Shown one piece after another: positions 1 through 64,000 of a stretch of 64,000 nucleotides of DNA; the first letter of the stretch is position 1, and each line of letters opens with the position of its first letter. Below the pieces are notes generated by a model, which searched no databases, was not told the origin of the DNA, and was given only the letters and a program-made list of their open reading frames with translations. A program made the position numbers and the translations under genes. The stretch spans positions 1 through 64,000 of the forward strand of contig JAGWVE010000002.1 of NCBI GenBank assembly GCA_018971025.1, given 5' to 3'. The DNA comes from Bacteroidota bacterium (lineage in GTDB: Bacteria > Bacteroidota > Bacteroidia > Chitinophagales > Chitinophagaceae).

Positions 1-974
1 GAAGAAAGTGCGATGGTTTTATTAAAGCCCATCATTAAGCCTTCTCCCTCTACATATTTGAAAGAAATATTTGCTACGTGTGGTAAACGGTGCTCTTTGC
101 TACCATTTACATAAGACTCATCAATTTGTGTTAAAGCCGCTTCCAGCTTATCTCTTAGCTTGCTCAAGCGCTCAGCGTCAGCTGCCATTTCTAGTCTTGC
201 AAGTTCACATGCTTTACCAAAACCAACAATACCCGGTACGTTTAAGGTACCACTGCGCATGCCTCTTTCGTGTCCGCCACCGTCCATTTGAGCAGTTACT
301 TTAACACGTGGATTTTTACGACGTACATACAATGCACCAATTCCTTTAGGACCATACATTTTATGTGCTGTAAAGGCCATGATATCGATACCATCTGCGT
401 TAACGTCTACAGGAATTTTACCCACTGCTTGCACTGCATCTGAGAAAAATAGTACACCATGCTTTTTAGCAATCGCGCTGATTTCTTTAATAGGTTGCAC
501 CACGCCAATTTCGTTGTTGGCATACATGATCGCAATTAAGATGGTAGTTGGCTTGATAGCAGCTTCAAGCGCTGTTAAGTCAATTAAACCATTGGCAGCT
601 ACTGGTAAGTAGGTTACCTCGCCCCCTAAATGCTCAATATGTTTACAGGTATCTAACACAGCTTTGTGCTCGGTAGTGCAGGTAATGATATGGTTTCCCT
701 TGCTGGCATACATTTCATACACACCCTTGATACCAAGGTTATCACCCTCTGTAGCACCCGATGTAAAGATGATTTCTTTAGGGTCCGCACCTATTAGTTT
801 TGCTACTTGCTCACGTGCATAATCCACCGCTTCTTCGGCTTCCCATCCAAAAGGGTGGTTACGGCTCGCGGCATTACCAAAATGCTCTGTAAAATAAGGA
901 ATCATAGCCTCTAAAACCCTTGGATCCATTGGGGTTGTGGCGTTATTATCTAGGTAAATAGGTAACTTCAACAT
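1..974 (-). CDS. iscS: Cysteine desulfurase (IscS/NifS family), partial, C-terminus runs off the left edge
   Basis: Reverse-strand translation from ATG at 974: [79 protein letters not shown]...; PLP-Lys region [20 protein letters not shown]. Confidence 0.95.
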
Positions 975-1095
975 AATTTGAGAAATTTGCTTGACTTATA
1001 AACACGAAAGTACTGCAATAGGTTTATAATTGCGGGCGAATAGGGGTGTAAAACCTCATTTTTTCTCAATTCGTAAAAGCAAAAATGGGCTCGTC

Positions 1096-1506
1096 ATGAA
1101 AAAAATTGAACATATTGGAATTGCGGTCAAAAATTTTGAAGTTTCGGTGCCATTATACGAGAAATTATTAAACACAAACTGTTACAAACAGGAGCTGGTT
1201 GCTTCCGAAAAGGTAAATACCGCCTTTTTTAAAGTGGGCGAAAGCAAAATTGAGCTTGTATGTTCTACCGATCCTGAAGGGGTAATTGCTAGGTATATCG
1301 ACAAAAAAGGGGAAGGCATCCATCATATTGCCTATGAAGTGGAAGACATTTATGCCGAAATGGCCCGAATGCAAGAAGAGGGCTTTACCCTACTCCAGGA
1401 TGCACCCAAAAGAGGTGCCGACAATAAATGGGTTTGTTTTTTACACCCAAAAGATACAGGTGGTGTGCTTGTAGAACTTTGTCAAGAAATTATTGAAGCG
1501 AAATAA
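1096..1506 (+). CDS. mce: Methylmalonyl-CoA epimerase (VOC/glyoxalase superfamily)
   Basis: MKKIEHIGIAVKNFEVSVPLYEKLL...GEGIHHIAYEVEDI...KDTGGVLVELCQ. The ORF track starts at 1030; ATG 1096 fits the family start better. Confidence 0.9.
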   Translation: MKKIEHIGIAVKNFEVSVPLYEKLLNTNCYKQELVASEKVNTAFFKVGESKIELVCSTDPEGVIARYIDKKGEGIHHIAYEVEDIYAEMARMQEEGFTLLQDAPKRGADNKWVCFLHPKDTGGVLVELCQEIIEAK

Positions 1507-1510
1507 ATAT

Positions 1511-2218
1511 TTAAAGCGCTAATTTTTCTACAGCTACTTGCGCAGCTACTTGGCTCGCATCTTTTTTATTATAACCTTTTCCTAAGGCAATCACTTCACC
1601 GTCGATGGTAACATGAATGGTAAAAAGTCTGCGCGTCCCTTCCATTTTTTCTTCTACTAATTCAAAGTCTAACACTTTTCCATTTTTACTAGCCCAGCCA
1701 ATTAATTTATTTTTCAAATTAATATCAATCTGTTCTAAGTCGTCTACAAACATATGTGGTATCACAATTTGTTTGAGTACCCAAGCCTGTGTTTTAATAT
1801 AACCCTGATCGAGATAAACCGCTCCCACCAATGCTTCTAGTGTGTTACCAAAAATTTGACTTCCTTTTAAAGCGTTGTCAAATTTATTGTACATGGTTAA
1901 TTTTCGAAGACCCATTTTTAATGCAACATCATTGAGTTGTTGCCTGTTCACCATTTTACTACGCATCTCGGTTAAAAAACCTTCGCCTTTGTAAGGATAT
2001 CTTTTAAATAAATAATCTGCAACTACGGCACTTAATACAGCATCGCCTAAATATTCTAATCGCTCATTGTTTGCCTCTGCTGTTTCTTTTACAGAACGGT
2101 GGCTTAATGCAGTAGAGTATAAGAGTAATTTACCTGGTTTAAAACCAAGTACATTTCTTAATTGCTGATCAAAACTATTTGATGATGAAGAGGAAAAAAG
2201 TTGCTTAAAAAACTGCAC
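1511..2218 (-). CDS. rnc: Ribonuclease III
   Basis: NERLEYLGDAVLSAVVADYLF signature and a C-terminal dsRBD-like segment (GYNKKDASQVAAQVAVEKL); follows fabF. Confidence 0.95.
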   Translation of the reverse strand: MQFFKQLFSSSSSNSFDQQLRNVLGFKPGKLLLYSTALSHRSVKETAEANNERLEYLGDAVLSAVVADYLFKRYPYKGEGFLTEMRSKMVNRQQLNDVALKMGLRKLTMYNKFDNALKGSQIFGNTLEALVGAVYLDQGYIKTQAWVLKQIVIPHMFVDDLEQIDINLKNKLIGWASKNGKVLDFELVEEKMEGTRRLFTIHVTIDGEVIALGKGYNKKDASQVAAQVAVEKLAL

Positions 2219-2221
2219 AAC

Positions 2222-3475
2222 TTAAGCTATAAATTTTTTCACAATTACACAAGCATTGTGTCCACCAAATCCAAACGTATTGCTTAATGCCGCGTTCACC
2301 ACTCTTTTTTGAGGGGTATTGAAAGTGAAATTAAGTCTTGGATCTAGGGTAGGATCGTCTGTAAAGTGATTGATCGTAGGCGGAACAATATCATGAATAA
2401 CAGACTGAATACAAGCAATGGTTTCAATAACACCGGCAGCACCTAAACAGTGGCCCGTCATTGATTTTGTTGCAGAAATATTGAGTTTGTATGCGTGCTC
2501 ACCAAATACACCAGTAATGGCTTTTGTTTCGGCGCCATCACCAAGTGGCGTAGACGTACCATGCGTATTGATATAATCAATCTCGTGTGGCTGCATGCCC
2601 GCATCGCTTAAGGCAGCGCGCATTACATTTAATGCACCAAGCCCTTCTGGGTGTGGAGCCGTTAAATGGTAAGCATCAGCGGTAGCACCACCACCAGCAA
2701 TTTCACAATATATTTTGGCACCACGTTTTACAGCGTGATCATAATCTTCTAAAATAAGGGCGCCTGCAGCTTCTCCCATTACAAATCCATCTCTGTCTTT
2801 GTCGTAAGGACGGCTAGCAGTTGCTGGGTCATCGTTGCGTTCACTCATGGCTTTCATGGCGTTAAATCCACCAATGCCCGCTTCACCAATTACGGCTTCG
2901 GCACCTCCTGCAACAATAATATCTGCTTTTCCTAATCTGATGGTATCTACCGCGCAAACAATACCATTGGTACTAGATGCACAAGCACTTACCACTGCAT
3001 AGTTAGGACCTCTAAATCCATGACGCATGGAAATTTGTCCGGCAGCAATATCTAAAATCATTTTTGGAATGAAGAAAGGATTGAAACGAGGTGTTCCATC
3101 TCCTGCGGCGAAGTTTGATACTTCTTCCTGAAAAGTTACAAGACCTCCAATGCCACTTGCAAAAATGACACCTACACGGTCAGGATCTACATTGTCTTTT
3201 GTAATACCCGCATCAACAACAGCTTGGTCGCTGGCTACAAGGGCAATTTGAGCAAAACGGTCTAATTTTCTGGCTTCTTTACGATCCATAAATTCGGTTG
3301 GATCAAAGCCCTTAATCTCACACGCAAAACGTGTTTTAAATTTAGAAGCGTCAAAAAGAGTGATAGGTGCTGCCCCTGAAACGCCCGCTAATAAATTGTT
3401 CCAATAATCATGTAGATTATTTCCAATAGGTGTTAGCGTTCCAATTCCTGTAACAACGACTCTTTTAAGTGCCAT
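2222..3475 (-). CDS. fabF: Beta-ketoacyl-ACP synthase II
   Basis: MALKRVVVTGIGTLTPIGN..., VSACASSTNGI active-site Cys, NTHGTSTPLGD, GHCLGAAG. Confidence 0.96.
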   Translation of the reverse strand: MALKRVVVTGIGTLTPIGNNLHDYWNNLLAGVSGAAPITLFDASKFKTRFACEIKGFDPTEFMDRKEARKLDRFAQIALVASDQAVVDAGITKDNVDPDRVGVIFASGIGGLVTFQEEVSNFAAGDGTPRFNPFFIPKMILDIAAGQISMRHGFRGPNYAVVSACASSTNGIVCAVDTIRLGKADIIVAGGAEAVIGEAGIGGFNAMKAMSERNDDPATASRPYDKDRDGFVMGEAAGALILEDYDHAVKRGAKIYCEIAGGGATADAYHLTAPHPEGLGALNVMRAALSDAGMQPHEIDYINTHGTSTPLGDGAETKAITGVFGEHAYKLNISATKSMTGHCLGAAGVIETIACIQSVIHDIVPPTINHFTDDPTLDPRLNFTFNTPQKRVVNAALSNTFGFGGHNACVIVKKFIA

Positions 3476-3496
3476 AACTTAAACCTGATTAAGTGA

Positions 3497-3538
3497 TAAT
3501 CCGCCTTTCAAAGCTTGTGACTTTAGAAAGGCGGATTA
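3497..3538 (-). other. Perfect 13-bp stem-loop between acpP and fabF
   Basis: TAATCCGCCTTTC (3497-3509) / GAAAGGCGGATTA (3526-3538) with a 16-nt loop; no U-run follows on the minus strand. Confidence 0.7.
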
Positions 3539-3563
3539 AAAAAATTATTCCTAAATAGAATGC

Positions 3564-3800
3564 TTATTTAGCGTGCTCTTCCAAGTAGGCAACAGCTTGG
3601 CCAACTGTAGTAATGGTTTCAGCCTGCTCGTCTGGAATAGAAATGTTGAATTCTTTTTCGAATTCCATAATTAACTCAACGGTATCGAGTGAATCTGCAC
3701 CGAGGTCATTGGTAAAAGAAGCTTCATTTGTAACTTCAGCTTCGTCTACGCCTAATTTGTCAACGATGATTTTCTTAACTCTTGTTGCGATGTCTGACAT
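3564..3800 (-). CDS. acpP: Acyl carrier protein
   Basis: 78 aa with [17 protein letters not shown] phosphopantetheine motif. Confidence 0.97.
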
Positions 3801-3963
3801 TGTAAAAGGTTTTGTTTACGGCGCAAAAATATACTTTTTGTTAAATAACCAATCTTTTCGGACATTTTTGTTTCCACAGACCAACAGCTCAATTATTCAC
3901 AATAGACCAACTTGAGCGTAAAATCATGAAAATCATGCCTATATTGTAGCTAAAGCGTCAGAT

Positions 3964-4392
3964 ATGTCATTAAAAATAATTGAATTTGGCTCCCCTTCTT
4001 ACCAAAAAATGGTGGAATTAAGGTTCCAAATACTGCGTCAACCACTTGGTCTCACCTTTAGTCAAGCCGATTTAGACAAAGAAAAGGATGATGTTTTAAT
4101 TGGTTTTTTTGAAGACGATGATTTGGAGGGCTGCTGTATTTTAACACCAGAAAATAAAACTAACATCCGTTTGCGTCAAATGGCGGTTGTGGATGGCTTA
4201 CAAGGAAAGGGAATTGGGCGAGTAATCATGAATTTTGCCGAAAATGTAGCGAGGGACAAGGGCTATAAGATATTACATATGCATGCCAGAAAGTCGGCAG
4301 TTGGCTTTTACCAAAAGCTAGGCTATCAAATTGTTGGTGAAGAATTTGAAGAAGTAACGATTCCGCACTTCGAAATGCAAAAAGCTTTGTAA
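3964..4392 (+). CDS. GNAT family N-acetyltransferase
   Basis: RLRQMAVVDGLQGKGIGRVIMNFAENVARDKGYKILHMHARKSAVGFYQKLGY, acetyl-CoA-binding motif. Confidence 0.88.
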   Translation: MSLKIIEFGSPSYQKMVELRFQILRQPLGLTFSQADLDKEKDDVLIGFFEDDDLEGCCILTPENKTNIRLRQMAVVDGLQGKGIGRVIMNFAENVARDKGYKILHMHARKSAVGFYQKLGYQIVGEEFEEVTIPHFEMQKAL

Positions 4393-4395
4393 ATC

Positions 4396-4869
4396 TTAGG
4401 CTCCTATTTTTTTATTGAGTAGCCCTCTTAGTTCGTGACGCATATTGTCGGGCATACCTTCTTTAGGTACAATAAAAAAGGATTTCGCATCAAAATATAA
4501 ATGGAAAAAATGCGGGCTTTCAAAAAACTTGGAAAACTTTTCCCAGCCCCAATGCACTGACCCTCTAGCATTTGAGAGCGTTACCTGAGCATCTGCAAAA
4601 TCGATGGTAAAAGTATCTTTAAAGGTGGCTGCTTTTTTATAAATAGAATGTGGCATGATGTACCAAAAAGTAACCATCATTACCAGCCACAAAATAGAAC
4701 CTAATAAAAACGGTTCTGGTCTAATTTTTTTTGAATAAAATAATGCAGCAGAAACAATTGCAAACACGTTAATAAGTATCACCAATAATTTTACGCCCCT
4801 GTCTTGAACAAAATGATAACGTACGCCTTGTATCACTTTATTTTTTTCGTAACTAAATGAATGCTGCAT
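4396..4869 (-). CDS. Membrane protein with two TM segments and a YcxB-like domain
   Basis: Hydrophobic segments followed by a WEKFSKFFESPHFFHLYFDAKSFFIVPK YcxB-like C-terminus. Confidence 0.6.
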   Translation of the reverse strand: MQHSFSYEKNKVIQGVRYHFVQDRGVKLLVILINVFAIVSAALFYSKKIRPEPFLLGSILWLVMMVTFWYIMPHSIYKKAATFKDTFTIDFADAQVTLSNARGSVHWGWEKFSKFFESPHFFHLYFDAKSFFIVPKEGMPDNMRHELRGLLNKKIGA

Positions 4870-4907
4870 ATTTGAATAGATTAAGCCAAAAGTAACTAAT
4901 TTTAATT

Positions 4908-5879
4908 ATGTCAGACACCACGCTACATAAAATAGCCGCAGCACTAGGGCTTAGCATCTCAACAGTATCAAGGGCCCTTAAAGGACATCCAGACATTTCG
5001 GTGCAAACCAAAAAAAAAGTATTAACGGCTGCAGCTAAATTAAATTACTCACCCAATCCAAATACGGTATACAATGCGGTAAGAAGTAGCCACTTTATTG
5101 CTCTTTTTATTCCTGTTACGCCTTCTACTTATTTTCAAGAATTTATACATACCGCCAACCAACTTGCCGAACATGCAGACTATAGTATTTTGGTATTGCC
5201 ACTAACAAATAACACCGTCAGCACTACTGCTCAAATAAAATTTTGCAAACAAAATAAAGTACATGGCATCATTATTTGTCAAGATCCATTACAGCCTACT
5301 AATCCAAAATTTAAAAAAATAAAAGAGTTGGGCGTTCCCGTCATTGTGGTAAATGGTACCGTACCAAGTACAGGCATTCATTATTTTAAAGAAGATATTG
5401 AATCGATGGCGGGTATGGTGGCCAGTAAAATTGTGGAACAAAATAAACATCAAATTTTAGCAATTTTTGACGAAGCCCCTTCTGTTAAAACAGAACAAAT
5501 ATTAAATGCCTTTATTGACAAAGTAGCAGCACTCGAAAAAAATGTAGCCGTGGTGTATGCTGCGTCAACGCCTGAATCAAAAAACATTTGCACAAGCGCA
5601 ATAGCTGAGGCAAAATACGATGCTATTTTTTGCATGAATGACGCGCTATTAATTGGAGCTTGGCAGGCCCTAGAAGCTAGCGCGCAAAAGATCCCTTTAT
5701 TTGGCATAAGCGACGGCGGTGGACTACCCGCCATTTTACCGCAAACTGTTTCCTATGCGCATTATAGTGGCATTCAGTCTGCCAAAGAAACACTATCATG
5801 GCTACTGCGGGTAATGCAAGAAAAAACGCCTCCCACCGAACACACGCTTACCATGATATGGCATCAAAGTAAGGCCTAA
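4908..5879 (+). CDS. LacI-family transcriptional regulator
   Basis: N-terminal HTH LHKIAAALGLSISTVSRALKGHPDISVQTKKKVLTAAAKLNYSPN, then a periplasmic-binding-like domain. Confidence 0.92.
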   Translation: MSDTTLHKIAAALGLSISTVSRALKGHPDISVQTKKKVLTAAAKLNYSPNPNTVYNAVRSSHFIALFIPVTPSTYFQEFIHTANQLAEHADYSILVLPLTNNTVSTTAQIKFCKQNKVHGIIICQDPLQPTNPKFKKIKELGVPVIVVNGTVPSTGIHYFKEDIESMAGMVASKIVEQNKHQILAIFDEAPSVKTEQILNAFIDKVAALEKNVAVVYAASTPESKNICTSAIAEAKYDAIFCMNDALLIGAWQALEASAQKIPLFGISDGGGLPAILPQTVSYAHYSGIQSAKETLSWLLRVMQEKTPPTEHTLTMIWHQSKA

Positions 5880-5882
5880 TTT

Positions 5883-7256
5883 TTAGGGTAAAATTTGCAT
5901 TTTTAAGCTCCTAAAAGATACTTCATTGCCATGGTCTTGTAGCAGTAAACGACCTTTGGGTGCCATGCCAAAATTAGGCCAATTGGCATATTTACTTTTT
6001 GCCACAAGTGCATAAAAATATTGCTCGCCTCTTTTGTATTCGAGCATTTTCCATCCGTTTAAAAAATGCGAAACTGTTCCATCTTTTGTTACTTTAATCA
6101 TGCCTCTATTCCAATCGCCAATTTTATGTCGCGCACGATTTTCTTTTACGGATGGAATTAAATCATAGAGTGAACCAAGTGTTCTATTGCCTATCGATCC
6201 CAATTTAGCATCCGGATGCAGCGCATCATCGAGTATTTGATATTCTAAACCAATTGCAGAACCTGCATTGTTTTCTTTTTCTGTAACAAAATACTTTACA
6301 CCACTATTAGCACCAGGCGTCATTTTAAATTCAAATTGAAAAATAAAAGCATCATATTCATTTTCTGATACGATATCACCACCATTGGTAGACTCTGCTC
6401 CATCCGACGATAGTACTGTTAACAGGCCATCCTGTACCTTCCAACCTTTTTCCGGAAAACCTGACTTGTAGGCGCCTCTCCAACCGTTTGTAGTTTTGCC
6501 ATCAAAGAGCAGATGAACCCCTTGCATTTTTTCTTGTTGAGACACATGATTGGGAAGAAGATTTACCACAAATGTTGGATCGAGTGGCGTTGGTTGTAAA
6601 TGCGTGGTTTGTATTTTAATATTTCTCCATCTAATTTTTTTACCAGCTTCTTCTGCTTTACCAATAGAATGCACTTGCAGCGCAATAAATCCAGCAGGCG
6701 TCATGTCATCCACTAAGCTTGCCACCGGTTTACCATTTAAAAAAGTACGCATGCTATTGCCAATACATTCGATACGGCAAGTATTCCATGCTTGAAATTT
6801 AAAAAGTGTTTTTGCAGGCTCGTTATAAGATACTGGATACAACCAATCTCTTCTACTTTCATCATATATACCTGCTGTCCATGCTCTGGGCGATGGATCT
6901 ATTTCATATTGGTATCCATGCACCCTGCCGTTTAAATAATCAGGCTTGCTTTCACTTCTAAACTGAATACCCGAATTCATGATATCGTCTAATTTGAATT
7001 CCAGTTCCAATATAAAATCGCCGTACGTTTTTTCGGTTACTAAAAAAGAATTGGGTTCTCCTAAAACCGTAGCCCCCACAATTTCACCATTGATCACTTC
7101 GTATTTAGCTTTTCCATTTAATTGTTTCCAACCAGTCAGGTCTTTACCATTAAATAAAGGCGTCCAATTGCCGGCTTTATTGGTTTGAGCCATCGTAACT
7201 CCCAAAACAATGGTACATACAAGTGTTGCGAGGAGCGCGGATTTAAGTGTTTGCAT
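5883..7256 (-). CDS. Secreted protein with two DUF1080 (3-keto-disaccharide hydrolase) domains
   Basis: Signal peptide; two copies of the LFNGKDLTGWKQ / LFDGKTTNGWRG motif with NSGIQFRSE / NSGVKYFVTE. Confidence 0.88.
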   Translation of the reverse strand: MQTLKSALLATLVCTIVLGVTMAQTNKAGNWTPLFNGKDLTGWKQLNGKAKYEVINGEIVGATVLGEPNSFLVTEKTYGDFILELEFKLDDIMNSGIQFRSESKPDYLNGRVHGYQYEIDPSPRAWTAGIYDESRRDWLYPVSYNEPAKTLFKFQAWNTCRIECIGNSMRTFLNGKPVASLVDDMTPAGFIALQVHSIGKAEEAGKKIRWRNIKIQTTHLQPTPLDPTFVVNLLPNHVSQQEKMQGVHLLFDGKTTNGWRGAYKSGFPEKGWKVQDGLLTVLSSDGAESTNGGDIVSENEYDAFIFQFEFKMTPGANSGVKYFVTEKENNAGSAIGLEYQILDDALHPDAKLGSIGNRTLGSLYDLIPSVKENRARHKIGDWNRGMIKVTKDGTVSHFLNGWKMLEYKRGEQYFYALVAKSKYANWPNFGMAPKGRLLLQDHGNEVSFRSLKMQILP

Positions 7257-7402
7257 AACAAGGATTTAGCTTCGTAAAAAAGAATGCTTTAGCTAATTTA
7301 TGGTTTTAGGCCGAAGGCATCTAAAAAATTTGCGGGAAATACATGGGGTAAAAAGGGGTCTAAAATAGGGGATCGTGGGCAAAAGTGCTAGCTTGTTATG
7401 AT

Positions 7403-7837
7403 ATGCCCTTGAAGGTTTCAAAATGCAGGTTACTTATTGTAGACGATGACGAAGTAAACAGGGCTTTACTTCACTTTTTGCTGCAATCATTTGACTGTAT
7501 AACTTCAGACGCTATCAATGGCAAAGAAGCCATCAGGCAATTAGACCTTGTTAAAAGCATTCCCACTATTATGCTCCTCGACCTTAATATGCCCGTTATG
7601 GATGGCTACCAGGTTATTGATGTCATAAAAAATAATAGGGAAGCATACCCACTTACCCGCATCATTGTTATTAGCGCCACCAGCTTTACAAAATTTAAGC
7701 AAAGAGAAAACCCTATTCATATAAGTGGCTACATAGAAAAGCCTATTAACAAAGCACAACTAATGCAAGCAATAACAGAAACAGCTAAAGAAGTAATAGA
7801 ACAACAACAAGTATTAGTAAATATAAAAGTCAAATAA
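7403..7837 (+). CDS. Single-domain response regulator
   Basis: CRLLIVDDDEVNRALLHFLL...MLLDLNMPVMDGYQVI...YIEKPINKAQL. ATG at 7403 preferred over GTG 7385. Confidence 0.9.
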   Translation: MPLKVSKCRLLIVDDDEVNRALLHFLLQSFDCITSDAINGKEAIRQLDLVKSIPTIMLLDLNMPVMDGYQVIDVIKNNREAYPLTRIIVISATSFTKFKQRENPIHISGYIEKPINKAQLMQAITETAKEVIEQQQVLVNIKVK

Positions 7838-7838
7838 T

Positions 7839-9353
7839 ATGGGGGTGCAAAATAGCTTGATACAATCCTTACAAAACGAAAATGACTTTTATAAGCAACT
7901 GCTATTTAATATTCCCGCCGATATTGCCATATTTGACACAGCCCATAAATATTTGTACGTTAATAAAGTGGCGCTTTCCACGGGTGATAGCCGTCACTGG
8001 ATCATAGGAAAAGACGATTTTGAATACTGTACCCATTTTAACAAACCCATCGAGCTTGCCATTAATAGAAGGTCCTATTTTACAGAGGCTTTAGCAGAAG
8101 GTACACAAGTTGAATTTGAAGAAATCAACAAAGACAAAGACGGTCATCCAGTTTTTAATCTTCGAAAATTTTTTCCGGTAAGGGATCAAAATGGGCACCA
8201 TGATTTTGTCATTGGCTACGGCATTAATATCACCAATATTAGAACTCGTGAAAAATTACAAATAGAACGCGAAAAAGATTTTAGGCACTTAATTGATGCC
8301 ATGGAGCAGCTCGTTATTGTTTGTACCCATGATGGTCAAATAACATACGCCAACCCCATGTGGAAACAAATAGCAGGTACGGGTACAAAAAACGTACATG
8401 AGGTGCTTAAAAGTAGCGGTAAGCATTTTGTAAAAAATTGTTTTTCTTATTTAGCTTCTGGAAAATATGTGTATCCCAACAAAATAGCCTGGCTACAAGA
8501 CGCAAATCAAAAAAAAGTAAGGCTAAGCTACCATTTTGCCCACTTTACAGACTATGATAACAATAAGCCTCAACTGGCTATGTTTTTTACCAATATCACA
8601 GATATTATTAGGGCACAACAGGAACATAAAAAAGGAGAACGAGCAGCCCGCAGGCTAAGTCAACTAAAGTCAAATTTTATCAATTTGGTTTCACATGAAT
8701 TAAGAACACCCTTGTCGGTTATATTATCCAGTGCCGAAATACTTGAGATGCAAACAGCACAAGTATTTCAAAAAAATCCAACTGCAGCCACAAAGCACCT
8801 CACCAGAATTGTACACCAGGTCGATAAAATGACCAAACTACTCACCGATTTTTTACTCGTGAGTAAAATAGAATCTGGCAACTTATCACTACAGCTAAGC
8901 CACTGTAATGTGGTATCTATTTTACAAAAAGTAGCGCATGAATCTTTCATGCCCTACAAAGATGGCAGACAAGTTTTAATAACCACAAAAGGAATTCCAA
9001 AAACACAAATTGCAGACAGCAATATGCTTCAAATGATATTTGAAAATATACTATCCAACGCATGTAAATACTCGACTGGTAAGACAGCACCAAAAGCCCA
9101 GATTAGATTTGCTAAAAATAATTGGACTTTACTAGTAACAGATGCAGGGATTGGCATGCCAGAAAAATATAAAAAAGAGTTGTATACCGCATTTGTTAGG
9201 GGCAGTAATGTTGGAAACATTGAAGGGACGGGTCTTGGACTAATGCTGGTTCATTACTTAGTTCAACAGCACTTAGGACAAATTCAAATAAAAAGTACCA
9301 TGCACAAAGGCACGACCATTCTAATTCGTTTCCCATACAATACATTCGAATGA
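7839..9353 (+). CDS. PAS-domain sensor histidine kinase
   Basis: PAS-like N-terminus, H-box VSHELRTPLSVILSS, NILSNACKYS, DAGIGMPE, GTGLGLMLV. Confidence 0.92.
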   Translation: MGVQNSLIQSLQNENDFYKQLLFNIPADIAIFDTAHKYLYVNKVALSTGDSRHWIIGKDDFEYCTHFNKPIELAINRRSYFTEALAEGTQVEFEEINKDKDGHPVFNLRKFFPVRDQNGHHDFVIGYGINITNIRTREKLQIEREKDFRHLIDAMEQLVIVCTHDGQITYANPMWKQIAGTGTKNVHEVLKSSGKHFVKNCFSYLASGKYVYPNKIAWLQDANQKKVRLSYHFAHFTDYDNNKPQLAMFFTNITDIIRAQQEHKKGERAARRLSQLKSNFINLVSHELRTPLSVILSSAEILEMQTAQVFQKNPTAATKHLTRIVHQVDKMTKLLTDFLLVSKIESGNLSLQLSHCNVVSILQKVAHESFMPYKDGRQVLITTKGIPKTQIADSNMLQMIFENILSNACKYSTGKTAPKAQIRFAKNNWTLLVTDAGIGMPEKYKKELYTAFVRGSNVGNIEGTGLGLMLVHYLVQQHLGQIQIKSTMHKGTTILIRFPYNTFE

Positions 9354-10456
9354 AAAAAATATTAGTTATAGAAGACGAACATGATATATGTGATTCCATT
9401 AAAGAAATTGTTGAAATGGCAGGCTATGAAGCTACTCCTGCAAGCAATGGAGCTGCCGGACTTATGGAACTCATGCACCACCATTACGACTTAATTATTT
9501 GTGATGTTATGATGCCAGAAATGGATGGCTTTTCTTTACTAGCTACCTTAAAAAAAGATCCTTCCTTTGTTACCCCATTTATTTTTTTAACTGCAAAAGT
9601 CCAGGCAAATGATTTACGCGCTGGCATGAGCCTAGGCGCCGACGATTATTTACACAAGCCTTTTAAAAGCAAAGATTTACTAGCCGCCATAGAAACCAGG
9701 CTTTTTAAACATGAAAAACTAAACCAATTACAGGCGCAAAAAGCCGCTATGCTTGAAAAAACAATCGAACTCATGGTTGGTCACGAATTTAAAACACCCA
9801 TGAATGGCATTATTAATTTCAATGCGCTTATTGCCGAAAATGCATCAAGCCTAAATAACGAAAAATTACAAAGCCTTTGTAATTATTTACAAATTAGTGC
9901 CGAACGTTTACTTACTACCTATGGTAAAATAAATACCTATTACAATCTGCAAAAAGCAGTTCATGTCTCTGCTTTAGCTGACGACAATCATTTAGATCCA
10001 CACCATATTATCGACTCCATTAAAAGCGTGATACACAAACAAAACCGGACCAATGATCTTGTATTTCATGCGCCTACCCCTGCCCTCTTTTTTTCTACTC
10101 TTATACATGAAGCTGTAAAAGAATTGATTGAAAACGCTTGTAAGTTTTCTGAAAAAGGCACGCCAATTATTGTTTCAATAACCACAGAAAATCTAAGACA
10201 TAAAATTAGCGTCACCAACCAAACATCGCATACCAACGCTACTGCATTAAATAATTACCGATTATTTGAACAACATGATAGAGCATCCAATGAGCAGCAA
10301 GGTCTTGGTATAGGACTCGCTATAAGCAAACTAATTACAAGTATGCACAACGGCAGCATTGAGTTTATAGATACTGAAAAAAACACCACAGAAACTGCTA
10401 CACGCAGTATTGAGGCAATCATTTATTTGCCAATACAAAATTTAGAAAAGATATAA
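9350..10456 (+). CDS. Response regulator-histidine kinase (REC at N-terminus, HK at C-terminus)
   Basis: REC: KKILVIEDEHDICDSI...LIICDVMMPEMDGF...YLHKPFKSKDL; HK: VGHEFKTPMNGI...ELIENACKFS...GLGIGLAISKL. Confidence 0.9.
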   Translation: MKKILVIEDEHDICDSIKEIVEMAGYEATPASNGAAGLMELMHHHYDLIICDVMMPEMDGFSLLATLKKDPSFVTPFIFLTAKVQANDLRAGMSLGADDYLHKPFKSKDLLAAIETRLFKHEKLNQLQAQKAAMLEKTIELMVGHEFKTPMNGIINFNALIAENASSLNNEKLQSLCNYLQISAERLLTTYGKINTYYNLQKAVHVSALADDNHLDPHHIIDSIKSVIHKQNRTNDLVFHAPTPALFFSTLIHEAVKELIENACKFSEKGTPIIVSITTENLRHKISVTNQTSHTNATALNNYRLFEQHDRASNEQQGLGIGLAISKLITSMHNGSIEFIDTEKNTTETATRSIEAIIYLPIQNLEKI

Positions 10457-11805
10457 TCGAGTTGATCATTATTGGTAATCTCTCCCGTAATAAGCCCTAA
10501 ATAATGGAGGCACTGTCTAATATCGAGTGCGAGTAAATCTCCGGTAATTTTTTGATGAAGGCCTGCATTTACATCTTCAAGCGCTTCACTTAATTTAACA
10601 AGCGCTTCGTGGTGTCTTGCATTGGTAACCACCGTAGATTCGGCATTGATATCGCCGTCAACTGCTTTTGATACAAGTGCATTTTTAAGTGTATCGATAG
10701 CTGTTTTATTTTTTGCTGCAATGCATACAACGCTTTTCATAGTTGCAAGCTTAGCTAATGCATCAGCATCAATGCTGTCAATTTTGTTTGCGACAAGCAC
10801 ATGCTTAATGCCTGTAGCAGTAAGCTCGTTAGCCACTAATTCAATATCTTGAAGGCTGGTTGTTTGCGCATCAAAAAGGTATACCACTAAATCGGCGGCA
10901 TTCATTTTTTCTAAACTTTTAGCAACCCCTAGCTGCTCTATCACATCATCCGTTTGCGTGCGTATGCCAGCCGTATCAATAAGTCTAAATAATACACCAT
11001 CAATATTCATCACCTCCTCAATGGTGTCACGTGTGGTGCCAGCAATATCGCTCACAATGGCTCTGTTTTCATTTAAAAGAGCATTGAGCAGTGTAGATTT
11101 TCCAGCATTGGGTTTTCCTATAATGGCGACTTGCACGCCATTTTTAATTACATTGCCAAGTGCAAATGAATCTACGAGTTGCTTTGTAGCATTTTGCAGA
11201 TTTGAAACCAAATGATGAAGTGCAGAGCGGTCTGCAAAAGCAACGTCTTCTTCTGCAAAATCAAGTTCTAATTCTATGAGTGCCGAAAATGTAATGAGCT
11301 GCTCACGTAGAGCTGCTAAATCATTGGAGAAACCACCACGCATGGTATGAATGGCTGCGCGCTTACTTGCTTCCGAATTACTGGCAATTAAATCTGCAAC
11401 AGATTCTGCTTGTGCCAAATCTAATTTGCCATTTAAAAACGCGCGCTGTGTAAACTCACCCGCTTTAGCAAGTCTTGCGCCGCGCGCGGTAATAGATGAA
11501 ATAATTTGCGATTGTATATATCCAGATCCGTGGCAACTAATTTCGATAACGTCTTCACCAGTGTAGGATTTGGGTCCTTTAAATAAAGAGAGCACAACTT
11601 CATCAAGTACTTTACCCTGATCCTTTAACATACCCACCACAATGGTGTGCGAAGCTTGTTCCAATAGATTTTTAGAAGGAAACAAATCGTTGAGAATAGA
11701 AAAAGTTTGCGCACCACTCACCCTAATAACGCCAATGGCACCCATACCAGGGGGCGTAGCAAGTGCTACAATGGTATCATCCCAATCTATTACATGACTT
11801 GCCAC
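10423..11805 (-). CDS. mnmE: tRNA uridine-5-carboxymethylaminomethyl(34) synthesis GTPase MnmE
   Basis: DTIVALATPPGMGAIGVIRVSG, IIGKPNAGKSTLLNALL, DIAGTTRDTIEE, C-terminal IFSKFCIGK. Confidence 0.97.
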   Translation of the reverse strand: MASHVIDWDDTIVALATPPGMGAIGVIRVSGAQTFSILNDLFPSKNLLEQASHTIVVGMLKDQGKVLDEVVLSLFKGPKSYTGEDVIEISCHGSGYIQSQIISSITARGARLAKAGEFTQRAFLNGKLDLAQAESVADLIASNSEASKRAAIHTMRGGFSNDLAALREQLITFSALIELELDFAEEDVAFADRSALHHLVSNLQNATKQLVDSFALGNVIKNGVQVAIIGKPNAGKSTLLNALLNENRAIVSDIAGTTRDTIEEVMNIDGVLFRLIDTAGIRTQTDDVIEQLGVAKSLEKMNAADLVVYLFDAQTTSLQDIELVANELTATGIKHVLVANKIDSIDADALAKLATMKSVVCIAAKNKTAIDTLKNALVSKAVDGDINAESTVVTNARHHEALVKLSEALEDVNAGLHQKITGDLLALDIRQCLHYLGLITGEITNNDQLDYIFSKFCIGK

Positions 11806-11850
11806 TTGCTTAAAATTTTATCAAAAGTACACGAAATGAAATGAAAACAA

Positions 11851-11876
11851 AAAGCCACCGAAATTTCGGTGGCTTT
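11851..11876. terminator. Probable rho-independent terminator of the tonB operon
   Basis: AAAGCCACCGAAATTTCGGTGGCTTT, self-complementary and flanked by A- and T-runs. Confidence 0.85.
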
Positions 11877-11900
11877 TTGTTAGATACTTGTTGTATCAAA

Positions 11901-12725
11901 TTATTCTTCAGAAACCATGAATGTAATAGATTGTCTGTGACGATAAATTACATTACGGCCGTTTTGAACAGCTGGTTTCCATGATGGTCCTTTTTTGATT
12001 ACACGAACTGCTTCGTCTTTAGTTCCGTAACCAGGATCATTTTCTGCTTGTACTTCAGAGATACCGCCGTTTTTGTCAACGATAAATGATACAATGACAG
12101 TGTATTTTCCTGGAGGCGCTCCGTTGTCTACTGGTAAATCACGATTTAGGTTACGCTCTAAGTATTTTGCCCATGCTGGAAGTCCACCAGGGAATTCTGC
12201 AGGGATTTGTACCACGGTAAATACCTTATCGTAATCTTCTTCTTTTGGCGCTTCTACCGTACCAGTACCTTTTTCTACTGGTGGCGCTACAATACCATCA
12301 TCTTTAGCACCTTCTTGGTTAATGGTACCAATTTTGGTGTCTTCCAATTTTTCAACCTCTTTGATTTCATCTTCAGGCTTTACTTCTTCATCCTTCACAA
12401 TTTTAGGAGGGGTGAACTTAGCCATTTCGATTTTTGGAGGTTCTTGTTTTGGTGGTGGTGGCGGTGGCGGTGGCTCTGGCTTTTTCTCTTCTTTTACATT
12501 TTCCAAATTAACGTCTTCAACAATAATTTGAGATTTGCCTTTAGAAGATGAATTAGCAACGATAGAACCAACGAACAAAAGAAGGCAAATGGCAAAAGTA
12601 CCAGCTAAGGCAATTTTGACACGCTTTTCGTAGGTACGTCTTAAATCATACGCACCATACGCTTTATTTTTACCCTCGAATATAATATCGAGGATATCCG
12701 CTGTTAATATTTTGTTTACGTCCAT
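11901..12725 (-). CDS. Energy transducer TonB
   Basis: Single TM, proline-rich KPEPPPPPPPPKQEPPK, C-terminal PAEFPGGLPAWAKYLERNL...VSFIVDKNGGISEVQ. Confidence 0.93.
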   Translation of the reverse strand: MDVNKILTADILDIIFEGKNKAYGAYDLRRTYEKRVKIALAGTFAICLLLFVGSIVANSSSKGKSQIIVEDVNLENVKEEKKPEPPPPPPPPKQEPPKIEMAKFTPPKIVKDEEVKPEDEIKEVEKLEDTKIGTINQEGAKDDGIVAPPVEKGTGTVEAPKEEDYDKVFTVVQIPAEFPGGLPAWAKYLERNLNRDLPVDNGAPPGKYTVIVSFIVDKNGGISEVQAENDPGYGTKDEAVRVIKKGPSWKPAVQNGRNVIYRHRQSITFMVSEE

Positions 12726-12771
12726 GATCGGTTCTTTATATAATTAGATGTAGAATGCTAATATTTCCATA

Positions 12772-13317
12772 TTAGTTTCCAGCTGCAGCATTTGCAACTG
12801 ATATTCTTACGAGCTCTTCTTCTTGCTTAGAGATATCAACTAATGCATAACGCTTTAACACGTTAATGGTCATTTCGTCTAAGATATCTACTACGTTTTT
12901 ATACGTGCTTTCAGAAGATGCTTTTAACACCACTACCAAATCTTTTTCGGGAGTACGGCTTTTTTTATCAAGCAATACTTCACGAATACCAGAAAAGTTA
13001 GAAGACTTAAAGTTAGAAGCGGTATTATCAAGTTGTCCTTCGTAGTAAAAAACAGTATTGTCTTTTCCTAACAAAAGCGTGATAACGCCTGATTCTTTGG
13101 CTTTGTTTTGTTCTTCCGGATTTTCAGCATCCTTTGGTAACATGAGTTTCAGCGCAGTTGGCTGACTCATGGTTGTGGTGAAAATAAAAAATGTAATGAG
13201 TAGAAAACCCAAGTCAACCATGGGTGTTAGGTCTACACGGGTAGATAGCTTCTTCCCTTTTTTGACCCCGGGGCCCTTTTTATGACCCCCGCCACTCGAT
13301 GTATCCATTTCTGCCAT
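12772..13317 (-). CDS. Biopolymer transporter ExbD
   Basis: STRVDLTPMVDLGFLLITFFIFTTTMSQP. Confidence 0.92.
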   Translation of the reverse strand: MAEMDTSSGGGHKKGPGVKKGKKLSTRVDLTPMVDLGFLLITFFIFTTTMSQPTALKLMLPKDAENPEEQNKAKESGVITLLLGKDNTVFYYEGQLDNTASNFKSSNFSGIREVLLDKKSRTPEKDLVVVLKASSESTYKNVVDILDEMTINVLKRYALVDISKQEEELVRISVANAAAGN

Positions 13318-13353
13318 GATAATAGCATTTAATTTTCGTGAATGATTTGTTGT

Positions 13354-14001
13354 CTATTCTTCTCTCTTCTCACCCGACATTGTCAGTTTCCACAATTCAG
13401 TTCCGGTTGGCACGCTTTCAGGATTTGTAATCATTTGGAACTTCTGTTCGTCGTTCTTTTTGAAAGCATCGATCACCGCTTTGAAAGCAGGAAACTTTGA
13501 AGCATTGTCGCCTTTTAATAAAAGATTCATTTTTTTACCCATGTACGCATCTTTAATAACACGTATCCAAGTATTTAATTGATTGTCTGTAGAATCTTTT
13601 ACAGGAATACCTGGTAAGAGGTCTCCTTTGCGCTTTTCTTCAGGGATTTGAAGGAATGAAGCAAGGCCACTAAATGGAGCACCATAAAAACCAGCTTTTT
13701 TAAACGCTTGCACGTTTACGCCAAGGTTCATGGTGGTATTTAGAGAATTTGCCACTACTTCTTTAATTTGTTCATTATCCAGCGTAAGAAAAACTTTTCC
13801 GTCTTTGTCAATTGTTATCAAAACAATGTCTTTATCTGGTGCCACTTTTGCTGCTACCGAACTTGGTGTGGTAACTGCAATGGCTTCTGCAGGTTTAAAC
13901 TTTGTTGTTAAGATAAAGAACGACAATAGAAGGAACGCCACATCACACATAGCCGTCATGTCTATGTTTGTGCTCTTACGTGGTAATTTGGCTCTTCCCA
14001 T
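13354..14001 (-). CDS. Biopolymer transporter ExbD (second copy)
   Basis: STNIDMTAMCDVAFLLLSFFILTTKFKP. Confidence 0.92.
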   Translation of the reverse strand: MGRAKLPRKSTNIDMTAMCDVAFLLLSFFILTTKFKPAEAIAVTTPSSVAAKVAPDKDIVLITIDKDGKVFLTLDNEQIKEVVANSLNTTMNLGVNVQAFKKAGFYGAPFSGLASFLQIPEEKRKGDLLPGIPVKDSTDNQLNTWIRVIKDAYMGKKMNLLLKGDNASKFPAFKAVIDAFKKNDEQKFQMITNPESVPTGTELWKLTMSGEKREE

Positions 14002-14069
14002 TGTTATTAATTTATTAGGTTCTCAGATTAAGATTCAAAACTTTGTGATTTACATACTAGTTGTTACAA

Positions 14070-14936
14070 CTATTTGTAGTTCGCAGCAAAGCTTTGTGTT
14101 AATGTGAAACCAGATTCATCAATACCATAAGTTACAGCATCGATACGCGTTGTAAATACGTTGTACATGATGATCGCTACTGCAGAAGTACCGATACCTA
14201 AAGCCGTATTATAAAGGGCCTCAGAGATACCTTGAGATAATTCACGAGCAGCTTCTCCACCACCTTCGTCACCTAATTTAGAGAACGAACGAATCATACC
14301 CATTACCGTACCTAATAGACCTAATAAGGTTGCTACTGATGCGATAGTTGATAAGAATACTAAGTTCTTTTCTAACATTGGAAGTTCAAGTGCTGTTGCT
14401 TCTTCAACTTCTTTTTGAATGTTTAATACTTTTTGATCTGTAGTAAGCTCGTTATTAGAAATCATTTCTTTGTATTTCTTAAGACCAGCTTTCATTACAT
14501 TACCTACAGAACCTTGTTGCTTATCACACTCAGCTAACGCTTTTTCAACGTCTTTGTTTGCTAAATGATATTGCACTTTACGTACAAACTCAGCAATATT
14601 TCCAGTGCCAGAAGCTTTAGAAACGGTTAATAATCTTTCAATTACGAAAGTTAATACCGTTAATAAACAACCGATAAGGATAGGTACAATGATACCACCT
14701 TCATACATTTTTGTAAAAGTTCCTTTTGGTCCTTTGTGGTTAGGCCAAAACCAATGACTAGCATCTGGATCAGGAGTTGTAAAGTTAGAAGCGCTTCCTA
14801 AAAGTACGCGCCAAATAAGGTAACCGCCAATGATACAAGCAATTGGAGCGATTGTTGCAATTAAGTTACTGCTTTTGTTAGGTTGTGCAGTTGAACTACT
14901 TTTTGCAGCTGTTGCTGTTGGTTTTGTCTCAGCCAT
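14070..14936 (-). CDS. MotA/TolQ/ExbB proton channel family protein
   Basis: LPMLEKNLVFLSTIASVATLLGLLGTVMGMIRSFSKLGDEGG...LSQGISEALYNTALGIGTSAVAIIMYNVF. Confidence 0.93.
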   Translation of the reverse strand: MAETKPTATAAKSSSTAQPNKSSNLIATIAPIACIIGGYLIWRVLLGSASNFTTPDPDASHWFWPNHKGPKGTFTKMYEGGIIVPILIGCLLTVLTFVIERLLTVSKASGTGNIAEFVRKVQYHLANKDVEKALAECDKQQGSVGNVMKAGLKKYKEMISNNELTTDQKVLNIQKEVEEATALELPMLEKNLVFLSTIASVATLLGLLGTVMGMIRSFSKLGDEGGGEAARELSQGISEALYNTALGIGTSAVAIIMYNVFTTRIDAVTYGIDESGFTLTQSFAANYK

Positions 14937-15287
14937 GATTCGATAGATTTTTTGTTTTTTAAATAATTAAAACCGATTTAAAAATTTGTCCCTACAATGC
15001 TAATTAAAATATCGTTTTAAACATAAAACTTTTTCAAATAAACCCTTAGGGGCTTACAAATTAGGTATTTTATTGAAATGGCCAAATTTGGTTATAGAAA
15101 TTTAATACAGAGGCTGGTAATAAACCGCTTATAACCTCAGTGTAAGAGCCTTAATCTTTGGAAATCCACAATTTTTCACCGATTTGTTTAATTTATTTTG
15201 CCATTCATCCAAGTTAGGCTAAAAAATCGAGGGTTGAATTATTTGGAACCCTATCTTTAAAGCATTATTCAACAACTAAAATTTTCA

Positions 15288-17882
15288 ATGAAAAACTATT
15301 TTATCGCTGCAGCGCTCCTCGTTAGTACGATGGGTGTAGCACAACAAAGAGATACCACGCAAGCCCCAGGTGGAAGAGCTGGCATGCCTGGTATGGCCGG
15401 AATGGCGGGAATGGCTGGTTTAGGCGGTGCGCGTCAAGCACCAAAACCTTACAAAGAGGTAATTACTGCAAAAGCAGTATCTCAAAAAGGTTTATTTACA
15501 GTACATAAAGTAGACGACAAGTTCTATTTCGAAATCCCTAACAGCTTATTAGGTCGTGAAATATTAGCGGTTACCCGTTATATTAAAGTACCTGCTGTTT
15601 CTGGTGGCGGACGTGGCGTATATGGTGGTGAAATTGCCAACCAACAAACCATGACCTTCGAAAAAGGCCCTAGCAGCAATATCTTTTTAAGAGGCATTGC
15701 ACTCATTAGTACTGCAAACCCTACCGATGAAATTTATAAGGCAGTTACCAACTCAAATTTAAATGCAATTGCTGCAGCTTTTCCGATTGCAGCATTTTCA
15801 AAAGATAGCAGTGGCGTTGTTATTGATGTAACGGATTATTTTAAAGGTGATAACCCTTTAGTAAGCGTTAGTTCTCAAGTTAAGCGTTCACTCAGTTTAA
15901 CACAAATTTCTGCGGACAGATCATACATTGATAAGATCACAACGTTCCCTATTAATACAGAAATTAGAACGGTAAAAACATTTGGTTCTGCAGCAGCTGG
16001 TGGTGGATTTGGTGGTGGCGCAAGCCCTGTACCAAGTGCATCTATTCCTACTGCAAATGGCAACAATGCAATTACCATTGAACTTAACACATCACTTTTA
16101 CTACTTCCTGCTAAGCCAATGACAGCAAGGATTGCAGACAAGCGTGTTGGTTTCTTTACAGACGACTATGTTGTTTTTGGAGACGATCAACAAAAAGTAG
16201 AGAACAAAGAATTTGCAGTTCGTTGGAGATTAGAACCAAAAGATGCAGATGTTGAAAAATGGAAAAAAGGTGAACTGGTAGAACCTAAAAAACAAATCGT
16301 TTATTATATCGATCCTGCAACACCTAAGCAGTGGCGCAAGCACCTTATTTTAGGTATCAACGATTGGCAAAAAGCTTTTGAAAAAGCTGGTTTCAAAAAT
16401 GCAATTGTAGGTAAAGAGTGGCCAGAAAATGACACCACCATGAGCCTAGAAGATGCGCGTTATTCTGTAGTTCGTTATTTTGCTTCTGAAACAGAAAATG
16501 CATACGGACCAAACGTACACGATCCGCGCAGTGGTGAAATTTTAGAGAGCCATATTGGTTGGTACCATAACGTTATGAAACTTGTTCATGACTGGTATAT
16601 GATTCAAACGGCTGCCATTGATCCTCGTGCACGTAGCATGAAATTTGATGATGATTTAATGGGCGATTTAATTCGTTTCGTTTCTTCTCACGAAGTAGGA
16701 CACACCCTTGGTTTAAGACATAACATGGGTAGCAGTAGCAAAACACCTGTAGAAAAATTACGTGATAAAACATGGGTAGAAGCAAACGGTCACACCGCTT
16801 CTATTATGGACTATGCGCGTTTTAACTATGTAGCTCAACCAGAAGACAATATCTCTAAAGCAGGCTTATACCCACGCATTGGTGATTACGATTTATGGGC
16901 TATTCGTTGGGGCTATGGTTATATTCCTGGTAACACAGAAGAAGAAACCAAATTAGCAAGTAGCAAATTAATCACGGAAACTTTAAAAGCAAATCCACGC
17001 ACTTGGTTTGGTACTTACGAAGGTGGCAATATGTCTGACCCACGTAGCCAATCTGAAGACCTCAGTGACAACGCTGTAAAGGCAAGTGACTATGGTGTTA
17101 AAAACCTTCAACGTATTTTAGCGAAGCTTCCTGAATACACCAAAGAAGAAGGTGATTTAAATGAAAACATTGCTTCTATTTATGGTCAATTATTAGGCCA
17201 ATTTAGAAGATATGTAGGACATGTAAGCCGTAATGTAGGTGGCGTGTATGAAACATTCCAAACTGCAGAAAGCGATGTTCCTGTATACGAACCTACGCCT
17301 AAGCAACTTCAAAAAGATGCATTAGGATTTTTGAACAGACAATTGTTCCAAACACCTACTTGGTTGATTGACAAAAAGATCTGGGATAAAGTAAACGTTC
17401 CAGGTTCTGCTGATCCAATTGCAGCAGCACAAGAAAGTGCTTTAGCGAGTATGTTAAGCACAGACCGCTTACACCGTATGCAAGCAAACGTAGACCGTTT
17501 TGGTGCAGATAAAGCATATGCTGCTACTGAAATGATCAATGATTTACAAAACGATTTATTCAGCGAATTAAAGTCTGGGAAAGCCGTTGATACCTACCGT
17601 AGAATGTTACAAAAAAGCTATGTAGATAAATTAGATGCGATCATCAATCCTAAACCAAGCGCAGGTGGTATCACCATTAGCTTTGGTGGCGGCGGTGGAG
17701 GAAACAATCCTTACGCTTCTGGTTACAATAGCCGTAGTGACGTAAACAGCATTGCACGTGCTCAACTTGCCGCTTTAAAAGGCACAGTTAACGCTGCAGC
17801 AGCTTCTACTTCAGACAAAATGACTAAAATGCATTTAGCTGATTTGGCGCAAACTATTAAGTTAGCATTAGATCCTAAATAA
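15288..17882 (+). CDS. Secreted zinc-dependent metalloprotease (DUF5117/DUF4953-like)
   Basis: Signal peptide; HEVGHTLGLRHNMG zinc motif; SIMDYARFNYVAQPED; N-terminal GMPGMAGMAGMAGLGG tract. Confidence 0.88.
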   Translation: MKNYFIAAALLVSTMGVAQQRDTTQAPGGRAGMPGMAGMAGMAGLGGARQAPKPYKEVITAKAVSQKGLFTVHKVDDKFYFEIPNSLLGREILAVTRYIKVPAVSGGGRGVYGGEIANQQTMTFEKGPSSNIFLRGIALISTANPTDEIYKAVTNSNLNAIAAAFPIAAFSKDSSGVVIDVTDYFKGDNPLVSVSSQVKRSLSLTQISADRSYIDKITTFPINTEIRTVKTFGSAAAGGGFGGGASPVPSASIPTANGNNAITIELNTSLLLLPAKPMTARIADKRVGFFTDDYVVFGDDQQKVENKEFAVRWRLEPKDADVEKWKKGELVEPKKQIVYYIDPATPKQWRKHLILGINDWQKAFEKAGFKNAIVGKEWPENDTTMSLEDARYSVVRYFASETENAYGPNVHDPRSGEILESHIGWYHNVMKLVHDWYMIQTAAIDPRARSMKFDDDLMGDLIRFVSSHEVGHTLGLRHNMGSSSKTPVEKLRDKTWVEANGHTASIMDYARFNYVAQPEDNISKAGLYPRIGDYDLWAIRWGYGYIPGNTEEETKLASSKLITETLKANPRTWFGTYEGGNMSDPRSQSEDLSDNAVKASDYGVKNLQRILAKLPEYTKEEGDLNENIASIYGQLLGQFRRYVGHVSRNVGGVYETFQTAESDVPVYEPTPKQLQKDALGFLNRQLFQTPTWLIDKKIWDKVNVPGSADPIAAAQESALASMLSTDRLHRMQANVDRFGADKAYAATEMINDLQNDLFSELKSGKAVDTYRRMLQKSYVDKLDAIINPKPSAGGITISFGGGGGGNNPYASGYNSRSDVNSIARAQLAALKGTVNAAAASTSDKMTKMHLADLAQTIKLALDPK

Positions 17883-17912
17883 GCAGGTTTCAGAATTTTT
17901 TTGAAAATTTGG

Positions 17913-17941
17913 AAAATCCGAGGGCTTCGCCCTCGGATTTT
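17913..17941 (+). terminator. Rho-independent terminator after the metalloprotease
   Basis: AAAATCCGAGGGC-TTC-GCCCTCGGATTTT followed by a T-run. Confidence 0.93.
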
Positions 17942-18018
17942 TTTTACCCAAAATTTTTGCTCAGAATTTTTTTTATAGTTCGGCTGCATTCATTTAAATT
18001 GTGTGAAACAGTAAAGCT

Positions 18019-18744
18019 ATGCTGCAGCCTTGGCGTACAGGAACGGTTATTAAAATGGAAGACGCATCGGAAACAACGCGGCGTTTTTGGATTCAAATTC
18101 CTGAGCTGGATAGTTTTGATTTTAAGCCAGGGCAGTTTGTAACACTTGATTTGCCCATTCACGAAAAAACCAACAAGCGCTGGCGCAGTTACTCTATTGC
18201 TTCTGCACCAGATGGCACCAATATTATAGAGCTGGTTATTGTTTTACTAGAAGGCGGGCTTGGCACCACCTATTTATTCAACGAAATAAAAGTGGGCAGC
18301 AGCATCACTTTAAGAGGCCCAGTGGGTGTGTTTACACTCCCTGAAACACTCGACAAAGACTTGTATTTAATTTGCACTGGAACGGGCATTGCGCCTTTCA
18401 GATCCATGGTTACATATATCCATCAGCAAAAAATAGCGCATAAAAATATTCACCTCATTTTTGGATGTCGTAAAATGTATGATTGCCTTTATGGACATGA
18501 ACTTAAAGCGCTTGAAAACCTCGAAAATAACTTTTATTACCACCCCGTTTTTTCTAGAGAAGAAACCACGCCAGAAGGCGCTCATAGTGGCTATGTACAT
18601 GCTGTGTATGAAAAATTAATTGCCGGTAAAAATCCGTCGCAGTTTTATTTATGCGGATGGAAAAATATGATTGACGAAGCCAAACAGCGCATTGTTGCGG
18701 CAGGCTACGACAAAAAAGATATTCACTTAGAAATATATGGTTAG
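18019..18744 (+). CDS. Ferredoxin/flavodoxin-NADP(+) reductase-like FAD oxidoreductase
   Basis: RWRSYSIASAPDG (FAD), LYLICTGTGIAPFRSM (NADP), FYLCGWKNMIDEA. Confidence 0.85.
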   Translation: MLQPWRTGTVIKMEDASETTRRFWIQIPELDSFDFKPGQFVTLDLPIHEKTNKRWRSYSIASAPDGTNIIELVIVLLEGGLGTTYLFNEIKVGSSITLRGPVGVFTLPETLDKDLYLICTGTGIAPFRSMVTYIHQQKIAHKNIHLIFGCRKMYDCLYGHELKALENLENNFYYHPVFSREETTPEGAHSGYVHAVYEKLIAGKNPSQFYLCGWKNMIDEAKQRIVAAGYDKKDIHLEIYG

Positions 18745-18777
18745 ATTGCCAGTTGCTAAACCGACAAATGCACCGCA

Positions 18778-20256
18778 TTAAGCAATCGCCCCCATTACAA
18801 TTTCTTTAACCTTACTTATATGCACACGCTCTTGTGTCATGGCATCGCGGTAACGAATGGTAACGGTTTGATCTTCTTTTGTTTGATGGTCAATGGTTAC
18901 ACAAAACGGCGTACCAATGGCATCTTGTCTGCGGTAACGTTTTCCTATCGCATCTTTTTCTTCGTAGAAACATTTGAATTGACCTTTACAGCTATCCATT
19001 AGTTCACGAGCAATTTCAGGAAGACCGTCTTTTTTAACAAGCGGTAAAATGGCAAGTTTAACAGGCGCAATTTTTGCAGGAATATGCAGTACCACGCGTT
19101 CGTCTGTGCTACCATCTTCTTTGGTAATTTTTTCTTCTTCGTAAGCATTGCTAAGCACTGCTAAAAACATACGATCCAGTCCAATAGAAGTTTCTATAAC
19201 GTACGGAATGTAGTTGCCATAAGGCTTTCCGGTTGCTTCATCGATGTCGTTGTCAAAATACTGTTGCTTCTTTTTGCTAAACTCTTGGTGTCTCGTCAAA
19301 TCAAAATCGGTACGGGAATGTATGCCTTCTAATTCTTTAAAACCAAAAGGAAATTCAAACTCGATATCTAATGCAGCATCTGCATAGTGGGCGAGTTTAA
19401 CGTGATCATGAAAACGGTATTTATGTGCAGGCATGCCTAACTGGGTGTGCCAATTTAAACGTGCTTCTTTCCAATATTCATACCATTTCATTTGCGTGCC
19501 AGGACGTACAAAAAATTGCATTTCCATTTGTTCAAACTCACGCATTCTAAATATAAATTGACGCGCTACAATTTCATTTCTGAAAGCCTTTCCTGTTTGC
19601 GCAATACCAAACGGCACTTTCATGCGCGCTGTTTTTTGCACATTTAAAAAGTTTACAAAAATACCTTGTGCGGTTTCTGGTCGTAAATAAATGGTATTGG
19701 CGTCTTCGGCCACCGAACCCAACTGCGTATCAAACATCAAATTAAACTGTCTAATATCGGTCCAGTTAGAAGTGCCACTTACTGTGCAAGTAATTTTTTG
19801 CTCTGTTAAAAGATTTTTAAGGGCTTCAAAATTTTCGGCAGCCAATAACTGATCCATTTGTGCTAACAAGGCATCAGCTTCCGCTCCCGCACCAGCCGCA
19901 CGTAAACTATCTGCTTTGGCTTCAATCAAATGATCTACTCTGTAACGTTTTTGAGAATCTTTGTTGTCGATCATGGGATCGCTAAAATTATCCACGTGCC
20001 CACTCGCTTTCCAAGTGGTTGGGTGCATAAAAATAGCAGCATCAATACCCACAATATTTTCATGCATTTGGGTCATGCTATGCCACCAATAATCCCTGAT
20101 ATTTTTTTTGAGTTCAGACCCGTAAGGACCGTAATCATATACGGCGCTTAATCCATCATAAATTTCACTACTAGGAAACACAAATCCATACTCTTTAGCA
20201 TGCGATATAATGGCCTGAAAATTATTTTCTTGTGGGGTTAATGTGGGCTTACTCAT
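18778..20256 (-). CDS. glyS: Glycine-tRNA ligase (class II, single-chain type)
   Basis: DYGPYGSELKKNIRDYWW, YLRPETAQGIFVNF, EFEQMEMQFFVRPG, ETSIGLDRMFLAVL. MSKPTLT start (20256) preferred over the ORF start at 20313. Confidence 0.93.
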   Translation of the reverse strand: MSKPTLTPQENNFQAIISHAKEYGFVFPSSEIYDGLSAVYDYGPYGSELKKNIRDYWWHSMTQMHENIVGIDAAIFMHPTTWKASGHVDNFSDPMIDNKDSQKRYRVDHLIEAKADSLRAAGAGAEADALLAQMDQLLAAENFEALKNLLTEQKITCTVSGTSNWTDIRQFNLMFDTQLGSVAEDANTIYLRPETAQGIFVNFLNVQKTARMKVPFGIAQTGKAFRNEIVARQFIFRMREFEQMEMQFFVRPGTQMKWYEYWKEARLNWHTQLGMPAHKYRFHDHVKLAHYADAALDIEFEFPFGFKELEGIHSRTDFDLTRHQEFSKKKQQYFDNDIDEATGKPYGNYIPYVIETSIGLDRMFLAVLSNAYEEEKITKEDGSTDERVVLHIPAKIAPVKLAILPLVKKDGLPEIARELMDSCKGQFKCFYEEKDAIGKRYRRQDAIGTPFCVTIDHQTKEDQTVTIRYRDAMTQERVHISKVKEIVMGAIA

Positions 20257-20369
20257 AACGGGGCAAAAATAAGCCATTCTACCTAAAAAAGGCGCTTTAA
20301 CCCCTTTATCCATTTTTTTTCTCTGACTCAGAGAAATCCTATAGCTTTAGCGGGATAAATTTAAAAACA

Positions 20370-21773
20370 ATGAATAAAAAGAAACTGATGACGTGGATGC
20401 TCACATTTGTGGCACCCCTACTGGTTTTTGCACAGCAAACAACCCTTTACCCAAACGATTATTTAACACCCGAGTTTCATGCTGGCCGCAGAGCTGCATT
20501 TAAAGAAAAACTCTCTAAAAACGGAGTTGGAATTTTCTTTGCTTCTCAAGTACGTGTAAGAAACAACGACGTAGATTATCAATATGCACAAAGCAAAAAC
20601 TTCTACTATTTTACAGGTCTAGAAGAACCCAATGCAGTACTCTTGTTATTCAAGCAACCGGTAACCATTTTAGATAAAACAGGTACCGAATTTATTTTTG
20701 TTCAAAACCGTGATCCACAAAAAGAATTATGGACCGGAAAAATTTTAGGTGTAGAAGGCGTTAAAGACCGTTACAAAATGGAAAACGTTTTTACCAACGA
20801 TAAATTTACAGCGAACACCATCGATTTTTCAAGCATCGATTCTGTTTTTACAGCTTATAAAAACGAAGACGTTTTTTACAAATACAAAAGAACCATCGAT
20901 CCTTTAACCCGCATGGCAACTATTGTTGACAGTGCTATTACTGCTCAAAACAAACCTATTGCTGCGCGCAGTTTACAAGCTATTTTATCTGGCTTAAGAG
21001 GTATCAAACAACCAGAAGAAATTGCCCTAATTGCAAAAGCTACCGCTATTAGTTGCGAAGGTCACAACGATGTGATGCGCGCTGTAAAACCAGGCATGAC
21101 AGAATACCAAGCGCAGGCTATCATGGAATATCATTTCAAGAAAAATGGTTCTGAATATCCTGGCTACCCGAGCATTAATGGTGCTGCAGAAAACGCTTGC
21201 GTACTGCATTATGTAACCAACCTTAAATTAATCAATGACGGTGATTTACTATTAAGTGATTGTGCTGCAGAATACCATGGTTACACAGCAGATGTTACAA
21301 GAACCGTACCAGCAAATGGTAAGTTTTCTCCTGAGCAAAAAATTATTTATGAACTTGTACTAGCCGCGCAAGATGCTGGTATTGCTGCTTGTAAGCCTGG
21401 TGCTCCTTTTGGCGCTCCTGATGCTGCTGCAAGAGCAGTTGTAAACAAAGGCCTTGTCGCACTTGGTATTGTTGCAACAGAAGCGGAAGCCCGTAAATAT
21501 TTCCCTCATGGTACGTCGCACCATTTAGGTTTAGACGTGCATGATATGGGCCCTCGCACATTAGACCCAGGTGTGGTATTAACCGTTGAACCAGGTATCT
21601 ATATTCCACCAGGAAGCAACTGCGATAAAAAATGGTGGAGCATTGGTGTAAGAATTGAAGACGATATTTTAATTACTGAAACAGGTAATAAAAATTTATC
21701 GGCAGCTGCGCCAAGAACCGTTGCTGACATTGAAAAAATGGCAAAACAAAAAAGCATTTTTGAAAGCAAATAA
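20370..21773 (+). CDS. pepP: Xaa-Pro aminopeptidase (M24B)
   Basis: Secretion signal; LLSDCAAEYHGYTADVTRTVP, HGTSHHLGLDVHD, LTVEPGIYIPPG metal ligands. Confidence 0.93.
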   Translation: MNKKKLMTWMLTFVAPLLVFAQQTTLYPNDYLTPEFHAGRRAAFKEKLSKNGVGIFFASQVRVRNNDVDYQYAQSKNFYYFTGLEEPNAVLLLFKQPVTILDKTGTEFIFVQNRDPQKELWTGKILGVEGVKDRYKMENVFTNDKFTANTIDFSSIDSVFTAYKNEDVFYKYKRTIDPLTRMATIVDSAITAQNKPIAARSLQAILSGLRGIKQPEEIALIAKATAISCEGHNDVMRAVKPGMTEYQAQAIMEYHFKKNGSEYPGYPSINGAAENACVLHYVTNLKLINDGDLLLSDCAAEYHGYTADVTRTVPANGKFSPEQKIIYELVLAAQDAGIAACKPGAPFGAPDAAARAVVNKGLVALGIVATEAEARKYFPHGTSHHLGLDVHDMGPRTLDPGVVLTVEPGIYIPPGSNCDKKWWSIGVRIEDDILITETGNKNLSAAAPRTVADIEKMAKQKSIFESK

Positions 21774-21793
21774 TTTTTGAGTTTTCTCCAACT

Positions 21794-21826
21794 AAAAAGG
21801 CGCGCTTGAATCAAGCGCGCCTTTTT
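21794..21826. terminator. Terminator between pepP and mazG
   Basis: AAAAAGGCGCGCTTG-AAT-CAAGCGCGCCTTTTTT. Confidence 0.93.
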
Positions 21827-21841
21827 TATAGCTACTAATTT

Positions 21842-22168
21842 TTATTTTAATTTTTCATTGTTAATATGCCTTGTTGCATCTCTGCTATTTTTCTTTTCAA
21901 AGTTTTTTTCTAGTGCTTTTGTTAAATCTACGCCGGTTTGATTGGCGAGGCAAATCAGCACCCACAATACATCGGCCATTTCATCTGCTATGTCTTTATC
22001 TGACTCTCCGGCTTTAAAAGATTGTTCGCCATATTTACGCACGAGTATCCTGCTTAGCTCTCCCACTTCTTCCATTAAAATACCCATATTGGTAAGCTCA
22101 TTAAAATACCTGACGCCAACGGTTTGTATCCAGTTATCTACGTCTTGTTGTGCTTTTTCAATAGTCAT
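21842..22168 (-). CDS. MazG-like nucleotide pyrophosphohydrolase
   Basis: LTNMGILMEEVGELSRILVRKYGEQSF...DIADEMADVLWVLICLANQTG. Confidence 0.9.
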   Translation of the reverse strand: MTIEKAQQDVDNWIQTVGVRYFNELTNMGILMEEVGELSRILVRKYGEQSFKAGESDKDIADEMADVLWVLICLANQTGVDLTKALEKNFEKKNSRDATRHINNEKLK

Positions 22169-22620
22169 TATTCTTTGTTTTTAGAGTCGATGGTAATCGT
22201 AACAGGACCGTTATTAATAAGGCTCACTTTCATGTCGGCACCAAAAATGCCTGTTTGCACAGGTTTACCTAAATCATTACGTAAAGTAGCTATCATTTGT
22301 TCATATAAGGGGACAGCAATAGGCGGTTTTGATGCTTTAATATAAGAAGGCCTGTTTCCTTTTTTGGTACTCGCTAAAAGTGTAAACTGGCTAATGAGTA
22401 AAATATCACCACCTATATCTTTAACAGACAAATTCATAACACCCTCTGCGTCATCAAAAAGCCTTAGGCCTGTAATTTTATTACTAAGCCATTCAACGTC
22501 ATCTTTGGTATCAGCGTCTTCGATACCAAGTAGCACGAGTAAGCCACTCCCAATAGCACCTACTACTTTTTCATCCACTACCACCGATGCTTCTAGTACA
22601 CGCTGAATAACAACTCTCAT
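22168..22620 (-). CDS. dtd: D-aminoacyl-tRNA deacylase
   Basis: MRVVIQRVLEASVVVD...GLLVLLGIEDADT...LLISQFTLLASTKKGNRPSYIKA. Stop overlaps the mazG start by 1 nt. Confidence 0.95.
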   Translation of the reverse strand: MRVVIQRVLEASVVVDEKVVGAIGSGLLVLLGIEDADTKDDVEWLSNKITGLRLFDDAEGVMNLSVKDIGGDILLISQFTLLASTKKGNRPSYIKASKPPIAVPLYEQMIATLRNDLGKPVQTGIFGADMKVSLINNGPVTITIDSKNKE

Positions 22621-22700
22621 AATAACCTTTACTTAATTGTTTCTAGCATGAAGATATTAATAAAGACGTTTGTACCTTTAACATGCTTCTATTTAAGTGT

Positions 22701-23732
22701 ATGAAAATTTCTGTTGCAACAACAATTACCATCGTTTCTTTTGCCGCGCTGTGTATGGGCACCACTGCTATTTTTTCATACAAACCAACCCCCATAAGGC
22801 TTTTAACACCCAAGGGTTGGCCAGAACCGGTATACAAATTTAGTAGCAACCCACTAACAAAAGAAGGCATCGCACTGGGCAAAAAATTGTTTTACGACCC
22901 TGCACTTAGTAGTGATAGCAGCGTTAGTTGTGCCACCTGCCACGAGCCTGCTGCCGCTTTTACCACGTATGATCATCCATTAAGTCATGGTGTAAACAAC
23001 CTCACTACCCGCAACGCGCCAAGTCTTTTTAATGTAGCCTGGCAAAAAGAACTGATGTATGATGGAAGAGCTGCCAGCTTAGAGGCACAGGCGCTACTAC
23101 CACTTCATTCCATAGACGAAATGGACGCCAATATGCCAGATTTGTTGCAGCGGTTAAACAACAATCCTACGTATAAAAAAATGTTTAGCGCTGCTTTTGG
23201 CCCTTCAAAAATTACCCAAGATCAACTCACAAGGGCGCTCAGTCAATTTCAGTTAACGCTCGTATCGGCCAATAGCAAATACGATAAAGTGATGCGGGGC
23301 GAAGCTTCTTTTATTTTACCAGAAAAATTAGGGTATGAGATATTTGAAAAAAAATGTGTGTCTTGTCATACCCCCCCACTATTTACCAATTACAGTTATC
23401 AAAACACAGCCATCACAAGAGACCCCGTTTTAAAAGACAATGGGCGGGAGCGGTTTACAGGTAATAGCGCCGATTCGCTCAAATTTAAAGTGCCCAGCCT
23501 TAGAAACGTTGCCCTCACCTTCCCCTATGGGCATGACGGGCGCTATTATTCTATTTTGAGTGTACTTACCCATTACAAAACTTCGGGGCAAATACCCCTA
23601 TCCAATTACGAAATAGGGCAGTTAACCGCTTTTTTAAATACCCTCACAGATTCTAGTGTTTTAACAAACCCTGCATTTTTGCCAGCGCAGCCCGTAATCA
23701 ATAATAAAATCCCAAATCACACGCATCAGTAA
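22701..23732 (+). CDS. Di-haem cytochrome-c peroxidase
   Basis: Two CXXCH motifs (CATCH, CVSCH); RNAPSLFNVAWQKELMYDGRA; YGHDGRY. ATG 22701 preferred because a TACCTTTA -7-like element sits at 22671-22678. Confidence 0.9.
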   Translation: MKISVATTITIVSFAALCMGTTAIFSYKPTPIRLLTPKGWPEPVYKFSSNPLTKEGIALGKKLFYDPALSSDSSVSCATCHEPAAAFTTYDHPLSHGVNNLTTRNAPSLFNVAWQKELMYDGRAASLEAQALLPLHSIDEMDANMPDLLQRLNNNPTYKKMFSAAFGPSKITQDQLTRALSQFQLTLVSANSKYDKVMRGEASFILPEKLGYEIFEKKCVSCHTPPLFTNYSYQNTAITRDPVLKDNGRERFTGNSADSLKFKVPSLRNVALTFPYGHDGRYYSILSVLTHYKTSGQIPLSNYEIGQLTAFLNTLTDSSVLTNPAFLPAQPVINNKIPNHTHQ

Positions 23733-23772
23733 AATGGTTTTGTTACTTTAGCAGCAGCAAAACAAGAAATCA

Positions 23773-25272
23773 TTGAGCGGGATTAAAAAATTAGCGGGGC
23801 AAACACTTTGGTATGGCGTAAGTTCTATTGCCGCCCGTTTTATTGGTTATTTACTTGTGCCCCTTTTAACATATTCTGAATATGTATCCCCCGCCGATTT
23901 TGGTAGACAAAGTTTGCTTTACTCGGCCATCCCTGTTTTAAGTATTTTATTTACGTACGGTTTTGAAACGGCTTACTTTAGATTTTCGAGTCAGGAAGCG
24001 TATAAAAAAACAATTTATAGCACCAGTTTTTTTTCTATTGTCATAAGCACTGTTTTACTGTCTGTTCTTTTATGGATTTGTAGAGCACCCTTTAGTGCGC
24101 TGATAGGCTTTTCCGACATACCTCAAATAGCGGTTATCACCATTGGTATTATTGGCATTGACACACTCAATAAAATTCCATTTGCAAAACTTCGTCAAGA
24201 AGAGCGTCCTATCAAATATGCATTTGTAAATATTGCCGGTATCTTTATTAACCTGCTGCTTACTTGGTTTTTTATCAATTATTGCCCACGCACACTTGCC
24301 AGTAATCCGGGCAGTTGGACGGGTAACTTTTTTAGTTTTTCTACCAACCCCATTGTATATGTGGTGCTTGCGAATTTGATTCAAAGTGCCATCACACTGG
24401 TTTTGTTGAGTAAAGAAATTTTGAGCGTACGCCTCACATTTGACACCAAGCTTTGGAAAGAAATGATGGTGTATGCACTCCCATTATTGATTGTAGGATT
24501 TGGCGGCATTATCAATGAAACCTTTGACAGACTTATGTTAAAAGCTTGGCTACCCGGTTCAGACGTTTTTAAAAATGAACAAGTAGGTATTTACAATGCC
24601 TGTTATAAACTTTCAATATTAATAACCTTATTTGTGCAAGCCTTTAGAATGGGTGCCGAACCCTTCTTTTTTAAACAGGCTGCGGGTCAAGAGCCTCAAA
24701 AAATATATGCACGCGTACTTAAATTTTTTGTCATTGTACTGAGCGTTATGTTTTTAGCAGTGGCTTTATTTTTACCTATTTGGTCTCATTTAATTGGACC
24801 CGCCTACCGCTCTGCTATTGGCATTGTGCCCATTTTATTACTGGCTAATATATTTTTAGGCATTTATTACAACCTCAGTATTTGGTTTAAACTCAGTAAT
24901 AAAACAACCGCGGGTTCTTACATCACGCTGATTGGAACTGCCATCACCATTGTACTTAATTTTATTTTTATCCCTTATTTTGGATTTATTGCAAGTGCAT
25001 GGGCTACATTTTTTTGTTATGGCACCATGATGCTCATCAGTTACAACTGGGGACAAAAAGTATATCCCGTGCCTTATCCAGCAAAAAAAATCACCGCTTA
25101 TTTAATTATTGCCGTACTTGTATTTTTACTCCATAAAACCATCTCTATTTTTGTAGTTGATTTTTGGTGGCAAACAATAAGCGGTGCGACATTGTTAATA
25201 GCTTATATTTTATTTGTTGCACGCATCGAAAAAAAGGAATTGGAAAAAATATTTTTATGGCAGAAGACTTAA
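23773..25272 (+). CDS. Polysaccharide flippase (Wzx/MATE-like lipopolysaccharide biosynthesis protein)
   Basis: About 12-14 TM segments; MSGIKKLAGQTLWYGVSSIAARFIGYLLVPLLT; TTG start. Confidence 0.85.
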   Translation: MSGIKKLAGQTLWYGVSSIAARFIGYLLVPLLTYSEYVSPADFGRQSLLYSAIPVLSILFTYGFETAYFRFSSQEAYKKTIYSTSFFSIVISTVLLSVLLWICRAPFSALIGFSDIPQIAVITIGIIGIDTLNKIPFAKLRQEERPIKYAFVNIAGIFINLLLTWFFINYCPRTLASNPGSWTGNFFSFSTNPIVYVVLANLIQSAITLVLLSKEILSVRLTFDTKLWKEMMVYALPLLIVGFGGIINETFDRLMLKAWLPGSDVFKNEQVGIYNACYKLSILITLFVQAFRMGAEPFFFKQAAGQEPQKIYARVLKFFVIVLSVMFLAVALFLPIWSHLIGPAYRSAIGIVPILLLANIFLGIYYNLSIWFKLSNKTTAGSYITLIGTAITIVLNFIFIPYFGFIASAWATFFCYGTMMLISYNWGQKVYPVPYPAKKITAYLIIAVLVFLLHKTISIFVVDFWWQTISGATLLIAYILFVARIEKKELEKIFLWQKT

Positions 25273-25748
25273 ATATTGTTAGCGGTAGCAAACAAGAAAA
25301 ATACATTTCAATAACGAAACAAATAGAGGCGCTCATTACCGGAGAGCCAGACCTTACCGCAAACCTTGCCAATATTGCCGCTGCTCTTAAAGAGCAATTT
25401 GGTTGGTTTTGGGTGGGATTTTATATGGTCAAAGAAAATGCCAATACCGGAAACTCAGAACTTGTGTTAGGACCCTTTCAAGGACCCGTTGCCTGCACTA
25501 GAATTGCAAAAGGCAGGGGCGTTTGTGGTACAAGTTGGGCAAAGGAGGAAACGATTGTTGTCCCCGACGTAGAAAAATTTCCTGGCCATATAGCATGTAG
25601 CAGCGCTTCAAAATCTGAAATTGTAGTGCCTATTTTTAATGGCACAAGCGTTGTTGGCGTACTAGATGTAGACAGTGATAGGCTCGATCAGTTTGACGCT
25701 GTAGACCAGCAGTATTTAGAAGCGATTGTGGGGCTAATTAAGCACTAA
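25257..25748 (+). CDS. msrC: GAF-domain free methionine-(R)-sulfoxide reductase
   Basis: Conserved Cys pattern GPVACTRIAKGRGVCGTSW...VPDVEKFPGHIACSSASKSEIVVPI...GVLDVDS. Overlaps the flippase 3' end by 16 nt. Confidence 0.88.
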   Translation: MAEDLNIVSGSKQEKYISITKQIEALITGEPDLTANLANIAAALKEQFGWFWVGFYMVKENANTGNSELVLGPFQGPVACTRIAKGRGVCGTSWAKEETIVVPDVEKFPGHIACSSASKSEIVVPIFNGTSVVGVLDVDSDRLDQFDAVDQQYLEAIVGLIKH

Positions 25749-25760
25749 TTTTATTTTACC

Positions 25761-25768
25761 TACCTTTG
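25761..25768 (+). promoter_or_regulatory. Bacteroidota -7 element upstream of the DEAD-box helicase
   Basis: TACCTTTG matches TAnnTTTG. Confidence 0.6.
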
Positions 25769-25896
25769 TAGTATTCATATACGTTCTCTCCCTATCAGAC
25801 TAGATCACACTTCAGTGACAAAGTAATTCAAGTCCTTAACAGAAAGTTTGTATAGCACCCGGCCAATGCCCCGTGTTTTTATATTTAAATAATACT

Positions 25897-27198
25897 ATGT
25901 TATCATTCGAACAATTAAACTTAATTGAGCCCATTTTAGAGGCCGTTAAAGCAGAAGGGTACACGAACCCTACCCCTATTCAAGAGCAGTCTATTCCGGT
26001 TTTATTAGAAGGAAAAGATTTACTCGGTTGCGCACAAACAGGCACCGGTAAAACAGCCGCTTTTGCCATTCCTATTTTACAATTACTCTACAATAAAAAA
26101 AGTAGCCACAACGGCATCAAATCATTAATTCTTACACCAACGCGTGAGTTAGCGATTCAAATTGATGAAAGTTTTGGCGCTTATGGTAAAAAAACAGGCC
26201 TTAGCCATAGCGTTATTTTTGGTGGAGTTTCACAAGTGCCACAAGTATCTATGCTAAGACGTGGTGTTGATATTTTAATTGCTACGCCCGGCAGGTTATT
26301 GGATTTAATGCAACAAGGTTATATTAAATTAAACCAGCTAGAAATATTTGTACTAGACGAGGCAGATCGTATGCTAGACATGGGTTTCATCCATGACGTA
26401 AAAAAAGTAATCGCAAAACTTCCTGCTAAAAGACAAACCTTATTTTTCTCTGCTACCATGCCTCCAGAAATTGGACAATTGGCAAACAGCATTTTAAACA
26501 ATCCCGTTAAAGTAGAAATTACACCGGTATCTTCTACTGCAGAAAAAATTGAGCAATCAGTGTATTATGTAGACAAAGGCAACAAAAAATTATTACTCGC
26601 ACACTTATTACAAGATGCAGGTATTAAAACAGCACTTGTATTTACAAGAACAAAGCATGGTGCCGACAAAGTAGTGAAAGACCTTTTAAAACTTGGTGAA
26701 AAAGCAGCGGCTATTCATGGTAATAAATCTCAAAATGCTAGACAAAAAGCACTTACCGATTTTAAATCTGGCGCATTAAGAATACTCGTAGCTACAGATA
26801 TTGCAGCAAGGGGCATTGACGTAGATCAATTATCACACGTTTTCAATTACGAGCTCCCAAATATCGCTGAAACCTATGTGCACCGTATTGGTAGAACGGG
26901 AAGAGCGGGCGCATCCGGCATTGCCATTTCTTTTTGCGATGGAGAGGAAAAAGCCTACTTAAAAGACATTCAAAAACTAATTGCCCAAAGCATACCTGAA
27001 GTTAAAGAGCATCCTTGGGTGCTTACATTTGCCGAAGAAAAAGCTTCAAAGCAAAATTCAGGCTCTGTAAAAGGAGGCGGCGGAGGCTTTAGAGACCGAC
27101 GAAACGCCAATAATAGCGGGGAAAGACGCTCTTTTAGAGGTGGAGACCCTAGGCGTTATTCGACGGCTCCAGCTGGCAGATCTAGAAGAGAAAGCTAG
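25897..27198 (+). CDS. DEAD/DEAH-box RNA helicase (RhlE-like)
   Basis: [41 protein letters not shown], basic Gly/Arg-rich tail. ATG 25897 preferred (MLSFEQLNL). Confidence 0.94.
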
Positions 27199-27291
27199 GC
27201 CAGAAAAAAAATAAGGTAAACACTACCTATAAATCAATAGAAACCCTACTTTTGCAGCCCAGCAAATTGTAAAATTAGCTGGGCTTCGGAT

Positions 27292-27376
27292 GCGGATGTG
27301 GCGAAATTGGCAGACGCACTAGACTTAGGATCTAGCGCCGCGAGGCGTGTGGGTTCGACCCCCTCCATCCGCACCA
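27292..27376 (+). tRNA. tRNA-Leu (anticodon TAG), CCA encoded
   Basis: Acceptor GCGGATG/CATCCGC, anticodon loop CTTAGGA in stem CTAGA/TCTAG, long variable arm, T-arm GGGTTCGACCCC; TACTTTTG -7 element about 45 bp upstream. Confidence 0.97.
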
Positions 27377-27380
27377 ACAT

Positions 27381-27409
27381 ATTAAAGGCTCCCTTCGGGA
27401 GCCTTTAAT
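27381..27409 (+). terminator. UUCG-capped terminator after tRNA-Leu
   Basis: ATTAAAGGCTCCC-TTC-GGGAGCCTTTAAT perfect inverted repeat. Confidence 0.9.
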
Positions 27410-27442
27410 CGTATATCAAAAACATATCATATAAAAATTCCG

Positions 27443-27733
27443 CTACTCAGTCACTTTTAACTGAATTTCCTTAGGAGCAGCGAGTTCTCTTTCTTGAATT
27501 ACTTTTTCTGCCTTTTCAATACCTGCAATGGTAATATAACAGTGCGGTGTTTCTAGTTGTTGTAACTGCACGAGCCCTTCCGTTTCAAGTAAACGCAAAT
27601 GTTTTAAAATCAAATCCCAATCAAAAGTTGAATGCAAAAACATTTCTCTTGGTGAGCATAAATATTGCTGCGGATTTGCTTGACCACGTACAATGCGGTA
27701 AACAGTTTGCAGGGTATGGTACCTATTATCCAT
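27443..27733 (-). CDS. Hypothetical small protein, possibly winged-helix-like
   Basis: 96 aa; DWDLILKHLRLLETEGLVQLQQLETPHCYITIAGIEKAEKV resembles a small wHTH fold. Confidence 0.5.
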   Translation of the reverse strand: MDNRYHTLQTVYRIVRGQANPQQYLCSPREMFLHSTFDWDLILKHLRLLETEGLVQLQQLETPHCYITIAGIEKAEKVIQERELAAPKEIQLKVTE

Positions 27734-27845
27734 GCTGGAAAGGTAAGTTTGAATGGCCTGTCATAAAATAGCGGGCGCGCCAACTTTTCAACATTCAATT
27801 CACCAATAGACTTATAACACTGTTAAATATGAAGCATTGATGCAG

Positions 27846-30116
27846 CTATTTTACCCTTAGTGTTACAATGGCTCCTTTTTTACATTCAAAACAAAGCATA
27901 TTCCTTTGATCTGGTTTTTTTTGTGTCGCACTTTGGGCACTAACCACATACTTGTTATTTACATCAAATGGATTTTGCAAAAGTAAAGTGCCATCTTTTT
28001 CTGCCTTGATGGTTACTGTTTTTACTTGACCATTTTCTTTTTTTGCACTCACAATAAATGCGCCTTCTGTTCTAAGTTTATCAAACGAAACGTTTTTCCA
28101 ACTTGCAGGCACTGCTGGAAATATTTGCACATACCCCTGATAAGATTGTAACAACATTTCTTGAACACCAGACGCAAAAGCAAAATTTCCTTCGAGGGTA
28201 AAAGGGCGATAGGTAAAAGTAGAATATCCCTCTTTTGTTTGGTCTCCATTTAAATGAAAACTATTGCCTGCGCAAAATGCTTTTGCAAAAATATTAAGCG
28301 CTTTTTGCGCCCCTTCACCATCCGCAACACGGGCTTTTAAATTACCCAGCCAAGCATACGAATAGCCGCACCAATTTGCTGGTCCAATTTTATCCAATAA
28401 ATCAATGGTAGCCTTCATTACAGGCCTGTCTACCTCGTTTTTCCACTGGTACAACCCTAATGGAAAAATAGCCATGGCATGTGAAAAATGACGGTGTGAA
28501 CTTTCATAGGCATGCCCCTTGGCAAACATCAATTCATTTTTTGTAGAAAGGGCAAAAGATTCAAATTGTGCTCGTATTTTTTGATAGTGTGATGCGTTTG
28601 TTTGATCCCCTGCAGCAACAGCCATTTCTCCAGCTTTTTCAAACACATATTTCATCAAAGACAAATCATAATTGGTAGAAGTTGTAAACCATGCATCTCT
28701 GCTATTGTCATGAATTTCTGGACTAGAACTTAATGGAAGTACTCTATGTCCATTTGCATCGATACGCGTTATGTTTTCTAAATAAGTAGCAACATCTTTA
28801 AACCACGGATAGGCTTTTGTTTTTAAAAAGTTTTCGTCCATGCTATATTTCCACTGCCAGTAAAAATGTTGCGCGAGCCATGCACCAGCAGTAGGTGATA
28901 AAGCATATTGTATCCAACCACCCATTTCTGTTCCATCCAGTGTGGTCACGCCAGGCACGTTCAGCCCCTTCACTTTAAAATACAATTCGGTATAACGTTT
29001 GTAATTATTTTTATTGGCGTTTAAATAATCCGTAAACACACTCGACTCTTCTAAATGATTGGCAGTGTACCCTGGCCAATAACTCATTTGTGTATTTAGG
29101 TCATGATGAAAATCTCCTTTCCATGGTGGAAGCCTTCCATTGTCGGCAGTCCAAATGGCCTGTAAAGAAATTGGTGGCGCCCCTTTACGTGAAGTAGCAC
29201 CAAATTTATATTGTTCTAAATACCACTGCTTATTAATGATCGTATCAGGCACTTCAATGCTAGATCTAGACCAGTAATTTTTCCACCAATTAGCGTGCGC
29301 AGCAAATTGAACCGCATATGCATGAGGTCCTGCATCATTGTAGGTCTTGCTATCCTCTCCTTTTGCTATAATAGTCCAAACCCCTTCTAGCGCATGGGCT
29401 TTGGTATACCACCACTTTACTTTAACCGTGTAATAAAAACCACCCCATCCTTTTTGCTTGTAAACTATTTCATGTGGCATGCGTGCTACAATCCCTTGTT
29501 CATAACCAAGCCTCGACAAATCATCTCCACCAACTACATCCCCACCAGCACTCGCTTTCCCGCCATATGCGGGTGCTATTAATTGTAGCGCAATACTATC
29601 TTTACTATTTGAAAAAGAAAACCATCCTAGCTGCTGGTTTGCATCTACAAAGGTTTTGAGTTCCGCCCCAGATGCCCAGGTAACAGTACACAAAGCATTT
29701 GATATATCTAAATTGGCACTTACTACTTTACCGAAACCTGAGGTATTAAACTCCAAAGCAGCACCAGGTATTTTACTAGGTGCCGGCTCCCTATCATAAG
29801 GGGCATCAAAATATTTTTGTACCGCAGCATAATTGTTTTTTTGATACTGCTCTTCTACCCAAGCAAAACTAAATTCGTTGCGGTGCAAATCTTTCATGGG
29901 CCGCTCGTCCCAAAGCGTAGCGCAGTCCAATGAAAATCGTAAATGATCATTTTTTTGCCATACCATGGCACCTAGCATGCCATTACCAAGCGGTAGTGAC
30001 TCATCCCATCTTGTAGGTAAACTAGAAAATATAAGATTGCTTTTTTGTAATTGTGCATTCAACGAACTTACGAGTAGAAGCATTGATAATGTAAAGGAGA
30101 GAGGATAAAGGCGCAT
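27846..30116 (-). CDS. Glycoside hydrolase family 95-like (alpha-L-fucosidase) protein
   Basis: RWDESLPLGNGMLGAMVWQ...LWDERP N-terminal motif; HHDLNTQMSYWPGYTANHLEES; SPEIHDNSRDAWFTTSTNYDLSLMKYVFEKA. Confidence 0.85.
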   Translation of the reverse strand: MRLYPLSFTLSMLLLVSSLNAQLQKSNLIFSSLPTRWDESLPLGNGMLGAMVWQKNDHLRFSLDCATLWDERPMKDLHRNEFSFAWVEEQYQKNNYAAVQKYFDAPYDREPAPSKIPGAALEFNTSGFGKVVSANLDISNALCTVTWASGAELKTFVDANQQLGWFSFSNSKDSIALQLIAPAYGGKASAGGDVVGGDDLSRLGYEQGIVARMPHEIVYKQKGWGGFYYTVKVKWWYTKAHALEGVWTIIAKGEDSKTYNDAGPHAYAVQFAAHANWWKNYWSRSSIEVPDTIINKQWYLEQYKFGATSRKGAPPISLQAIWTADNGRLPPWKGDFHHDLNTQMSYWPGYTANHLEESSVFTDYLNANKNNYKRYTELYFKVKGLNVPGVTTLDGTEMGGWIQYALSPTAGAWLAQHFYWQWKYSMDENFLKTKAYPWFKDVATYLENITRIDANGHRVLPLSSSPEIHDNSRDAWFTTSTNYDLSLMKYVFEKAGEMAVAAGDQTNASHYQKIRAQFESFALSTKNELMFAKGHAYESSHRHFSHAMAIFPLGLYQWKNEVDRPVMKATIDLLDKIGPANWCGYSYAWLGNLKARVADGEGAQKALNIFAKAFCAGNSFHLNGDQTKEGYSTFTYRPFTLEGNFAFASGVQEMLLQSYQGYVQIFPAVPASWKNVSFDKLRTEGAFIVSAKKENGQVKTVTIKAEKDGTLLLQNPFDVNNKYVVSAQSATQKKPDQRNMLCFECKKGAIVTLRVK

Positions 30117-30261
30117 ATAACTAGATTGGGTTAAAATAATAGCAGGAACAATTCAAATAGATTCGAATTGAATATCAAACAATAAGATAAAAATATTTTT
30201 TTAAATAAAGTGTGGTGGCGATAAAAAATAGTCGATTTTTAATACCATAAACAAATCAACC

Positions 30262-31611
30262 ATGAAACGTTTTTCAAAAACTGTTGCCGCTTTTATTGCG
30301 GCACTTCTTTGTACCACATTTGCAATAACCACGAGTGCACAAAGCAAAATTAACCAAGATAGTATTGCAAAAAAAATGGGTTGGTTTGAAGATGCAAAAC
30401 TTGGCATTTTTATTCATTACGGTATTTATGCAGTCAATGACGTTTCAGAAAGCTGGAGTTTTCACAATAAGCAAGTAACCTGGCCAGCATATATGAGCCA
30501 ACTTAGTGGATTTACGGCTAGCAAATACGACCCTACTGCTTGGGCTAATTTATTTAAAGAAGCAGGTGCACGTTATACGGTTATCACCACCAAACACCAC
30601 GACGGCGTGGCATTATGGGATACCAAAGAAAAACATTATGACGTCATTAGAAATACGCCTGCTAAAAGAGATTTGATAGAACCACTCGTACTTGCTCTTC
30701 GTAAAAATGATATTAAAGTAGGTGCTTATTTTTCACTCATAGATTGGAGCCATCCTGATTATCCTGGATTTTTAAAAGACAGTAGCAGGTATAAAGTAGC
30801 GAACGATTCTGCACGCTGGAAAAGATTCCAAGGATTTTTTCAAAATCAATTAACAGAACTTTCTACAAAATTCAACCCCGATTTATGGTGGTTTGATGGT
30901 GATTGGGAACATAGTGCCGAGGAGTGGGAAAGCAGCAAAGTGAGAGCCAATTTACTTGCTAGAAACCCTGGGACCATTATCAATGGGCGCTTACAAGGCT
31001 ATGGCGATTATGAAACACCAGAGCAAAATTTTCCGGTGGTAAGACCTGGTTTTAAGTGGTGGGAACTTTGTATGACCACCAATGACAACTGGGGATATAG
31101 AAAATCTGATACGCACTGGAAAACGCCTTATGAAATCATTTCAATATTTGTGGACGCTGTTTCTAACGGTGGAAATTTATTATTAGACATTGGTCCAAAA
31201 CCAGATGGTACCATTCCAGACGAACAAGTAAATATTTTAAAAGAACTTGGCAAGTGGAACCGCAAACATGGTGAAGCAATTTTTGGCACCATTGGCGGCA
31301 TTCCCCAAGGTCACTTTTATGGCCCTACTACTTTATCTAAAGACTCTACAACTCTATACTTATTCTTACATGGTAAAACTAGTGGCCCTGTAATGGTAAA
31401 AGGACTCGACAATAAAATTAAATCGGTAGAAGTACTTGGCAACGGCACAAAACTTACCTCCAAAATTGTAGGTAAAATATCGTGGAGTCCGGTACCAGGT
31501 TTAGTATTTATAGATGTACCTGCCAATACCTTAGACACTTATATCACCGTTCTTAAAGTAACCTTAGATAAACCCGTAAAGCTTTACAGAGGCAAGGGTG
31601 GACTTGGCTAG
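30262..31611 (+). CDS. Glycoside hydrolase family 29 alpha-L-fucosidase
   Basis: WFEDAKLGIFIHYGIYAV...ARYTVITTKHHDGVALWDTK...FNPDLWWFDGDWE...NGGNLLLDIGPKPDGTIP. Confidence 0.92.
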   Translation: MKRFSKTVAAFIAALLCTTFAITTSAQSKINQDSIAKKMGWFEDAKLGIFIHYGIYAVNDVSESWSFHNKQVTWPAYMSQLSGFTASKYDPTAWANLFKEAGARYTVITTKHHDGVALWDTKEKHYDVIRNTPAKRDLIEPLVLALRKNDIKVGAYFSLIDWSHPDYPGFLKDSSRYKVANDSARWKRFQGFFQNQLTELSTKFNPDLWWFDGDWEHSAEEWESSKVRANLLARNPGTIINGRLQGYGDYETPEQNFPVVRPGFKWWELCMTTNDNWGYRKSDTHWKTPYEIISIFVDAVSNGGNLLLDIGPKPDGTIPDEQVNILKELGKWNRKHGEAIFGTIGGIPQGHFYGPTTLSKDSTTLYLFLHGKTSGPVMVKGLDNKIKSVEVLGNGTKLTSKIVGKISWSPVPGLVFIDVPANTLDTYITVLKVTLDKPVKLYRGKGGLG

Positions 31612-32354
31612 AGCTTTAAAAACCACAAAATAGCTGCAGCTTCTTTACCCCAGTCTTTGGTAACTTTTACTAGATCTGTATCTAATTGCTTATAGGTTGT
31701 TTTTATTGGCTTACTTATTTTAGGCTCTACATACGCGGGGCCTTGTTGCACCGATAAACTAGTAGCAAATATGGTAGTGCCTAAACGCGGTACTGCAATG
31801 CCTAAAATCATACCAGGTAGTCCGTTAAAATTTTCGGGACCGGCTTGTACTGGAATCTGATCGGTGTAAAAAGCAACCACCACAACCGAGTCACAAATTT
31901 TAGTAACCGCTTTTTTACATTCAAAACCTGCTATATCTCTAACCTCACCGGTTATTTTCCAGTCGTATTTTGCAAGACTGTCATTGACTAAATAGACGGT
32001 CTCAAAAACACTTGTCGCACTTGTAACCGTACCAGACTCGTGCTTCTGATGCACATAATTTGTTTCGGTAGGTTTAAAAATCATATTGATGTACTTGTTG
32101 TCAGCATTTTCTTTAGTCAAAAAATAAAAACTCTCCTTATTATTAAACTGAAGCGTATAGTTATCGGCTACCACTTTTGGAAACTGCTTTTTAAGTTCTT
32201 CCATCCAAACATTGTCTTCCGCCTCTGCATTTATAAGCGCAGCAAACTGGCTTATGCGGCGCTCGTAGGTAATAGAGCCGGTGCTAATAAAATTAACCTG
32301 TGCCGCACTTGTGCCAACAATAAAAGTTAAAATAACGATGTATAGTATTCTCAT
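31608..32354 (-). CDS. GLPGLI family protein
   Basis: FNGLPGMILGI motif; signal peptide; ITGEVRDIAGFECKKAV. Confidence 0.85.
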   Translation of the reverse strand: MRILYIVILTFIVGTSAAQVNFISTGSITYERRISQFAALINAEAEDNVWMEELKKQFPKVVADNYTLQFNNKESFYFLTKENADNKYINMIFKPTETNYVHQKHESGTVTSATSVFETVYLVNDSLAKYDWKITGEVRDIAGFECKKAVTKICDSVVVVAFYTDQIPVQAGPENFNGLPGMILGIAVPRLGTTIFATSLSVQQGPAYVEPKISKPIKTTYKQLDTDLVKVTKDWGKEAAAILWFLKL

Positions 32355-32380
32355 GATAGTGTATTAAGTTTTAAACTGTA

Positions 32381-35164
32381 TTAGAAGCCCATAGACATAG
32401 GTTTCCCATTTTTTGAAAAGTTATAGATGATGCTAAATAATGCATATCGTCTAATGCCATTATTGGTGGTTTCAGAAATAAAATTACTCGAGATGTTTCT
32501 GTCCACAAATTGGTTCTGATTGAATACATCATATACCATAAGCTTTGCTTCCCACTTGTCATTTTTAGATATCACTTTGCGCAAAGACGGGTGCACTAAA
32601 TAAATATTACGTTGACTAGGGAAGGCCGCAGACTTCTGATACACGGTAATATCTGTGCTTAGATCTATATAAAACTTCGCTTTTTTAAACTTGAATTGAA
32701 AATTTGAATTGTTGTTGTAACTCCAGTAGTTGGTAGAAGCACCTGGCCTAATACTAGAAACGGTTTTATTGTTAGATGCTGTAAAACTACTCCAAAAGTT
32801 TACTTTTTTATCACCCCAATATGAAAGCTGCATGCCTAAACGAGTAGAAGTGTTGTCGTTGGTATTTTTGATGCCATTGACAATATTATTGTACCTGCCG
32901 CCATTAATGCCCGTATTCACTCCAAAATTAATACCCTTATAGAGTTCAAAATCATAATAAAAACCAGCGCCATAATTGTAATTGCCATCTACGTTTATGT
33001 ATTGGTTAATAGATTTACCAAACGCATCAATAGTTGAAGCCGTAGCAATGGCATCATTGGTGTTAGAAAAACTTCCACTAAACTGTATATACTTGCTTTT
33101 CATTACTTTAAAACTATTAAAGTTGAATGAAAATTTATTTGTGAACGATTGTCTTAAATTAGCATTACCCACAGATATATTAAGTGGATCTGTATTGTCA
33201 ATAATAGGTTGTATTTGAAGTAGTGTGGGATTTTGAGTTGTTCCCAAATAACTTAACACAAACTTTTTTTGCTGCTTGGGTGTAAAATTAAATGTAGCGG
33301 ATGGAATAAAATTGGTAAAACGTACTGTCCTACTTGCATTTGTGGCATAGTCAAATAAACTATAAGAAGCAGCGCCTATTCCGGTTCCAATATTAAAATT
33401 TACTTTTTTAACAGCATAACGGTAGCTAATGTTTCCGCTATTATTCACTGTATTAAATTTAAAATGGTTACTTAAGCTATCCACCTTAATTTGTTGTTGT
33501 CCAGCTTTGGCGTCAAATGTATTTCGTTCCGAATTATTCCCCGCTATCCCTATTTTATAATTCAATATTAAAAAAGAATTTTTACCCAGTGGCTCTGTGT
33601 AAACGCCATTAATGCTAGTAGCAGAAGTAACCTGCGCCAACTCTTTATTTTGCGCAATGGTTTCACTTTTAACAACAACATTAGATGCACCAAAATAATC
33701 GTTATGCGCATTTAATAAACCTGATTGCGCTTTATCGCCAAAATTAAAATCAGAATTTACAGAAATGGTTCGGCCTTTTTTTGCAAAACGTAGGCGGTAG
33801 CTTAGTGAACCGCTTAAAGTTTTATCAGTAGTGTTATTACTTGTAGTGCGAGCTGTACCGTTAAGCTGCGCGCCTGTTTCAGGAATATAAGATCCGCCAC
33901 TAAAGCTGTTGGTATTTTCTGAAACTACACTTGCTGCCTTTAAGGTTAATTTAAATAGTCCGGTACTATCTGTACCCCACTGATCGGTGGTATTAAGTTT
34001 GTATTTCTTTTTTTCGGAGCGTTGTGTGCTTTGTGTATTGTTTACAATAGAGTTGGTAGGTAAAATAGTTTTGCTATAGGAACCTGTAATGCCATTCACA
34101 AGTAACCGGTTGTATTGTGCACTCGTATTTACTGAACCTTTTTCAAACTTATTACTAAAGGTAGCACCAGCTGATTGTTGGTTTGGAAACCCAGTAGAGC
34201 CGCCTTCGTCGCCATCGCCACTTGTGGTCATAATCATTGACATTCCGCCATCCCCAAATTCAGTAATCATACCGCTACCGTCGCCATAATTTTGCGCTTC
34301 GTCCCAATTTAAATTATCAAATTTGGTATTGTCGGTGGTCACATAACCGGCAATTTTTCTTTTCCCTTTAAATGCATTGGTCATTAATTTACCATTACCA
34401 AACTGGTTAAAGTTGCTTCCAGCTTCAGCTTTACCAAAGTATCCATTTTTTTTATCTTCCTTTAATTGAAGGTTTATGGTTTTAGATTTTTGTCCATCAT
34501 CAATGCCGGTAAAAACAGCCTGATCCGATTTTTTATCAAATACCTGTACTTTATCAACCACATCTGCTCTTAAATTTTTTGTAACTACCGCTGGGTCGTC
34601 ACTGAAAAACTCTTCGCCATCCACAAGTACCTTATTTACTTTTTCGCCCTGTGCCGTAATTTCTCCTTTTGCATTTACTTGTATACCCGGCATCTTTTTT
34701 AAGAGCTCTTGTACATCGGCATTGGGTGTTACATAAAAACTATCGGCTTTATATTCTGTGGTATCACCCTTTACTCGAATGGCAGACACCGTATTTTTTA
34801 CAATTACTTCTTTTAATAAATGCGCTTTGGTATCAAGAGCAATAGTAAGGGTTGAAGGCTCAGAACTAAGCATGAGCTTGTCCGTAAAATCGGCGTATTG
34901 CGGATAACTTACCATGATAATGTAATTACCAGCCGGAATATTTGAAACGGCAAACGTTCCTTTACTCGAAGTTCTTACTGTTTTAACAAGTACAGAGTCT
35001 TTGGCTCTTAATATGTTTACCGAAGCCATTGCCAAAGGCTTTTTTTCGGTGGTATCGTTTACTGTTCCACTAAGCGTGGTAAGCTGTGCAAAAGAAGTCA
35101 ATGAAAACAAAAACGCAAAAAAGGTAATAGAAAGGCGTTTTTTTTCTTTAAAAAATGAATACAT
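32381..35164 (-). CDS. TonB-dependent-receptor-like outer-membrane beta-barrel protein with N-terminal carboxypeptidase-regulatory-like domain
   Basis: GTVNDTTEKKPLAMASVNILRAKDSVLVKTV...ADVQELLKKMPGIQVNAKGEITAQGEKVNKVLVDGEEFFSDDP plug region; beta-rich C-terminus. MYSFF start at 35164 preferred. Confidence 0.88.
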   Translation of the reverse strand: MYSFFKEKKRLSITFFAFLFSLTSFAQLTTLSGTVNDTTEKKPLAMASVNILRAKDSVLVKTVRTSSKGTFAVSNIPAGNYIIMVSYPQYADFTDKLMLSSEPSTLTIALDTKAHLLKEVIVKNTVSAIRVKGDTTEYKADSFYVTPNADVQELLKKMPGIQVNAKGEITAQGEKVNKVLVDGEEFFSDDPAVVTKNLRADVVDKVQVFDKKSDQAVFTGIDDGQKSKTINLQLKEDKKNGYFGKAEAGSNFNQFGNGKLMTNAFKGKRKIAGYVTTDNTKFDNLNWDEAQNYGDGSGMITEFGDGGMSMIMTTSGDGDEGGSTGFPNQQSAGATFSNKFEKGSVNTSAQYNRLLVNGITGSYSKTILPTNSIVNNTQSTQRSEKKKYKLNTTDQWGTDSTGLFKLTLKAASVVSENTNSFSGGSYIPETGAQLNGTARTTSNNTTDKTLSGSLSYRLRFAKKGRTISVNSDFNFGDKAQSGLLNAHNDYFGASNVVVKSETIAQNKELAQVTSATSINGVYTEPLGKNSFLILNYKIGIAGNNSERNTFDAKAGQQQIKVDSLSNHFKFNTVNNSGNISYRYAVKKVNFNIGTGIGAASYSLFDYATNASRTVRFTNFIPSATFNFTPKQQKKFVLSYLGTTQNPTLLQIQPIIDNTDPLNISVGNANLRQSFTNKFSFNFNSFKVMKSKYIQFSGSFSNTNDAIATASTIDAFGKSINQYINVDGNYNYGAGFYYDFELYKGINFGVNTGINGGRYNNIVNGIKNTNDNTSTRLGMQLSYWGDKKVNFWSSFTASNNKTVSSIRPGASTNYWSYNNNSNFQFKFKKAKFYIDLSTDITVYQKSAAFPSQRNIYLVHPSLRKVISKNDKWEAKLMVYDVFNQNQFVDRNISSNFISETTNNGIRRYALFSIIYNFSKNGKPMSMGF

Positions 35165-35292
35165 GCAGTTTGTTTGGTTCTTAAGAGACATTATTTGTGA
35201 AATTCCACACGAAAGTATCATGTGCATCACAAAGTATACGCAAACAAGCTGTTAAAATAGACAAGCGGTAAATTAATGCCATTAGTGGCACC

Positions 35293-36492
35293 TTATTTCA
35301 AGTACCAATCTTTATAACGCGTTAAGGCTTCTATAAAATAATAATCAGCGTAGGTTAAAGGGGCATCAACTTCAGATTTATGTGGTAATGACCCAACACT
35401 GTGCATGAGTAAAAATCCACCATTTTCTCCAAGCTTTGCCCTATATGCTGGAGAAGATAAAGACTGTAAAATCGTTTCTGCCGTTTGTATATATTCTTTT
35501 TTTTCTGCACCACTTGTAAATTGTCCAAGTTCTAAAAGTGCAGATGCCATTATCGCCCCACTTGACGCATCACGTGGCACATTGGGTATACCAGGAGCAT
35601 CAAAATCCCAATACGGTATTTTATCTGAAGGAAGATTAGGATTTGACAATATAAAGTGAGCAATTTTTTTAGCTTGACTTAAGTAAGCAGGATTTTTTGT
35701 AAATCGGTACATCATGGTATATCCGTAAAGTCCCCATGTTTGACCTCTCGACCATGCCGAAGAATCTGCAGCACCCTGCCAAGTAATTTTTTTAAGTACA
35801 GTAGCCGTATTCAAATCCCAGTCTACTACATGATAAGAACTATTGTCAGGTCTAAATTGATTGGCAATGGTAGTATTGGCGTGGGTTACAGCAATTTCTT
35901 TAAAAATAGGATCTCCGCCATGATCACTTACCCAGTGTAGTAATTCTAAATTCATCATGTTATCAATAATAACTGGACATTTTAAAATATCCCTACTATT
36001 CCATGATTGAATAGACTTAATAGCGGGTCTATAACGTGTAGACAATGACTTTGCAGCAATGGTTACAACATCTTTGTACGCGGGGTTGTTGGTGTATTTA
36101 TAAGCCGTACCAAAACTACAAAACATCATAAATCCTAAATCGTGGTTGCCGGTATAATATTTTTCTTTTTCTAAAATCGCGAGTCTTTGTTCAGCTTCTT
36201 TTTTAATGGCTTCATCTTTAGTATATGCATACAAGTACCACAAGGTTCCTGGATAAAATCCACTACACCACCATTTCGTATCACTCGTAACTGATTTACC
36301 TGTTGCTGCCACATAACTACGAGGCATTACAGAATCGGGTGTGTTTGCTTTTAAATACTGATATTGTTTAGCAGCGAACGTAAAGTTGTCTTGAATGAGC
36401 GCTTTCATTTTATTTTTTAATGAAGCAGTTTGCGCAAAACTCATTTGAGCAGCCACAACCAAAAGCACGAAACCAACAATGTATTTTTTCAT
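35293..36492 (-). CDS. GH88/GH105-like unsaturated uronyl hydrolase
   Basis: WWCSGFYPGTLWYLYAYT...CPVIIDNMMNLELLHWVSDHGG...AWSRGQTWGLYGYTMMYRFTKNPAYL...YWDFDAPGIPNVPRDASSGAIMASALLEL. Confidence 0.88.
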   Translation of the reverse strand: MKKYIVGFVLLVVAAQMSFAQTASLKNKMKALIQDNFTFAAKQYQYLKANTPDSVMPRSYVAATGKSVTSDTKWWCSGFYPGTLWYLYAYTKDEAIKKEAEQRLAILEKEKYYTGNHDLGFMMFCSFGTAYKYTNNPAYKDVVTIAAKSLSTRYRPAIKSIQSWNSRDILKCPVIIDNMMNLELLHWVSDHGGDPIFKEIAVTHANTTIANQFRPDNSSYHVVDWDLNTATVLKKITWQGAADSSAWSRGQTWGLYGYTMMYRFTKNPAYLSQAKKIAHFILSNPNLPSDKIPYWDFDAPGIPNVPRDASSGAIMASALLELGQFTSGAEKKEYIQTAETILQSLSSPAYRAKLGENGGFLLMHSVGSLPHKSEVDAPLTYADYYFIEALTRYKDWYLK

Positions 36493-36517
36493 TTCAGTAT
36501 TTTTATAAAACTTAAAG

Positions 36518-37789
36518 TTAATAATCTACGGCGTAATCTTTAGGAAATACTTCTCCATTCCATGCTCTTTTTTGGGTCCAACTTGTAGGTGCAGCCGTCC
36601 AAAATTCATGATTGGCAGGAAGCCCTAGCGGCATAAAAGCAAATGAGGCTAAATACATGCTTCCCGTATTTGAATAATAATCTGCAATATTTGATTGATT
36701 GGCACCCACAAATCCTAATGTTAGTAGTCCATTTGAATTAAATGTTTCATTGATAAACACCCGCTTCAATACAGCCGTTAATGCAGGCCTAACTTGTGAT
36801 GGCAGCACACCTGCTGGTAAATTATTTTCCAGCGCAAGCATTGCGAGTGGCCAAAAAGCGCCTACCCTGTAAGTAGATGATCTTCCAAATACAGGAAATG
36901 TTCCTTCTGGAGAAATAAAACGTTCTTGAAAAGAAGCGTAACGCTGCATACGTTTATAGGCGATGTCTAGCTCCGCTTGTGTTCTTCGACCCTTTGCAAC
37001 GTTTACCCTAAGAACAGTTACTAACATAGGCTGAATCACAAATCCGTTGTAATGATCAAAATGGAATTTAACGCCATCACTATACCAACCATCTCCCACA
37101 TACCAACCTATAATTTTATCAATGCCTGTATCAATACGCGCTGCATCAAAAGACGCATCAACATAGAGTAAAAATGTTTCAATAATGGCAGCAAATAAAA
37201 CCCAGTTGTTATTAGGGGGTTTAATGGCACGAAGTTTTGTAAACTCAGTTATAAAACGCTCTTTGGTTTGACTGCTTAATGGTTCCCACAATGCTGCTGG
37301 GGCCAATAATAATGCCTGTGCTAGAAATGCAGCATCTACAAGTGGCTGTGACACTTTTGGCGAACCCCAATACAAATAATCTGGACTTTCAGGATCTACA
37401 GCATTTGATAAAGATGCATGAATTTGACTCCTCATTTTTAATCGAATGCGTCCTTCTTCGGTATCATCATCCGGTAGTGACACAAACGGTGCAAGCCCAA
37501 CAATTAAACGACCAATAGCTTCCATATATGCCACTTCTTTATTGCGGCTATCCCAGGCAGGACTGTAATCCATGGGCATATTTTTTTTGAGTTCCCCTTT
37601 ACTCATAGATGACAATATGGGCGATGCCATTTTATCTAGCAGCTTCACCCAATACATACGGTCTTTAGCACCAGTAGGCAAATTGGTATTGGATTCGCTT
37701 ACGCCTGCTGCAGTTGCACTTACAACAGGTGCTAAACCAACAAAACTCAAAATAGACGAGAGTTGTATAAAATTTCTTCTTTTCATCAT
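36518..37789 (-). CDS. DUF2264-domain secreted protein
   Basis: MMKRRNFIQLSSILSFVGLAP signal; NNWVLFAAIIETFLLYV...VGDGWYSDGVKFHFDHYNGFVIQPMLV. Confidence 0.82.
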   Translation of the reverse strand: MMKRRNFIQLSSILSFVGLAPVVSATAAGVSESNTNLPTGAKDRMYWVKLLDKMASPILSSMSKGELKKNMPMDYSPAWDSRNKEVAYMEAIGRLIVGLAPFVSLPDDDTEEGRIRLKMRSQIHASLSNAVDPESPDYLYWGSPKVSQPLVDAAFLAQALLLAPAALWEPLSSQTKERFITEFTKLRAIKPPNNNWVLFAAIIETFLLYVDASFDAARIDTGIDKIIGWYVGDGWYSDGVKFHFDHYNGFVIQPMLVTVLRVNVAKGRRTQAELDIAYKRMQRYASFQERFISPEGTFPVFGRSSTYRVGAFWPLAMLALENNLPAGVLPSQVRPALTAVLKRVFINETFNSNGLLTLGFVGANQSNIADYYSNTGSMYLASFAFMPLGLPANHEFWTAAPTSWTQKRAWNGEVFPKDYAVDY

Positions 37790-37793
37790 TGTA

Positions 37794-39770
37794 TTATTGG
37801 GCGTTAGTTAATCCGTTTAAAAGTGAAATGGTGAATTGATGTTTACCTGATTTTTTATTTCCTTTAGCTGTCAGTTGAATTCGGTACAACTGCTTACCCC
37901 AAATACCACTCATTCGTTCATCATCTAAAATTTTGTCCTCTATAGCAATATCAAATAATTTGGCATCATACGCAAATACAACAGATGCACCGTCAGGTAA
38001 TCTAAATAGAAGTTGACCCGGTTTTTCGATGTCGGGTTTTAGATACACTAAAAAGGATTGCACGAGCGCTGCTTTCCATTCGAGTAGTTCGTAATTTTCA
38101 GATATTTGAAGGGTATTACTGGTTTGATTAAAATCAAATTTTCGTTCGTATTTTTTTACCGCAGCATCTACTGGATAAGCTGCCGCAATATCCATAGAAA
38201 GATTTACGCCTGTTGCATTTTGAGCAAATTGAACATTTGAGGCTTTGTACTGGATACCTTCTTTTTGCATCACCCCATTAATAGTAGGACAATTATGCCA
38301 CACCGATTGCATATTCCAAAGTTCGTAACGTCTATTACTAAACGTTTGAGCAGTGTAGCTTCCTACACCTGCATCAACAAAAACAGGATTTCCATTTGCA
38401 TAGACAACAAAATTTCCAACATCGTTGTGGTTATGACTCTCTGCGTTATGACCACCCTGTAACGCTAAAAAAAGGCCTTTGGTTGTTCCACTTTTTGTTC
38501 TAGCCGTTAATACCTGTCTATCCGGAAACCATGACACAGCTGGCAAAGAAGCCAATGGCGAAAGAGTTGTAAGCGACTCATAAATTGCTGTAGTTTCTAA
38601 AAAATCAATAATATTGGCATTGTCTAATTTATGTTTTTGCAAGCCAAATAAATAAGCACCAAAAGATTGTAGCGGTGCGTCATTAAAAATTGTACCATAA
38701 GAATAAACACTTTCTGGATCTGGAATTGATTTTGAAAAAGCGTCTGCAAAATTCACAAAGTTGTTTTCTCCAATATGCACTTTAGCAATATAGTTACCCA
38801 TATTATAAATAAGCTTTTGTGATGTCCATTGAATAGGCTTTGTAGTTAACCCATTTAATACATGAATAAACCTAATTAATTTACCGCCTGCTTCACTCCA
38901 GTAAGAAGGCCCTTCATCACAACCGCCATCATCAGGATATTGATTTACAAAAATATCTGTACTCTTAACTGTTTTAGCAATTATAAGTCCAACACTATCA
39001 GCACCAAGTCCACTATATAATGCCGATATGAGCACATTGGTATTTACCCATGGATTCCAATTGTTGACAGCCTGCCCAGCAAAGCCCATCCACCAAAAAT
39101 CATTGCGCGATAAATAAGGATCAAATATTCTTTTATGTAATTCTGCAAATACGCGCTTGCCAATGCCTTTAGAATAGGCATCTAGTTCTTCGCTAAGCAT
39201 AAACTGAATCATAGATAACTGAGAAGCCGCTGTGCCACTTCCTAAATCAATCACTACTTCGTACGGGTCAGGGAGTCCGGTTTTCTCTTTTTGAACCACA
39301 ACATGCGCAGGCAAAACCCAAGTGCTTTGCTCGCATAGCGTCCAAATACCATTGGCTATTTGCGGAATGTATTTTTTATCTTTTGTAATGATAGCAGCAA
39401 TGGCCAGTTCATTCAATACTTTGCGGCGTTCATTATTTTTTCTTTCAAAATTATATCGATTACCTGTGATTTTATAATCGAGGTATAAACTTGCTGGTAT
39501 GGCAGGCCACTCATATTTTAATCCACGCTCTCCTTCTTTTACAAGCTTTGTTTTAACCGAGTCTGGAAGTGCCGCTACTTTTTGTAAATAGTGATTTTTT
39601 TGCTCCAATCGCCATGCATTGATATTTGACAATTTCTCTTGTAACTGCTCCTTTGTAAATGCCTGCGATAAAATATTTCTTTGCGCAACAACAGTATTGG
39701 TAATAATGCCGATGGCAAGAAAACACAATAAAAAGACTGTTTGCCTTTGTTTATTTGTGGCTTGTATCAT
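37794..39770 (-). CDS. Heparinase II/III-like / alginate-lyase-like polysaccharide lyase
   Basis: NNWNPWVNTNVLISAL, DEGPSYWSEAGGKLIRFI, GGHNAESHNHNDVGNFVVYANGNPVFVDAGVGSYTAQTFS. Confidence 0.82.
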   Translation of the reverse strand: MIQATNKQRQTVFLLCFLAIGIITNTVVAQRNILSQAFTKEQLQEKLSNINAWRLEQKNHYLQKVAALPDSVKTKLVKEGERGLKYEWPAIPASLYLDYKITGNRYNFERKNNERRKVLNELAIAAIITKDKKYIPQIANGIWTLCEQSTWVLPAHVVVQKEKTGLPDPYEVVIDLGSGTAASQLSMIQFMLSEELDAYSKGIGKRVFAELHKRIFDPYLSRNDFWWMGFAGQAVNNWNPWVNTNVLISALYSGLGADSVGLIIAKTVKSTDIFVNQYPDDGGCDEGPSYWSEAGGKLIRFIHVLNGLTTKPIQWTSQKLIYNMGNYIAKVHIGENNFVNFADAFSKSIPDPESVYSYGTIFNDAPLQSFGAYLFGLQKHKLDNANIIDFLETTAIYESLTTLSPLASLPAVSWFPDRQVLTARTKSGTTKGLFLALQGGHNAESHNHNDVGNFVVYANGNPVFVDAGVGSYTAQTFSNRRYELWNMQSVWHNCPTINGVMQKEGIQYKASNVQFAQNATGVNLSMDIAAAYPVDAAVKKYERKFDFNQTSNTLQISENYELLEWKAALVQSFLVYLKPDIEKPGQLLFRLPDGASVVFAYDAKLFDIAIEDKILDDERMSGIWGKQLYRIQLTAKGNKKSGKHQFTISLLNGLTNAQ

Positions 39771-39791
39771 ACTTGAGATTTTGTAAAATGA

Positions 39792-40943
39792 TTATAATAG
39801 CGCAGTGCCGTCACCAATTTGCATTACATATTTACCCATGCTACGCCCAAATTTATTTTCGAAAACTGCGTTAATTTGATGGTAAAGGGTATCCACCTCA
39901 CTTGATTGTACAAGTGCAATAACACAACCACCAAAACCACCACCCATCATTCGGGCACCAATAATGGCATCAGCTAGGATACAGTTTTCTACAATTAAAT
40001 CTAATTCAGGACAACTTACTTCATAGAGTTTGCTAAGCCCTGTATGGGTTTCATACATGCGGGCTCCAAAAGCAGCTATCTCCCCAGCAAGTAAATGGGT
40101 ACAGGCTGCTTCCATCCTTGCAATTTCTTCAATTACATATTTACACCTGTTGTATACAGCACTTGTAATATTAACAGCAACCGCATCTAACATTTGTAAG
40201 GTTGCTTCTCTAAAAGATGCAACCATATATTTTTGACGAATAGCTGCTAAGCCAGTTTCACATTCCGCTCTTCTAGTATTGTATTCCGAAGATGCTAAAG
40301 CATGTTTTACAAATGTGTCAAAAAGCACAATACTAATACCCTCTAGCTTAAAAGGAAAATAGGTATACGATAAATCGGCACAATCAAGTTTTATGACATG
40401 ATCTGCTTTACCAAACATACTCGCAAACTGATCCATCACACCACAGTTAACGCCAACAAATTTATTTTCGGCGAGCTGCGCTGTTGTAACCATCGCTTCT
40501 TTAGAAATATCGAGTTTAAAAAGTTGCTTGCAAGCAAACACCGTTGCACATTCAAGCGCTGCAGAAGATGACACACCCGCACCCACCGGAATATTTCCTG
40601 TAATAAATATATTAAAGCCCTTTAACGTATAACCGCCCAATTGGAGCGCATCAATGACACCGAGTATATAATTAGGCCATCCTAGATTTGAATGTTGTAA
40701 TGGATCAAGTAAGCTTGTTTGAAAACTTTGGTTCACATCGGCTGCATGCATGCAGATTGTGTTGTCATCTCTTTCAGAAACGGCTACATACATGTACTTA
40801 TCTATTGCTGCAGGAAGTACAAAACCACTATTATAATCTACATGCTCGCCAATTAAATTAATACGCCCTGGAGACGATACAACATAAGTGGGTTCCGCTC
40901 CAAACTGCGAGGCAAATAGTGCGCTCAGTTCCGCTTTATTCAT
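39792..40943 (-). CDS. galK: Galactokinase
   Basis: SPGRINLIGEHVDYNSGFVLPAAIDK; PVGAGVSSSAALECATVFA; GARMMGGGFGGCVIALV. Confidence 0.95.
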   Translation of the reverse strand: MNKAELSALFASQFGAEPTYVVSSPGRINLIGEHVDYNSGFVLPAAIDKYMYVAVSERDDNTICMHAADVNQSFQTSLLDPLQHSNLGWPNYILGVIDALQLGGYTLKGFNIFITGNIPVGAGVSSSAALECATVFACKQLFKLDISKEAMVTTAQLAENKFVGVNCGVMDQFASMFGKADHVIKLDCADLSYTYFPFKLEGISIVLFDTFVKHALASSEYNTRRAECETGLAAIRQKYMVASFREATLQMLDAVAVNITSAVYNRCKYVIEEIARMEAACTHLLAGEIAAFGARMYETHTGLSKLYEVSCPELDLIVENCILADAIIGARMMGGGFGGCVIALVQSSEVDTLYHQINAVFENKFGRSMGKYVMQIGDGTALL

Positions 40944-42271
40944 TAAATGTAGCGGTTAATTAAATTTTCAATAAACTCTTGTTTACCACTAATGGTAGCA
41001 GGTTCACCAGCAGCAATGGCAATATTTCGTAGATCTTCTAAAGTAAGTTTACCCTGTTCAAAATCTTTCCCTTTACCTGCGTCATAACTTGCATAACGCT
41101 CGGCTCTTATTTTTTTAAAGTCAGATTGTTGTAAAATCGCGTCGGCTGTTATAAGAGCGCGTGCAAAAACATCCATGCCACCAATATGCGCATAAAATAA
41201 ATCGGCAGGATCTGTAGAGTTGCGTCTAATTTTTGCATCAAAATTGATACCGCCTCCTTTAAAACCGCCTGCTTCTAAAATAATAAGTAGGGCTTCTGTT
41301 AATTCATTGATATCGGAAGGAAATTGATCGGTATCCCAACCATTTTGATAATCACCTCTATTGGCGTCCATGCTACCTAAGAGTCCAGCATCAGCAGCTA
41401 CTTGCAACTCATGCGTAAACGTATGTCCTGCAAGGGTTGCATGGTTTACTTCGATATTTAAACTAAAGTCATTTAATAAATCGTGTTCACGTAAAAAACC
41501 AATGACAGTTTCGCAATCATAATCATATTGATGCTTTGATGGCTCACAAGGTTTAGGTTCTATAAAAAACTTACCTGTAAATCCATTTTTTCTACCATAG
41601 TCTCTAGCCGCTTTTAAAAAGTTTGCTAAATGATTTTTTTCACGCTTCATGTTCGTGTTTAAAAGGCTCATATAGCCTTCTCTTCCACCCCAAAAAACAT
41701 AGTTTTCACCACCTAATGCGATGGTTGCATCTAATGCAGCCTTCACTTGTGCTCCTGCATGTGCAAGCACCGTAAAATCTGGATTGGTAGCCGCACCATT
41801 CATGTACTTTCTGCTAGAAAATAAATTGGCTGTACCCCAAAGTAGTTTGATACCACTAGCTGCCTGCTTTTCTTTTAAATAAGCAGTGATGGCTTGCAAG
41901 CGTCTTTCATTTTCATGAACATCGTTTGTATATTCTACTGCATCTACGTCATGAAAACAATAATAAGGCACGCCTAATTTTGTCATGAATTCAAATGCAG
42001 CATCCGCTTTATCTTTTGCTCTTTCGATAGGGTCAGCTTTTGAATCCCACTCAAATAAATGCGTTGGCTCACCAAAAGGATCTGCACCGGAACCACAAAA
42101 GCTATGCCAGTATGCACATGCAAATCTAAAATGCTCTTTCATGGTTTTACCCGCCACTACTTGGTTTTCATTGTACCATCTAAATGCAAGTGGATTATGC
42201 GAAGACGTTCCTTCGTATTTGATTTTTTCAATTCCTTTAAAAAATTCTTTAGATCCTGTTACTACTGACAT
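40943..42271 (-). CDS. xylA: Xylose isomerase
   Basis: FAWAYWHSF-like [72 protein letters not shown]. Confidence 0.97.
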
Positions 42272-42295
42272 ACATACTATTTTAAGACTTTAAAT

Positions 42296-43780
42296 TTATT
42301 GATTGTTTTTGATTTGAAGTGCCAATTGTTGTTCCCAATGTTGATATGCGTCTTTATAACTAGCACTAGCTATTGGCTCAATTGTACTTAATGGCTTGCT
42401 ATTAACAAAAGCTTCCTCAATTGTAGCATATACCTTGGCGCCATAACCTGCTCCAATAGCAGCACCCTTGCTTCCATCTGTGTGATATAATTCTACAGGC
42501 ACCCCTAAGGTATTTACAAAACAGTCTACAAATACATCACTTAAAAACATGTTGGCTTTGCCGGCTCTTATAACTGTTGGTTGCACACCATTTTGCTGCA
42601 GTACCTTAAAACCATATTGCATAGCAAATACAACACCCTCCTGAACTGCACGAAACAAATGCGCCGCTTGGTGTCTATTAAAATCTAGCCCCAAAATATG
42701 AGCACCAATATTTTTATTATGAAGCATGCGCTCCGATCCATTACCAAATGGCAGAACGGTCACACCATCAGACCCGGGCGCAACAGAAGCTGCAAGTGTA
42801 TTCATCTCACTATAACTACTTGCACCCATTTTATTTTTCATCCAACTATTTGAAATACCAGCACCATTTATACATAAAAGCACACCAATCCTGTTTTGTT
42901 CGAGTGTATGATTCACGTGCGCAAATGAATTAATCCTTGACGCAGTATCGGCCTGCAAACTATCTGACACCGCATATATAACCGCCGAAGTGCCTGCTGT
43001 TGCTGCTACTTCGCCAGGCTTTACTACATTTAAAGAAAGCGCATTGTTTTGTTGATCACCCGCTTTATACGTTACCGGAATTCCTTTTGGAAGACCTGTT
43101 TCACTTGCGGCATTTTCAGTTAAGTAACCATGCACATCAAACACATTTTTAATGTCTGGAATATGCTGCTCATCGAGACCATAATATTCCATCACTTCCT
43201 TTGAGAGCGTTTTGTTTTTAAAATCCCAAAACATCCCCTCCGATAATGCAGCAATGGTCGTCGTAATTTGACCCGTTAATTTCATGGAAATAAAATCGCC
43301 AGGGAGCATCATCTTATGAATTTGTGCATAATGCGCAGGTTCATTTTGTTTGACCCATGCAAGTTTAGAAGCGGTAAAATTTCCAGGAGCGTTTAGTAAG
43401 TGACCAAGGCAATAATCTTGACCCATTGTCTCAAATGCTTTTTCACCAAGTGCTACAGCTCTATTATCACACCAAATAATACTATCTCTAATTACTTTTT
43501 GATCACTATCAACTAGCACGAGGCCATGCATCTGATACGCAATGCCAATGGCGCCAATATCAGCTGGATTAAATGCATCTGTTGCATTTACTTTTAAAAT
43601 AGCAGCCTTCACATCATGCCACCAAACACCTGGCGACTGCTCAGCCCACCCCGGCTGATGAGAAATAATGGCAGCCTCGGTTTCGGGGTATTGCGCTGTA
43701 GCCAACACCTTGCCATTACTGGCGTCCATTACAGAAACTTTTACAGAAGAAGTGCCCAAATCTATGCCTAATAACAACAT
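42296..43780 (-). CDS. xylB: Xylulokinase
   Basis: MLLLGIDLGTSSVKVSV...GWAEQSPGVWW...IGIAYQMHGLVLVD...LLNAPGNFTASKLAWV. MLLLGIDLG start at 43780 preferred. Confidence 0.94.
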   Translation of the reverse strand: MLLLGIDLGTSSVKVSVMDASNGKVLATAQYPETEAAIISHQPGWAEQSPGVWWHDVKAAILKVNATDAFNPADIGAIGIAYQMHGLVLVDSDQKVIRDSIIWCDNRAVALGEKAFETMGQDYCLGHLLNAPGNFTASKLAWVKQNEPAHYAQIHKMMLPGDFISMKLTGQITTTIAALSEGMFWDFKNKTLSKEVMEYYGLDEQHIPDIKNVFDVHGYLTENAASETGLPKGIPVTYKAGDQQNNALSLNVVKPGEVAATAGTSAVIYAVSDSLQADTASRINSFAHVNHTLEQNRIGVLLCINGAGISNSWMKNKMGASSYSEMNTLAASVAPGSDGVTVLPFGNGSERMLHNKNIGAHILGLDFNRHQAAHLFRAVQEGVVFAMQYGFKVLQQNGVQPTVIRAGKANMFLSDVFVDCFVNTLGVPVELYHTDGSKGAAIGAGYGAKVYATIEEAFVNSKPLSTIEPIASASYKDAYQHWEQQLALQIKNNQ

Positions 43781-43866
43781 ACAATACAGTGGTAAAGATG
43801 AACTCAAATTGAGTCCTTAATATTACTTAATTAGTAGCGAAAAATAGAAGAAAAAGAAAAGATTAT

Positions 43867-43941
43867 TGGTGGCCTCGTCAGGAATCGAACCTGAATCTGG
43901 AGCTTCGGAAACTCTTATACTATCCATTGTACTACGAGGCC
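43867..43941 (-). tRNA. tRNA-Arg (anticodon CCG), CCA encoded
   Basis: Reverse complement GGCCTCGTAGTACAATGGATAGTATAAGAGTTTCCGAAGCTCCAGATTCAGGTTCGATTCCTGACGAGGCCACCA; loop TTCCGAA. Confidence 0.93.
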
Positions 43942-43988
43942 AATTGTAAGGTGGGTTGCAAAAATAAATGAATTGCACATACACAGCC

Positions 43989-45173
43989 TTAATTAATTAA
44001 AGCCCGCCGCTGCTTTATACCTAGTAAACTGTATAATGCTGCTGGTAAAAATATACGTGAAGGCACAGATGCCATAATATGCAAATCGTCCAACAATGAA
44101 GATTCATTGTTTAAAAAACGAAATACCCGCGCAGGAGGATTTTTAGAAAAAATAGCCGTAAAAATTGCAGCTCCATCTAATTTTTTTTCTTGTAAAACCC
44201 TTAGTAAAACGGCGTCGTATAATTGAAACTTTTTTTGAGCAAAGCTTACGGATCTTAATGGATTTTTACCTGCCACTACATCTGATACAATGGCTTTTGT
44301 TTTTTCTTGAATAAAATGAAAAGCATATCCACTACTTCCTTTTACCTGACCACCTGCAACGCCAATATTGACAATGTTTCCAGCGCCTCTAACAAAAGAA
44401 TAACTGGTCATGGGTATTTGACCAAATTCTTGATGTGTTACCTCGTAATCAATACTACCATATGTTTTTTGGATATAGGTAGTAATTGCTTCGTCGTAAG
44501 TTTTGCTGTCTAGAATACTCGGGGTAAACAAAGTGTATTCAACAAGCGCAGTCGTAGAAGACGTTGGCATGACATACATAAAGGTAGTACCCTGCTGTTG
44601 ATTCACCGTAAAGTCCATCAGTGTCGCCACCGTTTCATTAAAAACAGGTGACGTTGTTTTAATTTCAAACCCTTTAAAATGCTGCCATAAAAAGTAATCA
44701 GATGCTTTTTGGGCCAGCACATTTGCTGGTTCAAATAAAATACTATTAAATACTTTTAAAGCAGTAAGGGTTTGGTTCTCAAGTACGACAGATGCTCCAG
44801 AAATACTAGTATTTACAGAAATGACGCGTTCGGTGCAAATAGAAATATTACTTTTTGTTGCAGCTTTTTCAAGCACATAGGTATACAAATCAATACCCCG
44901 TATCATTTTATAAGTAAAAGGAGACAAGTTTAGTTCGCTTGCAAACGTGGGTGCAATAAAAGAAACATGATCCCATTTTTTAATTACAATGGGTTCAAAA
45001 ATGCCAGCGTCTTTTTCCCAAAAACACCATGTGCGGTCATTGTTGTTTTTTTTAGCCGCATCGATTACTAAAATTTGCGCCGCATCAAAAAAAGGATCTT
45101 CCATCATACGCATCAAGAGGCTTAGCCCTGCTAGCCCGGCACCCGTAATAATATAATCGTAATGAGATTTCAA
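43989..45173 (-). CDS. crtY: Lycopene beta-cyclase (CrtY-like)
   Basis: YDYIITGAGLAGLSLLMRM, RTWCFWEKDAG, VEYTLFTPSIL, IGVAGGQVKGSSGYAFHFIQ. Confidence 0.92.
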   Translation of the reverse strand: MKSHYDYIITGAGLAGLSLLMRMMEDPFFDAAQILVIDAAKKNNNDRTWCFWEKDAGIFEPIVIKKWDHVSFIAPTFASELNLSPFTYKMIRGIDLYTYVLEKAATKSNISICTERVISVNTSISGASVVLENQTLTALKVFNSILFEPANVLAQKASDYFLWQHFKGFEIKTTSPVFNETVATLMDFTVNQQQGTTFMYVMPTSSTTALVEYTLFTPSILDSKTYDEAITTYIQKTYGSIDYEVTHQEFGQIPMTSYSFVRGAGNIVNIGVAGGQVKGSSGYAFHFIQEKTKAIVSDVVAGKNPLRSVSFAQKKFQLYDAVLLRVLQEKKLDGAAIFTAIFSKNPPARVFRFLNNESSLLDDLHIMASVPSRIFLPAALYSLLGIKQRRALIN

Positions 45174-45187
45174 TAAATAACTTATAC

Positions 45188-45667
45188 TTAGTTTTGAGGG
45201 GCTTGATTTTGAAAAGCATCGTCTTTGCGTACTTTGTCCCAGTATTTTTTTGCTACAAGCAGCATGCCAAAACTTTCGCCATCTTCTTTACCGAGGTGCT
45301 TGTGGTGCATTTTATGCGCCCATCTAATAGCTTTGATGTATTTATTATTAGATCTTGTAAAGAGTTTAAAACGCTGATGAATAATAATTTCATGCACTAG
45401 AAAGTATGCAAAACCATACATGGCAATACCAGCACCAATACCCACCGACCAGTAATTTTGCGCCATGCTACCTAACATAATACATAGCCAACTTGGAATG
45501 GCAAAGATTAAAAAGAAAGCATCGTTTTTTTCAAAAAATCCGTCTGTTTTTTGGTGGTGATCTTCATGTAAATACCATAAAAAACCATGCATTACATATT
45601 TATGGGTAGCCCAGGTAATAGGTTCCATTAATAAGAAAACGGCAATTGCAACAAGTATATAGATCAT
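45188..45667 (-). CDS. crtZ: Beta-carotene hydroxylase (CrtZ, fatty-acid-hydroxylase superfamily)
   Basis: His clusters HKYVMHG, HEDHH, HEIIIHQRF, HKMHHKH. Confidence 0.92.
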   Translation of the reverse strand: MIYILVAIAVFLLMEPITWATHKYVMHGFLWYLHEDHHQKTDGFFEKNDAFFLIFAIPSWLCIMLGSMAQNYWSVGIGAGIAMYGFAYFLVHEIIIHQRFKLFTRSNNKYIKAIRWAHKMHHKHLGKEDGESFGMLLVAKKYWDKVRKDDAFQNQAPQN

Positions 45668-46362
45668 GGTAAATAATTTCTAAGTGTTAAAAAAAACAGC
45701 ACTTGAATACATAACAAATGTACTGCAAAAGGGTTGGGTTTGGGTTGCTCCCATTTTCTAAAAAATACCAATAAGCCAGCGCTGATTATAAACCAGCATA
45801 CATAATTATACATTGGGATATTTCCAGTAAGCCAGGTCCAAAAACCAAGTTTGATAGCTACAGGCTCTATAAGAAAGTCAAATAAAACGGCAATTATCGC
45901 GGCATCTAGTACAAATGCAATATTTTCTATGCGTTTAGGTATGCCTTCACCTTCCTTTAAAAAACGGTGTTGCAACCAGCGGTGTAACATAGACATTACA
46001 GAGCCGGCACAAAAAACCACCACAAACCAGTTCATACCAATCGTAAAAGGAACGTTCATAAAACCAGGGCCCAACACTTTTCCATAATAATAGGACCCAA
46101 ACAATAAACCAGTTTGCACGCCAATGATTTCGGAGACCATACCCGTAATAAATGCGGCTATAAAAAAGAACCAGAATTTAGGGGATAAACTTGGTTGATT
46201 CCAAAGCAGTAGTAAAAACATAATGCAAAGGTTGAGTGGGGTATTGGCAACAAACCAGGCTGCCTCATCAGAAATTAAAATGCCAAGCATACCACTTACA
46301 TGAAAAAGTAGTGCTATAAAAACAGAAATGGTAAGTTTATATTGATCTATAAAAAGCCTCAT
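45664..46362 (-). CDS. cruF: DUF422 carotenoid biosynthesis protein (CruF-like 1',2'-hydratase)
   Basis: Polytopic; GMVSEIIGVQTGLLFGSYYYGKVLGPGFMNVPFTIGMNWFVV motif typical of the CruF/DUF422 family. Confidence 0.8.
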   Translation of the reverse strand: MRLFIDQYKLTISVFIALLFHVSGMLGILISDEAAWFVANTPLNLCIMFLLLLWNQPSLSPKFWFFFIAAFITGMVSEIIGVQTGLLFGSYYYGKVLGPGFMNVPFTIGMNWFVVVFCAGSVMSMLHRWLQHRFLKEGEGIPKRIENIAFVLDAAIIAVLFDFLIEPVAIKLGFWTWLTGNIPMYNYVCWFIISAGLLVFFRKWEQPKPNPFAVHLLCIQVLFFLTLRNYLP

Positions 46363-46368
46363 AACACT

Positions 46369-47844
46369 TTACGCTTTTGCCACTAAATTACTCATAATTT
46401 CTGCACTTTTTAGACAGAGCGGAATGCCACCTCCCGGGTGTACACTTCCTCCTACAAAATAAAGACCCTTGTATGATTTGCTAAAATTAGGATGCCGTAA
46501 AAATGCTGCCATAGGCGCATTGGAACTAGTACCATACAAAGACCCTTGATAAGAAGCCGTGTTGGCTTCAATTAATAGTGGATCTAATATTTTTTCTGTT
46601 TCAATTAAAGGCTCAATGGGTTCACCCAACATGCGTTCTAGTTTTTCCAATACCGCTTTTTTTACAGATGCAGTAATAGCAGTCCAGTCTTGACCTATAT
46701 TGGCAGGCACATTTACCATTACAAACCAGTTTTGCTTACCTGCAGGTGCCTGAATACCTGGCTCACATACAGATGTGATATTTACATAAACGGTGGGGTC
46801 GGTAAATGGAATTTTTACGTCAAACAAATGCGCAAACTCTGCTTCATAATTTTCTGTAAAAAAAATATTGTGCAAACTTAGCTGCGGAAATTCTTTTTTG
46901 ATACCCCAATAAAAAATTAAGGCACTGCTGCTGCGTTCTTGTTCTAATATTTTTTGTGCTTTAGACGGCGCTTCTAATAAATGGAGATAGGTAAAATAAA
47001 CATCTGCATTACTAACAACAATATCAGCAACTACTACTTCATCATTTACCACCACCCCTGTTACTTTATTATTTGCAGTTGTGATTTTTTGAACCGGGCT
47101 ATTGAAATAAAACTGAACGCCTATTTTTTTTGCTACCGCTACAAGCGTATTGGTGATTGAAATCATACCGCCCGATGGATAAAAACTCCCTTCGTTGTGC
47201 TCTAGATGCGCAATTAATGTAAGCATACTGGGTGCCACGTAAGGGTTGCTACCATTGTAGGTTGCATACCTATTAAAAAGTTGTACTAATTTTTTGGACT
47301 TAAAAGAGCGTTCGTTATGCTTATGCATAGACCTTGTTACATAAGCTAATTTAAAAGCGCTTAGTGCCGATAAAAGCGGGATTTTAAAAAGTGTAGAAAA
47401 TTTATGTAGCGAATAATTTAAAAACACCTGACCAATGCGGGTATATAATTTTTCGGAAGCTGCTAAATAGTTTTTGATACTAGCAACAGGTTCTCCCGTT
47501 TTTTTATGTGCTTCTGCAGCAAATAAATCAGGGTCTGCAGAGGCCTTAATAAACGTACCATCTTCATAAAAATAATGACAGGATACCGGCATTTTCTGAT
47601 AAGTGAAATAATCAGACAGTTTTTCACCAACCAATGCAAGTAGTGCTTCCAATTGATGTGGCTGCGTAAACAAGCTAGGACCCGTATCAAACTGATATCC
47701 TTTTTCGGAAAAAAAACCAAGCTTACCACCAGGTTTATCTGATTTTTCGAATACATGCACTTCGTAACCCTGCGCTACCAACCTGATACTAGCAGCAAGT
47801 CCTGCAATACCGGAACCAATAATCACTGCTTTTTTAGACTGCAT
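46369..47844 (-). CDS. crtD: CrtD-like carotenoid desaturase (CrtI/CrtD superfamily)
   Basis: AVIIGSGIAGLAASIRLVAQGYEVHVFEKSDKPGGKLGFFSEKGYQFDTGPSLFTQP; C-terminal GLYFVGGSVHPGGGIPLCLKSAEI. Confidence 0.82.
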   Translation of the reverse strand: MQSKKAVIIGSGIAGLAASIRLVAQGYEVHVFEKSDKPGGKLGFFSEKGYQFDTGPSLFTQPHQLEALLALVGEKLSDYFTYQKMPVSCHYFYEDGTFIKASADPDLFAAEAHKKTGEPVASIKNYLAASEKLYTRIGQVFLNYSLHKFSTLFKIPLLSALSAFKLAYVTRSMHKHNERSFKSKKLVQLFNRYATYNGSNPYVAPSMLTLIAHLEHNEGSFYPSGGMISITNTLVAVAKKIGVQFYFNSPVQKITTANNKVTGVVVNDEVVVADIVVSNADVYFTYLHLLEAPSKAQKILEQERSSSALIFYWGIKKEFPQLSLHNIFFTENYEAEFAHLFDVKIPFTDPTVYVNITSVCEPGIQAPAGKQNWFVMVNVPANIGQDWTAITASVKKAVLEKLERMLGEPIEPLIETEKILDPLLIEANTASYQGSLYGTSSNAPMAAFLRHPNFSKSYKGLYFVGGSVHPGGGIPLCLKSAEIMSNLVAKA

Positions 47845-48376
47845 GTTTTTTATTTTGCGAAACTGCCATCCAAGCTTTTAATGTTGGATAAGCGATATGA
47901 AACCATGCAGTAAAACGTTCTGGCGTTTCCTGAATTTGCGCTTCTAATTCCCTTACAGGCATAAATGCGTAAGCAGCCACTTCGTTTGGATTAAAATGTA
48001 CAGGACCTTCATATACACCTGTAAGAACATGGTCAAACTCATGTTCTGTTAAGCCGTTATCAAATGCTGCTTTATACGTAAAGTCAAAAGCTTTGGCAAG
48101 ACTAGTTGTGAAACCCATTTCTTCTTGTAGCCTTCTCGTAGCTGCATCTGCAACCTGCTCGCCGGGCCTTGGATGACTACAACAAGTATTGGTCCAAAGT
48201 CCACCGCTATGGTATTTTGAAAATGCGCGCTGTTGCATTAACAGATCGCCATTTTTATTGAACACAAAAACGCTAAATGCTCTATGAAGTAACGCCTTCT
48301 CGTGCGCAGCCATTTTTTCCATGGTACCCATGGGTTCATCTTTTTCATTAACCAGCACTACTTCTTCTAACATCAT
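47834..48376 (-). CDS. idi: Isopentenyl-diphosphate delta-isomerase type I
   Basis: LLHRAFSVFVFNKNGDLLMQQRAFSKYHSGGLWTNTCCSHPRPGE...RRLQEEMGF; overlaps crtD by 11 nt. Confidence 0.95.
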   Translation of the reverse strand: MMLEEVVLVNEKDEPMGTMEKMAAHEKALLHRAFSVFVFNKNGDLLMQQRAFSKYHSGGLWTNTCCSHPRPGEQVADAATRRLQEEMGFTTSLAKAFDFTYKAAFDNGLTEHEFDHVLTGVYEGPVHFNPNEVAAYAFMPVRELEAQIQETPERFTAWFHIAYPTLKAWMAVSQNKKHAV

Positions 48377-48387
48377 AGCCGCTGGTT

Positions 48388-49224
48388 TTATAAAATGTTT
48401 AATTGACTTCTAATACCCGCTTTTGCAAGTATAAATGCCTTGCCATAATCGGGAATACGTACGCGTGATTCTAATATATGTGCAGGCTCTAGGCGTTGTA
48501 TTTTTTTAAACAAAGAGAGGTAATATTTATAGGCTACATATACCCCAAATCTAGCTTTGATAGGTAAATGTAAAATGCCTGCATACGCTTCGTCAAAATC
48601 TTTTTGAATATCCTGCTCGATGGCTAATTTATCTGCGTGGGTAAAATTGGCAAAATCACAATCTGGGAAATACATGCGGTCTAGTCCTTCAAAATCTGCT
48701 TTAACATCCCGCAAAAAATTAACTTTCTGAAATGCAGACCCTAAACTTTTAGCAGCTGGCTTTAAGGCGTCATACTGCTCCTGATTGCCTTCACAAAAAA
48801 TATACAAACACATCAGACCTACTACTTCGGCACTACCGTAAATATAGGTTTCATAGCCTGCTCTATCATACGTATGTTTTCCTAAATCAAGTTCCATGCT
48901 GTATAAAAACGCATCGATGAGTGCATGGTCAATACCGTATTGGTTAACGGTCATTTGAAAGCTATGAAGTATTGGATTTAAACTAATACCTCTTTCGATG
49001 GCATCGTAGGTTGCTTTTTTAAATTCTTCAAATAAAAGGGCTTTATCAAATCCATGAAAAGTATCTACAATTTCATCCGCAAAACGAACAAAGCCGTAAA
49101 TGTTACAAATAGGGGTACGCAAGTCTTTGTGCAACAATTTAATGGCCGAAGAAAAGCTAGTGCTATATTTTTCGGTCGTTATTCTACTACAATCCTGACT
49201 CACTTCATGAAACAGGTTCATCAT
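48388..49224 (-). CDS. crtB: Phytoene synthase
   Basis: YGFVRFADEIVDTFHGFD; YIYGSAEVVGLMCLYIF; FQKVNFLRDVKADFEGLDRMYFP. Confidence 0.94.
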   Translation of the reverse strand: MMNLFHEVSQDCSRITTEKYSTSFSSAIKLLHKDLRTPICNIYGFVRFADEIVDTFHGFDKALLFEEFKKATYDAIERGISLNPILHSFQMTVNQYGIDHALIDAFLYSMELDLGKHTYDRAGYETYIYGSAEVVGLMCLYIFCEGNQEQYDALKPAAKSLGSAFQKVNFLRDVKADFEGLDRMYFPDCDFANFTHADKLAIEQDIQKDFDEAYAGILHLPIKARFGVYVAYKYYLSLFKKIQRLEPAHILESRVRIPDYGKAFILAKAGIRSQLNIL

Positions 49225-50714
49225 AGTTGTTTATTTTTTATTGTTGAGAAATGTTTTACTACTTGCCCAGCTACTACTTCTCCACTTATCAAACTTGGCG
49301 GCACACCTGGCCCCGGAACCGTTAATTGTCCGGTATAAAATAGATTTTTAACTTTTTTACTACGGCAGCTTGGTTTTAAAACAGCTGTTTGTAGTAAAGT
49401 GTTCGCTAAACCATAGGCATTTCCTTTGAAAGCATGGTAATCAAACATAAAATCGGATTGCGCAAAGGATCTTTTATAAACAATGGCATCTTTTACAGAC
49501 TGCCCTAACCGCTTTTCGATGCGGGTTAACATTTGATCTAAATACTTTTCACGCACTTCTTCCGTATCCCCTGCTAAACCCGTTGCTACTGGCATTAATA
49601 AAAATATATTTTCATGCCCCTCAGGTGCAGAAGTAGCATCTGTTACAGATACTACACTCATATAAAAGAGTGGATCGGTGGGCCATGTTTTTGTAGTATA
49701 AATTTCGGCGCCATGTACTTCAAAAGAAGTATCAAAAAATAAAGTATGGTGCTGCGCGCCTACTAATTTTTTATTCAGTCCAATATAATAAATGAGACAA
49801 CTAGGTGCCATCACGCGCGAGTCCCAATAAGAATCGCTGTAAGACTGCGCTGCAGCAGGTAGTAAGGCTGTTTCGATGTGGTGATAATCGGCACCACCAA
49901 TGATAACATCTGCTTCAAAATTTCCTTTACTGGTGCAAACCCGAGTAGCTATTTTATTTTCTACCTCTATAGAATTAACTTCATGTTCAAATTTAAATTG
50001 TACGCCAAGAGACAATGCTAAATCATACATGCCCTCTACAATATTATACATGCCGGTAGAAGGGTACCAGGTTCCGCCTTTAATGTCGGCGTAATTCATG
50101 AGTGAATAAAGTGCAGGCGTATGTTCTGGCAAAGCACCTAAAAACAAAACAGGAAACTCCATGAGTTCGCGCAGTTTTGGATTTTTAAAATGCTTGGCAA
50201 CGTGTTTTTTGATAGACGTAAAAACATCGAGTTTAAAAATGCCTTTGATTAATTCCCAATCTATAAATTCAGTTAAGGATTGACTTGGTTTATGCACCAA
50301 CTTATTAATACCTACTTCATATTTGTAAGCCGCTTCTGCTAAAAATAAATCGAGTTGAGCACCAGCACCTGATTCTATTTTTTCAAATAAAGCTTTGAGT
50401 TCATTGTAATTAGCAGGAATATCTACCGGACCATCAGGCCAGTATACACGGTAAGAAGGATCAAGGCGTATAAGCTTGTAATAATCGGATACCTTCTTAT
50501 TAAACTGATTAAAATAACGTTCAAAAACATCGGGCATCCAGTACCAACTGGGGCCCATATCAAATGTAAAACCGGCGGCTTTATACCTACGAGCCCTTCC
50601 ACCAGGCATCTCATGTTTTTCTAATACAGTAACATCCCAACCTGCTTTGGCCATAAATGACGCAGCAGACAAGCCGGCAAAGCCGCTTCCAATAATAATA
50701 ACAGATTGTTTCAA
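49221..50714 (-). CDS. crtI: Phytoene desaturase
   Basis: SVIIIGSGFAGLSAASFMAKAGWDVTVLEKHEMPGGRARRYKAAGFTFDMGPSWYWMPD; NLFYTGQLTVPGPGVPPSLISGEVVAGQV. Confidence 0.94.
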   Translation of the reverse strand: MKQSVIIIGSGFAGLSAASFMAKAGWDVTVLEKHEMPGGRARRYKAAGFTFDMGPSWYWMPDVFERYFNQFNKKVSDYYKLIRLDPSYRVYWPDGPVDIPANYNELKALFEKIESGAGAQLDLFLAEAAYKYEVGINKLVHKPSQSLTEFIDWELIKGIFKLDVFTSIKKHVAKHFKNPKLRELMEFPVLFLGALPEHTPALYSLMNYADIKGGTWYPSTGMYNIVEGMYDLALSLGVQFKFEHEVNSIEVENKIATRVCTSKGNFEADVIIGGADYHHIETALLPAAAQSYSDSYWDSRVMAPSCLIYYIGLNKKLVGAQHHTLFFDTSFEVHGAEIYTTKTWPTDPLFYMSVVSVTDATSAPEGHENIFLLMPVATGLAGDTEEVREKYLDQMLTRIEKRLGQSVKDAIVYKRSFAQSDFMFDYHAFKGNAYGLANTLLQTAVLKPSCRSKKVKNLFYTGQLTVPGPGVPPSLISGEVVAGQVVKHFSTIKNKQL

Positions 50715-50737
50715 AGTCTAATGAAATTAAGCAAAAA

Positions 50738-51238
50738 TTAGTAGCGGTGCAACTGATTTTTTAGAAGCTTACGTGCAAAGTGAATTCTGCTTTTGATGGT
50801 ACCTAATGGTTCATTTAACATGTCTGCAATTTCATGGTATTTATAACCATCAAAATATAACAGAAATGGGTTTTTAAAAATGATAGGTAAACTATGAATA
50901 GCTTCTTGTACTTCTTTTAAATTTAATTTGGCAATCGCCTCATTACTTACAGAAGTTTGATTGTTGTCAATTAAAAAATCGTTGGGTGTATTGTCAAAAA
51001 CAGTGGCTTGCTTAGACTTTTTGCGGTAATCATTGATAAAAATGTTACGCATAATGGTATACAACCAAGCTTTAATATTGGTGCCTACATTGTATTTGTC
51101 CCTATTGGCAAGTGCTCTAAACAATGTTTCCTGCACTAAATCTTTAGCAGACTCGTTGTCACGGGTAAGCGTAAAAGCAAAAGGCTTTAGAAATGTCGTA
51201 TTGTTGATGATAAGCTCGTTGAATTCGGGAGTAGACAT
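50738..51238 (-). CDS. ECF-family RNA polymerase sigma factor
   Basis: DNESAKDLVQETLFRALANRDKY...IKAWLYTIMRNIFINDYRK...GYKYHEIADMLNEPLGTIKSRIHFARKLL. Confidence 0.93.
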   Translation of the reverse strand: MSTPEFNELIINNTTFLKPFAFTLTRDNESAKDLVQETLFRALANRDKYNVGTNIKAWLYTIMRNIFINDYRKKSKQATVFDNTPNDFLIDNNQTSVSNEAIAKLNLKEVQEAIHSLPIIFKNPFLLYFDGYKYHEIADMLNEPLGTIKSRIHFARKLLKNQLHRY

Positions 51239-51273
51239 TTTGTTTAATTTTTATAAAATCAAAGTTAAACAAA
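51239..51273. repeat. Inverted repeat IR1 abutting the ECF sigma start codon (candidate operator)
   Basis: TTTGTTTAA-N17-TTAAACAAA. Confidence 0.75.
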
Positions 51274-51289
51274 GAAATAGACTCCACAA
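51260..51289 (-). promoter_or_regulatory. Bacteroidota-type promoter of the ECF sigma/carotenoid operon
   Basis: On the minus strand: TTG (51289-51287), N19, TAACTTTG (51267-51260), matching TTG / TAnnTTTG. Confidence 0.65.
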
Positions 51290-51294
51290 TCAAT

Positions 51295-51328
51295 TTTGTT
51301 TAATTTTTTAAAATAAATATTAAACAAA
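51295..51328. repeat. Inverted repeat IR2 upstream of the promoter (candidate operator)
   Basis: TTTGTTTAA-N16-TTAAACAAA, same half-sites as IR1. Confidence 0.75.
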
Positions 51329-51329
51329 T

Positions 51330-51352
51330 AAGGAGCTGATTTTCAGCTCCTT
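51330..51352 (-). terminator. Terminator after the MerR/CarH-like gene
   Basis: AAGGAGCTGA-TTT-TCAGCTCCTT stem-loop followed on the minus strand by a T-rich run. Confidence 0.75.
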
Positions 51353-51386
51353 ACGTAATATAGTTGGTTCTAAAGATGTATTTTGA

Positions 51387-52268
51387 TTATGCTAGTTTAC
51401 CCAAATAGTCCATTACTTCAGGTAGTGAACGCTTTAAGTTTACATTGCTTGGGATCGTTTTTTTGTAATTCTGGGTTAATAGTCCAGAAACAACCACCGA
51501 ATATGAAGACATGGTTGCACCCACTTTACCTAAAAACTTTTCGAAATTAAAGTTGCTAGCCACAGATGTTAGATGCGTGTATAAGAAAGATGGCTTTTTT
51601 AAATCAGCTACATACACAACATCACGCATGGGTACGTTGGCGCCTAAATACAACACTTTAACACCACGTGTTTTTAATAAATAGTACATAAACAAAATAC
51701 CAAGCTCGTGGTGTTCGCCTTCTGGTAAAAATAAAAGTGCAGTAGCATCCGCTTTTAATGTTGGCATTGTTTTTTCAATACCAACAATTAATTTTTGTCT
51801 GATGATATTGGTTACAAGGTGCTCCTGCGCTGGATTAACGCGGCTTGTAACCCACAGTATACCTATTCTTTCGAGGAATGGGAATATAATTTGAGTAATG
51901 GTTTTTTCGATACCCTTACTTGCAATTTGAAAATCAAGTACCGATTCAAAATCGTCGATGCGAAGATCCACCATACACTCAATCAGTTCATTTACAATTC
52001 TTTCAAGCTGCGCTTCCGACTGTGTCAATGAAAGAATACGTTCTTTCATTTCGATGGGCTGCATCTTATCGATATGAGAAATCTTATACCCGTACTTGTT
52101 AAGTAGGGCAATATTTAAAAGCGTAATAAGCTCTTCATTGGAATAATAGCGGATATTGGTATCCGTTCTTGAAGGATTCAAGAAGTTATACCGCTGTTCC
52201 CATATGCGAATTGTATGGGCTTTAATCCCTGAAAGGTTCTCTAAATCTTTAATGGTAAATGCATCCAT
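51387..52268 (-). CDS. carH: MerR-family regulator with cobalamin-binding domain (CarH/LitR-like photoreceptor repressor)
   Basis: MerR HTH FTIKDLENLSGIKAHTIRIWEQRYNFLNPSRTDTNIRYYSNEEL; W-VTSRVNPAQ-EH (Wx9EH); EHHELG (ExHxxG). Confidence 0.85.
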   Translation of the reverse strand: MDAFTIKDLENLSGIKAHTIRIWEQRYNFLNPSRTDTNIRYYSNEELITLLNIALLNKYGYKISHIDKMQPIEMKERILSLTQSEAQLERIVNELIECMVDLRIDDFESVLDFQIASKGIEKTITQIIFPFLERIGILWVTSRVNPAQEHLVTNIIRQKLIVGIEKTMPTLKADATALLFLPEGEHHELGILFMYYLLKTRGVKVLYLGANVPMRDVVYVADLKKPSFLYTHLTSVASNFNFEKFLGKVGATMSSYSVVVSGLLTQNYKKTIPSNVNLKRSLPEVMDYLGKLA

Positions 52269-52303
52269 GCCCTTATAACAACAAGTCTGGCAATTTGTTC
52301 AAA

Positions 52304-53164
52304 CTATCCTTTTATACCCTTTAAATACTGTCCGTAGCCGCTTTTCTCATATTTGGCAGCCAGTTTTAAGAGCTGAGTACGGTCAATAAAGCCCATTCGG
52401 TAAGCTACTTCCTCAATGCAACCTATTTTTTGACTTTGGCGTTTTTCAATAACCCTTACAAACTCACAAGCGTCGCTTAAAGAGTCAAAAGTGCCGGTAT
52501 CAAGCCAAGCTGTACCACGGTTCATAATACCCACTTGTAAAGTGCCTCTTTGTAAATATTCGTTGTTAACGGTTGTGATTTCGTATTCGCCCCTAGCAGA
52601 AGGTTCGATGTTTTTTGCAATTTCTACAACGTCATTATCGTAAAAGTATAAACCTGGCACTGCATAATTAGATTTAGGCTGCACCGGTTTTTCTTCGATA
52701 GAAATGGCTTTTTTATTTTCGTCAAATTCCACCACACCATAACGCTCTGGGTCGTTTACTTCGTAAGCAAATACGGCAGCGCCTTCGATATTATTAAAAG
52801 ATTGTACGAGTTTACTAAAGCCTGCTCCATAAAAAATATTGTCTCCAAGTACCAGCGCTACTTTATCGTTACCAATAAAATCTGCACCAATAACAAAAGC
52901 TTGTGCAAGGCCATTTGGTTTTTCTTGAACCGCGTATGAAAATCTACAACCCAGTTCAGAACCATCTTCTAGCAAACGCTGAAACTGCACGCTGTCTTCA
53001 GGTGTCGTGATAATTAAAATTTCTTTAATGCCCGCTAACATTAAAATAGATAGCGGATAATAAATCATAGGCTTGTCATAAATAGGCATTAACTGCTTAC
53101 TAATTCCTTTTGTAATTGGATAGAGTCTTGTACCTGATCCACCTGCTAATATGATACCTTTCAT
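52304..53164 (-). CDS. rfbA: Glucose-1-phosphate thymidylyltransferase
   Basis: [39 protein letters not shown]. Confidence 0.97.
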
Positions 53165-53179
53165 GATGTACGATTTAAT

Positions 53180-53731
53180 TTATAATGAAGCTGCATAGTC
53201 TGCAAAACTTCCGAGTGTTTTATCTTTTTCAGACAATATAATTTCACTGTCTGCTATTTTCCAATCAATGTTTAAAGCCGGGTCGTTGTACATGATTCCT
53301 ACTTCGTTACCTGGCTCATAAAATTTATCAACCTTGTAAAAAAATGTAGCTGCATCACTGAGTACCACAAAGCCATGCGCAAATCCTGCAGGTACAAAAA
53401 ATTGTTTGTGGTTATCTGCAGTTAATTCAATGGCAAAATGCTGTCCAAAACTAGGAGAACCTTTTCTTAAATCAACGGCAATATCAAGTACCGATCCTTC
53501 TAAAACCCTTACCAGCTTTGCTTGTGCAGACGCACCTCTTTGCATATGAAGCCCTCTTAATACACCCTTACTAGACCTTGACTGATTGTCTTGAACAAAC
53601 AAAATATCGAGGCCCGATGCTGCATTAAAATCTCTTTGGTTAAAAGTTTCAATAAAATAACCTCTTGCATCGCCATGCACTTTTTCATGAACGATAAAAC
53701 AATCTACTAAAGGCGTTTGCTCAATTCTCAT
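53180..53731 (-). CDS. rfbC: dTDP-4-dehydrorhamnose 3,5-epimerase
   Basis: HGDARGYFIETFNQRDF...GVLRGLHMQRG...VPAGFAHGFVVLSD. Confidence 0.96.
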   Translation of the reverse strand: MRIEQTPLVDCFIVHEKVHGDARGYFIETFNQRDFNAASGLDILFVQDNQSRSSKGVLRGLHMQRGASAQAKLVRVLEGSVLDIAVDLRKGSPSFGQHFAIELTADNHKQFFVPAGFAHGFVVLSDAATFFYKVDKFYEPGNEVGIMYNDPALNIDWKIADSEIILSEKDKTLGSFADYAASL

Positions 53732-54825
53732 TATCTGTTCGTATACATTTGGTTATAGTAAGTTTGGTATGCGCCACTGGTTACATTTTCTAACCAAGCC
53801 GTATTTTGCAAATACCAATCGATGGTTGCAGCAAGTCCTTGTTCGAATGTAACAGATGGGCTCCATCCTAATTCTTTATTTAGTTTTGTTGCATCAATGG
53901 CGTAACGGCGATCATGTCCTGGACGGTCTTTTACATAAGTAATAAGCTGTTCGCTCTCACCACTTGCACGACCTAATTTTTCGTCCATTTGTGTGCACAA
54001 TAATTTAACGAGGTCGATATTGGTCCACTCATTAAAGCCGCCAATATTATACGTGTCTCCTTTTTTTCCTTCATGAAATATTAAATCAATAGCGCGCGCA
54101 TGGTCAATCACATACAGCCAATCGCGTGTGTAGAGGCCATCTCCGTATACTGGAAGCGCTTTTTTGTTGATGATATTATGAATGAATAAAGGAATTAATT
54201 TTTCAGGAAAATGATTGGGACCATAGTTGTTAGAACAGTTAGAAACCACAATAGGTAAGTGATAGGTTTCACCGTAGGCACGCACAAAATGATCACTCGC
54301 TGCCTTACTTGCAGAGTATGGCGAGTTTGGATCGTATGGTGTTGTTTCTTTAAACAAACCTTCTTTGCCTAAACTTCCATATACTTCATCAGTGGAGATA
54401 TGATAAAATAGGTGATCTCTTTTAGCATCCCAAGATCCATCGTGTGCATTTTCGTAACTTAAATCCTGCTTCCAAAAATCTTTGGCTGTATTTAATAAGT
54501 TCACGGTTCCTATTACATTGGTGTATACAAAATCAAGTGGCGAAATAATAGAACGGTCTACATGTGACTCTGCAGCCAAATGGATTACATCTGTTATGTT
54601 ATGCTTTTGGAAAATATCTTTTAATGCTTCTGCATCTAAGATGTTGGCCTTTACAAAATGATAATTAGGGGCGTTTTCGATGTCTTTTAAATTTTCGAGA
54701 TTACCCGCATAAGTAAGCGCATCCAAATTAAAAATTTGATACTGAGGATACTTGGTTACCATCAAACGCACTACATGCGATCCAATAAATCCTGCACCGC
54801 CGGTAATTAAAATATTCTTTCCCAT
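53731..54825 (-). CDS. rfbB: dTDP-glucose 4,6-dehydratase
   Basis: MGKNILITGGAGFIGSHVVRLM...HLAAESHVDRSI...YHISTDEVYGSLG...YSASKAASDHFVRAYG. MGKN start 54825 preferred. Confidence 0.96.
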   Translation of the reverse strand: MGKNILITGGAGFIGSHVVRLMVTKYPQYQIFNLDALTYAGNLENLKDIENAPNYHFVKANILDAEALKDIFQKHNITDVIHLAAESHVDRSIISPLDFVYTNVIGTVNLLNTAKDFWKQDLSYENAHDGSWDAKRDHLFYHISTDEVYGSLGKEGLFKETTPYDPNSPYSASKAASDHFVRAYGETYHLPIVVSNCSNNYGPNHFPEKLIPLFIHNIINKKALPVYGDGLYTRDWLYVIDHARAIDLIFHEGKKGDTYNIGGFNEWTNIDLVKLLCTQMDEKLGRASGESEQLITYVKDRPGHDRRYAIDATKLNKELGWSPSVTFEQGLAATIDWYLQNTAWLENVTSGAYQTYYNQMYTNR

Positions 54826-54925
54826 AATACTTAATAATAATACGAGCCTATTAGGGCTACTTTTAGGGCTGCAAAATACACAAATCAAGCCAACATTTGC
54901 TATCTTTCAACTACAAACGATTGTT

Positions 54926-56077
54926 ATGCTTAATAACCGCTATTACGCTTTAGATGTATTTAGGGGTGCTACTGTGGCGCTCATGATACTTGTAAATAAC
55001 CCTGGCAGCTGGGGAAACATTTATGGACCCCTCAAACATGCACCCTGGCATGGCTGCACACCCACCGATTTGGTGTTCCCCTTTTTCCTATTTGCAGTAG
55101 GCAATGCGATGGCTTTTGTGATGCCTAAATTTGAAGCTGGCGAGGCTTCGGCATTTTGGAAAAAAATAACCACACGCACCCTACTCATATTTGGGATTGG
55201 GCTTTTTTTAAATTGGAGCCCATTTATTAAGTGGGAAGACAGCGTACTAGTGGCTAAAAAATGGGAAAACGTGCGCATTTTAGGCGTTTTACAACGCATT
55301 GCGCTCTCTTACTTTTTTGCTTCTATTATCGTTTACTATACCAAAACCAAAGGTGCTTTTGTACTTGGTGGCATTATATTATTACTTTATTGGTTTATTA
55401 CAGCGAGCCTTGGCACACCGGGTGATCCGTATAGTATGACAGGTTATTTTGGAACAGACATAGACAAAATGATTTTAGGTGAAACGCATATGTACCATGG
55501 CGAAGGTGTGGCTTTTGATCCAGAAGGTATTACCAGCACGCTCACCGGAATTGTGCAAGTTATTTTTGGATTTTTAGTGGGTCAATACATTCAACAAAAA
55601 GGAAAAACCTACGAGATGCTTGCTCACTTATTAATTAGTGGCGTAGTGCTTATTGTTGCAGGACTTTGCTGGGACTTAGTATTCCCCATCAATAAAAAAA
55701 TATGGACTAGCAGTTATGTACTATACACCACAGGACTTGCCATTGTAACCATTAGCGTGCTCATTTATTTGATTGAATTCAAAGAAATAAAAGGCGCTTG
55801 GAGCAAGTTTTTTGACGTGTTTGGGAAAAATCCACTTTTTATATTTTTCTTATCTGGCTTTTTGCCAAGAGTACTAGCGCTGCTGCGTTTCGAAGACCTA
55901 AGCCTAGAACCAGGTCATACCACCACAAGTGCGTTACCGTGGTTTTGGAACCATGTTTGCAAACCTATTTCTGAAGACTTACGCAACGGATCACTACTAT
56001 ACGCGCTTTGTATGATCGCATTTTATTGGAGTATCGTATATGTACTCGATAAAAAGAAAATTTACATTAAAGTGTAA
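54926..56077 (+). CDS. NagX/heparan-alpha-glucosaminide N-acetyltransferase-like membrane protein
   Basis: MLNNRYYALDVFRGATVALMILVNNPGSWGNIYGPLKHAPWHGCTPTDLVFPFFLFAVGNAM; about 10 TM segments. Confidence 0.85.
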   Translation: MLNNRYYALDVFRGATVALMILVNNPGSWGNIYGPLKHAPWHGCTPTDLVFPFFLFAVGNAMAFVMPKFEAGEASAFWKKITTRTLLIFGIGLFLNWSPFIKWEDSVLVAKKWENVRILGVLQRIALSYFFASIIVYYTKTKGAFVLGGIILLLYWFITASLGTPGDPYSMTGYFGTDIDKMILGETHMYHGEGVAFDPEGITSTLTGIVQVIFGFLVGQYIQQKGKTYEMLAHLLISGVVLIVAGLCWDLVFPINKKIWTSSYVLYTTGLAIVTISVLIYLIEFKEIKGAWSKFFDVFGKNPLFIFFLSGFLPRVLALLRFEDLSLEPGHTTTSALPWFWNHVCKPISEDLRNGSLLYALCMIAFYWSIVYVLDKKKIYIKV

Positions 56078-56135
56078 GGCGGGATTGTTACGCGCAAAAA
56101 AAAATGCGCAAAAGATTGCGCAAAAAAAATGGTCA

Positions 56136-56864
56136 TTATGCAAACATCGTAGCCGCAAGTGCTAAACTTTCTGGCTTGCCTACATCTAAGAGTGTGGCGC
56201 CGGTATGATCATATGCGAGAATCGTATGTGTTGCACAAAGGTCTAAGTATACGTCCACCATCGAAAATTTTCCTTCACGCTGCATGAGCTGCAGTAGCTT
56301 GGTGTCAATGACTTGAATACCGCTAAAAGCCTTTGCCTGCATGTGTTCCGTGTTACTGTCGTTTAAATGACCCGGCTTATACTCACCGGTGCTCTGATTT
56401 TTCCACCCACACAATTTACCGGTTTCATCAAACAAGAAATACCTGCTACTATCTCTAATAGAAACAGCGAGCGTAGCGAGTGCACCTGTATTTGTGTGCT
56501 GCGCAACAAGTGCATCTAAATCTAAATTGGTTAGTATATCTGCATTGATCAATAAAAAGGAAGCTTCGTTATTAAAATACCAGGCCGCTTTTTTTAAACC
56601 ACCGCCAGTTTCTAACACGGCGTCTGTTTCGTCAGAGATAGTAACGGTAGAGCCCCATCCATTATTTGTGGTGATTGCGCCTATAATTTGATCCGCAAAA
56701 TGATGCACATTCACGAGCACTTCTGTGATGCCAATTTTTTGTAAGTATTCGATATTGCGCTGCAGTAACGACTTTCCATTAACCATGGCTAGCGCCTTGG
56801 GATGCTTGTCTGTAAAGGGTTTTAACCTTGTACCGAGTCCTGCCGCTAGTATCATTGCCTTCAT
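56136..56864 (-). CDS. Sugar-1-phosphate nucleotidyltransferase (MurU-like)
   Basis: MKAMILAAGLGTRLKPFTDKHPKALAMVNGKSLLQRNIEYL; pairs with the kinase fusion immediately upstream (5-nt gap). Confidence 0.85.
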   Translation of the reverse strand: MKAMILAAGLGTRLKPFTDKHPKALAMVNGKSLLQRNIEYLQKIGITEVLVNVHHFADQIIGAITTNNGWGSTVTISDETDAVLETGGGLKKAAWYFNNEASFLLINADILTNLDLDALVAQHTNTGALATLAVSIRDSSRYFLFDETGKLCGWKNQSTGEYKPGHLNDSNTEHMQAKAFSGIQVIDTKLLQLMQREGKFSMVDVYLDLCATHTILAYDHTGATLLDVGKPESLALAATMFA

Positions 56865-56869
56865 AAAAA

Positions 56870-58309
56870 TTATTTTACCCAGTTGGCTTTATTGGTATGA
56901 GAAAGCTGCGTTTTTACCTTGTATTTATTACGAAGATGCCTTGCTGTTTGCTCTGCAGCATATACGCTACGGTGTTGCCCACCGGTACATCCAAAATTGA
57001 TTTGCAAATTTTGAAATCCACGTTTTAAATAATCTTCTACGGTAATATCAATTAAGTCCCACACGCTATTTAAAAACTCATTCATTTTTGTGCGCTGTTC
57101 TAAAAAGTCTTGCACCGGTTTATCGAGGCCTGATAGTTTTTTATAATCATCAAAACGACCCGGATTTAAAATACCGCGCATATCAAACATAAAGCCACCG
57201 CCATTTTCAGAATCATCGACAGGAAATCCTCTTTTGTAACTAAAACTATTCACAGAAACAATAAGTGGTGTAGATTCATTTGCTTGCGGTGGTTCAAAAC
57301 GTGCAATCATTTCATCGGACACTACTAGTTTTAATACCCTGTCAAACTCTGGCGTTACAATGCCTACACGCTTATGCTCTAAAAAGAATTGAAGGTTGCG
57401 AAGCGCAAGTGGAATGCTCGCTAAAAAGTGTGCCTTGCGTTCAAACAAACCTCTAAATCCGTACGCACCCATTACTTGCAAGAGCCTAATTAATACATAC
57501 CCATTGTACTGACTCACAAATGTGATGCGGTCTACGGGTTCTTTTAATAATAGGTTTACTTGATCCATATAGTAATCCAGTAAATCATCTTTCCATTGTT
57601 CACTTAATTCTGCTTTTGCTTGCCACAACAATGAAGCCACATCATATTGCAAAGCACCTTTCATACCGCCCTGAAAATCTATGAACTGCACTTCATTTTG
57701 ATTGACAATAATATTTCTACTCTGAAAATCACGGAACATAAAATACTTATGCTGCGTATGGGTTAGATAGGTGCTTAAGGCTTCAAAATCTTCAAGCATG
57801 GCCTGCTTGTCGTAAGGGAGTTGAAGCGTATCTAAAAAGTAATATTTGAAATAGAGTAAATCACTTAAAATAGCCTGCTTGCCAAACTCTTTTGCAGTGA
57901 TACACCAATTGTAATTGAAATTTTGATCACCAATAATTTGAACGCGCGCAAGTGCCGCTAAACTTTTTTGAAAAAGGGCATATACATTGGAAGAGTGTCC
58001 TTCTTTTTCAATTTGATTGAGTAACGATTCGGTACCTAAATCTTCTTGAATATAAATCGTATCATCACTATTTACGGCAAGTACTTCTGGTACAGGTAGC
58101 CCTGCTTTTTTAAAGTGCTTACTAAAATGTATAAATGTTTGTGTCTCTTTTTGATTGAGGTTGTAGGTTGCGATATAGGTTTCACTTCCTTCGTATATTC
58201 TAAAATATATACGGTCACTTCCACTTTGTGGTAATTTTTCTACCCTGGTAGCTGCAGTGCCTCTGATAGAGGTAAATAAAGTTTCTATTCCGTTAATCAC
58301 TGACTCCAT
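56870..58309 (-). CDS. Fusion of an AmgK-like APH-fold sugar kinase (N-terminal) and a RapZ C-terminal domain
   Basis: Kinase: FMFRDFQSRNIIVNQNEVQFIDFQGGMKGALQYDVASLLW; RapZ-C: SVNSFSYKRGFPVDDSENGGGFMFDMRGILNPGRFDDYKKLSGLDKPVQDFLE...LQINFGCTGGQHRSVYAAEQTARHL. Confidence 0.88.
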   Translation of the reverse strand: MESVINGIETLFTSIRGTAATRVEKLPQSGSDRIYFRIYEGSETYIATYNLNQKETQTFIHFSKHFKKAGLPVPEVLAVNSDDTIYIQEDLGTESLLNQIEKEGHSSNVYALFQKSLAALARVQIIGDQNFNYNWCITAKEFGKQAILSDLLYFKYYFLDTLQLPYDKQAMLEDFEALSTYLTHTQHKYFMFRDFQSRNIIVNQNEVQFIDFQGGMKGALQYDVASLLWQAKAELSEQWKDDLLDYYMDQVNLLLKEPVDRITFVSQYNGYVLIRLLQVMGAYGFRGLFERKAHFLASIPLALRNLQFFLEHKRVGIVTPEFDRVLKLVVSDEMIARFEPPQANESTPLIVSVNSFSYKRGFPVDDSENGGGFMFDMRGILNPGRFDDYKKLSGLDKPVQDFLEQRTKMNEFLNSVWDLIDITVEDYLKRGFQNLQINFGCTGGQHRSVYAAEQTARHLRNKYKVKTQLSHTNKANWVK

Positions 58310-58363
58310 AGGAAAATTGATTTACAACGAAAATAGAACTTAGTATGCAAACCCCAAATTTGC

Positions 58364-58924
58364 TTATAAAGTTTGTAGCCCAAAAACGCTTACCTGTTTA
58401 CCCTTGTCTAGTGCATGCTCTTTGCGAATAAGTGTAACGGTACTGAGTTCAAAAAATGGTTGTGCTATTTTATTTACATACTGTGCCGCCAATTGTTCAA
58501 AAGCTGCGGGCGGTAATGGCGAAGTGAGTGCAAGTAAAGGTTGTTGTATCAGTTTAGAAGGCGCACATCCATAACTTTTTAAATACTGGTCCAGTACTTG
58601 CAAACTAGCAGCGAGCTGCGCAAAAGGTTGCTGGTTGGCAATACGCATAAAAATACGCCTAGAAGGTAGGGCGCCAAAACCATCGGTTACCACCTTAAAA
58701 CTTTTTTGCTGGCTAATAATACGGTGCATCCACTTGAGCAAGGTAGCTTCCATGTGCTCGGTGGTATGAAACTGAGCTAGTTCAATAACCGGCTTATCGG
58801 TAAAACCAAGGGTGCGTGCCCAATTTGTAAAATGCGCATCCGGGTAGGCTACTAACTGATACACCCCAGTGGTAGTAAGTGTTTGACCTGCAAAAACAGT
58901 GCGCTCGCTCATATGAATGTCCAT
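58364..58924 (-). CDS. Hypothetical protein, possibly a degenerate 2H phosphoesterase (2'-5' RNA ligase-like)
   Basis: Layout resembles the 2H fold (VYQLVAYPDAHFTNWA / PVIELAQFHTTEHMEATLLKWM / FKVVTDGFGALPSRRIFMRI / PLLALTSPLPP), but HxT motifs are not evident. Confidence 0.4.
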   Translation of the reverse strand: MDIHMSERTVFAGQTLTTTGVYQLVAYPDAHFTNWARTLGFTDKPVIELAQFHTTEHMEATLLKWMHRIISQQKSFKVVTDGFGALPSRRIFMRIANQQPFAQLAASLQVLDQYLKSYGCAPSKLIQQPLLALTSPLPPAAFEQLAAQYVNKIAQPFFELSTVTLIRKEHALDKGKQVSVFGLQTL

Positions 58925-58944
58925 AACTTTTTTATTTTGGTAAT

Positions 58945-58980
58945 TATTTTAGCATAAATTTACTAAATATTTTAGCTAAA
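58945..58980. promoter_or_regulatory. Iterated TTTA-N-TAAA elements in the umuD divergent promoter region (candidate operator)
   Basis: TATTTTAGC at 58945-58953 and 58968-58976; TTTAGCATAAA, TTTACTAAA and TTTAGCTAAA within 36 bp. Confidence 0.45.
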
Positions 58981-58998
58981 ACAAAACTTTTTACTGTT

Positions 58999-59433
58999 AT
59001 GGATAGTCAAAACTGGCAGGGGGCTGCCTATAAAGGCTCCAAAAAATTTACGCAACAAGACGTTTCTACCGCCAATGCCACCGGTTTTGGGGCAGCCACC
59101 GACGATTATATGGAACGGGGTATTGACCTCAACGAGCAGCTTATTAAAAACAAGCCCGCTACCTTCTTTTTTAGAATGAACAGCCACGCCATGACCGGCG
59201 CCGGTATTTACCCGGGCGATATTTTAATTGTAGACCGGAGCATCAGAGCCAGCAACCAAAAAATTGTAGTAGCCATTTTAAATGGTGAACTATTCATTCG
59301 GCGCTACACAGACAATGGTGTTAAAAAATTACTCTCTGCCGAAAATAAAAAATGTGCCGACATTGAAATTGATCCACTCGCCTCCTTTGCAGTATGGGGC
59401 GTGGTGATATATTGTATTCACGCTACTTTATAA
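58999..59433 (+). CDS. umuD: UmuD-like S24 family protein with apparent loss of both catalytic residues
   Basis: TGFGAATDDYMERGIDLNEQLIKNKPATFFFRMNSHAMTGAGIYPGDILIVDRSI...VVAILNGELFIRRY...FAVWGVVIYCIHA aligns by eye with E. coli UmuD; directly upstream of umuC. Confidence 0.9.
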   Translation: MDSQNWQGAAYKGSKKFTQQDVSTANATGFGAATDDYMERGIDLNEQLIKNKPATFFFRMNSHAMTGAGIYPGDILIVDRSIRASNQKIVVAILNGELFIRRYTDNGVKKLLSAENKKCADIEIDPLASFAVWGVVIYCIHATL

Positions 59434-59441
59434 TATTAGAC

Positions 59442-60737
59442 ATGATTGGCATTGTAGATTGCAATAGTTTTTATTGCTCTTGTGAACGTTTATTTAAGCC
59501 AGATTTACTACACAAACCGGTAGTGGTGTTAAGCAACAATGATGGTTGTATTATTTCAAGAAGTGACGAAGCAAAAGCAGTAGGCATAGAAATGGGGAGT
59601 CCTTTTTTTATGCAAAAAAAGAATTTAGAAAAAAACGGGGTTGCTACTTTTTCTTCTAACTATCACTTATACGGCGACTTAAGTTGGCGCGTGATGGAAA
59701 CCTTAAGAACCATGCTACCAGAGGGTTGTGTAGAAGTATACTCGGTGGATGAATCTTTTATAGACCTCGCGCATATTGAACCAGCCGCCCTACAATCTTT
59801 TACCGTTTCACTTAAAACGATTATCGAACAGTGGACCGGCATCAGTGTTTCTATTGGTGTTGCACCTACCAAAGCACTGAGTAAAGTAGCCAACAAACTC
59901 GCTAAAAAAAACAAACAAATAACAGGCTGCGTATTAATATTAAATACCGAGAAAAAAATAACACAGGCACTACAAAAAACACCCATTGGTGATGTATGGG
60001 GTATTGGTTACCAGTACGCTAAAAAATTAAATATCTACGGCATTAATACCGCTTACGATTTAACACTGCGCACCGAAAATTGGGCACACCAAGAATTAGG
60101 CGGTGTGGTAGGCGCGCGTTTGTTTAGAGAACTGAAAGGATTTCCTTGCATTGAGATGCAATCAGAAAGAATTACCAAAAACATGATTGCCACTACCCGC
60201 ATGTTTGGAAACCCCGTTACCACACTTCACGAGTTGGAAGAAGCGGTGGCTACCTATATGGCAAGGGCCGCAGAAAAACTCCGCAGACAACACGCTGCGG
60301 CGCGGGGCATTACCGTATTAATTGTACCCAAACAGGAAGTAAAAGGCAGTTATTACCGGCATGGGCCTACCAAAACCGCTAGCATCCGCTTACCGGTTGC
60401 CTCAGCGCTTACCAACGAACTGGTCAAACCAGCCCTCGAACTGGTAAGAAGCTTATTTGAAGCAGGTAAAACCTACAAAAAAGCAGGGGTTATTTTAAGT
60501 GATATCGTACCGGAATCGGTGATACAAGGAAACTTATTTGTAGCAGTGCCTAGCAGTAACGAAAAACTAGCCAAAGGGCGCGCCCTCATGGAAGCAGTAG
60601 ACAATATTAATTTTTCGATGCGGGGTGATATATTAAAATTTGCTGCTAGCGGCACAACGCGTAACTGGAAAATGCGCCAGGAAATGCGAAGTCCCCGCTA
60701 TACCACCCGCTGGGAGGAGCTTCCCCTACTCAAATAA
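59442..60737 (+). CDS. umuC: Y-family DNA polymerase V catalytic subunit UmuC
   Basis: MIGIVDCNSFYCSCERLFKPDLLHKPVVVLSNNDGCIISRSDEAKAVGI; VYSVDESFIDL; SIGVAPTKALSKVANKLAKK. Confidence 0.95.
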   Translation: MIGIVDCNSFYCSCERLFKPDLLHKPVVVLSNNDGCIISRSDEAKAVGIEMGSPFFMQKKNLEKNGVATFSSNYHLYGDLSWRVMETLRTMLPEGCVEVYSVDESFIDLAHIEPAALQSFTVSLKTIIEQWTGISVSIGVAPTKALSKVANKLAKKNKQITGCVLILNTEKKITQALQKTPIGDVWGIGYQYAKKLNIYGINTAYDLTLRTENWAHQELGGVVGARLFRELKGFPCIEMQSERITKNMIATTRMFGNPVTTLHELEEAVATYMARAAEKLRRQHAAARGITVLIVPKQEVKGSYYRHGPTKTASIRLPVASALTNELVKPALELVRSLFEAGKTYKKAGVILSDIVPESVIQGNLFVAVPSSNEKLAKGRALMEAVDNINFSMRGDILKFAASGTTRNWKMRQEMRSPRYTTRWEELPLLK

Positions 60738-60833
60738 GCCTTACAAGGCCCTGTGAATAAGCATCTAAGAAGTATTTTAAAATTTACACGAATAAATTGC
60801 GGCGGAACCTTAAATTTGCACAATTTGTAAATA

Positions 60834-62030
60834 ATGACTCAACCTACGCTCAACTCCAACGAATCCATACCCTCAGGTAAGAAAAAAGTAATTGTACTTG
60901 GTAGCGGCCCCAATAGAATTGGCCAAGGTATCGAGTTTGACTATTGTTGTGTACACGGCTTAATTGCTATTAAAGAGAGTGGTTACGAAGCCATCATGGT
61001 AAACTGTAACCCCGAAACCGTTTCTACCGACTTTGACATGGCCGACAAATTATATTTCGAGCCAGTATTTTGGGAACATTTATGGGAAATCATTGAACTA
61101 GAGCAACCGTATGGTATCATTGTTCAATTAGGGGGCCAAACAGCCCTTAAATTAGCCAAGCGTTTACACGAAAAAGGTATTCGCATTATTGGTACTTCTT
61201 TCGAAAGCCTAGACATGGCAGAAGATCGTGGACGTTTTAGTGATCTATTAAAAGAATTAGAAATTCCGTATCCAGCATATGGTACTGCACATACTGCCGA
61301 CGAAGCTATTGAAGTAGCCAACAAAGTTGGGTATCCTGTACTGGTAAGACCTAGCTACGTTATTGGTGGACAACGCATGCGTATTGTAATCAATGACGAA
61401 GAAGTTGAAAAAGCGGTGATCAGTTTATTAAAACACATTCCAGGTAATACGATTTTGATTGACCATTTCTTAGATCGTTGCCAAGAAGCAGAAGTGGACG
61501 CCATTTTTGATGGAGAAACTTTTCACATCATGGGTGTGATGGAACATATAGAACCAGCAGGGATTCATAGTGGCGATAGTAACGCAGTATTACCGGCGTT
61601 TAACCTAACGCCAATGATTGTAGAAAAAATGGAATTCTACAGTGAAAAAATTGCACGTGCATTAAATATCAGAGGACTTATTAATATTCAGTTTGCCATT
61701 AAAAATGGTCAAGTGTTTGTGATCGAAGCAAATCCAAGAGCTTCAAGAACAACGCCATTTATTGCAAAAGCGTATCAAATTCCGTACTTGAATATTGCGA
61801 CCAAAGTAATGCTTGGCGCCAACAAACTCACCGACTTTACCATGGATAAAAAACTAGACGGCTATGCTATTAAAGAGCCTGTATTTAGTTTTGAGAAATT
61901 CCCTGGCGTGAACAAAGAGCTAGGGCCAGAAATGAAAAGTACGGGAGAAGCCATTCGTTTTATTAAAGATTTACACGATCCTTATTTCCGCACGCTATAC
62001 AAAGAGCGTAGCATGAACTTATCTAAATAA
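60834..62030 (+). CDS. carB: Carbamoyl-phosphate synthase large subunit, C-terminal synthetase half only
   Basis: KKVIVLGSGPNRIGQGIEFDYCCVHGLIAIKESGYEAIMVNCNPETVSTDFDMADKLYFEP...VIEANPRASRTTPFIAKAYQIP; ends shortly after LGPEMKSTGEAI. Confidence 0.9.
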   Translation: MTQPTLNSNESIPSGKKKVIVLGSGPNRIGQGIEFDYCCVHGLIAIKESGYEAIMVNCNPETVSTDFDMADKLYFEPVFWEHLWEIIELEQPYGIIVQLGGQTALKLAKRLHEKGIRIIGTSFESLDMAEDRGRFSDLLKELEIPYPAYGTAHTADEAIEVANKVGYPVLVRPSYVIGGQRMRIVINDEEVEKAVISLLKHIPGNTILIDHFLDRCQEAEVDAIFDGETFHIMGVMEHIEPAGIHSGDSNAVLPAFNLTPMIVEKMEFYSEKIARALNIRGLINIQFAIKNGQVFVIEANPRASRTTPFIAKAYQIPYLNIATKVMLGANKLTDFTMDKKLDGYAIKEPVFSFEKFPGVNKELGPEMKSTGEAIRFIKDLHDPYFRTLYKERSMNLSK

Positions 62031-62110
62031 GTAGGGCGTAAATACGGAGAACATTCAACCAAAACACATGGATGTATAAGCTTATGCTATTATAGTGCAT
62101 AGGTTTGATC

Positions 62111-64000
62111 GTGTCCGTAACCGCGCCCCCCTTTTGGCATCAAGCACCCTTTACTAGACTACTATTTCCGCTCGTACTCGGCATTGTTATTTGCTATTAT
62201 GTACTGCATGGTATTATAACAAACGTGCATATCCATGCCGCCATGTATATAGCAGTGGGCATTTCTATTGCAGGACTTTTAGGTTACACCCAGCTATCTA
62301 GTTTTAAAAAATACCATTACCGTTTTATTCAAGGTATTTTTTTGCAAATAATATTTACATGCCTTGGGATTGCTATCATGCAAAATACTTTAGAGGCGCG
62401 CATTACAGAAACTACTTTACTAGCGGCGCGCAAAAATGGTACCGTATATATTATGCGGATCACAGAGCCGCTACAACGAAAAAATAAAACCTATAAAACG
62501 GCAGCCATCATAGAAAGCATTGGCACGGTAAAACATGAAATAAAAACGAACATAAAAATTATTGTGCATCTAGCTCTAGATAGCAGCAACACAAAAATAC
62601 CAGCGTTAACAGCAGGCTGTTATATAGCCACAACCATACGGCCAAGTGTAGTACCAGATACGCATAACCCAGGCGGCTTTCATTACAAAGAGTGGTTGTT
62701 TAGAAATGAAATTACACATCAACTGTATTTGGCAAAAGGAAGTTGGACTTTACTGCCCTCCAAAAAAAGGAAACAATATTTACAGGTACTGCAACAAAAA
62801 ATTAGCTACCAACTTCAACAAAATATTACGGGCAAACAAGAAAAAGCAGTAGCAGCAGCACTTTTAATAGGCTACAAACAAGACATCGATTCTGATTTAA
62901 TGAAAGCCTATAGCAACACCGGCGTTATACATGTAATTGCCATTAGTGGTTTACACCTTGGTTTAATTTATGGATTACTGGTAGGCGCTTTTGGTTGGAT
63001 GCCTAATTCTACCATAAAAAAATGGGCAGCGCCACCTATTATGCTGCTCGTACTATGGGTCTTTGCGCTGCTAACAGGAGCAGGCCCCTCCATTGTTAGA
63101 GCAGCCGTTATGTTTTCATTTATTATTATAGCAAGCGTTGTAAAACAAAATTCTAGCATTGTGAATGCACTTGCTGCATCGGCCTTTTTTTTACTGCTGC
63201 TGCATCCGTTTTATTTGTGGGATATTGGATTTCAACTTTCGTATGCTGCAGTGCTTAGCATTGTGCTATACCAAAAAAATATTTTTGATCGCCTCTATTT
63301 CAAATACAAATGGATGCAGGCCTGCTGGCAATTAAACGCCGTAACATTAAGTGCGCAAATACTTACACTGCCACTAGTTGTGTATCATTTTCATCAATTT
63401 CCCAATTATTTTTTACTCAGCAACTTTATAGTGGTGCCACTCTCGAGTATTATTTTATATGGCTGTTTACTCATCCTCCCTTTTGGAAGCCTCGCTTATA
63501 TTGGTAAATTTTTATCCGTTTGTACAAGCTGGTTAATAGCTAGTATGAACTGGATCATCCAAAAAATGAATGCATTACCCTATGCCACTACCAGTAACTT
63601 ACACATCAACACGGCTCAGGTAATTTTATTTTTTATCATCATTGCAAGTACTACGCTACTTATTCAAACCCAAAAAAACAAATGGTGCTTTATAGGTTTA
63701 ACTGCCCTACTTTTTGGCTGCAGCATACAAAGTTATACATACACTAGGGCGGCAGGGCAAACAACCCTTACCGTATGGTTTGTTCCCAAAACCACCAACA
63801 TTACAATCCGCTATGGGCTTCAAAAAGAAACCATATTGCCATTGAACATGCGCGCATTTACCATTGGGCATACCCGATTTATCCGTGTTGATCAAATGAT
63901 GCAGCTAAAACCCAGCCTCCAAAGATTTTCAAACGTGGATATCCTATTGGTGAGCAACCTACCAAAGTCGCCTATACCCTTACTCGCAAAGCACTTTAAG
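62111..64000 (+). CDS. ComEC/Rec2 family competence protein, partial (runs off the right edge)
   Basis: GTG start VSVTAPPFWHQAPFTRLLFPLVLGIVICYY; AVAAALLIGYKQDIDSDLMKAYSNTGVIHVIAISGLHLGLIYGLLVG; multiple TM segments. Absent from the ORF track, presumably because it is open at the edge. Confidence 0.88.
   Translation, partial: MSVTAPPFWHQAPFTRLLFPLVLGIVICYYVLHGIITNVHIHAAMYIAVGISIAGLLGYTQLSSFKKYHYRFIQGIFLQIIFTCLGIAIMQNTLEARITETTLLAARKNGTVYIMRITEPLQRKNKTYKTAAIIESIGTVKHEIKTNIKIIVHLALDSSNTKIPALTAGCYIATTIRPSVVPDTHNPGGFHYKEWLFRNEITHQLYLAKGSWTLLPSKKRKQYLQVLQQKISYQLQQNITGKQEKAVAAALLIGYKQDIDSDLMKAYSNTGVIHVIAISGLHLGLIYGLLVGAFGWMPNSTIKKWAAPPIMLLVLWVFALLTGAGPSIVRAAVMFSFIIIASVVKQNSSIVNALAASAFFLLLLHPFYLWDIGFQLSYAAVLSIVLYQKNIFDRLYFKYKWMQACWQLNAVTLSAQILTLPLVVYHFHQFPNYFLLSNFIVVPLSSIILYGCLLILPFGSLAYIGKFLSVCTSWLIASMNWIIQKMNALPYATTSNLHINTAQVILFFIIIASTTLLIQTQKNKWCFIGLTALLFGCSIQSYTYTRAAGQTTLTVWFVPKTTNITIRYGLQKETILPLNMRAFTIGHTRFIRVDQMMQLKPSLQRFSNVDILLVSNLPKSPIPLLAKHFK

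Follow-up and report, generated by a model that had tools for sequence, protein, structure and literature searches.

A UmuD homologue lacking its self-cleavage residues in SOS-box-associated umuDC operons of the Chitinophagaceae

Main finding

The textbook brake on SOS mutagenesis at the post-translational level is the self-cleavage of UmuD. Within the 64,000-nucleotide stretch of DNA analyzed here (the window), a umuD-like gene at positions 58999 to 59433 (+) encodes an S24 pseudo-peptidase in which the residues for this reaction have been replaced. Comparison with its relatives suggests that the UmuD of this lineage does not cleave itself: as a pseudo-protease under SOS induction, it would form a UmuD′-like small subunit of Pol V in its uncut state, a reading to which we assign a probability of roughly 60%. 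The lineage, spread through a large family of environmental bacteria, has lost the whole self-cutting machinery and remains under strong selection and damage-inducible control; these bacteria therefore probably run an error-prone polymerase without the textbook cleavage switch.

Catalytic residues and fold of the window UmuD

The open reading frame is intact and encodes 144 amino acids. A preliminary description of the locus, made from the sequence alone, had called the product a UmuD homologue with Ala at Ser60, Arg at Lys97 and Thr-Gly at the cleavage site, and had proposed an alignment with UmuD and LexA (Pfam Peptidase_S24). The protein matched Peptidase_S24 (E value, 1.6e−19) and, at 123.5 bits, passed the curated cut-off of 110 for the NCBIfam model PRK10276, "Pol V autoproteolytic subunit." The phmmer alignment to UmuD′ (1umu; E value, 1.2e−15) was gapless between both dyad columns and placed Ala64 (codon at 59188 to 59190, +) on Ser60 and Arg101 (codon at 59299 to 59301, +) on Lys97; a MAFFT alignment with Escherichia coli K-12 UmuD was concordant. 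The E. coli scissile bond, Cys24-Gly25, aligned to Thr28-Gly29, and Thr at this position was conserved at 97% across the lineage. The window protein thus carries neither the Ser-Lys catalytic dyad nor a Cys/Ala-Gly scissile bond, and all of these residue assignments agree with the preliminary ones.

An AlphaFold2 model built from 37 lineage sequences had a mean pLDDT of about 90 in the body (residues 61 to 140) and values below 50 in the arm region (residues 1 to 51). Its closest solved structures were UmuD′ (1umu; E value, 2.9e−08; probability, 1.00) and LexA, so the structural check that had been suggested returned a high-confidence body with the S24 fold of these proteins. The window UmuD had no helix-turn-helix (HTH) match and an arm of 28 residues, and fits neither a UmuDAb-type repressor nor a Bacteroidetes LexA-like repressor with HTH and active S24 domains; the latter description fits another protein of the same genome, L002. 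By fold, partner and regulation, the window protein belongs to the UmuD superfamily. Since it lacks the catalytic features that define an autoproteolytic subunit, it was filed as a UmuD pseudo-peptidase, although databases label such proteins "autoproteolytic subunit." The loss of the dyad, in the window UmuD and in its lineage, is secure.

The N-terminal arm

Residues 1 to 28 (58999 to 59082, +) form an N-terminal arm with the conserved pattern ...K15...ANAT28-G29F30. In canonical Bacteroidota UmuDs, a hydrophobic-Pro-hydrophobic segment lies shortly before the Ala-Gly bond, comparable to TFPLF...CG of E. coli. This docking motif was found in 43 of 48 canonical UmuDs but in only 3 of 141 lineage members, and the window UmuD has no TFPLF-like segment. 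In its place, the lineage carries a different conserved sequence ending in ANATGFGAA, in which Gly29-Phe30 is invariant and the residue before Gly is mostly Thr rather than the Ala of canonical UmuD. The preliminary description had considered the protein dead at both dyad positions; the dyad loss stood, and what had been missed is that the part of the self-cleavage machinery residing in the arm is gone as well.

The 28-residue arm is conserved and M1 is invariant in the lineage alignment, which differs from the start of the phage protein HumD; the window UmuD scored 62.7 bits against the NCBIfam HumD model (cut-off, 120). An internal start yielding a protein born as UmuD′ was rejected, as no conserved start lies close to the cleavage position and several members have Ala in place of Met38.

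Two E. coli mutants provide reference points for these changes. In UmuD3A (T14A L17A F18A), the full-length arms are freed and the protein is a non-cleavable UmuD′ mimic (PMC5342242). In UmuD S60A, the docking arm stays in place and mutagenesis is strongly reduced, leaving the protein largely non-mutagenic (PMC3901139, PMC5342242). The lineage combines both types of change, namely, loss of the docking segment (as in UmuD3A) and loss of the dyad (as in S60A).

Distribution and phylogeny of the lineage

A scan of GTDB genomes identified 421 relatives, and the best 80 of these 421, which were examined, came from Sediminibacterium, Terrimonas, Niastella, other Chitinophagaceae or further Bacteroidota. 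The dyad columns were surveyed in 187 distinct UmuD-like sequences, 138 from the lineage and 49 others. All 138 distinct lineage members carried Arg in the Lys97 column, and in the Ser60 column 130 carried Ala and 8 carried Ser (A/R, 130; S/R, 8). Ser/Lys was present in 35 of the 49 sequences outside the lineage. A survey of relatives had been proposed in the preliminary description, and the replacement proved wider than was supposed there. In the phylum search, the non-lineage Bacteroidota umuC loci at which an adjacent UmuD was detected all had Ser/Lys and an AGFPSP site (15/15).

From 399 sampled Chitinophagaceae genomes, 243 had a UmuD-like match, and matches in the lineage range (E value of 1e−44 or better) occurred in approximately 200 of the 399 sampled species, by a hand count from the match table. 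The lineage formed a single clade in the UmuD tree (98% SH-aLRT). In the UmuC tree, nothing else fell under the common ancestor of its 46 lineage rows, and UmuC matches above 460 bits were confined to Chitinophagaceae in the phylum sample. These distributions indicate that the dead-dyad UmuD represents an old, family-wide Chitinophagaceae lineage and not a local variant. Whether Lys was lost before Ser was also considered, but parsimony was tied at five changes either way. A phage origin was rejected; no lineage member was found among the viral contigs searched, and phage matches, which include HumD and phage UmuDs, were all less than 60% identical.

Other Chitinophagales umuDC operons (L202, L203, L206 and L208, of family f9, and L195) also encode a UmuD without the dyad (Gln/Arg, Asp/Asp, Asn/Arg). 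The f9 UmuDs (QR, DD) and that of L195 grouped with the lineage at only 85 to 94% SH-aLRT and on long branches, and a wider search of family f9 yielded no additional close UmuC. As the f9 and L195 UmuCs grouped next to the Chitinophagaceae lineage, the loss of the dyad may be older than the family.

Second UmuD copies, each beside its own umuC and with an ATG directly before GFPSP, were identified at L200 (G185:C5) and L189 (G198:C2). Both lack the dyad (NR and AR, respectively); an SOS box lies 48 bases upstream of L200, and none precedes L189. They represent chromosomal UmuDs that are made directly in the UmuD′ form, reached independently in Chitinophagaceae and convergent on HumD of phage P1.

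SOS operator and LexA-like repressor

HTH-S24 repressors replace LexA in Bacteroidetes, and one group of them binds CTAA-N5-TTAG (PMC8565304). A palindromic match to this motif, CTAAATATTTTAG, lies at 58963 to 58975, 23 bases before the umuD start, and is the predicted operator of the Bacteroidetes non-canonical LexA. In 64 kb of sequence, the motif by itself does not reach significance; in the lineage as a whole, it was found upstream of 140 of 141 umuD genes (first-order Markov expectation, 0.84), mostly at 23 to 48 bases from the start. Only 6 of 46 canonical Bacteroidota UmuDs had this box. In silico, SOS regulation of umuD is thus indicated for the window and for 140 of 141 members.

The only other S24 protein of the window genome is L002, an HTH-S24 repressor. 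It keeps the dyad motifs GDSM and YKR (VGDSM...YKR) and a normal cleavage site, and two copies of the SOS box lie in its promoter region. A LexA-like repressor of this type is the probable regulator of the window umuDC operon.

The UmuC partner

The next open reading frame downstream of umuD is umuC (59442 to 60737, +), which encodes a full-length Pol V polymerase subunit 40% identical to E. coli UmuC. It carries D6, D103-E104, the clamp motif QGNLF, the DUF4113 segment, which constitutes the RecA-NT motif (PMC6511836), and the SPRYTTR tail, so that the operon pairs the UmuD with an intact UmuC bearing a UmuD′-binding tail. The adjoining intact UmuC reported in the preliminary description was thus complete, with its catalytic residues in place. 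In 46 lineage partners these residues were 100% conserved, and the clamp motif and tail were largely kept. Positions 4, 12, 102, 248 and 254 of UmuC are conserved in the lineage and differ from canonical partners; speculatively, they would fit an altered contact with the arm.

Proposed mechanism

The proposed mechanism starts from what the sequences show, that is, a lineage-wide loss of the dyad, the Ala/Cys-Gly bond and the docking motif, with the fold, the operon and an intact UmuC held under purifying selection. In front of the operon lies the predicted SOS operator of a Bacteroidetes LexA-like repressor that has kept a normal dyad and cleavage site and has boxes in front of its own gene. 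Without a docking motif, the arm would stay off the dead active site, and the full-length dimer would therefore resemble UmuD′, like E. coli UmuD3A, and may bind the UmuC tail directly. Activation would then consist of SOS transcription and RecA binding via the RecA-NT motif of UmuC, with no RecA-triggered proteolytic delay. Control would have moved from RecA-triggered cleavage to transcription and RecA binding by UmuC. A published in-silico model of Pol V places one UmuD′ arm in the cleft between the Palm and Little-finger domains of UmuC, near the active site (PMC11791011). The new arm conserved in the lineage probably touches UmuC close to this site. A list of the RecA-UmuD contact residues was not found in the open literature.

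More tentatively, and with less confidence than the uncut-subunit reading itself, the conserved arm may gate UmuC reversibly (for example, via RecA, the clamp or DNA). Such gating would replace the proteolytic switch across a whole family, so that mutagenesis would be controlled by transcription and binding alone, and the same loss would have recurred in related UmuDC lineages.

Alternative explanations

The absence of the dyad could in principle reflect a decaying gene, a sequencing error or a misalignment, but nothing beyond the dyad loss itself points that way, and this explanation can be set aside with near certainty. Seven MAG contigs of independent origin and nearly identical sequence carry the NSHAM/IRR variant of the window, so an assembly error is ruled out; every umuD match in the genus of the window was an open frame when stops were counted, and both dyad columns align to UmuD′ without an intervening gap. 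Among closely related pairs, dN/dS was 0.045 for the body and 0.12 for the arm, and both parts are therefore under purifying selection; together with the conserved SOS box, these ratios strongly support the earlier remark that the gene does not look like simple decay. It is very improbable that another pair, Ser/Lys or otherwise, restores catalysis within the fold so that self-cleavage persists. In the genus set, the position two residues ahead of Ala64 is always Ser (Ser62), and a few members have a Lys after Arg101, but Gly replaces Ser62 in many members of the lineage (e.g., RMKGDAM), Arg predominates at residue 102, and no Ser/Lys pair near the site was conserved across the 141 lineage sequences. 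Such a pair had been named in advance as evidence against a dead protease, as had a second canonical UmuD; in silico, none of these refuting findings was made, and the genome of the window and those of five single-contig relatives contained no second UmuD. As a candidate, a second canonical UmuD was therefore dropped, the search having recovered nothing but the HTH-S24 repressor or S24 proteins of greater length; in the single-contig relatives, the S24 set consisted of the lineage UmuD and one or two such longer proteins.

The arm might instead be clipped off by a different protease, or by the LexA-like S24 repressor acting in trans, so that UmuD′ arises along another path. An active partner can cleave E. 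coli UmuD S60A in trans (PMC5342242), and Gly29-Phe30, the would-be new N terminus, is the invariant pair of the lineage. We consider this route improbable, as the single-contig genomes hold no active UmuD and the operon no dedicated protease, and S24 peptidases would be expected to act poorly on an arm with Thr at P1 and without the docking segment. The main rival to the uncut-UmuD′ reading is a UmuC inhibited by the arm; a conserved uncut arm could block the UmuC cleft instead of helping. The protein would then be locked in the uncleaved, inhibitory UmuD state and act as a polymerase manager or checkpoint factor, with Pol V performing accurate bypass or slowing replication and not SOS mutagenesis. 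To judge from E. coli UmuD S60A, which retains its docking arm and strongly lowers UV mutagenesis, Pol V would be expected to be inhibited if only the dyad were dead, and a checkpoint role is known for full-length UmuD (PMC3901139); the arm of the lineage is, moreover, retained and constrained. This state nevertheless seems unlikely, if less so than processing by another route: 138 of 141 members have lost the docking motif by which the E. coli arm is kept in its inhibitory place, and a damage-induced polymerase that is permanently inhibited, with no releasing partner and with 100% conserved catalytic residues, is hard to explain.

Comparison with known systems

The window UmuD shares with E. 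coli UmuD the fold, a similar length, the operon order with UmuC, SOS regulation and the residues with which the UmuD′ body begins (GF...DY.E...DLN), and the two proteins are 32% identical; it differs in the Ser60-to-Ala, Lys97-to-Arg and Cys-Gly-to-Thr-Gly replacements and in the new conserved arm that stands in place of TFPLF. Canonical Bacteroidota UmuDs come from the same phylum and mostly adjoin umuC, but all three elements, the AGFPSP site, the hydrophobic-Pro-hydrophobic arm and the Ser/Lys dyad, are present in them. The Bacteroidetes non-canonical LexA (PMC8565304) shares the S24 domain, but contains an HTH domain, keeps its dyad intact and is a repressor, not a polymerase subunit. The weakly docking full-length arm and UmuD′ mimicry of the non-cleavable UmuD3A resemble our reading of the window UmuD (PMC5342242); UmuD3A is a laboratory mutant with its dyad intact, whereas the lineage is natural and its dyad is gone too.

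Bypass of cleavage is already known from HumD of phage P1, a UmuD family member that has lost the catalytic Ser and needs no self-cleavage (a database record states that it functionally complements UmuD′). In the HumD sequence (L263:307-693), the nucleophile column reads ADSHHREGI and IKR is kept at the Lys column. Unlike the window UmuD with its full conserved arm, HumD is born armless, starting with MGFPSP. As far as the literature searched shows, mostly without subscription papers, retention of a full conserved arm with loss of both dyad and docking motif has not been described. Roughly half of the Chitinophagaceae species sampled carry the lineage, in which the whole cleavage apparatus is lost and SOS induction and an intact UmuC are kept; it offers a natural experiment on the purpose of the brake. 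The arm kept uncut, the arm deleted (HumD) and the arm cut together make a comparison set for how UmuD gates UmuC.

Neighboring genes

Downstream of umuC, positions 60834 to 62030 encode a stand-alone C-terminal half of the carbamoyl-phosphate synthase large subunit (398 amino acids; model positions 540 to 925). The other half lies elsewhere in the window genome, and the split is common to three genomes of the same genus; in another member of the family (G084), a single 944-amino-acid frame holds both halves. On the other side, a divergent gene at 58364 to 58924 (−) shares the intergenic region with the SOS box and has a sub-threshold match to 2′-5′ RNA ligase (2H phosphoesterase; 13.9 bits against a cut-off of 27). 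The corresponding neighbor gene at L006 has a full 2′-5′ RNA ligase match (57.5 bits), and the gene in the window is possibly a degenerating SOS-linked partner.
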